DNA of 64,000 nt from the NCBI GenBank assembly GCA_937891465.1, contig CALAHF010000080.1:62001-126000 (forward strand), given 5' to 3'. Position 1 is the stretch's first letter. Each line of letters opens with the position of its first letter. Below the pieces are notes generated by a model. The model ran no database searches and was not told where the DNA came from. It was given only the letters and a program-made list of their open reading frames with translations. Position numbers and translations under genes: made by a program. This document shows positions 1 through 64,000 of this stretch, in pieces. Origin of the DNA: an uncultured Verrucomicrobiales bacterium (GTDB lineage Bacteria; Verrucomicrobiota; Verrucomicrobiia; Verrucomicrobiales; DEV007).

Positions 1-621
1 GAACATCTAGCGGATTTTCAAAAGGTGGCGGACGACCTGAAAACTCGCGGCTTTTTATACCCGTGTTTTTGCACGCGAAAGGACATTCTGCGGGAGATCG
101 AACGAGCAGGGGGCGCTCCGCACGGCTCGGAGGGGCCGATTTATCCGGGAACCTGTCGCGAGCTTTCGTCGGATGAAGCGGCGTCACGAATCGAGGCGAG
201 CGAGACGTTTGCGCTTCGGTTGAATTTAGAAAAATCGCTCGCCAAAATTGGAGGGGAGATCACGTGGCAGGACGAGGCGGCGGGAACCGTAAAAGCGGAG
301 CCGGAATTACTGGGCGATGCGGTGTTGGTGCGAAAAGATATCGGAACGAGTTATCACCTCGCGGTGGTTTGCGACGACGCGTGGCAAGGGATAACGCATA
401 TCACGCGGGGGCTGGATTTATTTGAATCGACGCATCTCCATCGCGTGTTGCAGGAGCTATTGGATTTTCCTGAGCCGATGTATTTCCACCACGAATTGAT
501 CCGTGATGATTCAGGAAAACGTCTCGCGAAACGCGATGAATCGGAAACGCTGCGAAGCTGGCGCGAGGCTGGGATTTCTGCGGCTGAGGTGAAAAAACGT
601 CTCGGATTCGAAAAGCTCTAA
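1..621 (+). CDS. gluQRS: Glutamyl-Q tRNA(Asp) synthetase, 5'-truncated
   Basis: Paralogue of glutamyl-tRNA synthetase that attaches glutamate to queuosine-34 of tRNA-Asp. The frame is open from the first base of the window (207 codons including stop, against about 290-300 residues for the family), so the N-terminal third with the HIGH-type motif lies off the edge. Visible here are the CFC and YPGTC elements, which match the CxC...YxxxC zinc site of this family, and KRLAKRDES near residue 180, a KMSKS-like loop. The C-terminal anticodon-binding domain of true GluRS is absent, which supports GluQRS rather than GltX. The stop codon overlaps that of the convergent hydrolase by 4 bp. Confidence 0.88.
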   Translation, partial: EHLADFQKVADDLKTRGFLYPCFCTRKDILREIERAGGAPHGSEGPIYPGTCRELSSDEAASRIEASETFALRLNLEKSLAKIGGEITWQDEAAGTVKAEPELLGDAVLVRKDIGTSYHLAVVCDDAWQGITHITRGLDLFESTHLHRVLQELLDFPEPMYFHHELIRDDSGKRLAKRDESETLRSWREAGISAAEVKKRLGFEKL

Positions 622-1472
622 ACCAATTGGTCGACCCAATCGGTCACGATTTCCATGAATTCATCGTTCGCGGGTTCGCGAAATAGCTCGTGACGCAATC
701 CATGAAGCAGCACGTATTCTTTCGCTGATGTCGCGACGGCTTCAAAGAGTTCGCGGGAATAGTGCGGTGGGCAGATTTCATCGGCGGTTCCCTGAGTAAT
801 CAACAAGATGGTGGGATCTTCGAGAAGTGGTCCCACGGCATTGATATCATCGGCGTGAAGCATCAAGTCGGCCCCAAGCCGTAGGCTGACTCGGTTGTGG
901 CGACCTTCGATTCGATGGGTGCCGGGCGTCGGATTTGAGGGATCGATGTGGCGAACTTTCTTCAGGGTTACCCCGGAGGAAATGGTGAACTTAGGGAGTA
1001 AACTCGCCAAATGAGCCGCAGAATCCTGGAGAATTTGAGATTTCCCATGGCGCGGTTCCAACAACGGAGAACTGAGCCACAGCCAGTTGAACGCATTTTT
1101 TTCCCGCAACGCGATGTGACGCAGAATGAAAAATCCGCCGGTGGAATGCGCGTAGCCGCCCACGGGTTTTCCGGGGAATAGCTCTGCAATCAGTTCGAGA
1201 TGCTCGTCGATCAGATCAGCTGCGACATGGACTCCGGGAATATCGCCGCGAATACCTTCGGACGCGCCATTTCCCGGCCAATCAAAGCCCACAGAGGCAA
1301 AACCATGTTCAGCAAAGAGTTCTGCCGCTTCGATATGGCAACCCTGATGATCGCCAAGGCCATGCAGCATTAGAAAAACACCGCGCGTTTCTGTTTTCTC
1401 CGGACGAACCACACGGCGGAAAATTTCGAGGCCGGTCAGTTTTGACACGACGATTTCATCATCAATCTGCAT
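618..1472 (-). CDS. Alpha/beta hydrolase, monoacylglycerol lipase-like
   Basis: Serine hydrolase of the Hydrolase_4 type, which acts on lipid esters; the substrate is unknown. From the chosen start the protein has 284 residues. HGLGDHQG (about residue 37) forms the oxyanion loop, AHSTG (about 110) carries the nucleophile serine, TADEICPP holds the acid, and GLRHELFRE near the end the catalytic histidine. The frame also opens at 1529, but that would cover the likely tRNA promoter, and the domain begins naturally at MQIDDE, so 1472 is preferred. No signal peptide is seen, so it is probably cytoplasmic. It is convergent with gluQRS. Confidence 0.82.
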   Translation of the reverse strand: MQIDDEIVVSKLTGLEIFRRVVRPEKTETRGVFLMLHGLGDHQGCHIEAAELFAEHGFASVGFDWPGNGASEGIRGDIPGVHVAADLIDEHLELIAELFPGKPVGGYAHSTGGFFILRHIALREKNAFNWLWLSSPLLEPRHGKSQILQDSAAHLASLLPKFTISSGVTLKKVRHIDPSNPTPGTHRIEGRHNRVSLRLGADLMLHADDINAVGPLLEDPTILLITQGTADEICPPHYSRELFEAVATSAKEYVLLHGLRHELFREPANDEFMEIVTDWVDQLV

Positions 1473-1510
1473 TTTTGTAACAGTTACCAAACAATCATTC
1501 CACATTCCAG

Positions 1511-1539
1511 TTGCGAAAAGGGCGGGCATGTTTTAATTT
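1511..1539 (+). promoter_or_regulatory. Possible sigma-70 promoter of tRNA-Val
   Basis: TTGCGA (1511-1516) and TAATTT (1534-1539) are separated by 17 bases. This is a reasonable -35/-10 pair that would start transcription about 18 bases before the tRNA. It is inference from consensus likeness only. Confidence 0.35.
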
Positions 1540-1563
1540 TGCGCTCGCCTCGGCGAACGGTAA

Positions 1564-1638
1564 GCGCGATTAACTCAGTGGTAGAGTATCACCTTGACAT
1601 GGTGGGAGTCACTGGTTCAAATCCAGTATCGCGCACCA
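1564..1638 (+). tRNA. tRNA-Val (GAC)
   Basis: A full cloverleaf can be drawn: acceptor stem GCGCGAT (1564-1570) pairs with ATCGCGC (1628-1634), followed by A and an encoded CCA (1636-1638). The D arm is ACTC/GAGT. The anticodon stem TCACC/GGTGG encloses loop TTGACAT with anticodon GAC. The T arm ACTGG-TTCAAAT-CCAGT carries the usual TTCAA. GAC reads valine codons GUC and GUU. Confidence 0.95.
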
Positions 1639-1659
1639 TCTTTCTTTTAGTAAAAACCA

Positions 1660-2739
1660 ATGGCAGGCGGCGATCAGATCATTCCTCCACCAGTTTGCGT
1701 GGCCGTTCTGAACCACAAAAGTCGCGACGGTTTCGTCGACTATGCCCACGGCCCTGGGAAATACGTTCCGGGAACGCATCCGCCGATCAATTATCATGCT
1801 TACGCTGCGGCGACGCGGGGTGCTTTTTTTGATAAGGCGACCGATGTGATTGAGCAAAAGGATCGGTTTGATGCGGTGCTTGTTCTGATTCGCAGCCGCA
1901 CCTGGGTCACGCTGGATGCGGTGAAACAACTCAAAGAAGCGGGGATGAAGGTGCTGGTTTCGTGGAAGGAATCCGGGCCGTATCAGATCACCAAACAGCT
2001 CAGTAGCTCGACGAAGGCTCTGCAGGGATATCAGGAAATTCTGATGCTGGCGGACGGGATTCTGTCGCCCACTCGGGTGACGCCACCGCGTTGGGGCTGG
2101 ATTTCGTCGGAAGAATTTTGGCGGAAAACGCGATTTGTTCCCACGCCGTATCCTTTGGAATACCCCGAGTGGGATTTCTCGGTCCCTCTCAATGAACGCA
2201 AAGGCTTGATGGTCGGGACGCGCGAATTTTTTACGCCCACTCGAAATCACCTTCGAGCACTTGCCCGCAGTGCCACGCTGGCAGGACAGCTTAAAATTCC
2301 CGTCACGGTGGTGAACGCCGATGGTCGGAAAGGCCGCGAACTTCTTCGAAACCTCGAAGAATCTTTTCCCGAAGCGAGTTTGCACATCATCGAAGGCAAG
2401 CTTCCTTATGATCAATATTTGAAGCTGATTTCCTCTCATCGGGTAGTTTTTCAGCTCGATCGCAGTGTTGTTCCCGGGCAAGTTGCAGGAGATGCTTTGC
2501 TCGCACGAACGCTTTGCGCGGGTGGAAATTCAGCGATTGAAGAAGAAGCGTTTCCTGACTTTTGCGACGGCCGGACCGCAGATTTGCAGGCGGTTTATAA
2601 AAAAATTGCGGATGTTTTCCAAGACGACGCCATTTACGAGCACGAAGTTAAAATGACGCAACGTCTTGCGTTTGAGACCGTCAGCTATGGCGCGGTCGCC
2701 GATCGATTGAAAAAATTTATCGACGAATTGGACGTTTAA
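1660..2739 (+). CDS. Glycosyltransferase-like protein (GT-B type), function unknown
   Basis: The 359-residue protein starts 21 bases after the tRNA. It lacks a signal peptide or membrane segment. The first half alternates hydrophobic strands and helices (AVLVLIRSR, KVLVSWKESG). The second half has the order of a GT-B C-terminal domain: VGTREFFTPTRNH, a VTVVNADG strand, DQYLKLISSHRVVFQLD, then PGQVAGDALLARTLCAGGN where family 4 transferases bind the nucleotide sugar, and a closing helix. I do not recognise a precise family. An unknown cytoplasmic glycosyltransferase or a related fold without activity are both possible. Confidence 0.6.
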   Translation: MAGGDQIIPPPVCVAVLNHKSRDGFVDYAHGPGKYVPGTHPPINYHAYAAATRGAFFDKATDVIEQKDRFDAVLVLIRSRTWVTLDAVKQLKEAGMKVLVSWKESGPYQITKQLSSSTKALQGYQEILMLADGILSPTRVTPPRWGWISSEEFWRKTRFVPTPYPLEYPEWDFSVPLNERKGLMVGTREFFTPTRNHLRALARSATLAGQLKIPVTVVNADGRKGRELLRNLEESFPEASLHIIEGKLPYDQYLKLISSHRVVFQLDRSVVPGQVAGDALLARTLCAGGNSAIEEEAFPDFCDGRTADLQAVYKKIADVFQDDAIYEHEVKMTQRLAFETVSYGAVADRLKKFIDELDV

Positions 2740-2808
2740 ATCGTAGATTTCAAAAACTGTTCAAAAAAACACTTGCATAAGATTACATTTCGTAATTACA
2801 GTGTTCGT

Positions 2809-3198
2809 ATGAGTAGTTTAAATAAAGTAATGCTGATGGGGAATCTCACACGGGATCCTGAATTGAAGGCCGTGAATGGAAAATCCAGCGTGTTGGAAAT
2901 GGGATTGGCGATCAATCGAACGATCAAGTCCGACAATGGAGAGTCACGGGAAGAAGTCACATTTGTCGATGTAACCGTGTGGGGCCGAACCGCCGAGAAC
3001 GTGGCGAAATACCTCGAAAAAGGAAGTTCCGCGCTCGTGGAAGGACGATTGCAATTCGATTCGTGGCAGGACAAAGCGACGGGCCAAAACCGAAGCAAAT
3101 TGCGTGTTGTCGCGGATTCCGTGCAGTTCCTCAGCTCACCAAAAGATGCGGGCGGCGAGCAACAGGCGCAGAATCAGAATTTTCAGCAAGCAGCCTGA
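2809..3198 (+). CDS. ssb: Single-stranded DNA-binding protein without acidic tip
   Basis: OB-fold protein that coats single-stranded DNA in replication and repair. SSLNKVMLMGNLTRDPELK, FVDVTVWGRTAENVAKYLEKGS and LVEGRLQFDSW follow the bacterial SSB pattern closely. The frame is open from 2773, but ATG 2809 gives the canonical N-terminus and 129 residues. After the OB fold there is only a short Gln/Asn-rich tail ending NQNFQQAA. The usual acidic DDDIPF-like tip that recruits partner proteins is missing. A dispersed palindromic repeat begins 12 bases after the stop. The gene may depend on the weak TTGCAT element at 2773. Confidence 0.93.
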   Translation: MSSLNKVMLMGNLTRDPELKAVNGKSSVLEMGLAINRTIKSDNGESREEVTFVDVTVWGRTAENVAKYLEKGSSALVEGRLQFDSWQDKATGQNRSKLRVVADSVQFLSSPKDAGGEQQAQNQNFQQAA

Positions 3199-3210
3199 GT
3201 TTACTGTTTT

Positions 3211-3258
3211 TCGAATCAATAGGGTATGTTCGGCGAGATAACCCTGTTGCTTCGTGAA
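3211..3258 (-). repeat. Palindromic repeat copy A (54-bp family, inverted)
   Basis: AATAGGGTATG (from 3218) and AACCCTGTT (3240-3248) are the two stem arms. Reverse-complemented, the loop reads like other copies (CGAACATACCCTATTGATTCG), so this copy lies in the opposite orientation to most others. It sits between the convergent ssb and pyrC genes, 12 bases after the ssb stop. Confidence 0.8.
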
Positions 3259-3310
3259 GGCGCGAATTTCAATTGCCGCAGCCTTCCCGACAATTCCAAA
3301 AAATTCTTTT

Positions 3311-3377
3311 CAATTCCCGTTCAAATAGAAAAAGGAACGAGAAATTGAAGGAATTAAAACGGAATTAGCGGGAATTG
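3311..3377. repeat. 9-bp inverted repeat in ssb-pyrC gap
   Basis: CAATTCCCG (3311-3319) and CGGGAATTG (3369-3377) are exact inverted copies with about 49 bases between them, in an AT-rich stretch with repeated GGAATT words. There is no T-run, so it is not a clear terminator. The rest of 3259-3421 shows nothing else. Confidence 0.45.
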
Positions 3378-3421
3378 ATTCCAGTCTCGGTTCTTTCGTC
3401 CGCACCTTGGGAACCCAGTTT

Positions 3422-4699
3422 TCAACGATCGAGCAATAAGGCATCATGGCGCACCACCTTCCGTATTTGGCCATTCAGTGTTTTATCAATGAATGGAGTG
3501 TTCCCGCTCTTGCTGCGCATAAATTCGAGCGAGAATTCAGTCGTCGCGTTTGTTTCGAAAACGATGAAGTCGGCATCGAATCCTTCGTTGATAGCGATTG
3601 GATCAGCTTTTGCGAGGCGCCGAGGTTCGGCGGAATAACGTTTCACCAGCAGGTCCCAGCCAAACCGCCCGTTCCGGATATAATGGTGATATAAGCTGAC
3701 GACTGCGGTTTCCAATCCGGTAATTCCGAAGGGAGCGCTGCCAAAATCGTTCGCTTTTTCGAAGTGGGTGTGCGGCGCGTGGTCGGTTGCGATCACATCG
3801 AAAACGCCTTCGATCAAACCCTGGAGAAGCGCTTCATTGTCTTCCTCTGTCCGCAGCGGCGGATTCATTTTGAAATTGGCATCGTAGTTCCCGATGTCTT
3901 CCTGATTGAAAATCAGATGATGGGGAGCGACTTCGCAGGTCACGCGAATGCCATCTTCCTTGGCGCGGCGAATTGCATTCATGCCGATCGCGGTTGAAAC
4001 GTGTTGAATGTGAATATGACCACCGGTGTATTGAGCAATTCGGATATCTCGTTCGAGGCAGATTTCTTCGCTCATTGCCGGCATTCCGGGAAGCCCCAAC
4101 CGATAGGAAACGGCACCTTCGTTCATCGCGCCTTTTCCGCTGAGCGATTTTGTCTCGCAATGCGATGCGAGTGGTAAATCGAAGTCCATTGCGTATTCTA
4201 TTGCTCTTCGTAAAACGACGGGAGAATCGACCGGGTTCCCATCGTCGGTGAGAACTGGTGCGCCTTTTGCGGCCATTCCGGCAATGCCCGCCAATTCTTC
4301 TCCGGCCCGATTTTTGGTAATGCAGCCAGCTTGTAGAATTGGAATACGCGATTTTTCAGCCGCGATATCGAGAACGGATTGAATCAAATTTCCGTTGTCG
4401 ATTGCAGGCAGCGTGTTTGGCATCAAGATCAATCCCGTGACGCCACCGTTGATTGCTGCTTCTGAACAGGATTCGATGGTTTCTTTGTGGTCCTCTCCCG
4501 GTTCGCGGGCGTGAACGTGACCATCAAACATCGAAGGCATCAAAACACAGCCCGAACAATCGATCTCCTCAGCGCCATCGGCTGAAATGCCACGCGCGAT
4601 TTGAGTGATTTTCCCGTCATCGACCAAGACATCGCTCTCGATTAGCTTCGGCGAATCTTCGCTGGCGATCTGGCCGTTTTTGAAAAGTCGTTTGCTCAT
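3422..4699 (-). CDS. pyrC: Dihydroorotase
   Basis: Catalyses cyclisation of N-carbamoyl-aspartate to dihydroorotate, step three of pyrimidine synthesis. The 425-residue length and the layout fit type I dihydroorotase. DGHVHAREPG (about 58-67) supplies the two metal histidines, NTLPAIDN binds substrate, SHCETK and HIQHVST carry further zinc ligands, and IATDHAPH (about 305) holds the catalytic aspartate. It is the last gene of the minus-strand operon purD-pyrR-pyrB-pyrC, with 10 bases between it and pyrB. In bacteria this type often associates with PyrB, which agrees with the gene order. Confidence 0.95.
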   Translation of the reverse strand: MSKRLFKNGQIASEDSPKLIESDVLVDDGKITQIARGISADGAEEIDCSGCVLMPSMFDGHVHAREPGEDHKETIESCSEAAINGGVTGLILMPNTLPAIDNGNLIQSVLDIAAEKSRIPILQAGCITKNRAGEELAGIAGMAAKGAPVLTDDGNPVDSPVVLRRAIEYAMDFDLPLASHCETKSLSGKGAMNEGAVSYRLGLPGMPAMSEEICLERDIRIAQYTGGHIHIQHVSTAIGMNAIRRAKEDGIRVTCEVAPHHLIFNQEDIGNYDANFKMNPPLRTEEDNEALLQGLIEGVFDVIATDHAPHTHFEKANDFGSAPFGITGLETAVVSLYHHYIRNGRFGWDLLVKRYSAEPRRLAKADPIAINEGFDADFIVFETNATTEFSLEFMRSKSGNTPFIDKTLNGQIRKVVRHDALLLDR

Positions 4700-4709
4700 C
4701 GTTGCTAAA

Positions 4710-5666
4710 TTACTTTTCTTCAGTTCCGGGTTTCAGCCAATACAGGGCCGCCATTCGCACGGCAATTCCGTTTTCGACCTGCTGATTGATCAGTGATTTT
4801 TCGTAAAGCATCGCTTCGTCAACAATCTCGACACCGCGATTAACAGGGCCCGGATGCATCAGGTAGGTGCCTTCAGATGCCAGCGTTTTGAAGCGCTCGG
4901 AAGTCAGACCGTAGACTTTGTGATATTCGGTAAGACTCGGAAAGAATTGTTCGTCCTGCCGTTCCATCTGGACGCGGAGCAAATAAACGGCATCGGGTTT
5001 CCAATCGAAAACGTCTTCCCACGAAGAGAGGCGTTTGATGAAGTCATTCCGGCCGGGAGGAATGAGCGGCCCGGGCCCAAGAACGGCGACTTCGACTCCA
5101 AGTTTGTTAAAAATGGTGCTGGTGGATCGGGCAACGCGGGAGTGAAGGATGTCGCCAACGATGACGATTCGTTTTCCGCGAGATTCGGGAATGACTTCGC
5201 GAAAGGTAAAAGCATCCAGCAGTGCTTGAGTGGGGTGCGCATGAAATCCGTCACCCGCGTTTAGAATTGAAGCCCGAGTGTGATTGGCCAGCAAATTTGG
5301 AATTCCCGCAGCTTTGTGACGAATCACAATGTAATCTGTCTTCATCGCCTGAAGGGTATCGACGGTATCGAGAACCGATTCGCCTTTTACCACTGAACTT
5401 TGGGAAACCGACAGATTCGTGACGTCAGCCGACATTCGTTTTGCGGCAACTTCGAACGATGAGCTGGTCCGAGTGGAGGGTTCGTAAAATAAATTGAGGA
5501 CCGATTTTCCTCGAAGGGCCGGGACTTTTTTGATCGAGCGCTTGAACAATTCTTTGAAGGGACCGGCGGATTTGAGCAAATATTCAATTTCTTCGACTGA
5601 AAGACTCGCGATATCGAGCAGGTCTTTTTTCGATGGTGGAATCGGTTCGTCGTCCTTTTTGCTCAT
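4710..5666 (-). CDS. pyrB: Aspartate carbamoyltransferase, catalytic subunit
   Basis: Transfers a carbamoyl group from carbamoyl phosphate to aspartate, the committed pyrimidine step. The 318 residues include FYEPSTRTSSSFE (about 60-72), the carbamoyl-phosphate loop with STRT, and HAHPTQALLD (about 141), the second substrate loop. The C-terminal aspartate domain ends with MHPGPVNRG. No pyrI regulatory subunit is seen nearby, so control probably runs through pyrR, which overlaps its start by 4 bp (ATGA), an arrangement typical of translational coupling. Confidence 0.96.
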   Translation of the reverse strand: MSKKDDEPIPPSKKDLLDIASLSVEEIEYLLKSAGPFKELFKRSIKKVPALRGKSVLNLFYEPSTRTSSSFEVAAKRMSADVTNLSVSQSSVVKGESVLDTVDTLQAMKTDYIVIRHKAAGIPNLLANHTRASILNAGDGFHAHPTQALLDAFTFREVIPESRGKRIVIVGDILHSRVARSTSTIFNKLGVEVAVLGPGPLIPPGRNDFIKRLSSWEDVFDWKPDAVYLLRVQMERQDEQFFPSLTEYHKVYGLTSERFKTLASEGTYLMHPGPVNRGVEIVDEAMLYEKSLINQQVENGIAVRMAALYWLKPGTEEK

Positions 5667-6229
5667 GAATCGGTTTCGGAATTTTTCGTGATCAAAAACA
5701 CACCTTCTTGGTCGTCGTCTTCTTCAAATCTAACTTTCACGTATTGGTCACGTGTCGTTTCGATTTTTGTTCCCACGTAGTCGGGCTGAATCGGCAATTC
5801 GCGATGGCCTCGATCGGCCAAGACCGCGAGCTCGATTTTTGAGGGGCGGCCGTAATCCATCAGGCCGTCTAACGCCGCGCGAATGGTCCGGCCTGTGAAA
5901 ATGACTTCGTCGAAAAGAATGACACGCGTGCCTTCCAGCGCGAAGGGAACACCGGAACTCTCCAGCTTCGGCATGGTTGCGCCGAGGTTGTCCAAGTCGT
6001 CGCGATACAACGAAATATCGATCGTCCCGATTTCGAAATCGTGGCCGTCTTCTTTTAAAACCGCAGCGACTCGTTTTGCGAGGGTCACTCCGCGAGTGTA
6101 AATGCCGACAAATGCAGGTTTGTCGTCACGGCAGGTTTCAAGAATTTCATAAGCCAAACGCCTCACCGTCGTCGCGATGTCGGGACCGCTCAGAAGTTCT
6201 TCGGTAAGGATGTTTTCGCTAGTGCTCAA
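5663..6229 (-). CDS. pyrR: PyrR-type regulator / uracil phosphoribosyltransferase
   Basis: PRTase-fold protein of 188 residues. VILFDEVIFTGRTIRAALD (about 107-125) is the PRPP-binding loop, here with DEV in place of the common DDV. FVGIYTRGVTLAKR matches the N-terminal nucleotide loop of PyrR. In Bacillus PyrR binds pyr mRNA and attenuates transcription in response to UMP; some PyrR also convert uracil to UMP. Its place directly before pyrB in the operon supports a pyr-control role. I see no convincing PyrR anti-antiterminator upstream, so the mode of regulation is open. Confidence 0.9.
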   Translation of the reverse strand: MSTSENILTEELLSGPDIATTVRRLAYEILETCRDDKPAFVGIYTRGVTLAKRVAAVLKEDGHDFEIGTIDISLYRDDLDNLGATMPKLESSGVPFALEGTRVILFDEVIFTGRTIRAALDGLMDYGRPSKIELAVLADRGHRELPIQPDYVGTKIETTRDQYVKVRFEEDDDQEGVFLITKNSETDS

Positions 6230-6232
6230 GAT

Positions 6233-7486
6233 TTATACAAAATTCCGTGTCCCAATGTCGGTCCTTCGCTGCATTCCGTCAAAACTGACTTTCTCTGATT
6301 CTGCGTAGACTCGTGAGACGGCATCTTCGCGGGTTTCGCCGCGTGCGACGATCACATAAACGCGACCTCCGGCTGTTTCAAAATTTCCGTCAGCATTCTT
6401 GCGAGTGCCTGCATGAAAGATTCGTGATCCTTCGACGTTTTCGAATCCGGAAATGACGTCGCCGCTGCGTGAGCTTTCTGGATAGCCAGCCGAAGCCGAA
6501 ACGAGGCAGATGCTCCATCCGTCCATAAATTCGATTTTCTCTGGTTGCAGATTTCCTTTGGCGCCTTCGAAGACGTAATCGACGAAATTGCCCGTGATCA
6601 TCGGCAGAACCGCTTGCGCTTCGGGATCGCCGAACCGGCAATTGTATTCGAGAATTTTCGGGCCGTCCTGCGTCAGCATGATTCCAAAATAGAGGAAGCC
6701 GCGATAGGGCAGACCGTCTTTTTGGAGACCTTCGACGGTTGGCTTCACGATCTCGTTGTCGATTTGGGTGCGCAGCGCATTGTCGAGCATTTCGAGGGAA
6801 CTCACCGCACCCATTCCGCCGGTGTTAGGGCCTTCGTCGGCATCGAAAATTCGTTTGTAATCCCGCGCCGGGGCAAGGATTTGATATTCGTCATCAACAA
6901 CGGAAACGAAGATCGAGATTTCAGGACCATCGAGAAATTCCTCAACCAGAAGTCGGCCTTCGCCAAATTTCCGTTGTCCGAGAACTTCGTCGATAAATTC
7001 GTCAGCCGATGCTTTGTCGAGACAAACCGCAACGCCTTTGCCGGCTGCCAGGCCATCGAATTTCAGCACCGTTGGGTATTTCCCGCCGATCGCAGCCTGA
7101 GCATCTTCGACTGTATCAACCCCCGCGTAGCCACCCGTTGGGATGTTGTGGCGGACCATGAATTCTTTGGCGAATTCTTTACTCGCTTCGAGTTGAGCGG
7201 CTTCTTTCGGTGGACCCCAGCAAGGGATTCCTGCGTCCGCGCAGCAGTTTGCGAGACCGTCGCCAGTCACCAAATAACTTTCTTCACCCGCGATGCAGAG
7301 ATCGATCGCTTGCGTTTTCATGAACTCCATCAGAGTGGGCAGATCCGTGGCATCGACCGGCTTGGCGAGTTCAAAAATGGCATCGCTACCAGGAAACGAA
7401 TAAATTTCCGCCTCGGTTGGTGATTCAACGAGAGCTGTGATGATGGCGTGTTCGCGACCGCCTTTTCCGACTACGAGAATTTTCAT
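6233..7486 (-). CDS. purD: Phosphoribosylamine-glycine ligase
   Basis: ATP-grasp enzyme that joins glycine to phosphoribosylamine in purine synthesis. ATG 7486 gives MKILVVGKGGREHAI, the classical GARS N-terminus, and 417 residues; a GTG at 7501 in the same frame is less likely. PTVLKFDGLAAGKGV (ATP-grasp), GPNTGGMGAVS and EYNCRFGDPEAQAVLP (metal binding) are all present. Only 3 bases separate it from pyrR, so purine and pyrimidine genes appear to share one transcript, with purD as its first visible gene. Confidence 0.95.
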   Translation of the reverse strand: MKILVVGKGGREHAIITALVESPTEAEIYSFPGSDAIFELAKPVDATDLPTLMEFMKTQAIDLCIAGEESYLVTGDGLANCCADAGIPCWGPPKEAAQLEASKEFAKEFMVRHNIPTGGYAGVDTVEDAQAAIGGKYPTVLKFDGLAAGKGVAVCLDKASADEFIDEVLGQRKFGEGRLLVEEFLDGPEISIFVSVVDDEYQILAPARDYKRIFDADEGPNTGGMGAVSSLEMLDNALRTQIDNEIVKPTVEGLQKDGLPYRGFLYFGIMLTQDGPKILEYNCRFGDPEAQAVLPMITGNFVDYVFEGAKGNLQPEKIEFMDGWSICLVSASAGYPESSRSGDVISGFENVEGSRIFHAGTRKNADGNFETAGGRVYVIVARGETREDAVSRVYAESEKVSFDGMQRRTDIGTRNFV

Positions 7487-7580
7487 GAATGGTAACTGCA
7501 CACGATTTACGGGCAGACCGCGCCGGTTTCAAGGCTGGAAATTGGGAAATGAGGTTGAATTTTTGCCCAGCGCTATCTCA

Positions 7581-7925
7581 TTACGGTTTTTCAATCCAAA
7601 GCAGTGATCCATCGACACCAACGTCAAATGAGAACCGGTCGTTGATTCGAATTGAAATTATCCATTTGGGGTGATCTAAAAATTTGATCCCGTAGGGGCG
7701 GATTTTATCGAATCGAGGTTCAGCCATGATGTTCGTGATATCGGAAGGAGTCGTGCCGGATTCCTCCTGCAGCTTTGCGAGATCTTGGGCAAACGTGCGC
7801 AAGGTTGGCTGTAAGCGCTCGGCCTCCCTGTATTTCGGAATAGCTGATTTTTGGTAAAGCACGACCGAAAACAGAAAAATACTGAGTAACGCAAACAAGA
7901 TTGGCCATGCAATGTGAACTCTCAT
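7581..7925 (-). CDS. Small membrane-anchored protein, function unknown
   Basis: 114 residues from ATG 7925. A single hydrophobic segment (about 4-24, ILFALLSIFLFSVVLYQ) is followed by a short helix with ELAKLQEESGTT-like character and a C-terminal beta-rich region. This resembles the layout of pilin-like or pseudopilin-like anchored proteins, but no prepilin cleavage motif is visible. The frame is open to 7946, but those codons fall in a palindromic repeat, so the internal Met is preferred. No family recognised. Confidence 0.6.
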   Translation of the reverse strand: MRVHIAWPILFALLSIFLFSVVLYQKSAIPKYREAERLQPTLRTFAQDLAKLQEESGTTPSDITNIMAEPRFDKIRPYGIKFLDHPKWIISIRINDRFSFDVGVDGSLLWIEKP

Positions 7926-7943
7926 TTTTTGATGTTTCCGAAC

Positions 7944-7982
7944 CAACCCTATCGATTCATTGAACAGACCCTCTTACTTCGA
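7944..7982 (+). repeat. Palindromic repeat copy B (degenerate)
   Basis: The right half, GATTCATTGAACAGACCCT then CTTACTTCG, aligns with copies D and H (GATTCATCGAACATACCCTGTTGATTC). The left stem arm is largely lost. It lies between two minus-strand genes, directly upstream of the small membrane protein. Confidence 0.5.
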
Positions 7983-7984
7983 AT

Positions 7985-8296
7985 TCACCGCTGCTGGCGA
8001 TTCAGATTCAGTTCCTGTTTTTTAAAACGGGGAAGCAGCTCTGCTTCGATCCAATCGAATGCGGGTTGGAGGCCTTTGTCGGCGTAAATTTTTCCGATGC
8101 GGGCTTCAATGGTCGTGGGATTTCCGAAACAGGCGAGAAAGTTGTTACAAGTCATCCGGCGCAGCATTTCACCGCTCAGGGTGCCGTTGTTCTCGAGAAT
8201 CCAGCTGCGAGCGAACAAATCGAGAACGGTGTCCCCGATCCAGGCTTCTTCCTGCTCAATGCGCTTGGCGTCCGGCTTATTGCTCTTCTTTTTCAT
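7985..8296 (-). CDS. Mini-III-like ribonuclease III domain protein
   Basis: 103 residues from ATG 8296, overlapping the 3' end of hslO by 20 bases. EEAWIGDTVLDLFARSWIL matches the first RNase III catalytic helix, and TTIEARIGKIYADKGLQPAFDWI matches the second (compare EALIGAIYLDSGLE). Alanine four residues before the GD aspartate and threonine three before the conserved glutamate are the pattern I recall for Mini-III (MrnC), which trims 23S rRNA, rather than for classical RNase III. There is no double-stranded RNA-binding domain. The family assignment is mine from motif reading. The long upstream extension of the frame is only a shadow of hslO. Confidence 0.6.
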   Translation of the reverse strand: MKKKSNKPDAKRIEQEEAWIGDTVLDLFARSWILENNGTLSGEMLRRMTCNNFLACFGNPTTIEARIGKIYADKGLQPAFDWIEAELLPRFKKQELNLNRQQR

Positions 8297-9098
8297 TGTC
8301 GATTTTGCTGATGTAAGCCGCAAAGTGTTCCCGTGAAAGAATGACTTTTGCTCCGCAACGCGGACAAATGACTTCGGCAAAGCCTTCTTTCGAAAACACG
8401 TGATCGACGTCGTCTGGCGTGAGGTTCTCCAATCGATTGAAGAATTTTTCCTCCGAACACCCGCAATCAAAACGGTAAACGCGCTTCTCGAGCAAACTGA
8501 GCGTTTCCGATTGATCGATATTTTTAACGGCCTCGAGATCTAATGCGTCAAACCATTCCATATCGCATTGGGGCTGGGCGGTGATCATGACGAGATCTTC
8601 CTCCTCAAGCTCAAAAATCCGAGCACGTCGCTGTTCGCTCTGTTTGTAAAATTCTTCGACCGCGCGGAAGGCATCGAGCCCTTTGATTTCGACCACGCTT
8701 TTGCGGAGAGAACCGCCATCTTCGGTGATCTGGGCGTGAAAGGTTTGTTTGTCCGCTTTTTTCACGCTTTCATCGAAAACCCGACCGGTCAGGGTGCCGG
8801 ATCGGTTGGAGCCGGTTGCGAACACATTGATTAGTGGGTCTTGAAAATTCAGGGTCCACGCGGCCGCTTCTCCCCAGGGGCGCGACGCGAGGTGGAGCGT
8901 CAGGGCAGACAGCGTGTTTTTCAACAGCAGGTCGCTTTCCCCTTCATAACGAATCTTATGCTGCATGAGGTGCAGGTAATAATCGGTGAAGAGGGGGGTG
9001 AACTGGGCGCGGACGAGCAATGCATTCCGTTCGCGAACAAAGTAGCAGCGAACTTCCACGGGTTCATTTTCGGACTGTTTGTCTGGTTCGTTTAACAT
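8277..9098 (-). CDS. hslO: Hsp33-like redox-regulated chaperone
   Basis: Holdase chaperone activated by oxidation. From ATG 9098 it has 273 residues. The C-terminal zinc site is clear: FDCGCSEEKF and later EVICPRCGAKV, i.e. the CxC plus CxxC tetrad that Hsp33 uses as a redox switch. The N-terminal part, VRCYFVRERNALLVRAQF..., replaces the usual domain start but has similar strand order and a plausible TGR/GSNRSGTLTG region. The frame runs back to 9203 but without sense. It probably shares a transcript with the following Mini-III-like gene. Confidence 0.82.
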   Translation of the reverse strand: MLNEPDKQSENEPVEVRCYFVRERNALLVRAQFTPLFTDYYLHLMQHKIRYEGESDLLLKNTLSALTLHLASRPWGEAAAWTLNFQDPLINVFATGSNRSGTLTGRVFDESVKKADKQTFHAQITEDGGSLRKSVVEIKGLDAFRAVEEFYKQSEQRRARIFELEEEDLVMITAQPQCDMEWFDALDLEAVKNIDQSETLSLLEKRVYRFDCGCSEEKFFNRLENLTPDDVDHVFSKEGFAEVICPRCGAKVILSREHFAAYISKIDNEKEEQ

Positions 9099-9167
9099 CG
9101 CAAAAGCAGTCGTTCTTTTTGGCTTTGTGTGCAAGGTTTCAGGTCCACTTGGCGACCTCTTTTTGCA

Positions 9168-9596
9168 ATGCTCTCTCACGCGGAAAAAAAATCTATTCTC
9201 CAATCGGTAGAAATGTTCTCCGAGGCATCCGCGTCGATTTTGGAGAAACTGTCTGAAATCGTCGAGGAAGTTACTTTTGAGAAAGGTCAGGAATTGACCT
9301 CACAGGGGATTCGCTGCCCGAATTTGTATGTATTGGCCTCCGGATCGATCGGAATCTATATCCGCGAAGGCGAGGGGGAGCGTGAGGCTGCCATTTTGTC
9401 GGACCCGGGAAAAGTAGTTGGTGAAATTGGTGCGGTTTCCGGCCTTGTTGCGACCGCTACGGTTCGGGCGGTGTCAGACGAAGCTCATTTTTTACAGCTC
9501 GAAGGCGAGCGGTTTAACAAGATTATCAGTGCTGAACCTCAAGTGGCTACTACGGTCCTGCGTTCGCTGGCGCGGTATTTGAAGGCGAATAGCTAG
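9168..9596 (+). CDS. Cyclic nucleotide-binding domain (cNMP/Crp-type) protein
   Basis: A single-domain protein of 142 residues. EKGQELTSQGIRCPNLYVLASGSIGIYI is the beta-roll start, and GKVVGEIGAVSGLVATATVRAVSDE corresponds to the phosphate-binding cassette, where canonical cAMP binders have GE...RAA. ATATVRA keeps the arginine region but SGLVAT is atypical, so ligand binding is unsure. There is no helix-turn-helix, so it is not a complete Crp-type regulator. It diverges from hslO, and its stop lies 3 bases from that of the convergent GYF protein. Confidence 0.78.
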   Translation: MLSHAEKKSILQSVEMFSEASASILEKLSEIVEEVTFEKGQELTSQGIRCPNLYVLASGSIGIYIREGEGEREAAILSDPGKVVGEIGAVSGLVATATVRAVSDEAHFLQLEGERFNKIISAEPQVATTVLRSLARYLKANS

Positions 9597-9599
9597 CCG

Positions 9600-10241
9600 T
9601 TACTCGGGGGAGCCGACATCATCTGCCAATTCCTGAGCAAGTTGGAACAAGCGATGGGTCTGCGCGACTGGAATGTGACTGACATCGATCCGTTTCCCGC
9701 TGTTTAAAATCGCAGAAAAGGTTCCGATTCCTTTTCCATCGTCACGAATCAATGTGTTCTGGATCGAAGACCACGGGTGAGATTCGATTTCATGACCTGA
9801 CCGAATTTGCGCCAGAGTGAGCATCTGGCGATTCGTGAGGATCACGCTCAGCTTTGCTTTGCTGAGAAGCCCGGCTTTCTCCTGAATTCCAATGTAGAAA
9901 ATTTCTTCGCCATTTGCGAGCACCTCGGAAACTGCACGGTAGACTTCACCGACACGAACTTTATTCTGTCCATCATCCACGAAGTGGCTGAGCTGCTCCT
10001 GAATATCGAAAACCTCGTCCATCGTCGCCCAATCCTTCATTCCGTCGTAGTAAACGAAATCCTTGCGGTTGATTTCGCCATTTCGAAGAAACGTCAGCAA
10101 GTCTTCCTGAGAGTAGGGGCCTGCAGGAGCGTCTGCTCCACGACGAAGAAGTAAAAAAACAGGATCTGTCGGTGTCATGTAAAGATAAGCGTCGGACGCG
10201 GGAGTCTCGGTTTCCGGTGTGGCCAATGTGTCTGTGCTCAT
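9600..10241 (-). CDS. GYF_2 plus PH-like domain protein
   Basis: 213 residues from ATG 10241. An N-terminal Ser/Thr/Pro-rich leader is followed by GPYSQEDLLTFLRNGEI...YYDGMKDWATMDEV (about 40-75), a GYF_2 domain, here of the kind common in PVC and myxobacterial proteins. The second half (LANGEEIFYIGIQEK to AQELAD) fits a short bacterial PH-like domain, with NRQMLTLAQIRSG and WSSIQNTLIRDDGKG strands. No membrane segment. Protein or lipid binding is likely from the domains; the partner is unknown. Confidence 0.7.
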   Translation of the reverse strand: MSTDTLATPETETPASDAYLYMTPTDPVFLLLRRGADAPAGPYSQEDLLTFLRNGEINRKDFVYYDGMKDWATMDEVFDIQEQLSHFVDDGQNKVRVGEVYRAVSEVLANGEEIFYIGIQEKAGLLSKAKLSVILTNRQMLTLAQIRSGHEIESHPWSSIQNTLIRDDGKGIGTFSAILNSGKRIDVSHIPVAQTHRLFQLAQELADDVGSPE

Positions 10242-10349
10242 TCGATTATTAATTATGGATTCGTCCTGCGAAAGCGAAAAATCTGGCAGATTCACAGAAT
10301 CGCTGTATTTACATTGTCTTCACATTCTCGCGTTTTGCAAGTCGGAATT

Positions 10350-10763
10350 CTACGTCGTTGCAATCCATTCTTGCGGAACGCGTTTTGGTTTCCCGCTCGG
10401 CATTTGCACGAGAATTGTGGTTTGGATGCATTTCATCAACGGCTTGTCAGGAGCGGATAGTAGTGAAATTGTAAAGTGACAGGTGATACGGAGGCGTTCG
10501 ATCGATTCAAAATGAGCCTGAATTACAAGCTGGTCGCCCAGTTTTGCAGATTTTAAATAATCGGCTTCAGTTCGCACCACTGCTGGGAAAACCTGGGTTT
10601 CATTCATTTTTTTCGCGTCAAAACCGAGACGTTCACGGAAAAGAATGGAACGGGCTTTTTCAACCAGGCGGAGGTAAGCGAGGTTGTGAACGACTCCGCC
10701 GCAATCGGTGTCGTAAAAATAGATTTCCTCCTCGATTTCAATAGGGGATGAGAGCGTAGACAT
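10350..10763 (-). CDS. Acyl-CoA thioesterase, YbgC/4HBT hotdog family
   Basis: Hydrolyses acyl-CoA thioesters. The 137-residue protein opens with the family signature YFYDTDCGGVVHNLAYLRLVEKAR (compare DTDAGGVVYHANYLRF in YbgC), with the catalytic aspartate at YDTD. The rest follows the hotdog order with LGDQLVIQAHFESI and LMKCIQTTILVQMPSGKP. In E. coli YbgC lies beside the tol genes; here no tol genes are near, so substrate and role are open. Its start codon is only 12 bases from the divergent gene at 10776. Confidence 0.87.
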   Translation of the reverse strand: MSTLSSPIEIEEEIYFYDTDCGGVVHNLAYLRLVEKARSILFRERLGFDAKKMNETQVFPAVVRTEADYLKSAKLGDQLVIQAHFESIERLRITCHFTISLLSAPDKPLMKCIQTTILVQMPSGKPKRVPQEWIATT

Positions 10764-10775
10764 AGGCGTTCCAGG

Positions 10776-12626
10776 ATGGTAGCGTCCCTTCTCATGCAGG
10801 GCAAAATTTTCCCACAGATTGCGGTCGTTTCCGGTATCAGTTTCGCGCTCATTCTCTCGAGCGCGGCTGTTTTAAAAGCATATGACGTTCCGGCATTCGG
10901 CGTTTCGATCTTTGAAAGAGACGGGGTGTCCCTTACTGCGGCAGAATTGGAGTCAGTCGTCGCTTCGCTAGTGGCAGTTGCTTCTGACCCTGCCCAGGAC
11001 AGCGACCTGAAAGAAAAAGCACTTGGTGTAGCGTTGAAGCTTGACCCTGTGAATCCGGCCGCTCGAAAAGCGAATGATGCGCTGTCGCAGGACGCCGCGC
11101 CGGCTCAGATAGCTGATTTGAATGCAGCCAAGGTATCTGAAGATCTGTGGAAGGCAGGTCACGGCCTCTTAAAATCGAAACCATCTCAGGACGACGCCGA
11201 ATTGGCACCATATTTAATGGAAATTTCGCTCATCTATCATCCCGCGCCACCTGCTGATATCATTTGGAAGTTCGGTGAAATCACGGAAAAAAAGGATCTT
11301 AAATGGAATCTGTTTCTGAAGCTTCAGCCCGAGGAAAACGCCAGCAATGGGAAAATTTCGGAGCTTCTTTCCACATTGAGCAAAAAATCGGAACCTGTAA
11401 TAGCGTCGGTAACTCCAACTGTTCCCACAGTGATCACGCCCGCTAAAATGACGGACACCACCCCTGCGTCTGAGGTCGGCATTTCTCCTGTTAAAATTGA
11501 ATCTGGCCAAATCGCGACTGTTGTGCAAACGGCAGAGGGGCCCATTGCAGTGTTGGTGATTTTGGAAATTCGTGATCCGAATACCGACGAAGCGAGCTTG
11601 TTCAGTGTGTTTGCACCCGACGGAAGCGAGCGTGGCACCTTTGAAATGAAAATGCGGTCCAAGTCAGGGATGCCGACTGGACTGTCCGGTTTGGACGAAG
11701 CTGCGGAGAAAGTCAAAAAACGTTATCCTCGTTGGCCCGACAAAAAAATTGCCGAATTGTCCGTGCTCACACCTGCTGGTGGTCCTGTAAAGTTGCGCGA
11801 ACCTCGTGAGTTGAACGTGAGCACTGCCGCGACGTTTCTGCTGGACCAAGCCTTTTCCGGAAACGAAATTCTCGAAGATTTCGTTCATATCGAGCCCACA
11901 AAAATGCCGAATAGAATGCTCGATGAAGCGGCGAAATTTGAAAAATCGAAAGCAGTCATTCCATCCACTCTCTATCCGCTCATGCTGGAAAGAATCGCCA
12001 TGAATGGAGGAGGAGATGCTCTGGCAAAAATTCAATTGATCGAAGCAAATGGAGGGCGGGAGGCCCGTGAAATACTTCAGGGGAAATCAGATTTTCCAGT
12101 CATTGAATCACTCGTCGCATTCGACGCGATCATCGCGGAAAAGCCCGCTGCGATGTCCGTCACAGAATTTTCAAAAGCTGCCAGTGTTACCACGATTCTG
12201 ACCGAATTTTCAGAAAAGTATCCATTCCACATGTCGGCAAAATTGATGGCCAATCTCGGTGAAAAATCGGCTTCGCCTGAACTGGTGATGAAGAAGGCCA
12301 TTTCCAGTATCGACGGAGTGATGAAGCCATTCGCTTCCGTTTACGCCGAAGCCATTTCCCCAGATGGCGGCGGAGTTCAGCAAGATTTGAGCCGCGACTT
12401 CAGGGATGCAGGTAAAAAATTCAGCACACTTCGAACCGAAATTCCCTCAACTGCCTCAAAGTATTTGAAGCTCGCCGAAAACGTCATGGACCGGATGGAA
12501 GTGTTTCTAGGGATGAACAACCAGACTTCCTCGATTGGTCAACAACGTCACCGCGAATTGAAAGCGGCCATCGTCGAGCTCAACGCCGAGGGCGAGCGAT
12601 TGGGACTTGGGCCGATCGGCGGGTAA
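10776..12626 (+). CDS. Exported protein of unknown function (616 aa)
   Basis: An N-terminal hydrophobic segment (about 14-33, AVVSGISFALILSSAAVL) suggests export or anchoring. Residues 55-200 are helical and Ala-rich. Residues 245-350 (GQIATVVQTAEGPIAVLVILEI, DEAAEKVKKRYPRWPDKKIAELSV, STAATFLLDQAFSGNEI) recall the order of verrucomicrobial proteins with a Lon/S16-like domain, but the Ser-Lys dyad is not visible. If related it would be inactive; I hold this weakly. ATG 10776 or ATG 10794 may start. Stop codons of this gene and the M42-like peptidase lie 10 bases apart. Confidence 0.6.
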   Translation: MVASLLMQGKIFPQIAVVSGISFALILSSAAVLKAYDVPAFGVSIFERDGVSLTAAELESVVASLVAVASDPAQDSDLKEKALGVALKLDPVNPAARKANDALSQDAAPAQIADLNAAKVSEDLWKAGHGLLKSKPSQDDAELAPYLMEISLIYHPAPPADIIWKFGEITEKKDLKWNLFLKLQPEENASNGKISELLSTLSKKSEPVIASVTPTVPTVITPAKMTDTTPASEVGISPVKIESGQIATVVQTAEGPIAVLVILEIRDPNTDEASLFSVFAPDGSERGTFEMKMRSKSGMPTGLSGLDEAAEKVKKRYPRWPDKKIAELSVLTPAGGPVKLREPRELNVSTAATFLLDQAFSGNEILEDFVHIEPTKMPNRMLDEAAKFEKSKAVIPSTLYPLMLERIAMNGGGDALAKIQLIEANGGREAREILQGKSDFPVIESLVAFDAIIAEKPAAMSVTEFSKAASVTTILTEFSEKYPFHMSAKLMANLGEKSASPELVMKKAISSIDGVMKPFASVYAEAISPDGGGVQQDLSRDFRDAGKKFSTLRTEIPSTASKYLKLAENVMDRMEVFLGMNNQTSSIGQQRHRELKAAIVELNAEGERLGLGPIGG

Positions 12627-12636
12627 AAATCTTCGG

Positions 12637-13617
12637 TTATTTTCCCCGAGCCGCGCGATCGTATTTTTCGTGATCACGCACCCGCTTTTCAATTCGTTTC
12701 CGCATCGCGTCTTTTGAGGAAACCTTGCCATTAGGGCCAGCCATTCGCTCTACGGTTACGGTGATAAGCTTGATCATGTTTTTTACATCCGCCAGCGAAA
12801 CAAATTCTTCCGCGATACCGCGTTCCGGCGGGCAATTGTGATAATTTCCCAAAATCACCGACATTCCCGCCGCAGGGATTCCATACAAATTCATCGCCGT
12901 CGCTTCACACGAACCACCATCGAGAAGGCAACGCTGCACCGGGATTTTTCCTTCCGCTCCGGCATCGACCAGCTCGGCAGTCACGGCATCGTCGAAAAGG
13001 CTCATGCGGTCTCCCGCACGAATCACCGGTCCGTCTCCCATCACAGCACCGCCTCGCGCTGCACTGGTTTCCAGAGAAACAAAGCGCACCGATTTCGGCA
13101 GTGGCCATTTTTTAGCGAGCTTCACAGCGCCGATAAACCCCACTTCTTCTGCACGCGTGAAAATACCGTAGCAATTGGCGTCCACACCGCGTTTTGAAAG
13201 GTCCATCAGCATTGCCACGATCGCCGCGCAGCCGATCAAGTCATCGCAAACCCGCGAGTGAATCAGACCATCATGAATCACAAACGGATTCAACTTCCAC
13301 ATTCCAAAATCGCCAAACCATTCCACCGGATGGGTTTTCAAACGCTCTTCCGGAACCCAGCCCAGAAAAACTTCACCCTCCTTTTTCGTCCTCACCCAGC
13401 CGGGATGATCCATGTGTGCTCCGAAAGCCAACTGAGGTTTCGAGCGGCCCTTTTTGTAATGTGCGATGATATTTCCGAAATCATCTTCTGTGAGCGAAAC
13501 ATTCGGCAAATCCGCGAGGCGCTTTCGAATCACTTCCGCCACCAACGCTTCATGAAACGGAGCCGTGGGTGTCGACTGAATTTCGCGAAGCAGGCCGATG
13601 AGGGTTTGATGATGAAG
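12637..13617 (-). CDS. M42-like metallopeptidase
   Basis: Zinc aminopeptidase or related M20/M28/M42 hydrolase, 326 residues from ATG 13617. GAHMDHPGW holds the first metal histidine and aspartate, HSRVCDDLIGCAAIV the bridging aspartate, TRAEEVGFIGA the catalytic double glutamate, SLETSAARGG the next ligand and GNYHNCPPERG the final histidine. This is a full M42-type set. A GGTGGAGG stretch lies directly before ATG 13617; ATG 13632 in the same frame is an alternative. No signal peptide, so a cytoplasmic peptide hydrolase is likely. Confidence 0.82.
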   Translation of the reverse strand, partial: LHHQTLIGLLREIQSTPTAPFHEALVAEVIRKRLADLPNVSLTEDDFGNIIAHYKKGRSKPQLAFGAHMDHPGWVRTKKEGEVFLGWVPEERLKTHPVEWFGDFGMWKLNPFVIHDGLIHSRVCDDLIGCAAIVAMLMDLSKRGVDANCYGIFTRAEEVGFIGAVKLAKKWPLPKSVRFVSLETSAARGGAVMGDGPVIRAGDRMSLFDDAVTAELVDAGAEGKIPVQRCLLDGGSCEATAMNLYGIPAAGMSVILGNYHNCPPERGIAEEFVSLADVKNMIKLITVTVERMAGPNGKVSSKDAMRKRIEKRVRDHEKYDRAARGK

Positions 13618-13763
13618 CATGGCCTCCACCATTCCGCAGAATTGGGTAGGCTTCAAGAAGTGTCACGATCAAATAGTAGAATATGACCGGCGATACCGCC
13701 TGACAAAACCCCATCTAATCGCGACAACGTTTTCACTGAAATTCAACGAGTTCGCCCCGACGC

Positions 13764-13863
13764 GATTTAGTAGGGTGCGTTCATCGAACGGACCCTATTG
13801 ATTCGTAACACCATTTCGATCGAACAGGGTTGATTCGTGGAGCATACCCTGTTGATTCGTAAA
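13764..13863 (+). repeat. Palindromic repeat copy C (two tandem 54-bp units)
   Basis: Unit 1 has TAGGGTGCG / GGACCCTATTG around TTCATCGAAC. Unit 2 has ACAGGGTTG / ATACCCTGTTG around ATTCGTGGAGC. The AGGGT words start at 13772 and 13826, exactly 54 bases apart. The array lies between the divergent M42-like peptidase and FAD oxidoreductase genes and ends at the start codon of the latter. The remaining 13618-13763 shows nothing recognisable. Confidence 0.85.
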
Positions 13864-13866
13864 AAC

Positions 13867-15051
13867 ATGTCGGACGAGAAAAATATCAATCTGGACGTCG
13901 CTATCATTGGTGGTGGCGTTGCTGCGTTGTGGACGGCGAATGCGCTGAAGAATGCCGGATTCGGCGGGCGATTCGGACTTTTTACGAATGCCCCACTGGG
14001 TTCAGGTCAATCGCTTGCAGCGCAGGGTGTGATTCACGGTGGATTGAAATATGCGCTTGGTGGAAAATTGAATGAGTCGTCCGAAGCGCTCGCATCGATG
14101 CCTGGTCGCTGGGCGGATTGTCTCGCGGGCAAGGGTGAGATTGATCTTACCGGCGTCCAAGTGTTGAATGATCACCAGCTGCTGTGGAGTCTTCCCGGAG
14201 TGTTGAGTCAGGTCGTTTCCTTTTTCGGAAGCAAGGCGCTTAGCGGTCGAGCGGAGTCAGTGAAGCGTGAAGATTTTCCGCCAGTTTTTGATACGCCGGA
14301 ATATCGTGGCAAGATTTTTAAAATCGAAGAACGGGTCCTCGATCCACAGTCGATCATCGCGGAACTGGCGAAGCCTGTCGCTGAATCCTGTTTTCAAATT
14401 CATTGGGACAAAGCCGATTTTGTTTTAGAAAACGGAAAGCCTGTTGGAATTCGTCTGGAATCAGGCGAGACGATTTTTGCGAAGAAATTCGTGTTCGCTG
14501 CAGGAAAAGGAAACGGGGAACTGCTTGCCGCGTGCGGTTTCGAACGCCCTCAAATGCAGCTTCGTCCGCTTCATCAAGTCGTGATCAAAAAAGCCGGGCT
14601 GCCTGATTTTTTCTCGGTGTGCATCGGCAATACGCCCAAACCTCCGATCGTTTCGACAACCCATGCCGATTCCGAAGGCTGCACCGTTTGGTATATCGGC
14701 GGGGATTTAGCAGAAGCTGATGGCGTTGTTCGTGATGAGGTGGATCAGATTTCGACGGCACAAAGGTGGTTTGCAAAGCACATGCCATGGATCGATTTGG
14801 CCGGAGCCGAGTGGTCGACCATGCGAGTTGATCGTGCCGAACCCAAGACCGAATCCGGGGCTCGACAGCCGGGAGCCTATTGCGAAAAGGTTGGAGAAAA
14901 CGTGATGGTTGCCTGGCCCACGAAACTCGCGCTTGCTCCTGATTTAGCGGATGGCGTGATGGCCGGATTGGGATTGGAGCCTTCGATTGAAGTTGCGGGG
15001 GAGGTATTGTTACCAATAGCCGTGATTGGAAAACCGGTTTGGTTTAAGTAA
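13867..15051 (+). CDS. FAD-dependent oxidoreductase (DAO family)
   Basis: 394 residues from ATG 13867. DVAIIGGGVAALWTANAL (about 9-26) is the Rossmann GxGxxG dinucleotide site, and GSGQSLAAQGVIHGGLKYALGG (about 45-66) resembles the FAD-contact segment of glycerol-3-phosphate and L-2-hydroxyglutarate dehydrogenases. KFVFAAGKGNGELL is the typical second FAD motif. Substrate unknown. The frame runs upstream to 13837, but those codons are repeat unit C2 (MEHTLLIRKN), so the Met at 13867 is preferred. The start lies right at the 3' end of the tandem repeat, so promoter and leader probably overlap it. Confidence 0.8.
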   Translation: MSDEKNINLDVAIIGGGVAALWTANALKNAGFGGRFGLFTNAPLGSGQSLAAQGVIHGGLKYALGGKLNESSEALASMPGRWADCLAGKGEIDLTGVQVLNDHQLLWSLPGVLSQVVSFFGSKALSGRAESVKREDFPPVFDTPEYRGKIFKIEERVLDPQSIIAELAKPVAESCFQIHWDKADFVLENGKPVGIRLESGETIFAKKFVFAAGKGNGELLAACGFERPQMQLRPLHQVVIKKAGLPDFFSVCIGNTPKPPIVSTTHADSEGCTVWYIGGDLAEADGVVRDEVDQISTAQRWFAKHMPWIDLAGAEWSTMRVDRAEPKTESGARQPGAYCEKVGENVMVAWPTKLALAPDLADGVMAGLGLEPSIEVAGEVLLPIAVIGKPVWFK

Positions 15052-15107
15052 TGAATTTGTAAAATCAGTAACCGTCCCATTGTTTTAATTCGCAGCGAGT
15101 TCTAGCA

Positions 15108-16087
15108 TTGGGGATTAAGAATTGCTGGAAGTTGATTTGGGTGGTTGTTGCGCTGTCTGGAATATTGGTTCACGCTCAGGAAAAAAGTCTGAGGACCTGT
15201 ATACAAACATCTACGTCTTACCGCCCACTTTTGGAAACCAGGATCTCGGTGCTGCAAGAGATCCTTTTGCAGATGCTGCGCCTTTGCCGAAACGGACGCC
15301 TGCGAAAGAGGTGCTTGAAGCGGCGGGTGTGTTTTTTCCAGCGGGCGGAAGTGCAATCTACAATCCAAAGGTGTCGCAACTGATTGTGCGGACAACGAAG
15401 GAGCAAATGGAACTCGTTGAAGTGTATATCGATTCGATTGTTGGTGGAGTGGAAAAGCAAATTTTCGTGAAAGTGTTTTTTATTGAGGTGAATGAACCCT
15501 TATGGGAGGGACTTGAACAACCTCATGTCGAGGGCGATAAAATTTCTGAATTCAGTGCGTTTCTTCCTGAGAGTGACTTGCCTGCAAGTAAGATGATGGA
15601 ATTGCTCGCGGCTCCGGATTTAAAGGCGGCAGTTAAGAAAGAAGCAGGGGCCATGAGATCGCAAAACTTTAAGAATGCGATGGCTCAACCCGCGGGTGTG
15701 TTTTCGGACCCCCAACTTGAAGTCTTTTTGGAATCTAAGGAGAAGGCCAAAGGCTTTAAGAAAGTCGTGGCTCCCAGTGGTGTTAGCCGCTCCGGACAAC
15801 GGGCATTTATTCAAGTTGGTGATCGCGCTGTCGTGGTTGATCCCGTGATCGGTGCCGATAATTTCACAGTCGATTTGGATTTGACGAGTCGGTAAACAGC
15901 GAAGTCAAGGAGAGGCGGGCGGCAAGGGGAGCATCGCACGACCACCATCTGGGATGCGCAGACCTTCGGTTTAGTCGAAAAAACGGAAGGCAAGAAATTT
16001 ATCTACACGCTGGTTCGGGCTGAGATTGTTGATCCGGCAGGAATGCCAATCAACGAGCAGCCGAAAGGAATTCCTGAAAAGGAATAA
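15108..16087 (+). pseudogene. Secretin-like (type II secretion GspD-type) gene, frameshifted
   Basis: The signal peptide (GIKNCWKLIWVVVALSG..HAQ) is in one frame from 15108. The rest, starting EDLYTNIYVLPPTFG, is in another; the change falls in the AAAAAA run at 15181-15186, where one extra A would join them. AKEVLEAAGVFFPAGGSAIYNP and VSQLIVRTTKEQMELVEVYI match the secretin N1-type fold seen in verrucomicrobial secretins, and VVVDPVIGADNFTVDLDLTSR the late beta domain. A TAA at 15893 then interrupts it, and TTTIWDAQTFGLVEK...AEIVDPAGMPINEQP continues to 16087. At least two further frame changes would be needed around 15893-15935. Either a decayed gene or one with several sequencing errors; it is far shorter than a full GspD. 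Confidence 0.65.
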
Positions 16088-16094
16088 ACTCGTT

Positions 16095-17531
16095 TCAGTC
16101 CAATTTCACAATTGGCACGGGATTTGAGCGATGCCCGATTTTCCGAATTCCGGGGCCGGGCTTCCCGCGATCACCTAAATCTTTTCGCATTTTCTCGGCG
16201 TGTTTGGTGAGCTTGGCGACGATTTCTGGATGTTCTGCGGCGACGTCATTTTTGCAGGCGATGTCATCGACGACGTTGAAAAGCAGTGGGGAATTGTCTT
16301 TTGACTTCCTTTTGAAATGCGGGTGTTGAGGGAAGTCATCGAGTGGAAGAAACAGTTTCCATTCTCCGGATCGGACGGCTTGAAGTTGGTCGAGGTAGTA
16401 GTAGAAAAAGGCGTCGTAGGGTGTGGTGGCACCTTTTTTGCCGAGGAGGAGCGGACTGATGTCGTGACCATCGATTTTGTTTTTTGACTTGGGTTCGTGA
16501 CCGGCAAGTTTTACGAATGTCGGTAACAAATCCATCGTGGTGCAAAGCTCGGCGCTTTCGGTTCCGGCAGGAATTTTTCCAGGCCACCAAGCGATGGTCG
16601 GAACGCGAAATGCGCCTTCGCTGGTGGTGTAGCCGCGACCGTAAAGAGGGAGGTTTGAGCCACGGGTTAAGTCAGCCGGATCTTTGTTGATCGGTGCGCC
16701 GTTGTCCGAAGTCCAAATGACGAGGGTGTTTTCGGCGATGCCGAGTTCGGTGAGTTTATCGAGGATTTGGCCGGTGGACCAATCGAGCTCTTCGATGGAA
16801 TCACCCCACGGGCCGTTCTTGCTTTTGCCACGAAAGGCGTCGCTGGAGAACGGTGTCGAGGTGCTGCCGGGCATCGCCTGCGGGAAATAGAGAAAGAAGG
16901 GTTCGTCTTTTTTCTCGGTGATCCAATCGAGAGCGCGTTCGGTATAGCGTTTTGTTAGTCCGTCGCGATCGCAGGGCGCTTCGATGACGGTTTCGTTTTC
17001 CATGAGGGGCAGGGGAGGCCAGTGAGAGCCGTCCTGACTCCAGATCCGCTCGGTCATGTCATCGGAATAGGGAACGCCAAAAAACCAATCGAAGCCCTGA
17101 CGTGTGGGAAGGAAATCGGGCTGGTCGCCGAGATGCCATTTCCCGATGATTCCTGTCGCGTAGCCGTGTTTTTTCAGGGCTTCGGCGATGGTTTCTTCGT
17201 CGGGATTTAAACCGTAAGGCGAAACGGGACGCAGCACGTGGTAGTCGCGATCGTTCAGGTGCATCGAGACTCGCTGCGAATAACTGCCGGTAATGATGCT
17301 GGCACGCGACGGAGTACAGACGCCCGCCGTTACGCAAAAATGGGTGAACTTCCGTCCCTCCGCCGCCATGCGGTTGAGGTGCGGGGTCCGATGAATCTTG
17401 GAACCGAACGGCTCAATGTCGCCGTAGCCGAGATTATCGCAAAAGATGACGATAAAATTCGGCGGGCGTTCTTCTGCTTTTGTCAGTTGAAGCGATAAAA
17501 CGAGGGCGAGGCTGGCGAGGAGCAATTTCAT
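16095..17531 (-). CDS. Secreted type I sulfatase
   Basis: Formylglycine-dependent sulfatase, 478 residues with an N-terminal signal (MKLLLASLALVLSLQLTKAE). The signature VCTPSRASIITGSY (about 70-83) includes the cysteine converted to formylglycine, so an anaerobic or aerobic maturase is required elsewhere. FCDNLGYGDIEPFG carries the first metal site with Asp-Asn instead of the usual Asp-Asp. IGKWHLGD, WTSDNGAP and the C-terminal HPGH-lacking region follow family order. Substrate is probably a sulfated polysaccharide; the sequence does not say which. Its start overlaps the stop of pdxJ (ATGA), so the two are probably co-transcribed. Confidence 0.92.
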   Translation of the reverse strand: MKLLLASLALVLSLQLTKAEERPPNFIVIFCDNLGYGDIEPFGSKIHRTPHLNRMAAEGRKFTHFCVTAGVCTPSRASIITGSYSQRVSMHLNDRDYHVLRPVSPYGLNPDEETIAEALKKHGYATGIIGKWHLGDQPDFLPTRQGFDWFFGVPYSDDMTERIWSQDGSHWPPLPLMENETVIEAPCDRDGLTKRYTERALDWITEKKDEPFFLYFPQAMPGSTSTPFSSDAFRGKSKNGPWGDSIEELDWSTGQILDKLTELGIAENTLVIWTSDNGAPINKDPADLTRGSNLPLYGRGYTTSEGAFRVPTIAWWPGKIPAGTESAELCTTMDLLPTFVKLAGHEPKSKNKIDGHDISPLLLGKKGATTPYDAFFYYYLDQLQAVRSGEWKLFLPLDDFPQHPHFKRKSKDNSPLLFNVVDDIACKNDVAAEHPEIVAKLTKHAEKMRKDLGDRGKPGPGIRKIGHRSNPVPIVKLD

Positions 17532-18325
17532 GTCGATGAAGATTCAGCGCTGAGTGCGCACTGAATTTCATCATAACTCGACATCAAAGACAACATTTCA
17601 CGCACCGCATTTCCGACCCCGCTGAAAAGCCCGCGAGCAACCAGGTGGTGCCCGATGTTCAGTTCTGCCATGTGCGGCACTTGCATTAGCCGAACAAGAT
17701 TTGGAACGGTGATGCCATGACCGGCGTTCACTTGCAGGCCGGCTTCATGGCCGATTTTTGCAGCGGTGATTAGGTCCGCGAGTTCTTTTTCGCCTCCAAT
17801 AACGTCAGCATTGGCAAATGCGCCGGTGTGAAGCTCGATCATTTTGGCTCCGGTTTTGGCGGCGGCTTCGATTTGTTTTGGCTCGGGATCGACAAACAGG
17901 CTCACTCGAATGCCGGCATCGCGAAGGGTATCGATGGTCCGGTTCAGCGAGGTGTCGGCGTTGAAAACATTGAGGCCGCCTTCGGTCGTAACTTCGCGAC
18001 GATTTTCGGGAACGAGGCAAACGAATTCAGGTTTCACTTTCAAAGCGATGTTCAGAATCTCCTGAGTGTTTCCCATTTCCAAATTCATCTTGGTGTGAAT
18101 TTTTTCTTTCAACTCAAAGACATCGCGATCCTGAATGTGACGGCGATCGAGCCGCAAATGAACGGTGATGGAATCAGCTCCAGCGGCTTCGACTTCGTGA
18201 GCTGCAGCGAGGACACAAGGTTCAGCGTTTGGTGAATTGAGCATGGGCGCGTAGCGCGCCTGACGCAGCGTCGCAACGTGATCGATGTTGACGCCGAGTT
18301 TGAGGGTACGTGAGGATTTTTCCAT
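17528..18325 (-). CDS. pdxJ: Pyridoxine 5'-phosphate synthase
   Basis: Condenses 1-deoxyxylulose 5-phosphate and 3-amino-2-oxopropyl phosphate to pyridoxine phosphate. The 265-residue protein begins TLKLGVNIDHVATLRQAR, the PdxJ signature. TVHLRLDRRHIQDRDV, MGNTQEILNIALKVKPEFVCLVPE and LQVNAGHGITVPNL follow the TIM-barrel order with the catalytic histidine and arginine residues. It has a normal family length and sits upstream of the sulfatase gene in the same orientation with a 4-bp overlap. Confidence 0.97.
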   Translation of the reverse strand: MEKSSRTLKLGVNIDHVATLRQARYAPMLNSPNAEPCVLAAAHEVEAAGADSITVHLRLDRRHIQDRDVFELKEKIHTKMNLEMGNTQEILNIALKVKPEFVCLVPENRREVTTEGGLNVFNADTSLNRTIDTLRDAGIRVSLFVDPEPKQIEAAAKTGAKMIELHTGAFANADVIGGEKELADLITAAKIGHEAGLQVNAGHGITVPNLVRLMQVPHMAELNIGHHLVARGLFSGVGNAVREMLSLMSSYDEIQCALSAESSST

Positions 18326-18373
18326 GAAGGGACTGTTATTAGTAATACGAAACTGATACGGGATTTATTGCAC

Positions 18374-18409
18374 AAAAAAGCGCCCAACCGATTCGGCGGG
18401 CGCTTTTTC
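18374..18409 (-). terminator. Rho-independent terminator, lipoprotein gene
   Basis: AAAAAAGCGCCC (18374-18385) pairs with GGGCGCTTTTT (18398-18408) around a 12-base loop. The hairpin has T-runs on both strands. On the minus strand it follows the lipoprotein gene at 18446-19327, before the pdxJ start. Confidence 0.85.
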
Positions 18410-18445
18410 AAAAAGGGATAATTTCTTTTTAAGTAGGACGCCCGG

Positions 18446-19327
18446 TTATTTGAATTTTACGGTGACTTCTTCCTTAATCTCAGCTTTCATCGCTTCGACT
18501 TGAGGAAGCAGTGCTTTCACTTCTTCTTCGGTAACCGATTCTGGATCTTCGGCTGACTTATCAACAAAGGCGAGGAACTCAGGATCGGCCAACATTTTAG
18601 AGACTTCAACGTCCATGAGCGTGATGTATTCTCCGTTCACGTGGGAAGCGTTCGATTCGGCGATGCCGCCGTTGATTCGAATAAAATATCCCATCCGCAT
18701 TCCCTGAAGCATTCCACTCATCATGCCCATCATGGCTGAAGGTTTCATTCCATCCGGAAGCTGCTGATCACCGCCGGGGCCGCCACCTTCTTGAAATTGT
18801 TTGAGGGCATCTTCACCCATGCCGGTTTTGATTTTTAAAACGCCGTCCGCATGTGCAAACGTCATCTTGCCGCCCTCTTGTTCTTCGACTGCTTGTCCCT
18901 GGGCTTCGGCCATTTCTTTCATCTTGCCGCCCATTGCCGAGTTGGCATCGAGGACGACTTTATTGATGTCATCAAATTCATATACGATGAGATGTCCGTC
19001 CCATTGTTCTTTGTTCTTGCCTTCTTCATGGCGAACGTAACGAACGCCTTCGCCGTAGTTGGCTGCATCGGCTTTGGCTTGATCCACGTCTACTTTGGCG
19101 GGATCTGCTGAACCGTTAATCGTAACTTCACCCGCGCCCTCGCCTTCACCACCCAGTGCGCCGCCGAGTCCGCCTGCCATGGCTGCGATTGATGGTGAGA
19201 AGTAATTGCGGACAAAAATTTCACCGCTGCCGTCTTTCTCAAGGCGCAGCACAGTGGAGTGTTGAATGCAGGATGTGAAGAGCACGCTGCACGCGGCCAG
19301 AGTTAGGAATCGAAAAACGGTTTTCAT
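18446..19327 (-). CDS. Putative lipoprotein, function unknown
   Basis: 293 residues. KTVFRFLTLAACSVLFTSC is a lipoprotein signal with cysteine at about 20. The mature part begins QHSTVLRLEKDGSGEIFVRNYF, a beta-rich start, followed by a Gly/Ala-rich segment (GGLGGALGGEGEGAGEV), a middle domain with DDINKVVLDANSAMGGKMKEMAEAQGQ and a Met-rich region (MMGMMSGMLQGMRMG). The C-terminus is acidic and helical. I do not recognise a family; outer-membrane anchoring is inference. The hairpin at 18374 would end its transcript. Confidence 0.72.
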   Translation of the reverse strand: MKTVFRFLTLAACSVLFTSCIQHSTVLRLEKDGSGEIFVRNYFSPSIAAMAGGLGGALGGEGEGAGEVTINGSADPAKVDVDQAKADAANYGEGVRYVRHEEGKNKEQWDGHLIVYEFDDINKVVLDANSAMGGKMKEMAEAQGQAVEEQEGGKMTFAHADGVLKIKTGMGEDALKQFQEGGGPGGDQQLPDGMKPSAMMGMMSGMLQGMRMGYFIRINGGIAESNASHVNGEYITLMDVEVSKMLADPEFLAFVDKSAEDPESVTEEEVKALLPQVEAMKAEIKEEVTVKFK

Positions 19328-19402
19328 TAGAACAAGTTATGGCGAGAAATCCGAATTTGGCCAATTATAATTCAGGCGTGATTTTGGAATGCATTTTCAC
19401 TT

Positions 19403-19483
19403 ATACGAACGCACCCTATTGATTCGTGGAGGCTTTTCGAAGCAACAGGGTTGATTCATCGAACATACCCTGTTGATTCATGG
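19403..19483 (+). repeat. Palindromic repeat copy D (half plus full 54-bp unit)
   Basis: A right half (CGAACGCACCCTATTGATTCG) is followed by a full unit with AACAGGGTTG / ATACCCTGTTG around ATTCATCGAAC. The two ACCCT words start at 19413 and 19467, again 54 bases apart. It lies between the divergent lipoprotein and esterase genes, ending at the esterase start codon. Confidence 0.85.
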
Positions 19484-19484
19484 A

Positions 19485-20714
19485 ATGACTTTATTCACTC
19501 GTTGTATCGCGATTTTCCTTTTTGGATTGGTGATTCCGGCATTCGCTCAGGAAAAGAAAAAATGGACACCTCCTCCAGCGGAGAAGTTGGAGTCTCTTAT
19601 TTCGAGTGATCCGGGAAAAGCAGCGGAAGTGATTTCAAAAAGCTGGGGTGAGAAATCTCTGAAATCGGGGATGTGTAAATGGATTGAGAAACGGACGGTG
19701 CTCTGGGCGGTGATTTCAGATACGCCGGTTTCGGTTTTTAAAGCGGCTGAGAAGGGTGAGAAAATCGGGGATTTGGTTTCTTTGGACGACAAGGGATTGC
19801 AAGCATTCGCGACGACTTTTGAGGATCCGATTGCCTTTAATTATGTAATCAAAAGGGCGGATGGAACGAAGCTGGGTGCTGGGAGTACGGTGAAGATTGA
19901 GTATTACGATTATGCGCCTGAATCGGAGCATCAGGAAGGGGTTCCGCAGGGAAAAGTGACGCGGTATGAGTGGAATGATTCAAAGATTTTCCCAAATACA
20001 TTGCGGGAATACGAGGTCTACATCCCGGCGCAATACGATGGAAGTGAGCCCGCAGCGCTGATGGTTTTTCAGGATGGACTGCGTCATGCGGATCCAAATT
20101 CGAATGGCGGGCTTCGGGCTCCGGTGGTTTTTGATAATTTAATCGCAGCGAAAAAGATGCCGGTGACGATTGGGGTTTTTATCAATCCGGGACGGAAAGC
20201 AGATCAGAAACCGGGGGCTAAGCCGGGAAATCGAAGTTTTGAATATGATTCCCTGGGCGATCAGTATGTTCGTTTTTTGTTGGAGGAAATTATTCCTTAT
20301 GTCGTGAAAGAGCATGACCTCAAGCTCAGTGATGATCCTAAGATGTGGGGCATCTCCGGTGGATCGAGTGGTTGCGCGTGTGCCTGGACGGCGGCGTGGG
20401 AGCGGCCGGACAAGTTTGGAAAAGTCCTCGGTTGGGTGGGGACGTTTGTTGATATCCGCGGGGCGAATGCGTATCCGTCGCTGGTTCGAAAAACGGAGCG
20501 CAAACCCATCAGGGCCGCGCTTTTGGATGGGACGCAGGATTTAGACAATCGTTTTGGGAACTGGCCGCTGGCAAATCAGCAAATGGAAACTGCGCTTGAG
20601 TTTGCCGGTTACGATTACAAATACTGGTGGGGCAAAGGCTTCCACGGCAGTCGTCACATGGCGGCAATGATGCCGGAAATGTTGACGTGGCTGTGGAGTG
20701 ACGAGGTGAAGTGA
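19485..20714 (+). CDS. Secreted esterase (enterochelin esterase/EstD-like)
   Basis: 409 residues from ATG 19485, with signal peptide TLFTRCIAIFLFGLVIPAFAQ. An N-terminal non-catalytic beta region (about 60-160) precedes the alpha/beta hydrolase fold of the esterase D/Fes type: REYEVYIPAQYDG, ALMVFQDG, KMWGISGGSSGCACAW with the nucleophile serine, ALLDGTQDLDN with the acid, and GKGFHGSRHM with the histidine. The family cleaves siderophore and xylan esters; here periplasmic or secreted action on a sugar ester is inference. The 5' end abuts repeat D. It is convergent with glnD, 2 bases apart. Confidence 0.85.
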   Translation: MTLFTRCIAIFLFGLVIPAFAQEKKKWTPPPAEKLESLISSDPGKAAEVISKSWGEKSLKSGMCKWIEKRTVLWAVISDTPVSVFKAAEKGEKIGDLVSLDDKGLQAFATTFEDPIAFNYVIKRADGTKLGAGSTVKIEYYDYAPESEHQEGVPQGKVTRYEWNDSKIFPNTLREYEVYIPAQYDGSEPAALMVFQDGLRHADPNSNGGLRAPVVFDNLIAAKKMPVTIGVFINPGRKADQKPGAKPGNRSFEYDSLGDQYVRFLLEEIIPYVVKEHDLKLSDDPKMWGISGGSSGCACAWTAAWERPDKFGKVLGWVGTFVDIRGANAYPSLVRKTERKPIRAALLDGTQDLDNRFGNWPLANQQMETALEFAGYDYKYWWGKGFHGSRHMAAMMPEMLTWLWSDEVK

Positions 20715-20716
20715 TT

Positions 20717-23476
20717 TTAGATTTTCAGAGCGTCGGCGACAGCTTTTTCGAGCGCCGGAAGTTTTTCTTTTTCAAATTTTACCCCGGTGGCTGAGTCAGC
20801 TAGATGGAGTCGGTCGATTGCGGCACCGCTTTGGGTACTGATACGGGCGTGAATGACATCGGCGCCTGAATTCCCCAGAACGGTGAAAATATCGTAGAGC
20901 AGACCGATTCGGTCCTGTGCCTGAATTTCGAGGATGGTCAATTCTGTATCGAGTTCGTTCGATACAAAAACGCGTTGTGGAATCTCAAAAACGTCGATCG
21001 CATCGCGATAAGGCGATGGTTTTTTGTTTTTCTCAATCAGTTCATGGAAATCGATATCGGCATCGAGGCCGAATTCCTGAGCGATCAATTTCTCGATTCG
21101 CTCGATTTCACGGGCTGATGAGACCGGGCGGAAATCCGTTGTGCAGACCCGAAAAATGTCGAGAATGATACATTCTTCACGCATGAAGAGATCGGCGCTG
21201 AGAATATTTAAATTCCGTGCGGCGAGGACACCGGCAATTTTTGCAAGAAAGTGACGTCGGTTCCATCCGGCGATTTCAAACAGGGTGTAGCCTGCTTCCT
21301 TGCGATTCTCCCAATAAGTTACTGGAATGAGTTGATCTGTATTGGTGCGTTTTACGATCTTGAGAAATTTATGAATCAATTTGATATGGCGAGTCACCGA
21401 AGCGGATCCCCGGTATCTAAAATAACGCTGAGGCAACAGGCGGAAATGAGCATCGATTTCCTCTTCGTAAGATTCCGGGAGTTTCGCAATGACCTTTTTC
21501 TGAGTTTCGCCAACAGGCCGGTTGAATTTTTGTTCGAAGGCTTTGCGATCTTCGAAATAGCGATAGGTGGATCGGTAAAGCTCGAACATGAGCGATCCTT
21601 TCCAATCGTTCCACGCTTCTTCGTTGGTGCCTTTTGAATCGACGTAAGTGAATAAATAGAGGATCTCCATCGAGGCGCGGTTTTGAACAGCTCCTGCAAA
21701 TTCTGCGATGGTTGCCGGATCTCCAAGGTTTTTGGTCGTTGCGGTTCGCCAGAAGGAGAGATGGTGATCAACGAGAAAAGTGATCGTACGGCGGCGGTCC
21801 CCCATAAATTTGAGGCGCGTGCACACTTCGCTGGCAAGCATGGCGCTGCCATCTTCATGGCGACGAACGTTTTCGGCACGGCCGGTGTCGTGCATGATCA
21901 GCGCAATATAGAGACCTGCGGGATCTTCGAGTTCCTGAAATATTTTTTTGAAAAGCTGTTCTTTGGGATCGGTTGAGTGAACCAGTTTATCGAGTTGTTC
22001 GATGCAGCGGAGGGTGTGCTCGTCAGCTGAAAAACGGTGGAAAAATTCATGCTGAACGAGATCGGTGAGTTGGCCGAATTCGGGCAAATACCGCCCAAGG
22101 AACTCAATTCGATGCATTTGGCGAAGAATTCGGGCCACGTCACCGCGGTGCTGCAGAATCTCATTGAACACGTCTCGATTGGTTTTGCTGCGTCGAAAAT
22201 TGCCATTGATTCGATTCCAGTTTTGTTTGAAAAGGCGGCGAATTTCAGGGCTCAACTTCAGGTGACGTTGTTGGGTGTAGCGGAAAAACCGCATCATCCG
22301 GTCCGGGTCTTCTTCGAAAACATTGTCTTTCTCGGGATAGATAAGTCCCTCTTTTGCGATGAAGCCGTCGAATTTCTCGGCCTTGGTTTTTCGTCGGGCG
22401 AGGAAGTTTATGAACGGAATGGGACCGGTTGCATCTGTATCGATTTCGAGCTCGAAGCCCTGCATCAGCGAGGTGCTGTGCTGATAGAGGTTTCGTGTGT
22501 GATGGTAGTAGTCACGCATGAAGGCCTCGCTTTTTTGCACCATGTTTTTCCCGGGGTATTGGAGGTCTTTGGCGATGAGCCCTTGGTGGCGCAGTGTCAA
22601 GATATCGCCGCTGCGTCGTTGTTGAACGTAGTGAAGCGAATTTCGAACGCGCATGAGAAATTCGTAGGCGTTTTCGATTTTCTTAAAAGCCGAAACTGAA
22701 AGTCGTTTCTTTTTCACCAGGAAATTCAAATCGCGGGTGCGTTCCAGAACCCAGAGAACCCAAATGAGATTGTGGTATTCGCGAAGGCCGCCGCAGCTTT
22801 CTTTCACATTCGGCTCCTGAAGGTGGATCGTGCGGTGATATTTTTTGTGGCGCTGTGAAATGTCGACGGTTCGTTCAGCGAGATAGGCTTTCTCCTGGCC
22901 CTTGATGCATTTTTTGAAGAACCGGTCTTCGAAATCATCAAAAAGATTCGTATCGCCAGCGATGAAGCGGGCGTCGAGCAGGGCCGTTTTCGTTTTGTGA
23001 TCGTCGTTGGCAAACTTGATCGCACCCGGGACGGAATGGACCGCGTGGCCGACATCAAATCCCACGTCGAATAGAATCCGGAGAATCGTTTCGATCATTT
23101 CCTGAGCGGTCTTGCTGATGGTGCTGGTGGAACCGGGAAGGAGGAACTGCAGATCAATGTCGCTACCGGGATTCAGGATTCCCCGTCCGTAGCCACCACG
23201 GGCGACGAGCGTCATGAGGTTTTTGCCTCCGGATTCTTGTTGTTTGTGGGCAAAAAGGTCGAGGATCACGACGTCGAGAATCGCGGATCGAAGCGCAGCG
23301 ACTTCGAGCCCTTCGGCTCCGGATTTATGCATGAGCCGAATGCGATGGTTCTCCTTTTTCAGAAAGCGCCGGTAAACCTTAAGCAAATCGGCTTCGGTTT
23401 TGGCTTCTTTTCGAAAAGGAATGAGTGCCTGTTCGGCATGGGCGATGACCTTTTCGCGTAAATCGCTGGCTAGCAT
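20717..23476 (-). CDS. glnD: [Protein-PII] uridylyltransferase-like protein
   Basis: Bifunctional sensor of nitrogen status that adds and removes UMP on PII. From ATG 23476 it has 919 residues. The nucleotidyltransferase site is GGYGRGILNPGSDIDLQFLLPG (about 105-126), followed by the linker region, an HD domain with HDTGRAENVRRHEDGSAM and FLVDHHLSFW, and two C-terminal ACT-like regions (YTLFEIAGWNRRHFLAKIAG, LTILEIQAQDRIGLLYDIF). GYGRGI rather than the usual GGYGRGEL and HDTGR instead of HDIGK are small deviations. No glnB or amtB lies in the window. The frame extends to 23677 but without family support. Confidence 0.92.
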   Translation of the reverse strand: MLASDLREKVIAHAEQALIPFRKEAKTEADLLKVYRRFLKKENHRIRLMHKSGAEGLEVAALRSAILDVVILDLFAHKQQESGGKNLMTLVARGGYGRGILNPGSDIDLQFLLPGSTSTISKTAQEMIETILRILFDVGFDVGHAVHSVPGAIKFANDDHKTKTALLDARFIAGDTNLFDDFEDRFFKKCIKGQEKAYLAERTVDISQRHKKYHRTIHLQEPNVKESCGGLREYHNLIWVLWVLERTRDLNFLVKKKRLSVSAFKKIENAYEFLMRVRNSLHYVQQRRSGDILTLRHQGLIAKDLQYPGKNMVQKSEAFMRDYYHHTRNLYQHSTSLMQGFELEIDTDATGPIPFINFLARRKTKAEKFDGFIAKEGLIYPEKDNVFEEDPDRMMRFFRYTQQRHLKLSPEIRRLFKQNWNRINGNFRRSKTNRDVFNEILQHRGDVARILRQMHRIEFLGRYLPEFGQLTDLVQHEFFHRFSADEHTLRCIEQLDKLVHSTDPKEQLFKKIFQELEDPAGLYIALIMHDTGRAENVRRHEDGSAMLASEVCTRLKFMGDRRRTITFLVDHHLSFWRTATTKNLGDPATIAEFAGAVQNRASMEILYLFTYVDSKGTNEEAWNDWKGSLMFELYRSTYRYFEDRKAFEQKFNRPVGETQKKVIAKLPESYEEEIDAHFRLLPQRYFRYRGSASVTRHIKLIHKFLKIVKRTNTDQLIPVTYWENRKEAGYTLFEIAGWNRRHFLAKIAGVLAARNLNILSADLFMREECIILDIFRVCTTDFRPVSSAREIERIEKLIAQEFGLDADIDFHELIEKNKKPSPYRDAIDVFEIPQRVFVSNELDTELTILEIQAQDRIGLLYDIFTVLGNSGADVIHARISTQSGAAIDRLHLADSATGVKFEKEKLPALEKAVADALKI

Positions 23477-23534
23477 TCGGGAACGTATTTCGATGCAGGC
23501 TTTGCGAAAGCAAAAACACGTATTAGGCTCGCCA

Positions 23535-23578
23535 CGATATGATAGGGTTACTTTGTCGAACGGATAGTATTGGATCAA
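23535..23578 (+). repeat. Palindromic repeat copy E (degenerate, exapted)
   Basis: GATATGATAGGGTTAC, TTGTCGAACGG and TAGTATTGGATCAAAA align with copy J (GATCGAATAGGGTTGG, TCGTCGAACG, CCCTATTGGATCG). It contains the start codon ATG 23539 of the PhoD-like gene, so the first 13-15 codons derive from it. Confidence 0.7.
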
Positions 23579-24633
23579 AAGTTGCGATTTTTGTATTTGT
23601 AACCGTATTTGGATGTGTGGGTTGCGAGCGAATTGATGCGCAGCAATCTGCAGAATCCCAGCCAATCGATACGTCAAAGACGCTGACGAAAATTGTTTTT
23701 GGATCGTGTGCTCATCAAGATCGCAAGCAGCCGATTTGGGAGCCCATTGTTGCCGAGAAACCGGATGTTTTCCTGTTCACCGGGGACAATATTTATGGAG
23801 ACACCGAGGATATGGCAGTGATGCGGGAAAAATATGCCAAATTGGCGGCAAAGCCGGGGTATCAAAAACTACTCGCGACCTGCCCAATTCTAGCGGTGTG
23901 GGATGATCACGATTATGGCGTGAACGACGGGGGAGCCGAATATCCGAAAAGAGCGGAATCGGAAGCGGTTTTTCACGAATTTTTCAAAACACCTAAAGAC
24001 GCACCGACTCGTTCGTGGCCGGGAACTTATGATTCGGATCTTTTTGGACCGGAAGGGAAGCGGGTGCATATCATCCGGTTGGACACTCGATATTTCCGTT
24101 CAGAGTTGAAGAAACTGCCGAGTCGCGCGCCGGAAGGGCCTTATGATCGGCAGTTGGACGCCTCGGCTACGGTTTTGGGGGATGCGCAGTGGAAATGGCT
24201 TGGTGAACAACTGGAGGTTCCAGCGGATTTGCGAATCATTGTTTCCAGTATTCAGGTGATTCCGGACCAACATCGGTGGGAATTATGGGAGAACATGCCC
24301 AACGAGCGGAAGCGGCTTTTCGAGCTGATTGGTGAGAAACAAGCTAATAATATCGTGTTTGTGAGCGGTGACCGTCACATGGCGGAAATTTGTGAATTGA
24401 AGACAGATGCAGATCTGAGTCCCGGGTTTCCGCTTTTTGAAATTACCTCAAGTGGTCTAACAAACGCTGGAGGAGGGCAAAAAGGGGAGCCGAATCGCCA
24501 CCGTGTGAGTGAAACCAACTTTCAAAGCAGGAATTATGGGGTGATGCGGATTGATTGGAAAAAACGGGTCGTAGATCTTGAGATTCGTGATGTTGACGGG
24601 AAATTGGTCTTTGATATCCCTGTAACGCTTTAG
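23539..24633 (+). CDS. PhoD-like phosphodiesterase/alkaline phosphatase, lipoprotein
   Basis: Metallophosphoesterase of the PhoD fold, 364 residues. KIVFGSCAHQDRKQPIW, DVFLFTGDNIYGDTEDM, CPILAVWDDHDYGVNDGG, VHIIRLDTRYFR and NIVFVSGDRHMAE are the successive metal-ligand blocks of this family. It probably releases phosphate from organic phosphoesters in the periplasm. The N-terminus has a short positive stretch, then VAIFVFVTVFGCVGC with a possible lipobox. The first 13-15 residues (MIGLLCRTDSIGS) are encoded by repeat copy E; no other ATG in this frame could keep the signal, so the repeat seems to provide both the start and the n-region. Confidence 0.82.
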   Translation: MIGLLCRTDSIGSKVAIFVFVTVFGCVGCERIDAQQSAESQPIDTSKTLTKIVFGSCAHQDRKQPIWEPIVAEKPDVFLFTGDNIYGDTEDMAVMREKYAKLAAKPGYQKLLATCPILAVWDDHDYGVNDGGAEYPKRAESEAVFHEFFKTPKDAPTRSWPGTYDSDLFGPEGKRVHIIRLDTRYFRSELKKLPSRAPEGPYDRQLDASATVLGDAQWKWLGEQLEVPADLRIIVSSIQVIPDQHRWELWENMPNERKRLFELIGEKQANNIVFVSGDRHMAEICELKTDADLSPGFPLFEITSSGLTNAGGGQKGEPNRHRVSETNFQSRNYGVMRIDWKKRVVDLEIRDVDGKLVFDIPVTL

Positions 24634-25072
24634 GGAGTAGTTCAAACGCTTCATTTTAAGTGAGTTATGGGTGGATTTAGTTGAGGTTCGAGGTGGGGAA
24701 GCGCAGCGGACCGAGATGGTCACCGAGCAGTCAGGTGCGAGCGACTTCCTCAAGTCTCTGCGTTTGGATCATCCGGTTATTCCAATCGTCGAAGAGATGC
24801 TGATGGTTTGATTGAGGATGGTGGTGACGTTTTCGCCCGAACAATGCTCTGAATGAACGGGCTGCCCGATTTTTAACGAAGGGTTTTGCGAAAGGCGTTG
24901 AGGTCAACGAAGTTTTGGCTGCAGGACACGCTGCGACTCAAATTCCTCTGCTGTATCGGTTTCACGACTTGCGCGTCGGCGTGCTTGTAAAGCATTTTAT
25001 TGAAGATGAGCCAAGCATTCACCGGCTCTTTTGTTGATCAGAAAATCCGCTCTTGTTGGGGGGCAGTGCGGC
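24634..25072. other. Gene-free stretch with coding relics
   Basis: 439 bases between two genes with no complete reading frame. On the plus strand a 47-codon run (VDLVEVRGGEAQRTEMV..., 24669-24810) is followed in another frame by LNERAARFLTKGFAKGVEV...FHDLRVGVLVKHF (about 24850-25040), each broken by stops. These look like pieces of decayed genes, but I cannot name the source. No repeats or hairpins stand out. Confidence 0.4.
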
Positions 25073-26032
25073 TTATCGCTGAGACACCAGCGAATCCCCC
25101 ACAGGGACGGGCTGAAAGCGGACCTGGTATTTCACGCCACTTTCGTGCGCGTTCACAGGGTTTTCAATCTGCAGTCGAACCAACTTGGTTCCACTCGATG
25201 CGTTCACGACAGGGCTTACAAAGGCAATTGTTGCTTCGGTTTTTGAATCATTCAAACTTGATAGCGTTGGTGCCACCGTGATTTTTGATCCGGCTTTTAA
25301 GCCACGTGCAGTCACTGCTGGAACATGAACAACGAGATTGAGTTGGTCGAGATTGACAATGGATGCGACCACGGTTTCCCCTCCGACTGCACTTTCCGCA
25401 ACATCGCGATAGATTCTCGCAACAATCCCGTCGATGGGGCTTCGCAGCATGTGCCGTTCAATTTCGACTTCGATTTGTTCCAACTCGATTTTTGAAGTCT
25501 GAACTTCTTCGCCCGCCGCTGCGCACAGGCCATTCAGTTCAATTATGGCTGCGACGTTATCGAATACCCATGATTTCTTTCCCTTCTCCTGCCCGGCATC
25601 CACAAAAAAGAACCAATTTCCGTATCCCTGCAAAACAGCGGCAATAGATTTGCCATTGGCTGAACGCGTGTTCTGAACAACGACCGAAATGCACTTGGTC
25701 CGTCCCCGGTCCAGTCTCACTGGAACGGTGATACCAATATAGTTCTTTCCGTTTGTTTTAATGAAGCGCCAGATGGGTTTTCCTTCGGTCGACGCCTGAA
25801 CCGCGAGTTTTTCCATTTCAAACCCGACAAGAGCGGCCACCGCTTCAGCTCCTTGCCAATTGGTTTTCTGGCGATTGAGAACAGGCGCGATACCTGCATC
25901 GTAATTGTCTAAATCCAGCTCGAACAAAAATCCGACTTCCGCCATGGTAGCATGAATGACAAGGGGAAGCAGATCCCCGTTCGCTAGTGAAGCCTTTTGA
26001 GCAATGCGATAAAATGTGTCCGCAGGCAGCAA
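25073..26032 (-). CDS. Truncated GAF-like/HlyD-type secretion adaptor
   Basis: The C-terminal half (about 190-310) is a HlyD/RND-adaptor-type lipoyl half and barrel: EIERHMLRSPIDGIVARIYR, GGETVVASIVNLDQLNLVVHVP and ARGLKAGSKITV. The N-terminal 150 residues resemble a GAF-type domain (LLPLVIHATMAEVGFLFELD, VQASTEGKPIWRFIK). The membrane segment, first lipoyl half and coiled coil expected between them are missing, so this is a reduced or deleted version at 319 residues, against 400-600 for related adaptors. It lies next to a VCBS-type adhesin fragment, which suggests remains of a type I secretion locus. It may not be functional. Confidence 0.5.
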   Translation of the reverse strand: MLPADTFYRIAQKASLANGDLLPLVIHATMAEVGFLFELDLDNYDAGIAPVLNRQKTNWQGAEAVAALVGFEMEKLAVQASTEGKPIWRFIKTNGKNYIGITVPVRLDRGRTKCISVVVQNTRSANGKSIAAVLQGYGNWFFFVDAGQEKGKKSWVFDNVAAIIELNGLCAAAGEEVQTSKIELEQIEVEIERHMLRSPIDGIVARIYRDVAESAVGGETVVASIVNLDQLNLVVHVPAVTARGLKAGSKITVAPTLSSLNDSKTEATIAFVSPVVNASSGTKLVRLQIENPVNAHESGVKYQVRFQPVPVGDSLVSQR

Positions 26033-26134
26033 GTGGAATGCGCTCGAATCCCCCCCCTTCGAGGATTTTCTTCTGGTGGAAGTGCTCTTTATAAGCTGTG
26101 GAGGAACTGTCGAAATCCAGTAAATGTTAATTTT

Positions 26135-26560
26135 ATGGAAAATACAAAATTATTGATAAATAAAGTTGTTCGATTGCAGAAATCAAAAGAACCGATCTCC
26201 GCGAAAGGGAGCACCGAGATGCCAATTCTTTTAGCGTCCGGTGCGACCGTTGTGCTTCAGGCCAACGGAACGCTCACTCATGATGCACATGGGCAATTTG
26301 AATCGCTGCTTCTATCGAGTTCATCCACGGAGACGTTTGCCTATGTCGTAAGCGATAGCGATAGCGATGGAGCACCGGGCAGGAATGCACTTGCAGCCAA
26401 CGGAGATGTCCTCGTCCTCGGTGAGTCCGCCGTCAATTATGCAGACGGAACCGCAGCTGATGCCGCCTTCCAACATGAAGAACTCATCAGTCCGTCCGAA
26501 GATAAAGCACCAATCGGGATTCAGACAAGCATTGGTGAACCTATGACGATGCTAACATGA
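26135..26560 (+). CDS. VCBS/cadherin-like repeat fragment of a large surface protein
   Basis: 141 residues from ATG 26135. One repeat is clear: ILLASGATVVLQANGTLTHDAHGQFESLLL then TETFAYVVSDSDSDGAP, which matches VCBS repeats (NGTLTYDPNGQF...DTFTYTVSD). Such proteins are normally hundreds to thousands of residues long and exported by type I secretion. Here only one repeat remains, with an ordinary short acidic tail and a TGA. No signal is visible. It is more likely a decay product than a working gene; the reading frame upstream of ATG is also open. Context: a broken HlyD-like adaptor points away from it. Confidence 0.5.
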   Translation: MENTKLLINKVVRLQKSKEPISAKGSTEMPILLASGATVVLQANGTLTHDAHGQFESLLLSSSSTETFAYVVSDSDSDGAPGRNALAANGDVLVLGESAVNYADGTAADAAFQHEELISPSEDKAPIGIQTSIGEPMTMLT

Positions 26561-26640
26561 TTGGAGCCGCGCCGCCGACTACTGCCATCGACGTTGCCCT
26601 GGCCGGTTGATCCTGAGTTATAGAATCAAAACCAAAAAAA

Positions 26641-26685
26641 ACGATCCAACAGGGTTGGTTCATCGAACGCACCCTGTTGGATCGT
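26641..26685 (+). repeat. Palindromic repeat copy F (perfect 15-bp stem)
   Basis: ACGATCCAACAGGGT (26641-26655) and ACCCTGTTGGATCGT (26671-26685) are exact reverse complements around TGGTTCATCGAACGC. An A-run precedes and a T-rich GTTTTTT follows, so in RNA this would form a strong stem between the convergent adhesin fragment and the sodA gene and may end transcription on both strands. Confidence 0.88.
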
Positions 26686-26718
26686 AAAATTGTTTTTTAC
26701 GTAATTGGAGAAACGAAA

Positions 26719-27378
26719 TTACTTATCGCCGCAACCACCGCCTGTGGCCATGTCGAGGCACATCTGGTACCACTCGTCGACTTTTGCCCAGTTCACGACG
26801 TTCCAAAATGAATCAACGTAATCGGGGCGACGGTTCTGGTAGTTCAAGTAGTAAGCGTGCTCCCAAACGTCGAGGCAAAGGATCGGTGCGCTGCCGCAGG
26901 TGTCTGCGATTTCGCCCATCATTGGGTGATCCTGGTTTGGTGTGCTGGTCACTGCAAGCGTGCCGTCTTTCTTAACACAAAGCCATGCCCAACCGGAACC
27001 GAAACGAGTCATCGCTGCTTTTTTGAATGCCGCTTTCATTTCATCCATGGAACCAAAAGCGGCGTCGATCGCTGTAGAAAGTTGCGCGCTTGGCTCACCA
27101 CCGTCGGCGCTGAGAATGTCCCAGAACATGGTGTGGTTGAAGTGACCGCCGCCGTTGTTGCGAACTGCTCCGCGAATAGCTTCAGGAACAGAACCGAGGT
27201 CCATGGTGAGTTCGCAGATTTTCTTCTCCTGCAATTCAGGATGTCCTTCGAGGGCTGCGTTCAAGTTTGCGACGTAAGCAGCGTGGTGCTTGTCGTGGTG
27301 AATTTCCATTGTCTTCGCGTCGATGTGTGGTTCGAGCGCGTCAAATGCGTAAGGGAGATCGGGGACTTCGTGAGCCAT
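26719..27378 (-). CDS. sodA: Superoxide dismutase (Fe/Mn family)
   Basis: Converts superoxide to peroxide and oxygen; 219 residues, cytoplasmic. [12 protein letters not shown] contains the first metal histidine, [13 protein letters not shown] the second, [20 protein letters not shown] the aspartate and last histidine. The GGG run before HFNHTMFW and the Trp pattern favour the Mn or cambialistic type, but metal choice cannot be settled by reading. The C-terminal tail [10 protein letters not shown] is short and cysteine-bearing, unlike most relatives. Repeat F, 34 bases past the stop codon, may serve as terminator. Confidence 0.95.
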
Positions 27379-27558
27379 AATAGGGATGTGTTAGTTTTGG
27401 TTTTCTGGTTTGGTTTTGAAAGTGAAACCGGTATCCGGCACTCTATTGGTCGATAGCCAGGTCGCAATCTTACCTGCCCCGTGTGGAAAATCAAAGACAG
27501 GAATCAAACGGTGGGATCGTTTGAAATCCTGCCAAACGTGTCCGACATTCGCAATCTC

Positions 27559-28827
27559 ATGTCCGAGCGTGCTTCCATTGAATCCGGTCAACTTTCCCAA
27601 CTGCGCCAACTGATTGGTGAGTTGAAAGCGGGAAATAAATTTTATAAAGCCCGGCTTGAAAGGGCTGGCATTGATAAAAAGATCGGATCGTTAGCGGAAT
27701 TTTCGGAAAAAATGCCGTTTACGACAAAAATGGATCTCGTGTGGGATCGGGAAGAAGCGCCGCCCTACGGCACGAATCTGACCTATCCGTTTTCGGAATA
27801 TTCCCGCTATACCCATTCCAGCGGAACCACGACGGCACCGCTTCCATGGCTGGACACAACGGCGAGCTGGTCGGCGATGCTGGATTGTTGGGATCAGGTT
27901 TTTGAAGCAGCCGAAGTGGGTTCCGAGGCGGTGGTATTCTTCGCGTTTTCATTTGGCCCGTTCCTCGGCTTTTGGACCGCGTTCGAATCCGCTACGCGAC
28001 GGGGGAATCTTTCAATCCCGGGCGGAGGAATCAGCAGTCTGGCGCGGCTTCAGGCCATTGCGACGCACAAAGCTTCGGTTCTCTGTTGCACCCCGACCTA
28101 CGCGCTGCGGCTGGGAGAGCTGCTGGAAGAAGTTCGCGATACTGATGAAATTTTTGCTGAGGTCGCCTTGAAAAAAATCATCGTGGCCGGCGAGCCGGGT
28201 GGAAGTATTCCTGAAGTTCGTGACCGACTTTCTGAGTTGTGGGGAGGGGCCCAGATTTTTGATCACCACGGGATGACCGAAGTCGGGCCGGTGACGTTCG
28301 AGCACATTCGACATCCGCTGAACTTGTGTGTGATCGAAGGCTCCTATTATGCCGAAATCATTGATCGTGAAACGCATCAGGAAGTTGAATCCGGGCAGCG
28401 CGGCGAATTGGTTCTTACCACATTGACTCGCACGGCTTGTCCGCTGCTCCGTTACCGGACGGGTGATCTCGTTCAAAAATCTTATTTTGAGGGCGGTCTT
28501 TGTCTGGACGGAGGGATTCTTGGCCGAGTTGATGAGATGGTTGTGATTCGAGGCGTGAACGTATATCCGACCGCAGTGGAAAAAATAATTCGGCGTTTTC
28601 CTGAAGTTGCCGAGTTTCAAGTCAAGCAAACCACGCGGCAATCGATGGCTGAATTAGAAGTTTCCATCGAACCTCATGAAGGCGCTGAAGCCCAACAGCT
28701 TGCGGAAAAAGTGGGTCGGGCGCTTCACGATGCGTTCACTTTGAGGATTCCAGTTCAGCTGACAGAGCCCGGATCTCTCCCCAGATTTGAATTCAAGTCG
28801 AAGCGCTGGGTTCGAGAAGAGCGATAG
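27559..28827 (+). CDS. PaaK-like adenylate-forming CoA ligase
   Basis: AMP-forming ligase of the phenylacetate-CoA ligase type, 422 residues from ATG 27559; GTG 27481 is also in frame. YTHSSGTTTAPLP (about 85-97) is the P-loop-like AMP site. KKIIVAGEPGG, FDHHGMTEVGPV, LLRYRTGDLV and RVDEMVVIRGVNVYPTAVE match the later ANL motifs, the last being the hinge. The C-terminal lid is complete, ending LPRFEFKSKRWVRE with the catalytic lysine region. Substrate is unknown; no phenylacetate genes are near, so an aryl or acyl acid in secondary or lipid metabolism is equally possible. Confidence 0.82.
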   Translation: MSERASIESGQLSQLRQLIGELKAGNKFYKARLERAGIDKKIGSLAEFSEKMPFTTKMDLVWDREEAPPYGTNLTYPFSEYSRYTHSSGTTTAPLPWLDTTASWSAMLDCWDQVFEAAEVGSEAVVFFAFSFGPFLGFWTAFESATRRGNLSIPGGGISSLARLQAIATHKASVLCCTPTYALRLGELLEEVRDTDEIFAEVALKKIIVAGEPGGSIPEVRDRLSELWGGAQIFDHHGMTEVGPVTFEHIRHPLNLCVIEGSYYAEIIDRETHQEVESGQRGELVLTTLTRTACPLLRYRTGDLVQKSYFEGGLCLDGGILGRVDEMVVIRGVNVYPTAVEKIIRRFPEVAEFQVKQTTRQSMAELEVSIEPHEGAEAQQLAEKVGRALHDAFTLRIPVQLTEPGSLPRFEFKSKRWVREER

Positions 28828-28933
28828 TCTGCTTGCAGTATCGCCTCATATCTGTTTCATAAGTACGTGCATTCAAAAATTTGCAGCCCATTTCTAATTT
28901 CCAAGACCTTTATCTTCATCACAATTCTCATCC

Positions 28934-31543
28934 ATGAGCAATAACCGCTACGAAATTGGCGAATCGATCGGCGCAGGCGGACTTGGGGCGGTCTACAAAG
29001 CGCTTGATACTCAGTTGCAACGCGAAGTTGCGATCAAACGCATCCTTTCGACCAAAAACGCCTCGGAAGAAGAGGTCAAGATTGCCGGCCAAAAACTTCT
29101 CGAAGAAGCTCAAACGCTTTCGCTTCTAAATCACCCGAACATCGTGACCGTCTTTGACGTGGGGCAGGATGAAGAAGGAGGATTTGTGGTCATGGAGTTG
29201 CTCAACGGCGAGACCCTCGATGACACGATTGCTCGCGGGGTGCTCACTCAAGAAGATTTTACTGAAGTCGTCATTCAGACGATGGAAGCGCTCATCGCAG
29301 CGCAGGCGCTCAATGTGTTGCACCGCGATTTGAAGCCGCCAAATATTATGGTGATTTGGCAGCCGAGCGGAAAATTTCAAACGAAAATTCTGGATTTCGG
29401 ACTCGCGAAATTTTCTAAAGCCCCATCGGTTCAGACGATGGATCAGGATGACGCGGTCATGGGCTCGATCTTTTTCATGTCCCCCGAGCAGTTTGAGCGC
29501 GCTGAGCTCGATTATTGTTCGGACATGTATCAGATCGGTTGCGTTTACTATCATTCGCTGACTGGCCAGTATCCTTTCCGTGGGGAAACCGCTCCGCAGG
29601 TGATGAACGCACACCTTCAGCATCGCGTGACTCCGTTGGAAAAATTGCGCCCCGATTTGGCACCTTCGATTTGTCAGTGGGTCATGTGGCTGATCAATCG
29701 CGACATGGCAAATCGTCCCGTGGATGCGCGGCAGGCGCTTGACTTCTATCCAAAAAATCCAGAGGCGGCTCCGGCCATTCCCGTGGAAGTCGAGCCAACC
29801 CAGGCTACGGGGACGTCGACCGTGAAAATCGTTTCCGCTCCGACCCATGATGCGACTCCGCCATCCCGCGCGATTCTCACTAAAGCAACCGGCTCAGCGC
29901 CCGTTTTGAAAGTCGCGACAGGAAATACCGGCCCACTTTCCCGAACGGGTCCGCATTCCCAAACCGGGCCGTTGATGAAAAACGTCACGGGTTCAGCGCC
30001 GATTGCACAACCTTCCACGACCGGCCACACCGGAATTCCCGTGCAAGCTCCCAAGAGTCGTAAGACGTTGTGGACTGTATTGGCAATCAGTGTGGTCACC
30101 ATTCTCAGCGCGATTGGCTTTGTGGTCGTCAGCAAGAATAAAGAAGCCGCTGATGAAGCTCGATTTCTTGAACTTTCGAAAATGGAAGAAGTGGTCGGTA
30201 CTGAAAAAGACGTCGATCTTGCACTAAAAGTTCTGATTGATCCCAAATCATTTCCGGCTGAGAAAACCGACGCGCGGAAAATTTTGATCGGATTCAAGGG
30301 CGCTGTTGCTGACACCAAAGTTCTCGAATTGTTAAAGACTACCGAAGATGCCAGCCAGTTTGTGCCGCTGACTTACATTTTATCAGAAAGGGAATACACT
30401 CCGGCGGTCCCGACTATGCTGGCATCGTTTCGTCGAATTCCCGATGGTAAAAGTGCCAAGAGTCGGCGCGTCGCCCTTCTCAAATACATTCGTCAGGTCG
30501 CTACCAAAGAGACCGTTCCCGAGATGTTGAAATCTCTGGCAAGTGAACACGAATCGGATGTGCGGCGGATGATTGAAGACATTATTCTGGCCGTGTTGCG
30601 AAAGCAGGGGAATGGCAACGCAGTCACCGAGCCGCTTCTCTCACAAGCGTCCCGGACCACGAATGACAAAGAGAGGCAGAGCCTGTTTCGAATTCTCGGA
30701 CTTCTTGGCGGAGAGGCAACTCGCACGCGATTGAACGCCGTTTTCAAAGGGAAAAGTCAGGAGATCGATTACAAGCGCAATGCGATGGTTGCCCTGATGA
30801 ATTGGCAGAATCGGGAAGTGTTGCCGCTCATCGAAGAGCTTGCGGGAACCTCGAAAGACGAGGCGTTGCGTTTGGTTTCCATTCGGGCGCACCTGCGCGT
30901 CGCTAGTTTGCCTGCTCCATTGACGAATGACGAGCGGGTTCAAACCTGGCAAAAATCGCTCGATTTGAGCAAAAAAGATTCCCGCCGGCTCGGCGGAGAT
31001 ATCCGCTATCTAATCACCGCGATGATGGATTATCCCGATGCCGCCACCGAAGCAAAGCTCAATCAAATTGCGGGAGATCCTGTGCTGGGAGGCATGGCTA
31101 AATCGGCGCTCACCAGCATTCAGAAAACCAAAAAAGCGCTTATCGAAGTGGGCAAAGTCGGAGAATTTCCTGCGACTCAAGTCGGCGTTCGCGGCGACAG
31201 GAAAGCGAGCCTGGATCGTTTTAATGGAGCGCTGGCAGGTTGGAATTCGCCCGAAACCTGGTTCGCTTGGTATTTTAAAGTGAAAGAAGCAGGCACGTAT
31301 CAAGTTGAGGTCCTGCAGTCAAATCCCCTCGAAGGTACCAGTGAATTTCAAATCATCGTCGGCGATCAGCTGTTGGCCGGTGAATCGAAAAAAACCGAGG
31401 CTTTCATGGACTACAAGCCGGTCACTCTCGGTGATGATCTGAAGCTCGAGCCCGGGAAAAATTACACGCTCTTCCTCAAGGCAGGATCAAAGGTTCAGCC
31501 ACGGATGATGAATGTGAAAATGGTTCAGTTGATCAAAAAGTAA
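28934..31543 (+). CDS. Membrane Ser/Thr protein kinase with HEAT-like and C-terminal sensory region
   Basis: 869 residues. Hanks-type kinase: IGAGGLGAVYKA (glycine loop), REVAIKRIL (lysine about 35), LHRDLKPPNIMV (about 127-138), ILDFGLAKF (DFG) and MSPEQF. After a Pro/Thr/Ser linker a transmembrane segment (about 378-400, LWTVLAISVVTILSAIGFVVV) leads to an extracellular part with helical, HEAT-like repeats and a final beta domain of about 130 residues (FAWYFKVKEAGTYQVEVL, FMDYKPVTLGDDLKLEPGKNYTLFLKAG), the kind of carbohydrate- or ligand-binding fold seen in fucosidase C-terminal modules. Kinase inside, sensor outside is the likely plan. No start RBS is visible. Confidence 0.88.
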   Translation: MSNNRYEIGESIGAGGLGAVYKALDTQLQREVAIKRILSTKNASEEEVKIAGQKLLEEAQTLSLLNHPNIVTVFDVGQDEEGGFVVMELLNGETLDDTIARGVLTQEDFTEVVIQTMEALIAAQALNVLHRDLKPPNIMVIWQPSGKFQTKILDFGLAKFSKAPSVQTMDQDDAVMGSIFFMSPEQFERAELDYCSDMYQIGCVYYHSLTGQYPFRGETAPQVMNAHLQHRVTPLEKLRPDLAPSICQWVMWLINRDMANRPVDARQALDFYPKNPEAAPAIPVEVEPTQATGTSTVKIVSAPTHDATPPSRAILTKATGSAPVLKVATGNTGPLSRTGPHSQTGPLMKNVTGSAPIAQPSTTGHTGIPVQAPKSRKTLWTVLAISVVTILSAIGFVVVSKNKEAADEARFLELSKMEEVVGTEKDVDLALKVLIDPKSFPAEKTDARKILIGFKGAVADTKVLELLKTTEDASQFVPLTYILSEREYTPAVPTMLASFRRIPDGKSAKSRRVALLKYIRQVATKETVPEMLKSLASEHESDVRRMIEDIILAVLRKQGNGNAVTEPLLSQASRTTNDKERQSLFRILGLLGGEATRTRLNAVFKGKSQEIDYKRNAMVALMNWQNREVLPLIEELAGTSKDEALRLVSIRAHLRVASLPAPLTNDERVQTWQKSLDLSKKDSRRLGGDIRYLITAMMDYPDAATEAKLNQIAGDPVLGGMAKSALTSIQKTKKALIEVGKVGEFPATQVGVRGDRKASLDRFNGALAGWNSPETWFAWYFKVKEAGTYQVEVLQSNPLEGTSEFQIIVGDQLLAGESKKTEAFMDYKPVTLGDDLKLEPGKNYTLFLKAGSKVQPRMMNVKMVQLIKK

Positions 31544-31580
31544 TTTTTCGATCGAACCTTTTTAGTGAGGGCTAACTTCC

Positions 31581-31632
31581 GGTCCCGCTGTTGCGGAATC
31601 CTCAGACCGCTGGCGAGCCAGCTTACCGCCCT
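31581..31632 (+). repeat. Second palindromic repeat family, copy 1
   Basis: CTCAGACCGCTGGC, GAGCCAGCTTACCGCCCT: the core contains the palindrome GCTGGC-GA-GCCAGC. The same 32-base core occurs, inverted, at 60545-60577 (about 30 of 32 identical). At both sites it lies directly before a unit of the 54-bp family. It follows the kinase stop. Confidence 0.75.
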
Positions 31633-31702
31633 GTCTGTTCGAAAGGGTGTTTCGATCCAATAGGGTTGGTTTATTGAACGAACCCCGTTGCTTCGTGAGA
31701 GC
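31626..31702 (+). repeat. Palindromic repeat copy G (half plus full unit)
   Basis: CCCTGTCTGTTCGAAAGGG and TGTTTCGATCCAATAGGG continue into TTGGTTTATTGAACGAACC and CCGTTGCTTCGTGAGAGCC. The first segment matches that in copy H (CTGTCTGTTCGAAAAGCC). It lies between the convergent kinase and Wza-like genes and is directly preceded by the second repeat family. Confidence 0.8.
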
Positions 31703-31703
31703 C

Positions 31704-32744
31704 TTAGTTGCCCGCGTTGATCGTAACGCCGGCACTTCCGACTTCGCCAAGGATACCGATGCCTTCAGAAACAGCGACCGCCTGGGCTGCTGTCACGACA
31801 ACAGCTTCAACATAGCTTTTCATGTTCGTCCAGGCGCTGCGTGGAACCCACACGATATCGCCGGCTTGAAGCGCCGCATCGCCGATTTTGCCGCGAGCAA
31901 CGTCGTTGATGTTGATGGTGGCGACTTTCGGTGAACTCATGCTTCCGCGAATGATGAGGGCTTTTGAAACAACCGCGTCCTTTTTTGTGCCGCCAGCCGA
32001 AGCAAGCGCTGAAAGTAGGGTTGGGGTTTCGTTGAGGTAAACCGGTCCGGGAGTTGAGACTTCACCGAGGAGATAAACGGCTTTGTTCTGAACCGATGGC
32101 AGATAAATGTAATCTCCCGCCTGCACGTAGACGTTTTGTTTCATGTCGCCGTTTTGAATGAGCGAACGGAAATCGACGGGAAGAACATCGCCGTCGCGGA
32201 TCAAAATAGAGCGGTCTAAATCAACGGTTTCCTGGGTGTCTCCGCGTGAATCCACCTGGCCGCCGAACATGCCGCCGGCTTGAGAAATCGCATCGATCAA
32301 GGTCGTCGGCTTTTGAATTGGATAAGCACCGGGGCGTTTCACTTGTCCGAGGGTCCAGAAACGCTGGCTCTGCGCATCGGCCAAATTGACGCTGACGACA
32401 GGGTTTAAATAGTCTTCTTTGAGGGATTCGCCGAGGGCTGCGGAAATTTCGGACAACGTCCGGCCCTTTACGTTCACGCCGTCCGCCACATCGTAGTAAA
32501 GCATTCCGTCAGGCATGACTTTTGTGGCAGCGAGCGTGTTAGCGTCTTCAGCCACTTCGATGCTGAGTTGGTCTCCGGGACCGCCGCGATAGCCCCCGGT
32601 AGGCGCTTTTAAGAGCGCCGGCGATACCTTGCGTTCGATTTTGAGTTGCTCAAAACGCGGGCCTTCCGGGCTGGTGGATTGCTCAAAAAAATTGCAAAAG
32701 AATTCAAGTCCTTTTAGGAAAAGATCCTGTGTGTCGTGAGTCAT
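31704..32744 (-). CDS. Wza-like polysaccharide export protein
   Basis: 346 residues. GPGDQLSIEVAEDANTLAATKVMPDG (about 55-80) is the polysaccharide-export domain, and RFWTLGQVKRPGAYPIQKPTTLIDAISQAGG and KAVYLLGEVSTPGPVYLNETPTLLSALASAGG are two SLBB domains, as in Wza-type outer membrane channels for capsule or exopolysaccharide. The N-terminus lacks an obvious signal or lipobox: MTHDTQDLFLKGLEFFCNFFE, with an in-frame stop just upstream. Either export uses an unusual signal or the start is damaged. No other capsule genes are adjacent, so the partner Wzc or GT genes must lie elsewhere. Confidence 0.8.
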   Translation of the reverse strand: MTHDTQDLFLKGLEFFCNFFEQSTSPEGPRFEQLKIERKVSPALLKAPTGGYRGGPGDQLSIEVAEDANTLAATKVMPDGMLYYDVADGVNVKGRTLSEISAALGESLKEDYLNPVVSVNLADAQSQRFWTLGQVKRPGAYPIQKPTTLIDAISQAGGMFGGQVDSRGDTQETVDLDRSILIRDGDVLPVDFRSLIQNGDMKQNVYVQAGDYIYLPSVQNKAVYLLGEVSTPGPVYLNETPTLLSALASAGGTKKDAVVSKALIIRGSMSSPKVATININDVARGKIGDAALQAGDIVWVPRSAWTNMKSYVEAVVVTAAQAVAVSEGIGILGEVGSAGVTINAGN

Positions 32745-32781
32745 TGAACTTTAAATCATGAGTAGACTCAGACGTGCCTGA

Positions 32782-33564
32782 TTATTCATCTGTCGGTATT
32801 TCGCGTCCACCTTTGATCAGGTAACCGCCATCAACCGCGAGAGCGACGCCCGTGATGTAATCGGAGGCGTCAGATGCGAGAAATGCGGCGGTGTTTCCGA
32901 TGTCATCGATCGTTCCGAGGCGGCCCCAGGGGAGTTTTTTGCCTTCGGCAACAATGGTCTCTTCAGTAAACGAATCGCGTTCTCCCGGCGTATCAATCCA
33001 GCCGGGCATGATGGAATTGACGTTGATGCGATGCTCAAACATTTCCACCGCGATCGATTTGGTCATCTGATTCAACGCTGCTTTTGCAGCGCTGTAGGAT
33101 AAGCAGAGCGCGTTTGGAGACTCGGCGAGGACACTGGAAATGAAGATTATTTTGCCCGGAGATTTTCGTTCGACGAGGTGACAGGCGACGAGTTGGCTCA
33201 TGTTAAATCCGCCAACCAACGCCGCGCTGATGGTGTCTTCGAAATTTTTGGGATCGTATTCCAGGAAAGTCTGCCGGCGATTGTAGGCGGGGTTTGAAAG
33301 TAGAATGTCAATTTTTCCTGCTTGCTCGACTGCTTTTTCGACGAGCATTTCGCAGCCTTCACGGGAGAAGACGTTGGCTTCGATCGGATAGCATTTTCTA
33401 CCGAGTGACCGAATCTCATCAGCGGCCTCAGCAAGAAATTCGCTTCCGGGACGGTCGTTCAGAATAATGTTGGCCCCGGCGTTGGCCATTTGGCGGGCGC
33501 ATCCGAATCCAATTCCGCGGGCTGCCCCGGTGACGAGCGCAATTTTTCCTGAAAGATCAATCAT
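32782..33564 (-). CDS. SDR-family oxidoreductase
   Basis: NAD(P)-dependent short-chain dehydrogenase of 260 residues from ATG 33564. KIALVTGAARGIGFGCA is the cofactor loop. NPAYNRR replaces the usual NNAG. IIFISSVLAE and LSYSAAKAALNQMTKS hold the catalytic serine, tyrosine and lysine, and PGWIDTPGERD the substrate region. Ketoacyl reductases and sugar dehydrogenases share this pattern, so substrate is unclear. The upstream codons to 33600 are unlikely. It may be co-transcribed with the Wza-like gene, 37 bases downstream. Confidence 0.87.
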   Translation of the reverse strand: MIDLSGKIALVTGAARGIGFGCARQMANAGANIILNDRPGSEFLAEAADEIRSLGRKCYPIEANVFSREGCEMLVEKAVEQAGKIDILLSNPAYNRRQTFLEYDPKNFEDTISAALVGGFNMSQLVACHLVERKSPGKIIFISSVLAESPNALCLSYSAAKAALNQMTKSIAVEMFEHRINVNSIMPGWIDTPGERDSFTEETIVAEGKKLPWGRLGTIDDIGNTAAFLASDASDYITGVALAVDGGYLIKGGREIPTDE

Positions 33565-33671
33565 ACGAGAACGATTGCGTATTTTTGGGTCGGAAATCAA
33601 TTCGAATCGACGGCGGATTCCTGTGATCGATGCTTGAATGTATGAGCGGACGCATAGATGCTTTCCACCTT

Positions 33672-34673
33672 ATGAAATTTTCCCGTTTGGCATCTCTTTT
33701 CGCGTGTCCGCTGTTTGTTGCGGTGACGCTTTGTCTTGTAAACTGTGGCGGCAATGATCCGGCTCCAGAAGAGAACAGGGAAGTTGCGCCTGCACCTGCA
33801 CCCCAGCCGAAACCTGAGCCCGTAGTGACAGATTGGACGGATGTGAAATTGCATGCATCCATTCGCAAGGTGAATCCCAATTACTCAGGGAATGGAATGT
33901 TTGCGATCGATCCCGAGGGGCAGCCGCGCCAAATCGTGCTGGCCGACTGCGGAATTGAAAGTCTGGCGTGGATAAAAGGAATGCCAATGCTGCAGATTAT
34001 CGATTTGCAGAAAAACCCACTGTCTGACATTTCGCCACTCGCGGGACTGAAGGGATTGCAAAATTTGTATCTCGAAAGTACCGCCGTGACTGACATTTCA
34101 GCTTTGGGTGGAATGAGCCTCGACGAGCTTTATCTGACGGCAACGCCGCTGAAAGATCTTTCGCCGCTGAAGACGATGAAGGTGAACAAGTTGAATTTGG
34201 TGAATACCCCCGTGACGGACCTGACGCCTCTGGCTGGGGTGCCGATTCAGTCGCTTTGGCTTACGGATACTCCGGTCAAAGATATTTCCGGTTTGGAAAA
34301 AGTTCAGGGGCTTGTCAGCTTGACACTCCATCGGACTCAGGTTGAAGACTTAACGCCCCTAACTAGTGGGTTGTATCCGCAGGGATTGCGACTTCATATT
34401 GGTGGGACTCCAGCGACTGATGTTTCACCACTGGCAAAGGTCCCGCTCAGCCGACTCGTATTTTCTCCTGAGAAAATTACGAAAGGAATGGATGTGATTC
34501 GCCAACTTCCGATTCGTGAGATTGGGACGGAATTTGAGGACGGCAAGAATAACCTGCTTCCGGCCTCCGCATTCTGGCCAAAATACGATGCTGAAAAAGC
34601 AGCGCCCGCAGTTCCTGCTGAGCCCAAAAAAGCAGCGATTCCAGCCCCTGCTTCGGCACCTGCTGCTGAATGA
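33672..34673 (+). CDS. Leucine-rich repeat lipoprotein
   Basis: 333 residues from ATG 33672; the signal KFSRLASLFACPLFVAVTLCLVNC ends in a lipobox cysteine. After a Pro-rich spacer (APAPAPQPKPEP) come short leucine-rich repeats of the internalin/SDS22 type with about 21-residue period: LSDISPLAGLKGLQNLYLES, VTDISALGGMSLDELYLTA, LKDLSPLKTMKVNKLNLVN and so on (about 110-260). Such surfaces bind proteins. The C-terminus is Ala/Pro-rich. Next to a second lipoprotein gene, with which it overlaps by 4 bp, so the two probably act together. Confidence 0.85.
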   Translation: MKFSRLASLFACPLFVAVTLCLVNCGGNDPAPEENREVAPAPAPQPKPEPVVTDWTDVKLHASIRKVNPNYSGNGMFAIDPEGQPRQIVLADCGIESLAWIKGMPMLQIIDLQKNPLSDISPLAGLKGLQNLYLESTAVTDISALGGMSLDELYLTATPLKDLSPLKTMKVNKLNLVNTPVTDLTPLAGVPIQSLWLTDTPVKDISGLEKVQGLVSLTLHRTQVEDLTPLTSGLYPQGLRLHIGGTPATDVSPLAKVPLSRLVFSPEKITKGMDVIRQLPIREIGTEFEDGKNNLLPASAFWPKYDAEKAAPAVPAEPKKAAIPAPASAPAAE

Positions 34674-35860
34674 AAAGATTGTCGTACCGTTGGTTCGCTT
34701 TTATGCTGTCGGCTATGACTCCTTTATCATATCGATTTTCCGTGCTGGCAGCTGTTTTGTTGCTTTCGGGGTGTCAGGACAAAGAGCTGGCTCGCAAGGT
34801 CGAAATGCTTGAGACGGAGTTGGCGGAGGTGAAGACTTCGTCGACAAAGCAAATCGCCGAAGCTCTTGCGAAAGCGGAGGAAATGGAGCGGCGGCTTGAG
34901 ACCACTCAGCAAATGAGCCAGGACGCAGCGAATCAGGTTGCGACGACGGCGACGTCTTCAGATGCAAATTTTCAGCGATTCGAAAAGGCGATTGCCGAGC
35001 TGGCGCAAAATCAGCCGGGCGTAAAAGGGCAGGTTTTCCTGTCGCCCAATGTCAAAACTCCCACGGCGCTGCAAACTCAATTCGGAGTGTTCCTGTTGAG
35101 GTTGGAAGCGCTCGGTTTTGATTCCACATTGAATCAATATGTGGCGAAGATTGGAATTGGAAATTTGATTGGGCTCTCAGTTCAGGAGTTCACCGCAAAG
35201 GGAGACTTCGGGGGAGGCGCTCCTAAGTTGATTCCAGGCGAAGATCAGTCGGAATATGTTAAGCGAATGGAAGTGTGGGAAAAAACGCTGACACCATACG
35301 AGCAAAAAATCGAAATCAATGTCTCGCCGGAAGGCTGGACCAGTTTTGAGTTGCCACTGAATGCGTCCAGTGAAACGGATCTGCAGTTGATTCGGATCGC
35401 AATTTCCATCAATAAAGCGCAGTTGGCACCGAGCGCTGCAGCGAAGCAGCAGGGAGGAGTTGCGCAACTGACCGTGGGCGGAGGCGGATCGACGATTGAG
35501 ACCAAATACGGCGAATTTTTGATGAAGTTGATCGCGACGGAAACGGAGGGGGCAGCCACTCGAGTGTATGTACATATTGGGAACCCGCTGGGCTTTACCA
35601 TTTCGAAATCTCGATTGACTGGCAAATTTGGAATGCGGGCTCCGGAAAAGCTGGCAAGCGAGCGTCCGGAAATGTTTGACCAACGCATGAAACAATGGGC
35701 AACCACATTGGTCGACTTCGACGCGGTGGTGATCGAACCTCTCCTTCCTTCCCGTTGGAGTCGGGTCAGCATTTTGATTCCGGAATCCGATCCAAACAAG
35801 GTTCAGTCCATGCTGACGACTCTTAAGTTAGAGAACCTGAGATTGCCGATGGCTCAATAA
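34670..35860 (+). CDS. Lipoprotein with coiled coil and duplicated domain
   Basis: 396 residues; ATGs at 34670, 34703 and 34715 are in frame, and MTPLSYRFSVLAAVLLLSGC from 34715 is a classic lipoprotein signal, while 34670 overlaps the previous stop (ATGA). Residues 40-95 form a helical, coiled-coil segment. Two related domains follow: TQFGVFLLRLEALGFDSTL with KIGIGNLIGLSVQEFTAKGDFG, and TKYGEFLMKLIATETEG with VHIGNPLGFTISKSRLTGKFG, both with a KMEVWEKTLTPYEQ / MKQWATTLVDFDA segment. The arrangement resembles the DUF3251 type. Function unknown. Confidence 0.75.
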   Translation: MKRLSYRWFAFMLSAMTPLSYRFSVLAAVLLLSGCQDKELARKVEMLETELAEVKTSSTKQIAEALAKAEEMERRLETTQQMSQDAANQVATTATSSDANFQRFEKAIAELAQNQPGVKGQVFLSPNVKTPTALQTQFGVFLLRLEALGFDSTLNQYVAKIGIGNLIGLSVQEFTAKGDFGGGAPKLIPGEDQSEYVKRMEVWEKTLTPYEQKIEINVSPEGWTSFELPLNASSETDLQLIRIAISINKAQLAPSAAAKQQGGVAQLTVGGGGSTIETKYGEFLMKLIATETEGAATRVYVHIGNPLGFTISKSRLTGKFGMRAPEKLASERPEMFDQRMKQWATTLVDFDAVVIEPLLPSRWSRVSILIPESDPNKVQSMLTTLKLENLRLPMAQ

Positions 35861-35904
35861 TCTCTGACCTTGATTGATAGTCTGTAAAAGTGTAAGTCAT
35901 TGGG

Positions 35905-37656
35905 ATGCAAGACTCGTTCACTTACTGGGACTGGGCTGTTGTCGCAGCTTACTTGATTTTTACGACTTGGATTGGGCACGCGCTTCGCGGCAAGCAATCG
36001 ACCATTCGCGATTTCTTTCTTGGTGGGCGTTCCCTGCCATGGCTCGCGGTTTGTGGATCCATTATTGCCACGGAGATTAGCGCTCTGACTTTTATCGGCG
36101 TTCCCGGAACGGTTTTTGCGGTCAAAGGCGATTTTACTTACCTGCAATGGGCATTGGGCTCTGTTATGGCTCGGGTCGCTGTGGGCGTTTGGCTGGTGCC
36201 CCTCTATTATAGGGAGGAAATATACAGCCCCTACGATTACATGGGCAAAAAGCTCGGGATCGGTATCAAACGGCTCGTCACCCTCCTGTTTTCGCTGGGT
36301 GGCATTTTGGGAGCGAGTGTCCGGGTGCTGGTCACGGCAGTTATTTTAAAAGTGGTGACCCCATTAGAAATTCACACCTGCATTATCGTGATCGGTATGT
36401 TCGCCGTGTTCTGGACGTGGATGGGCGGCATGCGGACCGTTATTTGGACTGATGTCATCCAGTTTTTCATGTTTGTGTTCGGTGGATTGATCGCCCTGAT
36501 CTGGCTGATCAGCGGGGTGAATGGTGGTTGGGCGGAGATCTCGGAATCGAATCGTGAAGCCAATGTGGTTACGATGACGTGGAATGATAAACCGGCTGAA
36601 TTTACCTCATTTCAAGTCAATCAAGAGGATGGCACTTCCGTAAGGCAAATTGTGATTGTAAAGGATAACAAAGGCAAGCCAACCCTGGTTGGAGACGTTG
36701 TCGTTAAAGGCGATGAATTATCAGTCGTGGTTGATCAAAAAACGTTTCCGGCCGAATTTAAAACGAAAAATAAAATGAAGGTCATCGAGATGCGGCTTCG
36801 CGATCCCGAAACAAGGTCGTTTTTCATTTTCACGTTTTGGATCGCTATTTTTGCGATGCCATTCCAGAACTTCGCGGCTTTTGGTACGGATCAGTTGATG
36901 GCCCAGCGACTCTTTTGCTGCAAAGATGTTAGCGCAGCACGAAAAGCGATTATCTGGAGTAGCGCGTCGCAGCTGATCACTATCTTAATGTTGCTGGTCA
37001 GTGCCGGGCTCTACGCCTGGTATCAACAAAAAGGGGTGTCGCCAACTGAGTTCTCTTTGTTCTCTGTAGAAACTAACAACGTCTTTCCCATTTGGATCAC
37101 TACTGTTTTACCCGTTGGATTGTCGGGGCTTATTGTGGCCTGTGCTTTTGCTGCCGCCATTTCCAGCCTGGATTCAATTCTCGCTGCCCTTTCGCAAACC
37201 ACATTGTCCGCGATTTACGGGAACGATAAATTTGCGCATGAGGAAGAATCCGGGAAGATGGTTTGGAAGTCACGACTGATGGTTATTTTGTGGGGAATCA
37301 CCCTGACTGCAGTCTCGATTTTACTCTATATCCCTTATCGTAATGGAGGAAGTGACCTTATCGGATTTGCCTTCAAGATGGTTTCCTACACCTATGGTCC
37401 AATTCTTGGAATTCTCCTTCTGGCGATTTTTCCCGTTCGGAGCAGCGTTAACGGAATTGTAATCGGCACAATTTTATCAATTGTTTTAGCGCTCCTCGTT
37501 GGCGGTGATCTTTCCAATGTCTTGAATTTTTTCGGTGTTGAGAATGCATCCGACATTCGAGTCACCGCTTTTCCGTACCCCTGGCTCTTCCCCATCAATG
37601 CTGCGATAACCTTCTTTTTCGGATGGATCTTTGCCGCTGGACGGGCTAAATCATAA
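35905..37656 (+). CDS. Sodium:solute symporter (SSS family)
   Basis: 583 residues with about 13 membrane segments. DFFLGGRSLPWLAVCGSIIATEISALTFIGVPG (about 33-65) is the family signature helix pair, and MARVAVGVWLVPLYYREEIYSPYDYMGKKLG and TWMGGMRTVIWTDVIQFF follow the LeuT-like order. An unusual water-soluble insert of about 75 residues (NREANVVTMTWNDKPAEF to KNKMKVIEMRLRD, about 223-305) sits between two helices and is absent from most relatives. Substrates in PVC bacteria include sugars, sialic acid and carboxylates; none can be chosen here. Preceded by the lipoprotein pair. Confidence 0.9.
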   Translation: MQDSFTYWDWAVVAAYLIFTTWIGHALRGKQSTIRDFFLGGRSLPWLAVCGSIIATEISALTFIGVPGTVFAVKGDFTYLQWALGSVMARVAVGVWLVPLYYREEIYSPYDYMGKKLGIGIKRLVTLLFSLGGILGASVRVLVTAVILKVVTPLEIHTCIIVIGMFAVFWTWMGGMRTVIWTDVIQFFMFVFGGLIALIWLISGVNGGWAEISESNREANVVTMTWNDKPAEFTSFQVNQEDGTSVRQIVIVKDNKGKPTLVGDVVVKGDELSVVVDQKTFPAEFKTKNKMKVIEMRLRDPETRSFFIFTFWIAIFAMPFQNFAAFGTDQLMAQRLFCCKDVSAARKAIIWSSASQLITILMLLVSAGLYAWYQQKGVSPTEFSLFSVETNNVFPIWITTVLPVGLSGLIVACAFAAAISSLDSILAALSQTTLSAIYGNDKFAHEEESGKMVWKSRLMVILWGITLTAVSILLYIPYRNGGSDLIGFAFKMVSYTYGPILGILLLAIFPVRSSVNGIVIGTILSIVLALLVGGDLSNVLNFFGVENASDIRVTAFPYPWLFPINAAITFFFGWIFAAGRAKS

Positions 37657-37880
37657 GCAGTAAATAGGTTGCGAGAGATAGAAATATCGACATTTTGCGA
37701 GACTTAATAGTTCGTCTGAGAGATTATCCTAACCAAAAATATCAGGAAAAATTAATCATTTTTATTCTGATAATTGTATTCGATTGGAGGGAATCGAAAG
37801 AGTCGGGTATCTCCAGTCTGCTTTGAAAAAATAAGCCATATTCCGCAATAAATTGGTTGTCTCATTTCTCAATTCCGCGT

Positions 37881-37920
37881 ATCAAATTAGACACGCAACG
37901 CAACTTGTCTAAAATTTGAT
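37881..37920. repeat. Inverted repeat upstream of dnaA
   Basis: ATCAAATTAGACA (37881-37893) and TGTCTAAAATTTGAT (37906-37920) are reverse complements apart from two extra bases, with 12 bases between. A protein-binding operator or an origin structural element are possible. Confidence 0.5.
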
Positions 37921-38018
37921 TTTTGCTTTACCTGATGGGTTATTCCATTTTTGAGGCTGATCATGGAAAACTGGAGGAACCTATTTCGCCTATGATAATT
38001 CAAGGTTTTAAAGGTGTT

Positions 38019-38040
38019 TTGTGTACTTTAATAAACACAA
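38019..38040. repeat. Short inverted repeat upstream of dnaA
   Basis: TTGTGT (38019-38024) and ACACAA (38035-38040) pair around ACTTTAATAA. About 115 bases before the dnaA start. Function unknown; the half-sites resemble the core of some DnaA boxes (TGTG), so DnaA autoregulation is a possibility. Confidence 0.35.
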
Positions 38041-38153
38041 CATTTCACCTAAGCCCCTTGATTTCAGCAACTTAAGAGTTGCGCCTCTCTCTTAAATCAA
38101 AGTGCTTGGGCCAGCTACCCGAAATTCCACCCATTCCACCCATTCTGCCCAAC

Positions 38154-39737
38154 ATGCACCCCGATGCCCGTTTTGATGCCAAAGCTCCCATTGAAGAAAA
38201 AGCACTCACCCTCATTTGGAGGCAATCCTGTAACGAACTGAAAGAATCGATCGGAGACATGGCCTTCGATCGGTGGTTTGTGCCACTAAGTTTGGTTAGG
38301 GTAACCGGAGAAGAAGTCATTATCTCTGTCCCTAACTCCATCTATTCCTTGTGGGTGGAAACCAATTATAAGGCTGACCTTAATAGAGTCCTCGGAACCT
38401 ATTTGAAGAATTTTGGGCCGATGAAATTCGAAGTCACCGGTCAAGGTGGTGAAGAAGATGTAGCGGCCGTAAAAAATGCCGTTGGCGAAACGGTGTGGGA
38501 ACAGCCAATCGAAGAAATTCCGACGCACGCACCTGCCGATCTGAAGGCTGAGATCGATAAATCGAAGCGAAAGCAAAAAAAGAATGCGGCCGATAAACCG
38601 GTTCGCCCTGATGACAAGTCTCCTCAGCGGCGTCACGAGTGCCCGGATTTGGAGCGTCTTCGTCGTCTTGGGGCCTCAGCGGGATTGAACGAAGCGCATT
38701 TGTTTGAAAATTTTGTAGTCAGCGGGACCAGCCGGATTGCCGTTGCTGCATCCGAAGCGGTTACTACCGAGCCTGGCAAAACGTATCAACCGCTTTTTAT
38801 TCACTCAGGATCGGGATTGGGAAAAACTCACCTGCTCCACGCCATCGGCTGGCGCACGCTTCTTCTCCGTCCGAAATCCAAGGTCGTGTTTCTCTCAGCA
38901 GAAACCTTTGCGAATGAATATGTCACCGCACTTCAGGCAAACGCGCTTACGAAGTTCCGTAATAAGTATCGCAAAGTCGATCTGCTCCTGATTGACGACG
39001 TTCAGTTTCTCGGCAACAAAGGCGGGATGCAGGAAGAATTTTTCCATACATTCAACTCGCTCAACGACTCACATAAGCAGATCGTGATGACGAGTGATAT
39101 GCCTCCACATGAGATTCGCAAGCTGGAAAGCCGTTTGGTGACTCGATTCCAGTGGGGATTGACCTCTGAAATCGCCCCTCCAGATGAAGCCGCTCGTGTT
39201 GCGATCCTTCGTCGGAAACGTGACGAGTGGGAATTGAAAGTCTCGAATGAAGTCATCGATTTTATCGCCAGCCGGATTCATCACAACGTTCGCCTTCTTG
39301 AAGGAGCGCTCATCCGCTGCTCCATGGTGGAAAAAGTCAGCGAGAACGGGATTCAAATTTCCGAGTTGGAAAACGTGATTGCCGACCTGCAAACAGTGAC
39401 TGATTGCCCACGCCTCAATCCTGAAGAAATTCAGGAAGTCGTCGCTGAAGAATATGGTCTCGCAGCTCGAGAACTTCACGGTCGCCGTCGCACCGCGCGG
39501 ATTGCGGAAGCCCGGCACGTCGCCATGCTCTTTTCCCGCGAACTGACCGATTATTCACTCGTGGAAATCGGTGAAGCTTTCTGCCGCGACCACGGGACTG
39601 TGATTCATGGAATTAACAGCCTTCGCGGTAAGATGGAAAAATCGACTTCCATCCGCGGAACCGTGGAAAAACTTCGCCGAACACTGACTCGGGGAGGCTC
39701 CGAGCGATCAGGCGGAAGTGAGGCATTGCTGAGGTAA
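38154..39737 (+). CDS. dnaA: Chromosomal replication initiator protein DnaA
   Basis: ATPase that melts the origin. From ATG 38154 the protein has 527 residues; an upstream extension to 38079 is Pro/Ile-rich and unlikely. Domain I (about 15-95) precedes a basic, charged linker. The AAA+ domain holds Walker A GSGLGKTHLLHAIG (about 218-231), Walker B LLLIDDVQFLGNK (about 278) and the arginine region. Domain IV ends with the signature HGRRRTARIAEARHVAM...LVEIGEAFCRDHGTVIHGI. It is followed by dnaN in the same direction after 86 bases that contain a hairpin. Confidence 0.97.
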   Translation: MHPDARFDAKAPIEEKALTLIWRQSCNELKESIGDMAFDRWFVPLSLVRVTGEEVIISVPNSIYSLWVETNYKADLNRVLGTYLKNFGPMKFEVTGQGGEEDVAAVKNAVGETVWEQPIEEIPTHAPADLKAEIDKSKRKQKKNAADKPVRPDDKSPQRRHECPDLERLRRLGASAGLNEAHLFENFVVSGTSRIAVAASEAVTTEPGKTYQPLFIHSGSGLGKTHLLHAIGWRTLLLRPKSKVVFLSAETFANEYVTALQANALTKFRNKYRKVDLLLIDDVQFLGNKGGMQEEFFHTFNSLNDSHKQIVMTSDMPPHEIRKLESRLVTRFQWGLTSEIAPPDEAARVAILRRKRDEWELKVSNEVIDFIASRIHHNVRLLEGALIRCSMVEKVSENGIQISELENVIADLQTVTDCPRLNPEEIQEVVAEEYGLAARELHGRRRTARIAEARHVAMLFSRELTDYSLVEIGEAFCRDHGTVIHGINSLRGKMEKSTSIRGTVEKLRRTLTRGGSERSGGSEALLR

Positions 39738-39786
39738 CCACACCGAACCTGTCAGGTGGCCCTGTTTTCCATTAGACAGGGTGGTT
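39737..39786 (+). terminator. Hairpin between dnaA and dnaN
   Basis: CCCTGT (39760-39765) pairs with ACAGGG (39776-39781) around TTTCCATTAG, within outer arms AACCAC/GTGGTT. There is no long T-run, so it is a weak terminator or a folded leader; it may tune dnaN expression. It shares CAGGG/CCCTG words with the dispersed repeat but not its loop. Confidence 0.4.
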
Positions 39787-39823
39787 AAACGCGTTCAATA
39801 TTGACTCCACCCCGCAAGAAAGA

Positions 39824-40921
39824 ATGAAATTTCAAATCGATAAATCCGACTTTTTAGAAGGTCTGCAGCAGGTTCAGCACGTTGTAAGTACTAGAACGAC
39901 TCTGCCCATTTTGTCGAACGTCTTGATCGAAGCTGAAGGGGATTATCTAAAGCTTTCGACCACGGACCTCGATGTGGGAATTAGCGGTCGCGTGAAAGCA
40001 AACATTGAGAAAGAAGGAGCGACAACGCTTCCTGCTCGTCGTTTGTTTTCGATCATCAAAGAATTACCCTCGACGGATATTTCAATCGAGATCGATTCTG
40101 ATGATGTGGCAACGGTTCGCAGCGGCCCCAGTTTTTTCAAAATCCTCGGTCTTAACAAAGAAGAGTTTCCACCACTCGCCAGCTTTGAAGAAGCCCGCGA
40201 ATTTGGGATCGATCAGAAATTGCTGAAAGACGCACTGAAGAAAACGGCGTATGCGATTTCGACCGATGAAACGCGGTACGTTCTCAACGGGATCAATTGC
40301 CTCCTCAAAGAAGGCTCGCTCACATTGGTTGCGACCGATGGTCGTCGTCTCGCGATGGTGGAGCAGGATTTGGAATTTCCGTCCGATGACGAAACCGGAG
40401 TGATTATTCCGACCAAAGCCGTCAACGAGCTACAGCGACTTCTTCAGGACGAAGGCGAAGTTCGCGTTCGTCTTTCTTCGAGCCAAGTTGGCTTTGAGCT
40501 GAACGAATCTGTTCTCGTCAGTAAATTGATCGAAGGCAACTACCCGAATTTCCGTCAGGTTATTCCCGGAGACGCCAACCACCGTGTTACTATCGAGCGC
40601 GAAGTTTTGCTCAACGCGACCAAGCGTGTTGCTCTTCTCGCCAGCGAAAAATCGAATTCGGTGAAACTGACTTTCGAAAACGACACGTTGAAAATTTCCG
40701 CGAACTCTCCCGAAATCGGCGAGGCAGAGGAAACCCTGCACATCAAATACGATGGGCCAACGATCACGATCGCTTTCAATCCTGAATTCCTGATGGCACC
40801 GCTTCGTGCGCTCGATCAGGATGAAGTATTCATCGATCTCATCGACGACATGAGCCCGGGCGTCATCAAAATTGACGAGCCGTTCCTCTACGTCATCATG
40901 CCGATGCGCGTGACTGGGTAA
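39824..40921 (+). CDS. dnaN: DNA polymerase III beta sliding clamp
   Basis: Ring-shaped clamp that keeps polymerase on DNA; 365 residues, the normal length. MKFQIDKSDFLEGLQQVQHVVSTRTTLPILSNVLIEAEGDYLKLSTTDLDVGI is the family N-terminal domain, and three similar domains follow, ending with PFLYVIMPMRVTG (compare the classical VVMPMR-L end), where partner proteins bind. AAGAAAG a few bases before ATG is one of the few purine-rich leaders seen. It follows dnaA in the same direction; recF and gyrB are not the next genes here. Confidence 0.97.
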   Translation: MKFQIDKSDFLEGLQQVQHVVSTRTTLPILSNVLIEAEGDYLKLSTTDLDVGISGRVKANIEKEGATTLPARRLFSIIKELPSTDISIEIDSDDVATVRSGPSFFKILGLNKEEFPPLASFEEAREFGIDQKLLKDALKKTAYAISTDETRYVLNGINCLLKEGSLTLVATDGRRLAMVEQDLEFPSDDETGVIIPTKAVNELQRLLQDEGEVRVRLSSSQVGFELNESVLVSKLIEGNYPNFRQVIPGDANHRVTIEREVLLNATKRVALLASEKSNSVKLTFENDTLKISANSPEIGEAEETLHIKYDGPTITIAFNPEFLMAPLRALDQDEVFIDLIDDMSPGVIKIDEPFLYVIMPMRVTG

Positions 40922-40931
40922 AGCCGAGTTT

Positions 40932-41037
40932 CATGAATCAACAGGGGTGCTTCATCGAACAGACTCTGTCTGTTCGAAAAGCCGTTTCGATCCAATAGGG
41001 TCTATTCGTCGAACGTACCCTATTGATTCGTGGGAGC
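40932..41037 (+). repeat. Palindromic repeat copy H (two tandem 54-bp units)
   Basis: Unit 1: AACAGGGGTGC...TTCATCGAACAGACTCTG; unit 2: CGTTTCGATCCAATAGGG...TCTATTCGTCGAACGTACC, then TATTGATTCGTGGGAGCC. AGGG words at 40943 and 40997 are exactly 54 bases apart. It lies between dnaN and the frameshifted phosphotransferase. Confidence 0.87.
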
Positions 41038-41062
41038 CTATGATAGTATTTTCCCTATTTTC

Positions 41063-41579
41063 ATGCCACCGCAGGTCATCATCATCTCGGGTCCCTCAAG
41101 TTCAGGGAAGACCACGCTGACCAAGGCGCTTCAAGAAAAGTTGCCGCCTTCGATCTGGCTTAATTTCTCATTTGATACTGTGATTTACAGTCTGCCGCCC
41201 AACGTGTTGGACCGCTGCAATGTAAAGGACGATTGGTCCGACGTTGATGGCAAGGCTCTCATATCTGGAACGCTTGCCGCTCTCAGGGCTCTGGTTGATA
41301 ATGGCAATCGTGTGATTTTTGACACGTCAAAGCGATGTTGATAGCTTGCTCAAGGCTCTCACTGGGGTTGAGATCCTTCCGATTTCGCTTCGCAGTAGTT
41401 GGTCCGTTCTTGAGAAGCGGACCATTGATCGGGGAGATCGGACGATTGCCGAAGCACGTCGGAGCTTTGATTCCGCGCTGAATTTTTCAGCGGATGATTT
41501 GGAATTCGATACCTCCAAGCTCAATACTGAAGAAATTGCCCAATCGATTTGCCTCAGCATTAGCATAAAGAATGCTTAA
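41063..41579 (+). pseudogene. Chloramphenicol phosphotransferase-like gene, frameshifted
   Basis: P-loop kinase-like protein of the CPT/AAA_33 type. QVIIISGPSSSGKTTLTKALQ (from about residue 3) is Walker A, followed by NFSFDTVIYSLP and LAALRALVDNGNRVIFDT. This frame then ends in a stop at 41341. The second part, VDSLLKALTGVEILPISLRSSWSVLEKR and RSFDSALNFSADDLEFDTSKLN, lies in another frame and ends at 41579. Joining the frames around 41325-41335 restores a protein of about 170 residues, the family length. A single base change or a sequencing error; the substrate may be a small hydroxyl compound. Confidence 0.72.
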
Positions 41580-41622
41580 AAGAAGATGGTGGGTTTCCCG
41601 GAAAATCAGCTACGACAAAAAA

Positions 41623-42135
41623 ATGAAGCATACTTTTAACGTCACAGTTTCGCAGCACGACGCTGATGTTACTCTCCGGCGATTCCTCTTCCGTGGAGCC
41701 GGATGGGGCTTGTTGTTCGCCGTTCTATTTTGCATTGCCTACGTGATTCATGATGGACTCAATGGCGGCATTGGTGCTCTCGGTATCGTGATTATTACCG
41801 TTCTTTTTCTTCTGGTCACCACCTACGTTGCGGCGTTCGCAATTCGTCGAAAGCAAACTGCAGAGCTTTTAAAGCGCTTGGATGGTTCTCCTATTTCATA
41901 TCAGCTGGACGACTCTGAGCTAAGTGCGACATCGGCGCTCGGCAGTTCGATATTAAAATGGGAGATGATCCAGAAGCTGTGGATTGATCCTGATCTTACA
42001 ATGGTCTTCTACACATGGAATGGATACACAACCATCCCAACCTCTCAGATTCCCGCTGAGGCATTGGATTTCCTCGTTGGTCAAGTGGAGGGGGCTGGTG
42101 GCTCGGTTGTCGACAACAAAACCGCTAGGACATAA
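41623..42135 (+). CDS. YcxB-like membrane protein
   Basis: 170 residues from ATG 41623. MKHTFNVTVSQHDADVTLRRFLFR leads into two membrane segments (GWGLLFAVLFCIAYVIHDGL and ALGIVIITVLFLLVTTYVAAFAI). The cytoplasmic C-terminal half, LSATSALGSSILKWEMIQKLWIDPDLTMVFYTWNGYTTIPTSQIP, is the typical YcxB-like domain with WEMIQK and IPTSQIP. Function unknown for the family. The 3' end overlaps the convergent DUF1501 gene by 11 bases. The upstream codons to 41572 overlap the pseudogene end. Confidence 0.78.
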   Translation: MKHTFNVTVSQHDADVTLRRFLFRGAGWGLLFAVLFCIAYVIHDGLNGGIGALGIVIITVLFLLVTTYVAAFAIRRKQTAELLKRLDGSPISYQLDDSELSATSALGSSILKWEMIQKLWIDPDLTMVFYTWNGYTTIPTSQIPAEALDFLVGQVEGAGGSVVDNKTART

Positions 42136-43603
42136 TTCCTTTGACCAAATGTCCATGAACATCGGTGAGGCGGAAATAGCGGCCCTGAAAACGATAACTA
42201 AGTTTTTCATGATCGATCCCCAGTAGGTGAAGCATCGTGGCATGCAGATCATGCACGTGAACAGGATCTTCGGTGATGTTGTAGCTGAAGTCGTCAGTCG
42301 CGCCATGGACATGGCCGCGTTTGATTCCGGCACCGGTCATCCAGAGTGAAAAGCAACGCGGGTGGTGATCGCGCCCGTAATTTTCCTTGGTCAATTTTCC
42401 CTGACAATACGAAGTGCGACCGAATTCTCCGCCCCAGACGATCAAGGTGTCGTCGAGCATGCCGCGCTGTTTCAAGTCTTTCACCAAGGCGGCAGATGCC
42501 TGATCGGTGTCGCGACACTGGCCTGAAAGCTGAGTCGGCAACGAAAAGTGCTGATCCCAACCCATGTGATACAGCTGAATGAATCGGACGTCGCGTTCCG
42601 CCATACGGCGAGCCAACAGACAATTGTAGGCGTATGATCCGCGATTCATCACGTCGGGACCATACATATCGAGAATGTGCTGCGGCTCGTCGGAAAAGTC
42701 TGTTAGCTCCGGCACGGAGGTTTGCATGCGGAAGGCCATTTCGTATTGCTGAATCCGCGTATTGATCTCGGGATCACCAAACTCTTCGAGCTTTTTGGCG
42801 TTCATTTTTTCGAGATCATCGAGCATGCGACGACGTGCCGTGGCGTCGAATCCATCCGGATTATTCAAATATAAAACGGGATCACCCACGCTCATGAACT
42901 TTACTCCGGCGTGTTGGGTCGGTAAAAAGCCGGAGCCCCACAACCGATCGTAAAGCGGCTGACAATTCGGCCGGCCGGTTCCGCGAGAGACCATTGCGAT
43001 AAATGATGGCAGATCGTCGGTCATCGAACCGAGTCCGTAGTTTAGCCATGACCCCATGCTCGGGCGACCCGCCAGCTGATGTCCGGTTTGGAAAAACGTG
43101 ATTGCCGGATCGTGATTGATCGCTTCGGTGTGCATCGATCGGATCAGGCACATCTCATCCGCGATCCCCGAAATGTTTGGCAGCAGCTCGCTGATTTCGA
43201 TTCCCGCTTCCCCGTGTTTTTCAAATTTATACTTTGTCCCCGCGAGCGGAAACGCTTTCTGGTTCGCGGTCATGCCCGTGAGGCGTTGAGTCATTTCAAA
43301 GTGATCCCGCATGTCCTCGCCAAAATGCTCCTGCAGTTTCGGTTTGTGATCGAACAAATCCTGCTGCGACGGCGCTCCGCTTTGGAACATGTAAATCACC
43401 CGCTTCGCCTTCGGTGGGGTGTGATATTCCTTCATCGTGCCGTTCGGCTTCGGAATATCACCGTCCTTTTCCTCCGCACCGATCAAATCCCGATCCAGCA
43501 ACGTCGAAAGCGCCGCTCCACCAATTCCGGTCGCGGTTTTGCCGAAAAAATTACGGCGCGTGTCCAGCATCTTGTTATCAAAAACGGGGCGTTCGGTGTT
43601 CAT
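42125..43603 (-). CDS. DUF1501 protein, Tat-exported (paralogue 2)
   Basis: 492 residues. DTRRNFFGKTATGIGGAALSTLL is a twin-arginine signal. KRVIYMFQSGAPSQQDLFDHKPKL, RPSMGSWLNYGLGS, LIVWGGEFGRTSYCQG and GRDHHPRCFSLWMTGAGIKRG are the DUF1501 landmarks, related to the alkaline phosphatase/sulfatase superfamily, with possible metal ligands in GRDHHP. ATG at 43603 or 43570 may start. It is the second DUF1501 copy in the operon, about 35-40% like the upstream copy by eye, 78 bases downstream. With the DUF1549/1553 cytochrome it forms the common PVC gene pair of unknown function. Confidence 0.92.
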   Translation of the reverse strand: MNTERPVFDNKMLDTRRNFFGKTATGIGGAALSTLLDRDLIGAEEKDGDIPKPNGTMKEYHTPPKAKRVIYMFQSGAPSQQDLFDHKPKLQEHFGEDMRDHFEMTQRLTGMTANQKAFPLAGTKYKFEKHGEAGIEISELLPNISGIADEMCLIRSMHTEAINHDPAITFFQTGHQLAGRPSMGSWLNYGLGSMTDDLPSFIAMVSRGTGRPNCQPLYDRLWGSGFLPTQHAGVKFMSVGDPVLYLNNPDGFDATARRRMLDDLEKMNAKKLEEFGDPEINTRIQQYEMAFRMQTSVPELTDFSDEPQHILDMYGPDVMNRGSYAYNCLLARRMAERDVRFIQLYHMGWDQHFSLPTQLSGQCRDTDQASAALVKDLKQRGMLDDTLIVWGGEFGRTSYCQGKLTKENYGRDHHPRCFSLWMTGAGIKRGHVHGATDDFSYNITEDPVHVHDLHATMLHLLGIDHEKLSYRFQGRYFRLTDVHGHLVKGIMS

Positions 43604-43681
43604 CGTTAATAAGAAAAGGCGATCTCCTCAAAAACGTCAACTCACCTCAACTCGGTGAAAAAAGTGCATAAGGCGGAAATC

Positions 43682-45076
43682 CTACGCCAAGATTCCTCGA
43701 ATCACTCTGGCTTTTTCAACGCCAGTGAGCCGCATGTCGAGGCCCTGAAAGGGAAAGCTGAATCGGTTGGAATGAATTCCCAACTGATGCAGCATCGTTG
43801 CGTGAAGGTCACGCACGTGAACGACATCGTTGACGGCATGGTAGCCAAGCTCGTCGGTTTCACCATAGCTGGTTCCGCCTTTGATGCCGCCTCCAGCCAT
43901 CCACATGGAAAATCCTTTGATGTGATGATCGCGACCAGGGCCACCTTTTCCCTGAAACATCGGGGTGCGGCCGAATTCTCCGCCCCACACAACGAGAGTG
44001 TCTTCCAGCATCCCGCGCTCTTTGAGGTCAGAAATAAGTGCAGCGGTTGGCTGATCGGTGAGTCCGCAGCAGATGTCCATGTATTTGGCGAGGTCTCCGT
44101 GGTGATCCCAACCGCGGTGATACAACTGGATGAATCGGACGCCGCGTTCGGCCAAACGCCGGGCGAGCAAGCAATTTGAAGCGTAGGAGCCATCGCCTGG
44201 TTCAGCGCCGTAGGACTCGAGGACGTGTTTGGGTTCGTTGGAAATATCCATCAAATCCGGAACCGAGGTCTGCATCTTGAACGCCATTTCGTAAGCAGCG
44301 AGGCGGGTATCGATTTCCGGGTTGGCGACTTGCGCGTTTCGTTTTCGGTCAAGCTTTTGGATAGCGTCAATCAGCGCGGCTTGTTGCTTCGAAGAAACGC
44401 CTTTTGGATTTCGAACGTAGTGAACGGGATCTCCTGAAGAATTGAATTCCACACCTTGAAATCGGCTTGGCAAAAATCCGGCGGCCCACTGACGCGACGC
44501 GATCGGCTGAGGATTGCGTCCGCCGACGCTGGTGAGAACGACGAAGCCGGGAAGGTCTTCAGTTTCTGAACCGAGGCCATAAGTTACCCATGATCCCATT
44601 GACGGCCGCCCGCTGACTGCGGTGCCGGTATTCATGAACGTGTGAGCCGGGTCGTGATTGATCTGTTCGGTTACCATAGAGCGGACGACTGCGATATCGT
44701 CTGCGATTTTGGCGGTGTGAGGCAGGTAATCACTGATGAACTGGCCGCTCTTTCCGTGCTGCTTAAATTTGGTAAGGTGTCCCTGAACTTTTAGTTCTTT
44801 CCCTTGAAGTTGAGCGATCGGCTGTCCGTCGGTGAAGGACGTGGGCATGGGTTTCCCATTAAGTTGGTCCAGTTTCGGTTTGTAATCGTACGTCTCTAAG
44901 TGGGAAGGGCCACCGGCCATGCAGAGAAAAATTACGCGTTTCGCTTTGGCAGCAAAGTGCGGTAGCGCATCGGCAGCCGATGCGTTTGCGAGGCTGGAGA
45001 ATGCGGCGGAGCCAAGGCTGAGTCCGGCTTGACCGAGGAAATTACGACGCGAGGGAAAAATAGGATGGGTCGTCAT
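43682..45076 (-). CDS. DUF1501 protein, Tat-exported (paralogue 1)
   Basis: 464 residues. PSRRNFLGQAGLSLGSAAFSSLANASA is a twin-arginine signal. KRVIFLCMAGGPSHLETYDYKPKL, RPSMGSWVTYGLGSETEDL, LVVWGGEFGRTPMFQ and GRDHHIKGFSMWMAGGGIKGG show the same blocks as its neighbour. It starts 3 bases from the stop of the DUF1549/DUF1553 gene and must share its transcript. In this family the folded protein is thought to leave by Tat because it binds a cofactor or metal; the reaction is unknown. Confidence 0.94.
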   Translation of the reverse strand: MTTHPIFPSRRNFLGQAGLSLGSAAFSSLANASAADALPHFAAKAKRVIFLCMAGGPSHLETYDYKPKLDQLNGKPMPTSFTDGQPIAQLQGKELKVQGHLTKFKQHGKSGQFISDYLPHTAKIADDIAVVRSMVTEQINHDPAHTFMNTGTAVSGRPSMGSWVTYGLGSETEDLPGFVVLTSVGGRNPQPIASRQWAAGFLPSRFQGVEFNSSGDPVHYVRNPKGVSSKQQAALIDAIQKLDRKRNAQVANPEIDTRLAAYEMAFKMQTSVPDLMDISNEPKHVLESYGAEPGDGSYASNCLLARRLAERGVRFIQLYHRGWDHHGDLAKYMDICCGLTDQPTAALISDLKERGMLEDTLVVWGGEFGRTPMFQGKGGPGRDHHIKGFSMWMAGGGIKGGTSYGETDELGYHAVNDVVHVRDLHATMLHQLGIHSNRFSFPFQGLDMRLTGVEKARVIRGILA

Positions 45077-45079
45077 CGG

Positions 45080-47581
45080 TCAATTGCGGGTCACGGTTTC
45101 GTTGAGGTTCAGCAAAGCGCGAGTGATTGCTGTCCAGCTCGCAAGGTCGATTGGATCAACTTCCATAGGCGTCGGGGCCATGCCGTTTTCTAAAAGTGAG
45201 GCGGCACTGTTGGGATTGTTTTCATAGTCAGCTCGCGTCGCTTTCAGTAGCGAGGTCATCACGGTTCGTTCTTCGGGGTCGGGAAGTCGCGAGAGCGCTT
45301 CGCGAAAGGCAAAGTTGAGCCGGGAATCGATCGAATCTCCACCTTCAGCCAATACGCGAATGGCAAAGACACGTGCAGCTTCGAGAAATGTCGGATCGTT
45401 TAGTAAAACGAGTGCGGCATTCGGTGTGTTCGAGCGCGGGCGTTGGGCAGTGCATTCTTCGCGGCTCGGCGCGTCCATCGCTTTCATCATGGGGTGAAGA
45501 AACATTCGCTGCCAATGAACGTAGACGCCGCGTCGCCATTGATCCTGATTTTTGTGCGCCTTGTATGTCCGCACAGGGAAGTTTAAATGTCGGAAATAGC
45601 CGATTGGTTGATAGGGTTTGGCGCTCGTGCCTCCTTGTTGATCTACCAATAGGCCGCTCACAGCCAGCGCATTGTCTCGAATGGCTTCGGCAGGAAGGCG
45701 GTATCTCGACTGGCGGGCCACGAGTTGATTGTGAGGGTCGCGTTCTTTCAGTTCCGGTGGTGTGATCGAAGACTGGCGATAGGCTCGGCTGGTGACGAGA
45801 AATCGCACCATTGCTTTCACATCCCAACCGCTTTCGTAAAAGTGAACGGCCAAATTATCGAGAAGTTCGGGGTTTTCTGGAGGGACACCCTGACCGCCAA
45901 AATCATCGAGCGATCGTGAAATTCCCGTTCCAAAAAACAAATACCAAAAGCGGTTCGCAAAGACTCGAGCCGTCATTTCGCCAACTCCGGTTTCCCCGTT
46001 CGTGAGCCATTCAGCCAGGTCCAAGCGAGTTGGAGTTCGTGAATCAACCGGAATCGATCCCAGAAAGCCCGGAACATCTGCGTTTACGATATCTCCGGTG
46101 TTATCTTGCCAATTTCCACGTGGTAAAACACGCATCTCGCGAGGTGGCTTAGCCGCGGTGATCATCGTTAAGCGTCCTTCTTTTTGAATCGCTTTCCGTT
46201 TTGAATGCAGTTGGGCCCATGCCTGTCGTTCTTCGGCCGGAGCAATGCTAGCGATTCGTCTATCGACCTCCGAAATCTTGTTCTGAATCGCTTTCTTGTT
46301 TCCTTTTCCGACTTTGGAAGAGGCGACCAGCTTTGCTTTTTCTACATCAAGTTTTTCGAGGCTCTTCTGCGTTGCTTTATCAAAAAGTGGTTCAATCTCA
46401 GCTTCGATCTTAGCCAGCTCAGCTTCCTGTTCGTCCGTCAAAAACAACATCTCCGGTTGGCGATTCGCGGGCAGTGTATTGCCGCTATAGCCGTCATCGT
46501 GAATGTCGGCGAAAAAGGCCGCCATCGCATAGTGGTCTTTGATTGTGTAAGGGTCGTATTTGTGATCGTGACACTGCGCACAGCCCACCGTGGCTCCCAT
46601 CCAGACCGCTGACACATTTCGCACTCGGTCGGCTGCGTAAATCGCGTTGTATTCCTTTTTCTGAATGCCGCCTTCATGAGAAGTTTGCAAAAGGCGGTTG
46701 TAACCGGAAGCGACTTTCTGCCATTTGCCGGAATTGGGTAATAGATCGCCTGCAATCTGTTCGATCGTGAATTGATCGAACGGCATGTTTTCATTGAAGG
46801 ACCGAATCACATAGTCGCGATACGGCGAGATGTTGTGATCTTGATCGCCGTGGTATCCGACGGTGTCCGCATAGCGAACGAGGTCGAGCCAATACATCGC
46901 CATGCGTTCGCCGAAATGGGGTGATGCCAATAAATCATCGACCACGGTGTCAAAATCCGTTTTGCCATCAACAAAAGCGTCCGCTTCTTCTGGTGTTGGA
47001 GGAAGGCCCGTGAGATCAAAGTGAAGCCGTCGAATCAACGTGACCGGATCCGCATCCAGCGAAGGTTGCAGGCTTTCAGATTCCAATCGGGAAAGCACAA
47101 AGCGATCAATCCAATTCACCGGCCACTTCTGATCGCCAACTTTTGGAATCGAATTCTTTTTCGGCTGAACGTAGGCCCATGGTTCAGAATATTCCGCACC
47201 TTCAACAATCCAGCGCGTTAGCAATTCGACCTCTTCCGATTTCAGAGTCTTATGCGATTTCTCAGGCGGCATCGGATCGTCTTCGTCCAAAATCCGAAGA
47301 ATGAGTTCGCTCTCCAGTGGTTTTCCCGCGACGATCGCCGCATAGCCGCCCAAATCGGCGAAGGCGTCTTTGGCATTATCCAGCCGCAGGTCAGCGCCGC
47401 GCTCATGTTCATCCGGCCCATGGCAAAAGAAGCATTTGTCGGAAAGGATCGGGCGGATATCCTGAGTGAAATCTAGCTTTGAATCTGCACCTTTACTTTC
47501 GAGGGAAAGCAACAGGATGGCAAAAATGCCAAAGAAAAATGAATGTCGGGGAAAAGTCTTCACGGGAATTGAACGGATCAC
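45080..47581 (-). CDS. PSD1 / DUF1549 / DUF1553 planctomycete-type cytochrome c protein
   Basis: 833 residues with GTG start and signal (SFFFGIFAILLLSLESKGAD). DIRPILSDKCFFCHGPDEHERG (about 41-62) is the PSCyt1 heme site CxxCH, then LRILDEDDPMPPEKSH. DUF1549 holds DRFVLSRLESESLQPS, LPPTPEEADAF, MYWLDLVRYADTVGYHGDQ and VGCAQCHDHKYDPY with a second CxxCH. DUF1553 holds RLDLAEWLTNGETGV, RVFANRFWYLFFGTGIS and LPAEAIRDNALAVSG. These proteins sit in the periplasm, probably in electron transfer linked to polysaccharide use. First gene of the DUF1501 operon. Confidence 0.94.
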   Translation of the reverse strand: MIRSIPVKTFPRHSFFFGIFAILLLSLESKGADSKLDFTQDIRPILSDKCFFCHGPDEHERGADLRLDNAKDAFADLGGYAAIVAGKPLESELILRILDEDDPMPPEKSHKTLKSEEVELLTRWIVEGAEYSEPWAYVQPKKNSIPKVGDQKWPVNWIDRFVLSRLESESLQPSLDADPVTLIRRLHFDLTGLPPTPEEADAFVDGKTDFDTVVDDLLASPHFGERMAMYWLDLVRYADTVGYHGDQDHNISPYRDYVIRSFNENMPFDQFTIEQIAGDLLPNSGKWQKVASGYNRLLQTSHEGGIQKKEYNAIYAADRVRNVSAVWMGATVGCAQCHDHKYDPYTIKDHYAMAAFFADIHDDGYSGNTLPANRQPEMLFLTDEQEAELAKIEAEIEPLFDKATQKSLEKLDVEKAKLVASSKVGKGNKKAIQNKISEVDRRIASIAPAEERQAWAQLHSKRKAIQKEGRLTMITAAKPPREMRVLPRGNWQDNTGDIVNADVPGFLGSIPVDSRTPTRLDLAEWLTNGETGVGEMTARVFANRFWYLFFGTGISRSLDDFGGQGVPPENPELLDNLAVHFYESGWDVKAMVRFLVTSRAYRQSSITPPELKERDPHNQLVARQSRYRLPAEAIRDNALAVSGLLVDQQGGTSAKPYQPIGYFRHLNFPVRTYKAHKNQDQWRRGVYVHWQRMFLHPMMKAMDAPSREECTAQRPRSNTPNAALVLLNDPTFLEAARVFAIRVLAEGGDSIDSRLNFAFREALSRLPDPEERTVMTSLLKATRADYENNPNSAASLLENGMAPTPMEVDPIDLASWTAITRALLNLNETVTRN

Positions 47582-47641
47582 TCAAACCAGGTTACGAGAT
47601 GGATCGAAGATGCTCAATGACCATGATTCGGTCATCTCCGC

Positions 47642-48571
47642 TTAGCTACCAAAAGCATACTTCCCATCTTTCACCGAGGTATTAGGCGGCAATTTCATCA
47701 TTTCGAAGTAGTCGTAGCCCTCTTTCAGATTTCCCCAAAACTCGAGCCATTTGCCTTTCTTTTTAAATTCCTGATTCATGCGCGAATCGGTCATCCGGAA
47801 CGGGAAAGCGTGAACTCGAAAGTATTTCTGCCCGTCTCCGAGAGCCGCAGCGACGAGGGTGTAAATTTCTTCCATCCGGATGTCGGTCATCGCGTAGCAC
47901 CCAGCGGAAACGCAATTTCCGTGAACCATCAAAAAGGTTCCCATTCGACCGTGATAAGTGTCGTATTCATTGGGAAACCCGAGATCAAAGGACAGGTGAA
48001 ACTGACTATTGGGATTCATCCGACTTGGCGGCACGTAATAGAATCCTTCCGGAGCCTGACGATCGCCTTCTTTCAATTTGGGGCCCGGTTTTCCAGAAAA
48101 AGCACAAATTTCGAACGTTTTGAAGAGTTCATACTCGGTTTTTCCATCCCCAAGCATCCACACTTCGAGTTCCGCTTCTTCTTTGAAAATCCGAACAAAT
48201 ACGGGGTCGCCCATTTTTAATCCGAGCGCCCTCAATTCAGGATTCAAAATCGGGGCGACGCGGGCAGCCGCAGTTTTTGCGCGGGCGCTGGTGGCTAATC
48301 CTTTGCCAACGAGAATAGCGGCAGGTGAATCGGAAGGGGCTGTCGAAAAGCTGGAGCGGGCGGCCGGGCTGCTGTCAGTAGAAAACCAATCGCGAACGGC
48401 AGCGAGAGTTTTCGATCCAATAGGGCTGGTTCTTCGAACAGACGCAGTTGCGTCGTGAGAGCTGGCCGAAACAGAGGTTCCGTTTTGCTGCATGTGGTCC
48501 TGAACGATCCACGGAAGGGATGCCGCGATCGCCAACACTACGATTCCAAAAAATGCCCGTATAACTTTCAT
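47642..48571 (-). CDS. L,D-transpeptidase (YafK-like) with repeat-encoded insert
   Basis: Murein cross-linking enzyme or lipoprotein-attaching transpeptidase, 309 residues. KVIRAFFGIVVLAIAASLPWIV is an N-terminal membrane segment. The catalytic domain (about 125-290) ends with MVHGNCVSAGCYAMTD, the HGxxxxxGC-type site with the active cysteine, as in YafK/ErfK proteins. Residues about 37-55 (SHDATASVRRTSPIGSKTL), in the low-complexity linker, are encoded by copy I of the 54-bp repeat, in frame and without stops. The linker tolerates it. Divergent from mtnP. Confidence 0.87.
   Translation of the reverse strand: MKVIRAFFGIVVLAIAASLPWIVQDHMQQNGTSVSASSHDATASVRRTSPIGSKTLAAVRDWFSTDSSPAARSSFSTAPSDSPAAILVGKGLATSARAKTAAARVAPILNPELRALGLKMGDPVFVRIFKEEAELEVWMLGDGKTEYELFKTFEICAFSGKPGPKLKEGDRQAPEGFYYVPPSRMNPNSQFHLSFDLGFPNEYDTYHGRMGTFLMVHGNCVSAGCYAMTDIRMEEIYTLVAAALGDGQKYFRVHAFPFRMTDSRMNQEFKKKGKWLEFWGNLKEGYDYFEMMKLPPNTSVKDGKYAFGS
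48409..48462 (+). repeat. Palindromic repeat copy I, inside a coding sequence
   Basis: TTTTCGATCCAATAGGG, CTGGTTCTTCGAACAGACG and CAGTTGCGTCGTGAGAGC align over 54 bases with copies G and H (about 9 differences from G over 49 bases). The gene is on the minus strand; the copy is in frame and adds 18 codons. This is direct evidence that the unit inserts in genes. Confidence 0.87.
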
Positions 48572-48717
48572 GCTCGAATTAGTTTAGAAAACTTAGTTAT
48601 AAATATATCATAATTTTTAAAAATTTTCATGGTTGAATTTGAACTTTATTTTCCGAAAGTGACGTTGGTTCCAAATATTACGTCCAATCACCCGTTAGAC
48701 TTTCACTTAGATCTTTT

Positions 48718-49599
48718 ATGTCGAATTCCTCACAAACTCCTGCCATTGGCGTCATTGGCGGCTCTGGCCTTTACGAAATTGATGGTTTTGAAAACACGGA
48801 GGAAATCCACATCGATACTCCGTTCGGAAAGCCTTCGGATGCCATTCTGGCGGGCGATTTCGCGGGACGGCGTGTTTACTTCCTGCCGCGTCACGGAAAA
48901 GGGCATCGTATATTGCCTAGTGAGCTGAATCACCGCGCGAATATCTGGGCGTTGCGATCTCTGAATGTTCGCTGGATCGTTGCGGTGACAGCTGTGGGAT
49001 CACTTCAGGAAGAATATGCGCCGCGCGATGTGGTGTTGCCGGATCAGTTTTTTGATCGCACCAGCCAGCGCAAGGACGCGACGTTTTTCGGCAATGGAAT
49101 CGTCGCCCACATTGGTTTTAGCGATCCCATTTCGGAGAATTTGCGGTGCCTTTTGTCCGATTCATCAAAGAATCTCGGGCTGAATGTTCATGATCGAGGA
49201 ACTTATGTGAACATGGACGGTCCGGCGTTTTCGACCCGGGCTGAAAGCGAAACCAACCGGAAGCTGGGTTTCGATGTTATTGGAATGACGAATTTACCGG
49301 AAGCAAAACTCGCCCGTGAAGCTGAGATCTCACTCGCGACCTTGGCGATGATTACCGATTACGATTGCTGGAAAGTCGAAGAAGATGCCGTGAATGCGCA
49401 TGCTGTAATCGAGCATGTCCATGCGAATGCTGAGAATGCGAAAAAAATTCTCGCTGATGTAATTCCGAAAATCCCAATAGACGCAGATTGGCCCGAGCAT
49501 TCGGCGCTGGATTCCGCTTTGGTAACGGACCGCTCGCTTTGGCCTGATGAGACGGTTCAGAACTTGAAACCGCTCATCGACCGTTTTGTCACAAAATAA
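48718..49599 (+). CDS. mtnP: S-methyl-5'-thioadenosine phosphorylase
   Basis: Splits methylthioadenosine with phosphate to adenine and methylthioribose phosphate in the methionine salvage pathway. 293 residues. IGVIGGSGLYEIDGFENTEE, FLPRHGKGHRILPSELNHRANIWALR, VTAVGSLQEEYAPRDVVLPDQFFDRT, GTYVNMDGPAFSTRAES and GMTNLPEAKLAREAEISLATLAMITDYDCW are all characteristic. The C-terminus has the extra helix usual in MTAP against PNP. No other methionine-salvage genes are adjacent. The 146-base divergent gap to the transpeptidase is AT-rich (48590-48640) and probably holds both promoters. Confidence 0.96.
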   Translation: MSNSSQTPAIGVIGGSGLYEIDGFENTEEIHIDTPFGKPSDAILAGDFAGRRVYFLPRHGKGHRILPSELNHRANIWALRSLNVRWIVAVTAVGSLQEEYAPRDVVLPDQFFDRTSQRKDATFFGNGIVAHIGFSDPISENLRCLLSDSSKNLGLNVHDRGTYVNMDGPAFSTRAESETNRKLGFDVIGMTNLPEAKLAREAEISLATLAMITDYDCWKVEEDAVNAHAVIEHVHANAENAKKILADVIPKIPIDADWPEHSALDSALVTDRSLWPDETVQNLKPLIDRFVTK

Positions 49600-49682
49600 T
49601 AAAATTTTATTTAGAAGTTGCGAATATTTTAAAATTTCATAACTTTCACTCTTCTGTATTTTCAATCCTTTCTCTATTTCTT

Positions 49683-50492
49683 TTGAAATTCTCACGCGCA
49701 TTTTTAATCACTGCGGGCGCTCTGTGCTCGTTATTGATGACCACCTCTTGTCAAACTTCGGCTGAGTCGAAACTGGCGAAGAGAGGAGAGGTTTTCATGT
49801 CGAAAGACAAACGTAATGCAGCAGGGGAGGGCGTTGGCCAGCCTGGCTGGAATCCCGGTTCTTCACTGCCGCGAGGCGGAGTTGGCCGGATGACATCGTA
49901 TTCAAAGGTCTCGACAACGATGCCGGTTGTCGCGATGACGTTTGACGATGGCCCGCACCCGACGAACACCCCGCGACTGCTCGACATGTTGAAGCAGCGT
50001 AATATCAAAGCGACGTTTTTTGTGGTCGGTTCAAACGCGCGTCGTTACCCATCGATCATGCGACGTATCGTGGCGGAAGGTCACGAAATCGGCAATCACA
50101 CCGTGAGTCACGGAAAAATGACTTCGATGTCGCAGTCGCAGATTCGAAGCGATTTGAACAACGCAAATCAAATCATCCGCACTGCTTGCGGAGTTACTCC
50201 GCGCACCGTTCGCCCTCCCTATGGAGCGATTACCAGCGTTCAGAAAACATGGATTAAAGCCGAATTCGGATTTCCATCAATCCTGTGGTCAGTTGATCCC
50301 GAAGACTGGAAAAAGCCTGGTTCTAGCGTGGTTGCGAGCCGCCTGATCAATGGAGCAAAGCCCGGCGGAATTCTTTTAGCGCACGATATTCACGCTCCAA
50401 CAATCGATGCGATGCCGCGTGCGTTGGACGGAATTAAGGCCAAAGGCTATCAATTTGTTACCGTGACCCAACTGATTGGGCTTGAGGGATAA
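49683..50492 (+). CDS. Polysaccharide deacetylase (NodB-type), lipoprotein
   Basis: 269 residues from TTG 49683; KFSRAFLITAGALCSLLMTTSC is a lipoprotein signal which a later ATG would remove. The NodB catalytic domain is clear: VAMTFDDGPHPTNTPRLLDML (metal and general-base aspartates), HEIGNHTVSHGKM (two metal histidines), RTVRPPYGAI and ILLAHDIHAP. Such enzymes remove acetyl groups from peptidoglycan or chitin-like polymers. Outer-membrane anchoring is inference. It lies between mtnP and the PQQ-propeller gene, same strand, probably independent of them. Confidence 0.9.
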   Translation: MKFSRAFLITAGALCSLLMTTSCQTSAESKLAKRGEVFMSKDKRNAAGEGVGQPGWNPGSSLPRGGVGRMTSYSKVSTTMPVVAMTFDDGPHPTNTPRLLDMLKQRNIKATFFVVGSNARRYPSIMRRIVAEGHEIGNHTVSHGKMTSMSQSQIRSDLNNANQIIRTACGVTPRTVRPPYGAITSVQKTWIKAEFGFPSILWSVDPEDWKKPGSSVVASRLINGAKPGGILLAHDIHAPTIDAMPRALDGIKAKGYQFVTVTQLIGLEG

Positions 50493-50567
50493 ATTGATAC
50501 AAAATCGCTCAATCACGCACTCGGTAATGGTTGCGGGTGACACAATTCCGCACTTGGTTGGTAAGCC

Positions 50568-51809
50568 ATGTCTGTCCGCCAATTTTTCACCGCTTGCTGT
50601 CTAATTTTTACAGTCGCTGCCTATTCGCAGGAATGGACTCGATTTCGAGGGCCAAATGGAAGTGGAACTGGAAAAGTCAGTGGGCTTCCTGCTGAATTCA
50701 CCCAAGCCCATTGCGAATGGCGGGTCGAAATAGAAGGAGCCGGACATTCGTCTCCCGTCTTGTGGGGCGATTTGATTTTCCTGACGACCGCAGAGGAGAC
50801 TACCCGGAAAGTTCTCGCAATTGATTGCAAGTCTGGCGAGAAAAAATGGGAGTTTGTGGACACGGTGGCAGAACATCACCACCACCGGTTTAATAATTTT
50901 GCTGCGGCGACCCCCACGTGTGATGCTGATGGCGTCTACGTAGTTTGGGTCACCGGAACACAAACCGTCGCTTTGGGTTTGAGTCATTCAGGTGAAAAAC
51001 TGTGGCAGCGTGAGTGGGATGGCTTCACTTCGGATCACGGACACGCCGCTTCTCCAATTCTGGTTCAGGGGCGCTTGGTGCTCCACACCGATTCGAAAGA
51101 TGAATATAAAAGCCAGGTCCGCGCGCTCGATCCCAAAACTGGCGAAACCCTGTGGGAAATGGAGCGCGTCACTCCGAAAACCGATGAGAAACATTTATCC
51201 GCCTATTCAACACCAACGGAAGTGATGGCAGGAGGTCGGCCGACGGTTGCTGTGGTGCAAACCAACGATGGTTGGAAAGGACTTGACCCTCTTAATGGTA
51301 GTGTTGCCTGGGCTTATCCGGGAGAATATACATTTCGTTCGGTGAGTTCCATTGTTGAATCAGACGGCATGGTCTTTGCGACATTTGGATCGGGTGGCGA
51401 TGGAAAGCAGAGCTCGGCGCTGAAGCCAGGCAAGACCGCGAAACCCAAAGTGATTTTCTCCCTTGGAAAGGGCGAGGGGCTCAGTTATGTCCCGACTCCG
51501 CTAATTCACGAAGGGCTACTTTATTTGTGGGGTGACGGCGGGATTCTGACGTGTCGTGATGCCTTGACGGGAGAAGAAATTTACAAAGAGCGGCTTAACG
51601 GAAACTTTTTCAGTTCGCCAGTCATTGCCGATGGAAAAATTTATTGCGCCAGTAAAGATGGCGAAATGGTTTCTGTCGCATTGGGAAAAAGCTTCGCCGT
51701 TTTGGGGCGGAGTAAGCTTGAGTCGGGAGTTAATGCGACTCCGGCGGTCGCGAACGGGCGACTTATCGTGCGAACCGACACTCACCTTTTCAGTCTTAAA
51801 GGAAAGTGA
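50568..51809 (+). CDS. PQQ-like beta-propeller protein, exported
   Basis: 413 residues with a signal (SVRQFFTACCLIFTVAAYS). WTRFRGPNGSGTGKVSGLP is the start of many PVC propeller proteins. Blades follow with the repeated WD-like motif (VLAIDCKSGEKKWEF, VRALDPKTGETLWEM, WKGLDPLNGSVAWAY, LTCRDALTGEEIYKER), as in quinoprotein dehydrogenases and BamB. I see no clear PQQ or metal-binding residues, so an enzyme or a structural propeller are equally possible. Its stop overlaps the GTG start of the Smr gene (GTGA). Confidence 0.85.
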   Translation: MSVRQFFTACCLIFTVAAYSQEWTRFRGPNGSGTGKVSGLPAEFTQAHCEWRVEIEGAGHSSPVLWGDLIFLTTAEETTRKVLAIDCKSGEKKWEFVDTVAEHHHHRFNNFAAATPTCDADGVYVVWVTGTQTVALGLSHSGEKLWQREWDGFTSDHGHAASPILVQGRLVLHTDSKDEYKSQVRALDPKTGETLWEMERVTPKTDEKHLSAYSTPTEVMAGGRPTVAVVQTNDGWKGLDPLNGSVAWAYPGEYTFRSVSSIVESDGMVFATFGSGGDGKQSSALKPGKTAKPKVIFSLGKGEGLSYVPTPLIHEGLLYLWGDGGILTCRDALTGEEIYKERLNGNFFSSPVIADGKIYCASKDGEMVSVALGKSFAVLGRSKLESGVNATPAVANGRLIVRTDTHLFSLKGK

Positions 51810-52093
51810 GCGATTCGGAAGAGCCCATCGAGCATCCCATCACGTCGGAGCTCGATCTTCACACGTTCCGGCCGAACGAAATCGGAGAGCTGTTACCTGA
51901 ATATTTCCACGAATGCCGCAAGCAGGGAATATTTGAAGTGCGCGTGATTCACGGCAAAGGAACCGGAGCTCTGTGTCGCGGAGTTATCGCTGTTTTAGAG
52001 AAGTCGGAGGATGTCATTTCATTTCGCGGCGGAGATGAAACCGAAGGCAGCTGGGGAGCAACGGTGGTGAAATTACGATCGAACAGCGTCTGA
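51806..52093 (+). CDS. Smr-domain endonuclease-like protein
   Basis: 95 residues with a GTG start overlapping the previous stop. SELDLHTFRPNEIGELLPEYF and VRVIHGKGTGALCRGVIAVLE are the Smr domain, with the HGKGxGxLR-like motif (here GTGALCRG), found in the C-terminus of MutS2 and in stand-alone nucleases. The domain here is complete with nothing else fused. A role in DNA or RNA cleavage is known for the family, not shown. Repeat copy J starts one base after the stop codon. Confidence 0.85.
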   Translation: MSDSEEPIEHPITSELDLHTFRPNEIGELLPEYFHECRKQGIFEVRVIHGKGTGALCRGVIAVLEKSEDVISFRGGDETEGSWGATVVKLRSNSV

Positions 52094-52094
52094 T

Positions 52095-52142
52095 ACGATC
52101 GAATAGGGTTGGTTCGTCGAACGTACCCTATTGGATCGTGGA
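52095..52142 (+). repeat. Palindromic repeat copy J
   Basis: ACGATCGAATAGGGT (52095-52109) and ACCCTATTGGATCGT (52125-52139) pair with one mismatch around TGGTTCGTCGAACGT, whose inner part GTTCG-T-CGAAC also pairs. It begins one base after the stop codon of the Smr gene and lies in the rpsB leader region. Confidence 0.87.
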
Positions 52143-52252
52143 AACTGGGATTTAGAACTAGGAAAATCAGGTCTGGGTTCGGTGATTTCACCCTTGATTT
52201 CTAAAATTTTCCGAGTTCATTGCGCGCCCGTCTCAGTCCGAACGAAACCAAC

Positions 52253-52294
52253 GGGAAATCGAGAGGCGGTTCTTTAAAAAATCGGCGATTTCCC
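52253..52294 (+). promoter_or_regulatory. Hairpin in rpsB 5' leader
   Basis: GGGAAATCG (52253-52261) and CGATTTCCC (52286-52294) pair exactly around a 24-base loop. The rpsB start is 45 bases later. Ribosomal proteins often bind such leader structures in autoregulation; this one is not known to me and there is no T-run typical of a terminator. Confidence 0.45.
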
Positions 52295-52339
52295 AACCCA
52301 ATACCGACAGTGCTGCTAAAAGTCTGTCACCAAAACAAT

Positions 52340-53014
52340 ATGTCTAACGAACTTCTTACCGAACTCGTCGAAGCCGGTGTCCACTTCGGTCACCAGTCAC
52401 CAAAGTGGAACCCTAAGATGAAGCCCTACATCATGGGCACCAAGCACAGCGTGCACCTCATCAACCTCGAGAAGACGGTTGATCAGATTGGCGAAGCTGG
52501 CTTTTTCATCAACGACCTCATCAGCAAGGGCAAGAAAGTCCTTTTCGTAGGCTGCAAGCGCCAGGCGCAGGATGCAGTTCGCGAGGCGGCTGAAGCAACC
52601 AAGCAGTATTATGTGAATCACCGTTGGCTCGGTGGAATGCTCACCAACCACAAGACGGTTCGTCAGTCGGTTGATCGCATGCAGTATTTGGAAAACCTCG
52701 AGAAATCTCCTGATTTCAAGAAAATGAGTAAGAAAGAGATTGCTTCTCTTAATCGGACGAAGAAGAAACTTTTTCTCCGTCTCAACGGAATCCGCGACAT
52801 GCAGGGTTATCCTGACGCGGTTGTTATTGTTGATACGGCTCGTGAATACAACGCAGTGAACGAAGCGCGCAAGCTGGGCATTCCAATTATTGGCCTCGTT
52901 GATTCAAATGCAGATCCGGACATCATCGATTACCCAATTGCTGCAAACGACGACGCGATTCGCTCGATTCGTGTCATTCTCAAGAAATTGATCCAGCCGG
53001 TTCTCGCTTCCTAA
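52340..53014 (+). CDS. rpsB: Ribosomal protein S2
   Basis: Small-subunit protein needed for S1 binding; 224 residues from ATG 52340, slightly short for the family (about 230-260). ELLTELVEAGVHFGHQSPKWNPKMKPYI is the canonical start. ITMGT-like and RWLGGMLTNHKTVRQS and DAVVIVDTAREYNAVNEARKLGIPIIGLVDSNADPDIIDYPI are the usual blocks. The frame upstream of ATG is open to 52220 but nonsense. tsf follows in the same direction after 128 bases, the usual order. Confidence 0.97.
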   Translation: MSNELLTELVEAGVHFGHQSPKWNPKMKPYIMGTKHSVHLINLEKTVDQIGEAGFFINDLISKGKKVLFVGCKRQAQDAVREAAEATKQYYVNHRWLGGMLTNHKTVRQSVDRMQYLENLEKSPDFKKMSKKEIASLNRTKKKLFLRLNGIRDMQGYPDAVVIVDTAREYNAVNEARKLGIPIIGLVDSNADPDIIDYPIAANDDAIRSIRVILKKLIQPVLAS

Positions 53015-53142
53015 TTTCAGGAACGTACCGAATTCTGGAGTGTGGCGTTTTTGATACCGGCAATCGCTTATGCGCGAACCGGTTCAAGACGCCATTCCCG
53101 CTTAAAATTTTCAAAATACTCTTTACTTAACCTACTAGAAAT

Positions 53143-54033
53143 ATGGCTGAAATTACTGTCGCCCTAATTAAACAGCTGCGTGATAAAACAAGCGCAGGAA
53201 TGATGGACTGCAAAGCCGCCCTCAAAGAAACTGATGGCGATCTTGAAGCAGCGGAAACCGCGCTTCGGAAGAAAAATCTGATGGATGCGGGCAAAAAAGC
53301 AGGTCGTGATGCCAAAGAAGGTGTCATCGCTTCTCGCGTTGCGGCGGACGGAAAGTTCGGCGTGATGATTGAAGTGAACTGCGAAACTGATTTCGTCGCG
53401 AAGAACGACAATTTCCGCGAGTTCGTTGAGCAGATTCTGGATCACGTTGAAAAGTCTCCTGAAGGAGCTGCTCTTGATGCCATCCTGGCCGAGAACTTCG
53501 TTGGTGATGAGTCACAGACGCTCGACCTTTTCGTGAAAGACAAGGCGGGCCAACTCGGCGAAAACATGGGTCTTACCCGTTGGGTAAAGCTGAGTGCTGC
53601 GGGCGAAGGTTCCGTTTCTACATACATCCACATGCAGGGCAAAGTGGGTGTTCTTATCGAAGTGGGTGCTGGTAAAGCAGACTCCGTCTCCAGTGAGAAA
53701 TTCCTCACGCTTGTTAAGGATCTCACGCTTCACATTGCCGCGGCCAGCCCGATCTGCATCACTCGTGAAGAGGTTCCTGAAAGCCTCATTGAGACGGAGA
53801 AAGATATTTTCCGTGATCAGATGAAGGACAAGCCAGCGGATAAGATCGAAATGATCATCAAGGGTAAGATGAACAAGTTTTATGGCACGCACGCGCTTCT
53901 TGAGCAGGCATTCGTTAAGGATGCTGATCAGACCATCAAAAAGCTGGTTGAGTCCGTAGGCAAAGACATCGGTGATGAGCTCTCAATCAATCGCTTCGAG
54001 CGATTTGCAGTTGGCGAAGAATTCGCGAGCTGA
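53143..54033 (+). CDS. tsf: Elongation factor Ts
   Basis: Guanine nucleotide exchange factor for EF-Tu; 296 residues. AEITVALIKQLRDKTSAGMMDCKAALKETDGDLEAAETALRKK is the UBA-like N-terminal domain. IEVNCETDFVAKNDNFREFV is the core signature (TDFVA). The coiled-coil and C-terminal region follow at normal length. It is the gene after rpsB, as in most bacteria. A good hairpin terminator follows 26 bases after the stop. The leader of 128 bases has no purine-rich ribosome site. Confidence 0.97.
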   Translation: MAEITVALIKQLRDKTSAGMMDCKAALKETDGDLEAAETALRKKNLMDAGKKAGRDAKEGVIASRVAADGKFGVMIEVNCETDFVAKNDNFREFVEQILDHVEKSPEGAALDAILAENFVGDESQTLDLFVKDKAGQLGENMGLTRWVKLSAAGEGSVSTYIHMQGKVGVLIEVGAGKADSVSSEKFLTLVKDLTLHIAAASPICITREEVPESLIETEKDIFRDQMKDKPADKIEMIIKGKMNKFYGTHALLEQAFVKDADQTIKKLVESVGKDIGDELSINRFERFAVGEEFAS

Positions 54034-54059
54034 TTTAGGCTTCGTCTAAAATCAATTCC

Positions 54060-54100
54060 AACAGGGCTCGGTGATTCATTTCATCGGGCCCTGTTTTTTT
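54060..54100 (+). terminator. Rho-independent terminator after tsf
   Basis: AACAGGGC (54060-54067) pairs with GCCCTGTT (54088-54095), followed by TTTTTTT. A strong terminator. The AACAGGG/CCCTGTT arms and the inner ATTCAT resemble the dispersed repeat, so it could be derived from a copy, or that could be chance. Confidence 0.85.
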
Positions 54101-54135
54101 GTGCCCTAACAGAAAAGTTGAAAGGCGATCGGCTC

Positions 54136-56784
54136 TTAATCGATGTAGAGAAATTCGTTCGCGCTCATCAAGGCGTGGCTGAGAGCTGTCAGCCCGAGGA
54201 GTTCCGGGGCCGCATTTTCTTTCTCTTTTGGACCCGCGATCTTTTCAAGTTTCGCGGGATTCTCTTTATAAAACTCAGTCTGAGCGGCCACAAATTCCGT
54301 TGCCGCTTTCAAATCATCGGCGGATGGCGTGCGATTGTAGATATGCTCCCAGGCGAATTTGATTTTTGAAGCGACATCAGAACCGCCGTCGGATTGCATT
54401 CGGTCCGCAAAGTATTGGGCGTATTCCCGCATCGCCGTGTTGTTCATGAGCAACAAGCTCTGTGGCGAAACTGTTGTGACGGGGCGAAGCTCGCAGTTGG
54501 GCTCGGTCATGTCAGGCGCATCGAAGGTTTGGAACATCGACATGGGGCGCGTCCGACGGACTTGAACATAAACACTTCGGCGAAACTCTTCGCCTTCCAA
54601 CGAAATGAACTTTCCGGTCTGACGACCTGCTGTGTCAGTGGTGTCATTTCCAATCACGATAGAGCCCTGAGTGTCGAACATGACAGGTATCGCTTTGCCG
54701 AATTGTTTCGGGCTCAACTTCCCTGAAACAGCTAGCAGCGCATCGCGAAGCGTTTCAGCTTCGATTCGGCGAACATTCTGGCGGCTCAATAGATTGTTGT
54801 CTGGATCAATCTCTTCGCGTATTGCATCGCGGGTTGAACTCTGTTGCCATGTTTTGGAAGTCATAATTTGGCGGTGAAGCCGTTTCAGGCTCCAGCCGTG
54901 CTCCATGAAATCCGCTGCAAGAAAGTCGAGCAAATCCGGATGCGTTGGGTCGTTTCCGAGCGCTCCAAAATCGCCGGCGGTTTCAACAATTCCTTTTCCA
55001 AAGTGATGCATCCAAACCCGATTGACCATGACCCGGGCAAGAAGCGGGTGCTTGCCGTCCGTTAATGAATCCGCCAGAGCAAGGCGCCTTCCTGTGGATG
55101 AGAGCGCGTCGGAGTGATCTGCGATTTCAACCTTACGCCAGCCAGCCAAAACGGAGAGGTCTCCTGGTTTCACTTCTTTAGTGGGAGACTCATAATCGCC
55201 ACGGAAAAACACTTTGGTTGGGGCTACCGCCTCGGGCTTTTTTGGAGTTTCCGTGAACGCCTGAACCATTCTGGCTTCCGGTTTTTTCTTACGAACTTCA
55301 GTCGCTTTGGCCACCATCTCCTTAATCGTGGCGGCATGCTTGGTTTTGTAAGTCGAGTCGTATAAGTAGAGTGAGCCGGCGCTCAGTTTTTTGACTTTGG
55401 GGTATCCGGTGAGTAATTTGGTTTGCTCGGGAGTTTTTTCCTTTGCCGGGGTTCGGTAGGCGACCTTAACGGCTTCACGATCGGCTTCCGGAACGTCGGC
55501 GAGCAGTTTTCCAAGCACTTCGGTGATGAATTTTGTCTGCATCGCGACCCGCTCGGTATCTATTTTTTTGGCTTCTTTCTCGATTTCGGCAGCCTCTGCC
55601 GCTTCCGCTTTTGTTTGGAGTGAAATCAGCCGTGCATTGGGGCTGCGCCATTTAGGAACATCAAAACCGGGTTCAAAAACGGCTCGCAATCGATAGTAGT
55701 CCGCCTGTGAAATGGGGTCGTAACGATGGTCGTGGCATTGAGCGCATTGAATCGTCATGCCGTAAAGCGAGGTGCTGACGATTTTTAAGGTCGCAGTGAT
55801 GCAGTCGTTTCGAGTAGTAATATCGCTTTTTGCTCCGGTTCCATCGGGAGCCATGCGAAGGAATCCTGTCGCCGTGATTAACTCAGCGTAGCGTTTGGCG
55901 AACTCTGGCGGTGAATTGGCCTGAATTTTTTCGAGCGCAGCGATTTCATCTCCGGCCAGCTGCTCACGAACAAACTCATTAAACGGTTTGTCTTCGTTTA
56001 GCGACTTGATGACATAGTCTCGATATCTCCACGCATGCTTTCGCTCGAGATCTTTTGCGTGGTATCCGTCTGAATCTGCATATCCAGCAACATCCAGCCA
56101 ATGGCGGCCCCATCGTTCTCCATAGGATGGTGAGGCGAGTAGTCGATCAACCTGTTTTCCAAAATCTGGATCTTTTCCAAATTCAGCAACCTCTTCAGGT
56201 GTTGGAGGCAGGCCTGCGAGATTAAACGAAGCTCGTCGAATCAAAGTTCGCGCATCTGCTTCTGGAGAGAATTCCAGCCCATTCGATTTTAGCTTTGCCG
56301 CGACAAATGCATCAATCGGGTTTTTGAATCCACTTTCCGGTAAAACGGGCTTTTTGATAGGCTGGAGCGACCACCAGCGCCGGTCTTCTTCCGTGAAAAG
56401 GTGCTCAGGTCCGAGTTTTTCCGGTTCCGGACGGGCGGCCTTCGCCCCTTGAGCAATCCATTTTTCGATCGTTGCAATCTCATGATCGGGCAGCATTCCC
56501 TTTCCCTTAGGCATCTCACCTTCTTTTAGCTGGGTAAGTAAATGACTGCCGGCGGGATCCCCCGCAATTAAAGCAGGGCCGGATTCCCCGCCTTTGTTCA
56601 GAAATCGAACCAGACGAACGTCGAGTCCACCTTTGGTGACGTCTTCTTCACCATGACATTGGAAACAATGGGTTTTTAAAATAGGGCGGATGTCCTTTTC
56701 AAAAAATAGAGCGCCGTCTTCAACCGCAAAAAGTGAAGTGCTCCAACCAAGAAGAATGATCCATGCCCAATAGCGTTGTTTCAT
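54136..56784 (-). CDS. PSD1 / DUF1549 / DUF1553 planctomycete-type cytochrome c protein (second copy)
   Basis: 882 residues with signal (KQRYWAWIILLGWSTSLFAVED). DIRPILKTHCFQCHGEEDVTKG (about 31-52) is the PSCyt1 heme site CxxCH. DUF1549 includes DAFVAAKLKSNGLEFSPEAD, WGRHWLDVAGYADSDGYHAKD and QCAQCHDHRYDPI, a second CxxCH. A charged helical stretch (LQTKAEAAEAAEIEKEAKKI) separates it from DUF1553 (RLALADSLTDGKHPLLARVMVNRVWMHHF, SPQSLLLMNNTAMREYAQYFADRM). No DUF1501 gene accompanies this copy; instead the divergent neighbour is a cupredoxin fusion, so the two may exchange electrons. Confidence 0.93.
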   Translation of the reverse strand: MKQRYWAWIILLGWSTSLFAVEDGALFFEKDIRPILKTHCFQCHGEEDVTKGGLDVRLVRFLNKGGESGPALIAGDPAGSHLLTQLKEGEMPKGKGMLPDHEIATIEKWIAQGAKAARPEPEKLGPEHLFTEEDRRWWSLQPIKKPVLPESGFKNPIDAFVAAKLKSNGLEFSPEADARTLIRRASFNLAGLPPTPEEVAEFGKDPDFGKQVDRLLASPSYGERWGRHWLDVAGYADSDGYHAKDLERKHAWRYRDYVIKSLNEDKPFNEFVREQLAGDEIAALEKIQANSPPEFAKRYAELITATGFLRMAPDGTGAKSDITTRNDCITATLKIVSTSLYGMTIQCAQCHDHRYDPISQADYYRLRAVFEPGFDVPKWRSPNARLISLQTKAEAAEAAEIEKEAKKIDTERVAMQTKFITEVLGKLLADVPEADREAVKVAYRTPAKEKTPEQTKLLTGYPKVKKLSAGSLYLYDSTYKTKHAATIKEMVAKATEVRKKKPEARMVQAFTETPKKPEAVAPTKVFFRGDYESPTKEVKPGDLSVLAGWRKVEIADHSDALSSTGRRLALADSLTDGKHPLLARVMVNRVWMHHFGKGIVETAGDFGALGNDPTHPDLLDFLAADFMEHGWSLKRLHRQIMTSKTWQQSSTRDAIREEIDPDNNLLSRQNVRRIEAETLRDALLAVSGKLSPKQFGKAIPVMFDTQGSIVIGNDTTDTAGRQTGKFISLEGEEFRRSVYVQVRRTRPMSMFQTFDAPDMTEPNCELRPVTTVSPQSLLLMNNTAMREYAQYFADRMQSDGGSDVASKIKFAWEHIYNRTPSADDLKAATEFVAAQTEFYKENPAKLEKIAGPKEKENAAPELLGLTALSHALMSANEFLYID

Positions 56785-57041
56785 CGTCTAGAAAGATAGA
56801 AGCCGGAAATTGACCGTTCAACCCTCTGCCGCTCCGTATTGACGCCACTTGGTGAGGTTTATGGAGCAGTGATTGCGGCGATAGCGCTATCTTGTTTTGC
56901 CCATTCAAATCTCTGAAAAATCGATACTTTTGTGACTTGAGCGTTACAAAAATCTCAGGCATTATCGTGGACTGTTTCATCCAAGCGCATTTTTGTTTGC
57001 GTGATAGAATTTTGATTTCGAAGCCCCTATTTTTTGAATTT

Positions 57042-60000
57042 ATGAATAAATCCCCACTCGTAATTTTGGCGATGCTCCTAGTTGGGCTGACGCCAAGCCT
57101 TTTGGCGAAGGATGTTACCACTGATAAGCCTGGTCAATTTGTCCGGATCGAACTGCCCAAAGGCGGAACCCTGACGCTTGCGGAGGTCGAAGTGATTTCC
57201 GGCGGCAAGAATATTGCCAAAGGGGGAAAAGCAACTCAGTCGAGTGAGGCTTCCGGCGGCAAGCCCGAGCGCGGTATTGATGGGAATAAAAGCTCCAGTT
57301 ATGGAGACGGAGGAGCGACTCACACCAAGCAAGACGCAAAAGCGCCGTGGTGGGAGGTTGATCTTGGGGCAGAAGCAAAGATTGATAAAATTCAGATCTG
57401 GAATCGTGACGACGGTTTGGCTTCACGATTGAATGATTTTAAAATCTCGATCCTGAATGCAAAACGCGAGCCGGTTTTTGTTCGGGAAAAAAATGAGGCG
57501 CCTGAGGGATCGATCACTTTTGATCTGACGAAAAAGGGAAAAACAACATTGCTGGCTCACAATGGCAAACCCGGGAAGGCAGCCAAAAAAAGCGACGCGA
57601 AAAAGAAAAAGAGAGAGAGCGTTCCGGAACCGAAATTGTGGGCGACCGCCACGGCTAACGTTCCTGCCGATTATAGGGATCCTGAGAAATTTGCATTTCA
57701 AGCCGACGATAAAGTGGCAATGATCGGAAGCGGTTTAGCTGAGCGGATGCAATACGACGGTTGGATGGAATCGATCGTTCAAAGCAGTCAGAAAGACAAA
57801 AATCTGACGTTTCGAAATCTTGGTTTTTCCGGAGATCGCACCGATTATTACCCTCGAAATAAGGGATTCACGCCGATTGATGGGTATCTCCAAATCGTAA
57901 AGGCCGATGTGATTTTTTCCTTTTTTGGTTACAACGAAAGTTTTGAAGATAAGCCGGAAGATTACACGAAGAAGTTGGTGGACCTCGTTGCGAAGCTCCG
58001 CGCAGTAAAGCCGAACGGAGAATCATTCCCCCGTATCGTGTTGTTCAGCCCGATTGCTCACGAAGATTTGGGAACACCGAATCTTCCTGACGGAAAAGCA
58101 AATAATGAGCGACTTGCAGCGTATACCGAAGCGACCAAAAAGGCGGCTGCTGATAGCGGTGTAGCGTTTGTGGATTTGTTCAATCCGAGCCAGGCACTTT
58201 ACAAATCGTCTGAAGAACCGCTGACGATGAACGGAATTCACCTAAATGAGTATGGTAACAAACTCGTTGGCGAAGTGATTGCCGAAGCCCTCATTGGTGA
58301 AAAAATCCCAGCAACGGACGCGCTTGAGCCGCTTCGCGAAGCGGTGATGGAGAAAAATACAAACTGGTTTGATCGCTATCGCGCAGTCGATGGAAATGAC
58401 ATTTGGGGAAGTCGTTCGATTTTGAAATTTGTTGGCGATCAGACAAATGGCGACGTCTTGCGCTACGAAATGTTGATGCTTGATGCCTTGGCTGAAAACC
58501 GCGACAAGAAAATTTGGGCACGTGCCGACGGCGGTGATTTGGAAATCGACGACTCGAATGTTCCGAAGCCGATCAAGGTGGTTTCGAATGTGGGCGGCAA
58601 AGGCAACATGTCGAGTTCTCAAAAAGAGGGGACCGTGAATTATCTGACCAGCGAAGAAAGCAAGGCGACGATGGATGTGCCGGACGAATTTCAAATCAAT
58701 GTCTTTGCGGATGAAGCGAAATTTCCAAAGCTGGTGAATCCTGTGCAAATGCAGGTCGATGCGAAAGGCCGCGTTTGGGCTGCCGTTTGGCCGACTTACC
58801 CGAAGCAGGCGCCGATTCGTGATGTCGATGATAGTCTCCTGATTTTTGAAGACACTGATCGTGATGGTGTTGCTGATAAGGTGATCGAGTTTGCGAAGGT
58901 TGCGAATCCGCTGGGTTTTGAATTTTGGAACGGTGGGGTGATCGTGGCATCACAGCCGAATCTGATTTTCCTGAAAGACACTGATGGTGATGACATTGCT
59001 GACGAACGTCACGTGATTGCTCACGGCATTGGTTCTGCCGACACTCACCACGCGGCGAATAACCTAATCTATGGCCCGGACGGTGGTATTTATTGGCAGA
59101 GCGGGATTTTTCTGCACAACAACATTGAGCATCCCTGGGGCACTTCGCTAAGCACTGGTTCAAGCGCAATGTATCGTTTTGATCCCCGTCGTTACACCAT
59201 CGCAACGCACGGCGGAAACAGCCCAAATCCACACGGAATCGCCTTCGATGGCTGGGGCTACCACTACGCAACCGACGGAACCGGTGGTCGTGCATATCAG
59301 GTCCGTCCTGACGGATCGTCCTGGAAAATGCACCCGCTTCTGAAAAAAGAAGTGCGTCCTGTTCCTGCGAACGAGATCGTTTCCAGCTCGCATTTCCCCG
59401 ATGAAATGCAGCAGGATTTTCTAATCTGCAATTCAATTGGATTTCTCGGAATCAAACAATATCGACTCGATCGCGATGGCGGCGACGGACGGAAATTCGG
59501 AGAAGTCTGGGGCGAGCCTTCGGGCACTGATTTGACCGTTGAAATGGGCGGTAATGAAATGACAGCGAAAGGATTGTTGCTCAGCGGTGATAAAAATTTC
59601 CGACCGACCGATTCTGTATTCGGAGACGACGGGGCGCTTTACGTGTCTGATTGGGCGAATGTTATCATCGGCCACATGCAGCACAACATCCGAGACCCCA
59701 ATCGCGATCACAAGCACGGTCGCATCATGCGGATCAGTCACAAGACGCGTCCGCTTCAGGAGTCTGTGAAAATCGCCGGCGAGCCCCTTGCCGCATTGAT
59801 GAAAAATCTGGAGCATCCCATCGATGGTGTCCGTCACCGGACTCGCATTGAATTGAGCGGTCGTGACACCAAAGAAGTCATTGCTGCCTGTGAAAAATGG
59901 ATGGCGGGTTTAAATGTAAACAAAGCCGAAGACGCACATCATTTGACCGAGGCGCTCTGGCTTCACCAAGCCCACAACGTTCGGAATGGAAAACTGCTCG

Positions 60001-60530
60001 GCAACCTTCTGAAATCACCCGAGCCACATGCTCGTGTCGCTGCTCAAACCGTCCAGCATCACTGGTACAATGCTGATCCCACCAAAGGTGCTGGTGCTGC
60101 GTTGGAAGAAGATCACGGAGGCCCGAAGGTGAAATCAGGAATTCTCTCCGATACCGATGAGCTCACTGAAATTCGGATTGGCACAATCGTCGAGCGGATG
60201 AGCTACGATGTGAAAGAGCTCAGCATCAAAGCAGGGAAGAAGATCAAACTGACCTTCGCGAATCCTGATTTCATGCCACACAACTTGCTGGTGGTTCAGC
60301 CTGGTAGCTCTCAGGAAATGGGACAAGCCGCCATGGCCATGGGCGCCGAAGGCTTTGCCAAAGACTTCCGTCCCGACAGCGATAAAATCATTGCCGGAAC
60401 AAAAATGCTCGATAACGGCGAGGAAGAAACCATCGAATTCACCGCGCCAACCAAGCCCGGAAAATACGAGTTTGTCTGCACGTTCCCAGGGCACTTCATG
60501 TTGATGAAAGGCGTCTTTAACGTGAAGTGA
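57042..60530 (+). CDS. Fusion: discoidin-SGNH hydrolase-PVC dehydrogenase propeller-cupredoxin
   Basis: 1162 residues from ATG 57042 with signal ([22 protein letters not shown]). Domains in order: F5/8-type C discoidin (about 30-165, [20 protein letters not shown]); a basic linker; SGNH-type hydrolase (about 205-425, [51 protein letters not shown]); PVC-type dehydrogenase propeller (about 560-950, [49 protein letters not shown]); and a C-terminal type 1 copper domain (about 1070-1162, [24 protein letters not shown] with His-Cys-His-Met). No CxxCH heme site is present, where related proteins usually end. Extracytoplasmic sugar oxidation is inference. Confidence 0.85.
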
Positions 60531-60541
60531 GTTCAACGAAA

Positions 60542-60600
60542 AACGGGCGGAAAGCTGGCTTGCCAGCGGTCTGAGGACAGCCGGGAACGGCTCCGCAGGA
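60542..60600 (-). repeat. Second palindromic repeat family, copy 2
   Basis: GGGCGGAAAGCTGGCTTGCC and AGCGGTCTGAGGACAGCC: the core (60545-60577) is the reverse complement of that at 31599-31632. It also lies directly before a 54-bp-family unit (K). It follows the fusion gene stop by 11 bases. Confidence 0.75.
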
Positions 60601-60612
60601 TCGCCCATTTGA

Positions 60613-60657
60613 AATAAACAGGGTTGGTTCGATGAATCAACCCTGTTGTTTCGTGGA
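60613..60657 (-). repeat. Palindromic repeat copy K (inverted)
   Basis: AAACAGGGTTGG and AACCCTGTTGTTTCG enclose TTCGATGAATC. The loop is the reverse complement of the usual TTCATCGAA, so this copy is inverted relative to most. It sits between convergent genes, next to the second repeat family. Confidence 0.83.
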
Positions 60658-60668
60658 TTAGTTTTAGA

Positions 60669-61457
60669 TCACAGTTTCACTGCGCACGTCGCAAACATCA
60701 CCGGAAACAATCCGTTGAGAACAGTGGATTCATCATCCCAGTCATCTTCGTAAAAACCGGTAACGGCAAATCCTGCAGCGCATTGCCCGCCGACTTGAGC
60801 TTCCATGCTGTGGCTGTATTCGACGGAAAGTTGTGCTTCGAGTTGCTCAGAAAGCGGCTCTGCATCGAGGGCGTCCATGTCTGAATACGGAAGTTTGTAG
60901 GCGACAACCGGCTTTCCGGTTTCCTCTGATTCCACATGATCAAAGATGTAGAATGCTGGAGTCATCGCGCCGCACATCAGCTTCCCGCCGCGACGGAGGA
61001 CTCGTGCGCACTCATTCCAGATTGGCTCAAGATTTTCGGCAAAGACATTGGAAACCGGATTAAAAATTAGATCGAACGATTCGTCAGCAAGTTCCGACAG
61101 GTCGGCCATATCGCCTTGGATGGTTTTGATCTTCAGTCCAAGTTTTTCACAAACATCAGTGTCTTTGTCGAGCTGAATGTCTGAGGCGTCGAACGAGGTC
61201 ACGTTTGCTCCCGCAGAGGCAAATATCGGAACCTGTTGTCCGCCACCGGATGCGAGAGCGAGAATGTCTGTTCCGGTTAAGTCCGGGTGTGAATTGGGAA
61301 ACCAGCTCGTAGGGACGGCTTTATTCGGGGTCAGAATCACTGACCAGTCCAGATTTTTGGCGCGGGCAAAAACTTCGTCATCGTAGGGGGTGCTCCATCG
61401 GCAGCCTTCGATTGATTGGAAATTCCACGCGTTGCGGTTGTATTCGTAAATATTCAC
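60669..61457 (-). CDS. SAM-dependent methyltransferase (class I)
   Basis: 262 residues with GTG start that overlaps the PL10 stop (GTGA), so translational coupling is likely. LTGTDILALASGGGQQVPIFASAGANVTSFDAS (about 58-90) is the AdoMet-binding motif I with an acidic end. IKTIQGDMADLSELADESFDLIFNPVSNVF covers motifs II-III and RVLRRGGKLMCGAM motif post-III. Substrate not known. The N-terminus WNFQSIEGCRWSTPYDDEVFARAKN is typical of a group of PVC and cyanobacterial methyltransferases with a similar start. Last gene of a four-gene minus-strand operon. Confidence 0.85.
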   Translation of the reverse strand: MNIYEYNRNAWNFQSIEGCRWSTPYDDEVFARAKNLDWSVILTPNKAVPTSWFPNSHPDLTGTDILALASGGGQQVPIFASAGANVTSFDASDIQLDKDTDVCEKLGLKIKTIQGDMADLSELADESFDLIFNPVSNVFAENLEPIWNECARVLRRGGKLMCGAMTPAFYIFDHVESEETGKPVVAYKLPYSDMDALDAEPLSEQLEAQLSVEYSHSMEAQVGGQCAAGFAVTGFYEDDWDDESTVLNGLFPVMFATCAVKL

Positions 61458-62872
61458 GGAGCTGTTTTTAACTTAGCCGAAAGCAATTCCATATTTCGAC
61501 TGAAAACGCCACTGTGAATATATTTTTCGCTTGGCTGAAATTTGGGCTGCCCCGACAACAATTCACCGGCGAATGTTGAAATCCATGCGCCATCCGCATT
61601 CAGATTAGAAATGATTTTTTCCACCGTTGGATCAGGTGTCTCCGGCGGAAAAACTGGATCAGGTAATGGTTTGCGATCATAAATCGCAGCTAAGGCCGCT
61701 TCGAGATGTGAAATCTGAGCATCGTTTTTCCAGCCGTAATGGCTTGGTAAATTTGAATCGTCATGAGTCAGGGAATACACTTTGCCACTGCGCTCCATGT
61801 AGAGCGGCTTGTTCGTTTCAAGTTCGTAGTAGCGGGCGAGCTGGCCATTGGGCAGGGTTGAACGTTTCAACCACGCAAGTGCTGCTGGGATTGGTTCGAG
61901 GTATTTTTTGTCTTTGGTGTAGACCGCGAGTTTCATCAGCGTCGCAAGCACGCCTTCGGTTTCACGACCTGAAATCGCGGGCGGCTCAAACTTTCGAGCC
62001 CAAACCGGTTGGATTTCGTAATTGTACTGCTGGGCCCACCCTGGTTGAGGTTCAGGCATTTGCGAGAGAATCAGAAAGTCTCCAAATCGTTTGAGGGCCT
62101 CGAGATACTTGTCGCCTTTGTAAAGTCGGTGCGCCGTGAAAAGCGTGTCCGTCACCGACATCGCAAGGTCATCGTTGAGCGTGTAGAGATCCCAATACTC
62201 TTTAATCCGACCTTCCGTCCGCCAGTCGTAAGTCGGATAATTCGCCGTCTTTCCCAGCGAATTCCCTGCCGATGCCGGAGTTTCGTCCCAGCCCTGTGGA
62301 AATGCTCCATTGGGAAATTGTGCTCCGAGCAACGCATCCACTGCAACGACAACGGAGTCGTGAACGGTCTTGTTTTTAAATTCGGTCGCCTCATCTAACA
62401 AAATGAGAAACTTGATCGCTGATTGTGAGATCCAATCATCCAGGGTGGAGAAGTTTCGCCCTTTGCCTTTCCCGTTTTGGTATTGCCCCGTCAATTTGCT
62501 GGTTGGATCGAAGCAAACGGAATTGGTCCACGCACCCGATTCCAGCTGGCCATGAATGAGCGCTTTTCCAGTGGTTAGGGCTGCATCTAAATAGAAGTCA
62601 TCGCGCGTTGCTTCATAGGCAGTGAGATATGCCATCCCAACTGTTGGAGTTCCAGGAGGTTGCACCCAAATTTGGTTTTCCTCTGCACGGCCTTCGCCAT
62701 GGCGCCACGAAAAGTCGGGAGCCGTGTAATAAACATAGCCGCCATTTCGCGCCACTTTCTCAGTATAGAAGGTCGCCGCCTTTTTCATGGCAGCTTTTAC
62801 GGAATTTGCGTCGGGTGATTGTGCTGAAACAAATCCGCAAACCCCGAATGCTAAAATCGCAATGAATCTCAT
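61454..62872 (-). CDS. PL10-type pectate lyase, secreted
   Basis: Beta-elimination of polygalacturonate. 472 residues from ATG 62872, with signal RFIAILAFGVCGFVSAQ. The alpha/alpha toroid of the family is seen: AMKKAATFYTEKVARNGGYVYYTAPD, TPTVGMAYLTAYEATRDDFYLDAALTTGKALI, AQFPNGAFPQGWDE, NDDLAMSVTDTLFTAHRLYKGDKYLEALKRFGDFL and WARKFEPPAISGRETEGVLATL, with the arginine and aspartates of family 10. Frame upstream to 63076 is unlikely. Co-transcribed with the methyltransferase downstream. Pectin degradation fits the sulfatase and esterase nearby, as does a plant or algal polymer diet. Confidence 0.88.
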   Translation of the reverse strand: MRFIAILAFGVCGFVSAQSPDANSVKAAMKKAATFYTEKVARNGGYVYYTAPDFSWRHGEGRAEENQIWVQPPGTPTVGMAYLTAYEATRDDFYLDAALTTGKALIHGQLESGAWTNSVCFDPTSKLTGQYQNGKGKGRNFSTLDDWISQSAIKFLILLDEATEFKNKTVHDSVVVAVDALLGAQFPNGAFPQGWDETPASAGNSLGKTANYPTYDWRTEGRIKEYWDLYTLNDDLAMSVTDTLFTAHRLYKGDKYLEALKRFGDFLILSQMPEPQPGWAQQYNYEIQPVWARKFEPPAISGRETEGVLATLMKLAVYTKDKKYLEPIPAALAWLKRSTLPNGQLARYYELETNKPLYMERSGKVYSLTHDDSNLPSHYGWKNDAQISHLEAALAAIYDRKPLPDPVFPPETPDPTVEKIISNLNADGAWISTFAGELLSGQPKFQPSEKYIHSGVFSRNMELLSAKLKTAP

Positions 62873-62876
62873 TCCG

Positions 62877-63275
62877 CTATTCAAGCGAATGATGCGCCGT
62901 GCTGTCGAGAATATGATGCACCTCATCTGAGTCCTTTGTTCGGGCAATGAGCGTGTAAGTCTCGGCAAGTTCGTCCGTTTCGTATTCGAGAAAGTCGATC
63001 GGATCATCCGGCGTTTGATATGGCTCGGTGGTCCAAGGGTTAAGCGGAGGAGCTTCCAAATACCCTCCTTCGTCAAGAAGTCCGATCAACTCCGCGCCGG
63101 ACATTTTTGATTTGGGATACAACTCTTCATCAACGTGATAATTTTGCAGGGCGGTCTGCACCTCGCGCAACAGCTCCTTCACTTGCCCGTCGAGGCGCTT
63201 TTCGGAAAAAGCAGGCAGCATGATCCCTAGCCAGAGGGCGACCAGAATGAGCAATCCAATGATACGAGTTTTCAT
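62877..63275 (-). CDS. Pilin-like (pseudopilin-like) small membrane protein
   Basis: 132 residues from ATG 63275. KTRIIGLLILVALWLGIMLPAF is a single N-terminal membrane segment, followed by a charged helix LLREVQTALQNYHVDEELYPKSK and an end with LNPWTTEPYQTPDDPIDFLEYETDE, as in GspG-like pseudopilins (YP.....LNPW). The prepilin cleavage site GFTLIE is missing, so it may be a degraded or non-processed relative. Overlaps the NapH-like gene by 4 bp. Function unknown. Confidence 0.6.
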   Translation of the reverse strand: MKTRIIGLLILVALWLGIMLPAFSEKRLDGQVKELLREVQTALQNYHVDEELYPKSKMSGAELIGLLDEGGYLEAPPLNPWTTEPYQTPDDPIDFLEYETDELAETYTLIARTKDSDEVHHILDSTAHHSLE

Positions 63276-63997
63276 TTCAACAGGGTATGAAGAGCGATTG
63301 CAGAAATGAGAAAAACGAGTCCCACCCAATCTTTCCGCTGAAACGAATTAGGGGCGGAGCGTCGGCGAATAAATTCCAATAGCAGCCCGGTGGGGCATCC
63401 GTATTTGCAGTAAGCCATCGGGATGAAAAATGCGAGAAGGAGGCCCACGCCAAAGACTACAATCGTGGCGATGCCGGCAGATTTAATCAGCCACGCATCA
63501 AAAGGCTCGATTCCAGCAAGTCCAATCGGAAGCCGAAAAAAGCTAACTAACAAAACGAGGAGAAGGAGGAAAACAGGAATCAATCGTCCCAACCATTTGA
63601 TGTCGGGATTCAGTTTAGTCATCCATTTTGCCGGTCGAAGTTTCATGAGCCAACGCTGTAAAATTCCGTGAGGACAAACGAACTGACAGTAAACCGGCTG
63701 TTTGGTGAAGAAGGGGAGTGCAAACATCGCCGCTGCAAAAATCACCAGCCCGGGAGTGGCCTCCCAGGGGACTCGCGATTCGATCCAGCCAATCAAGAGT
63801 GATTGCGCAAGTAGATCGCCAAGCAGAATGCCGAAGACGCCGACTGACAGGACCGAATATGGCAGACGAAATTTTTGAACGCGTTTCGATTTCCAGAATG
63901 CAAAGATGCAGCCTCCGAGGAGAACACCGATCAGCACGAAATCCTGCCATCGAAATTTCACCTTCTGCCCCACGGTCGCATTTGGGCCTTTCGCCAT
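63272..63997 (-). CDS. NapH/NosR-like 4Fe-4S membrane protein (edge of window)
   Basis: 241 residues to the window edge with about five membrane helices. CQFVCPHGILQRWL (about 107) and CKYGCPTGLLLEFI (about 210) are the paired CxxxCP motifs of the NapH/NosR/CcoG membrane domain (Fer4_5), used to anchor ferredoxin-type clusters. ATG at 63997 may be the true start, but three bases from the edge it could also be an internal Met of a longer FMN-binding NosR-like protein. Role probably electron transfer across the membrane. It leads the operon towards the pectate lyase. Confidence 0.75.
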   Translation of the reverse strand: MAKGPNATVGQKVKFRWQDFVLIGVLLGGCIFAFWKSKRVQKFRLPYSVLSVGVFGILLGDLLAQSLLIGWIESRVPWEATPGLVIFAAAMFALPFFTKQPVYCQFVCPHGILQRWLMKLRPAKWMTKLNPDIKWLGRLIPVFLLLLVLLVSFFRLPIGLAGIEPFDAWLIKSAGIATIVVFGVGLLLAFFIPMAYCKYGCPTGLLLEFIRRRSAPNSFQRKDWVGLVFLISAIALHTLLK

Positions 63998-64000
63998 TTG

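Follow-up and report, generated by a model that had tools for sequence, protein, structure and literature searches.

How does a copy of a dispersed palindromic repeat come to lie in frame within the gene of a conserved enzyme, and is insertion the event that placed it there? The question is raised by a locus in the 5.97-Mb draft genome (G000) of an uncultured member of the Verrucomicrobiales whose nearest named relatives are Akkermansiaceae. Within the stretch of this genome that was analysed, a window of 64,000 nucleotides, 11 copies of 53 nt constitute one repeat family, and a copy of 53-54 bp at 48410-48462, which shares 83% identity with the copy at 31650, is located wholly within an open reading frame of 309 codons, where it covers approximately residues 37-54 and contributes no stop codon. 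The gene and the parts of the copy are as follows.

47642-48571, minus strand: gene of a YafK/DpaA-like L,D-transpeptidase (YkuD fold), 309 aa, assigned by NCBIfam, Foldseek and orthologues.
47651-48280, minus strand: conserved catalytic domain, residues 98-307 (AlphaFold2 model, NF040599 match).
48299-48571, minus strand: membrane segment and linker, residues 1-91, containing the element (AlphaFold2 pLDDT below 50).
48413-48455, minus strand: 43-bp repeat core, translated within ...SHDATASVRRTSPIGSK... (28.4 bits with the covariance model; 43.4 bits for the orthologous copy in G001).
48413-48433, plus strand: first 21-bp unit, CGATCCAATAGGGCTGGTTCT, well preserved (weight-matrix score 20.4).
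48435-48455, minus strand: second 21-bp unit, CGACGCAACTGCGTCTGTTCG, with a changed core, starting 22 bp after the first (weight-matrix score 8.8, near the threshold).

The identity of the host gene is well supported, since its product matches the NCBIfam model NF040599 (LdtF_DpaA_YafK) over residues 98-307 with an E value of 4.7e-66, albeit below the equivalog cut-off, and its nearest solved structure and top Foldseek match is DpaA (8ikr; E 4.3e-23, 44% identity). The catalytic HG...SxGC signature of the YkuD fold is present as HGNCVSAGC. While the catalytic domain thus resembles that of YafK/DpaA (LdtF), the peptidoglycan-DAP-protein amidase, the host protein differs by a long disordered linker at its N-terminus, which carries the element. 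In the AlphaFold2 model the catalytic domain is confidently predicted from about residue 95 onwards and the residues of the element (37-54) belong to the low-confidence linker, in agreement with the original prediction, which had placed the copy between membrane segment and catalytic domain.

The copy is a real, though diverged, member of the family. A covariance model built from 74 copies of two genomes, all of them intergenic, recovers its core with an E value of 2.4e-7 in a search of the window, and a 44-base probe of the copy found no chance match in 100 shuffles; hence, the predicted in-frame position of a repeat copy in an L,D-transpeptidase gene holds, the frame being open throughout. 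On the other hand, the anatomy had been misjudged: the conserved core measures 43 bp, the figure of 54 bp reflecting how far double copies are spaced, and the peptide quoted as 18 residues consists of 19. Because one unit lacks its AGGG core, the copy ranks among the weaker ones, and with the second unit scoring near the threshold it could be argued that ordinary linker sequence merely resembles the repeat by chance. This explanation retains a negligible probability and is for practical purposes refuted by the orthologue in G001, the second of the two species that constitute the comparison within genus g1. This orthologue (64% identity) carries a better preserved element at the same position, which reaches 43.4 bits with an E value of 1.6e-12 in 115 kb. 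Since the same site is occupied in both species, the element is at least as old as their common ancestor.

Orthologues of the transpeptidase occur in 48 of the 57 relatives, and the element is absent from the gene in four orthologues of sister genera as well as in all others tested; two of these loci do contain a copy, but at a position away from the coding sequence. The same residues in the orthologue of a species devoid of the repeat family, which would speak against the original prediction, were not encountered for this gene, because the orthologue with these residues belongs to a species that has the family as well. In terms of length, the linker comprises 24 and 19 residues in the two proteins with the element and 32-38 in the sister-genus orthologues without it. 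By itself, this linker is too variable to serve as proof of anything, and the strong evidence on length derives from other genes.

Beyond the transpeptidase gene, the covariance model and a scan for single units located the following elements in the window.

3212-3254: two-unit intergenic element, separated by 14 bp from the end of the preceding gene (2830-3198; covariance model, unit scan).
7939-7981: weak intergenic element (covariance model, unit scan).
13763-13859: four-unit array, spacing 22-32-22 (unit scan).
19406-19480: three-unit array, spacing 32-22 (unit scan).
23535-23577: weak element, 23.1 bits (covariance model).
26642-26684: best copy of the window, 69 bits (covariance model).
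31653-31695: element (covariance model, unit scan).
40934-41030: four-unit array, spacing 22-32-22 (unit scan).
52096-52138: element (covariance model, unit scan).
60611-60653: element (covariance model, unit scan).

In 857 kb of G000, the single-unit scan detected 337 units in 158 arrays, which extrapolates to approximately 1,100 arrays per genome. A first DNA search had suggested a family limited to genus g1, but the covariance model then matched genus g12 in high copy as well as g2, with a few hits elsewhere. Rfam yielded no curated RNA family for the element, only a tRNA being found in the window. When orthologous intergenic regions of the two g1 genomes were compared, the one informative region measured 223 bp where it has a copy and 123 bp where the copy is degenerate. 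In addition, the window contains a 33-nt inverted pair of 94% complementarity (TCCTCAGACCGCTGGCGAGCCAGCTTACCGCCC) at 31599-31631 and 60545-60577, possibly a second dispersed repeat family.

The 43-bp palindrome is composed of two 21-bp near-palindromes, each with an asymmetric AGGG core; the unit consensus reads CGAACCAA-YAGGG-TTGGTTCG, and its counterpart in the sister genus g12 reads CGATCAAA-CAGGG-TTTGATCG. Spacing of these sequence-specific units is rigid: in the 857 kb of G000, neighbouring units are 22 bp apart in 139 pairs and 32 bp apart in 34, with every other spacing observed at most once, and 22-32-22 arrays, whose four units span 97 bp, occur 22 times. The seed model presupposed pairing at 22 bp, but neither the spacing of 32 bp nor the freedom of orientation. 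These distances correspond to 2.1 and 3.05 turns of B-DNA at 10.5 bp per turn, so that units placed at exactly 22 bp, and pairs joined at 32 bp, share one face of the DNA. By contrast, the orientation of the cores is free. Pairs at 22 bp are inverted in 90 and direct in 47 cases in G000, while in G012, the sample of genus g12 (L244-L283), direct pairs predominate (53 versus 22 inverted and 7 outward). Orientation has therefore changed between an inverted-rich and a direct-rich genus, and spacing has not.

Most arrays are intergenic and lie in the vicinity of gene ends, at a median of 29.5 bp downstream of the stop codon of the upstream gene, with a density of 0.75 per kb in divergent and 1.6 per kb in other intergenic regions. 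Their outward flanks are mostly TGAA, AAAA, TTTT or TAAA. Several genes are overlapped at their 3' ends by fixed lengths of 11, 17 or 25 nt (for example at L122:11330 and L144:8622), where the element apparently supplies the stop codon, as reported for REPs.

The position after stop codons, the T- or A-rich flanks and the depletion from divergent regions would suit transcript-end hairpins acting as terminators or 3' end stabilisers, with the copies in genes as side effects, and many copies indeed have strong predicted folds (-26 to -32 kcal/mol, z -5 to -9). Against such an element of RNA, covariation of the arms only slightly exceeds that of shuffles, the inner hairpin positions 4/40 and 5/39 do not pair in 31 of the 73 sequences, and the direct-orientation pairs that predominate in g12 are incapable of forming this hairpin. 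In its predicted fold, the in-gene copy of the window is no more stable than shuffled sequence (z -0.83). Since core orientation is free, hairpin pairing is not the conserved feature. A role of the RNA at gene ends is possible, whereas the little covariation together with the direct-orientation arrays weakens the hairpin as the conserved feature and renders it an improbable account of the family.

Copies within genes are not confined to the transpeptidase. Strong copies lie inside genes in 12 of 141 cases in G000, 9 of 66 in G001 and 16 of 77 in G012, counts that depend on a simple self-made hexamer gene caller applied to draft genomes; some copies near gene starts may result from wrongly placed start codons, and the models of two or three genes (e.g. 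L155 and L117) are doubtful. Approximately ten genes of the sampled genomes besides the transpeptidase gene contain copies translated in frame, which bears out the expectation that other protein genes hold them too; the orthologous frames are open in relatives, and two frames, TNQQGTFDEPTLLDR and STGSVQQTNPVGS, dominate the translations. Several of these sites are common to more than one species. A copy in the linker of a MobA-FdhD fusion protein (L170-L173) is common to G000, G001, G012 and G002, and thus to three genera; its codons are nearly identical across genera, and it is the best match of the element in the whole G002 genome. Copies in a 1058-aa protein with an MG2 domain are common to g1 and g12, and a copy in CysS to both g1 species, with a partial site in the CysS of G012. 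As to the CysS sites, the core of the left unit is flipped in both g1 species (L158, L159), and at the corresponding position of G012 (L160) two AACAGGGT cores point in the same direction. The final part of a weak element in a DUF1501 protein falls on an NPLAS motif, which element-free paralogues possess as well. The window itself harbours two adjacent DUF1501 paralogues (42125-43603 and 43682-45076) with DNA stretches of 73-78% identity, and beside them a DUF1549-type gene, as is typical of the phylum.

These genes allow the lengths of proteins with and without the element to be compared. Six genes were aligned and the segment was measured from the closest conserved column on one side of the element to that on the other, while two further genes of genus g12 were compared by BLAST alone; the element by itself encodes 14-15 residues, and 54 bp would encode 18. 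In the HEAT/DUF7133 gene, the segment comprises 18 residues with the element and 17-18 in nine homologues without it; in the FG-GAP gene, 19 and 18 versus 19 and 20; in CysS, 27 and 27 versus 19-32; and in MobA-FdhD, 22 in four proteins versus 19, 27 and 41. For the MG2 gene, the values are 23, 23 and 39 versus 22 and 15, so that it exceeds one of the two homologues lacking the element by 8 residues. The two g12 genes exceed their homologues by 8 and 2 residues, respectively. Hence, a gain of 14-18 residues occurred in none of the eight genes, and where the comparison is clearest the difference amounts to 0-1 residue. The statement that the transpeptidase copy adds 18 codons was a deduction which these lengths do not support, and the clean gap of 18 residues anticipated in orthologues is absent wherever the comparison could be applied. 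Moreover, in homologues that lack the element, this segment agrees with the motif no more than chance would allow (13-21 of 35 positions, with local null maxima of 18-26), the exception being the CysS of G012 with 23; apart from this partial site, they are therefore not recognisably decayed copies. Both observations favour sites that arose or were maintained in place, and the sequence comparisons suggest that the element occupies existing sequence of its host genes instead of lengthening the protein. An insertion accompanied by the deletion of about as many codons, or a filtering for length-neutral events, is also a possible fit.

Codon usage within the copies points to conservation of the DNA. 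Where orthologues share an identical residue, the identical codon is used in 7 of 8 cases inside the element versus 76 of 181 elsewhere in the transpeptidase gene (P 0.012), in 8 of 9 versus 87 of 173 in CysS (P 0.02), and in 12 of 14 versus 173 of 341 in MobA-FdhD (P 0.0075; 10 of 12 versus 107 of 266 in the comparison with G012, P 0.003), with a weaker result for the MG2 gene (P 0.07). The effect is modest for each gene and has the same direction in all four, although some bias may stem from the precondition that one genome has a copy that can be recognised.

Mobility is an alternative explanation. A non-autonomous palindromic element, similar to Rickettsia palindromic elements (RPEs) or to REPs mobilised by RAYT transposases, would have inserted in frame and would be tolerated because the added sequence is harmless and free of stops, while nearby deletions would compensate for its length. 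The high copy number, the multi-unit copies and their proximity to gene 3' ends are in keeping with this scenario, as is the fact that the repeat is open in all frames when its position 9 is C. G001 encodes a Y1 transposase (IS200-type; a single 240-aa protein, L108:8086-8808) and G000 a single decayed one with an internal stop (L107:2452-2754). However, neither of these genes, the only one found in each draft genome, is closely flanked by the element, and RAYT mobilisation was set aside since no repeat-flanked transposase was found in these drafts. In several other members of the bacterial family, such transposases number 10 to 36. The missing net gain of 14-18 residues (0 of 8 genes) counts against insertion as well, and a free core orientation at constant spacing is hard to obtain from a transposed hairpin. 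Overall, insertion of a mobile element appears unlikely, though clearly less so than a conserved RNA hairpin.

RPEs are palindromic repeats found between and inside the protein genes of Rickettsia, where many unrelated proteins contain them as segments read in frame (PMC10969869). The likeness to RPEs that had been proposed for the transpeptidase copy stands insofar as a palindrome is translated in frame inside protein genes, but does not extend to size or to net insertion: RPEs are elements of about 150 bp (100-150 bp) described as insertions, for which extra codons relative to element-free homologues would be expected, whereas the present family has a 43-bp core of 21-bp units (97 bp for four units) with rigid spacing, free orientation and, in eight genes, no lengthening equal to the element. 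DNA uptake sequences (DUS/USS) amount to about 1,000 sites per genome, some of them in genes with preferred peptides, and arise in place. The present family is comparable in abundance (~1,000) and in the presence of some sites in genes with preferred peptides but is much longer, and an uptake sequence was rejected since isolated core words show no clear enrichment outside arrays (26 sites; permuted words average 11 and reach at most 78). REPs and BIMEs are short palindromes of very high copy number near gene 3' ends, avoided between divergent genes and arranged as dimers or groups; intragenic REPs have been reported for several species, among them the verrucomicrobium Opitutus terrae, in the only relevant report on repeats of Verrucomicrobia that was found (PMC3733652). 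The present family shares the location downstream of genes and the rarity in divergent regions, but lacks the GTAG or CGTC end tag of the REP superfamilies, shows no REP-flanked RAYT in the two draft genomes, and differs in the free unit orientation at 22/32-bp spacing and in its length neutrality in genes. It therefore constitutes a family of REP-like intragenic repeats, in which the location pattern of REPs is combined with a new unit anatomy and length neutrality.

A fixed helical spacing combined with a free core orientation is what cooperative protein binding would be expected to produce, and is not something that a conserved hairpin would call for. On the basis of this pattern and the low covariation, the arrays are most readily read as REP-like, genome-wide DNA sites for a putative binding protein, a reading to which a probability of about one half is assigned and which is preferred over a mobile element and an RNA hairpin. 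The putative protein would bind the arrays, phased at 22 and 32 bp, cooperatively as DNA, and selection would act on the DNA of the array. In regions encoding tolerant linkers, a site may form or be kept in place, through substitution or through replacement by a segment of equal length, and would then be translated without lengthening the protein. The transpeptidase site predates the split of the two known g1 species, is nearly intact in G001 and half-decayed in the genome of the window, and encodes a stretch of the predicted disordered linker, which would have no catalytic role. Formation through substitution alone is demanding, as about 35 defined bases would have to arise within a gene; nevertheless, binding sites formed or kept in place probably fit the data better than insertions of the Rickettsia type.

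The usual explanation for palindromes in genes is that selfish DNA has inserted without doing harm. In the present family, existing codons appear to be occupied, the sites are common across genera, and the units keep a fixed helical spacing. A comparison of length with homologues provides a general check for claims of intragenic REPs. Tentatively, the Verrucomicrobiales may possess an undescribed system of about 1,000 arrays of phased 21-bp sites per genome, which a putative reader protein would recognise and which would shape the linkers of conserved enzymes in place. If a protein does read these arrays, they would represent a large unrecognised chromosomal site system in the Verrucomicrobiota, in which a DNA signal dictates part of the sequence of proteins.
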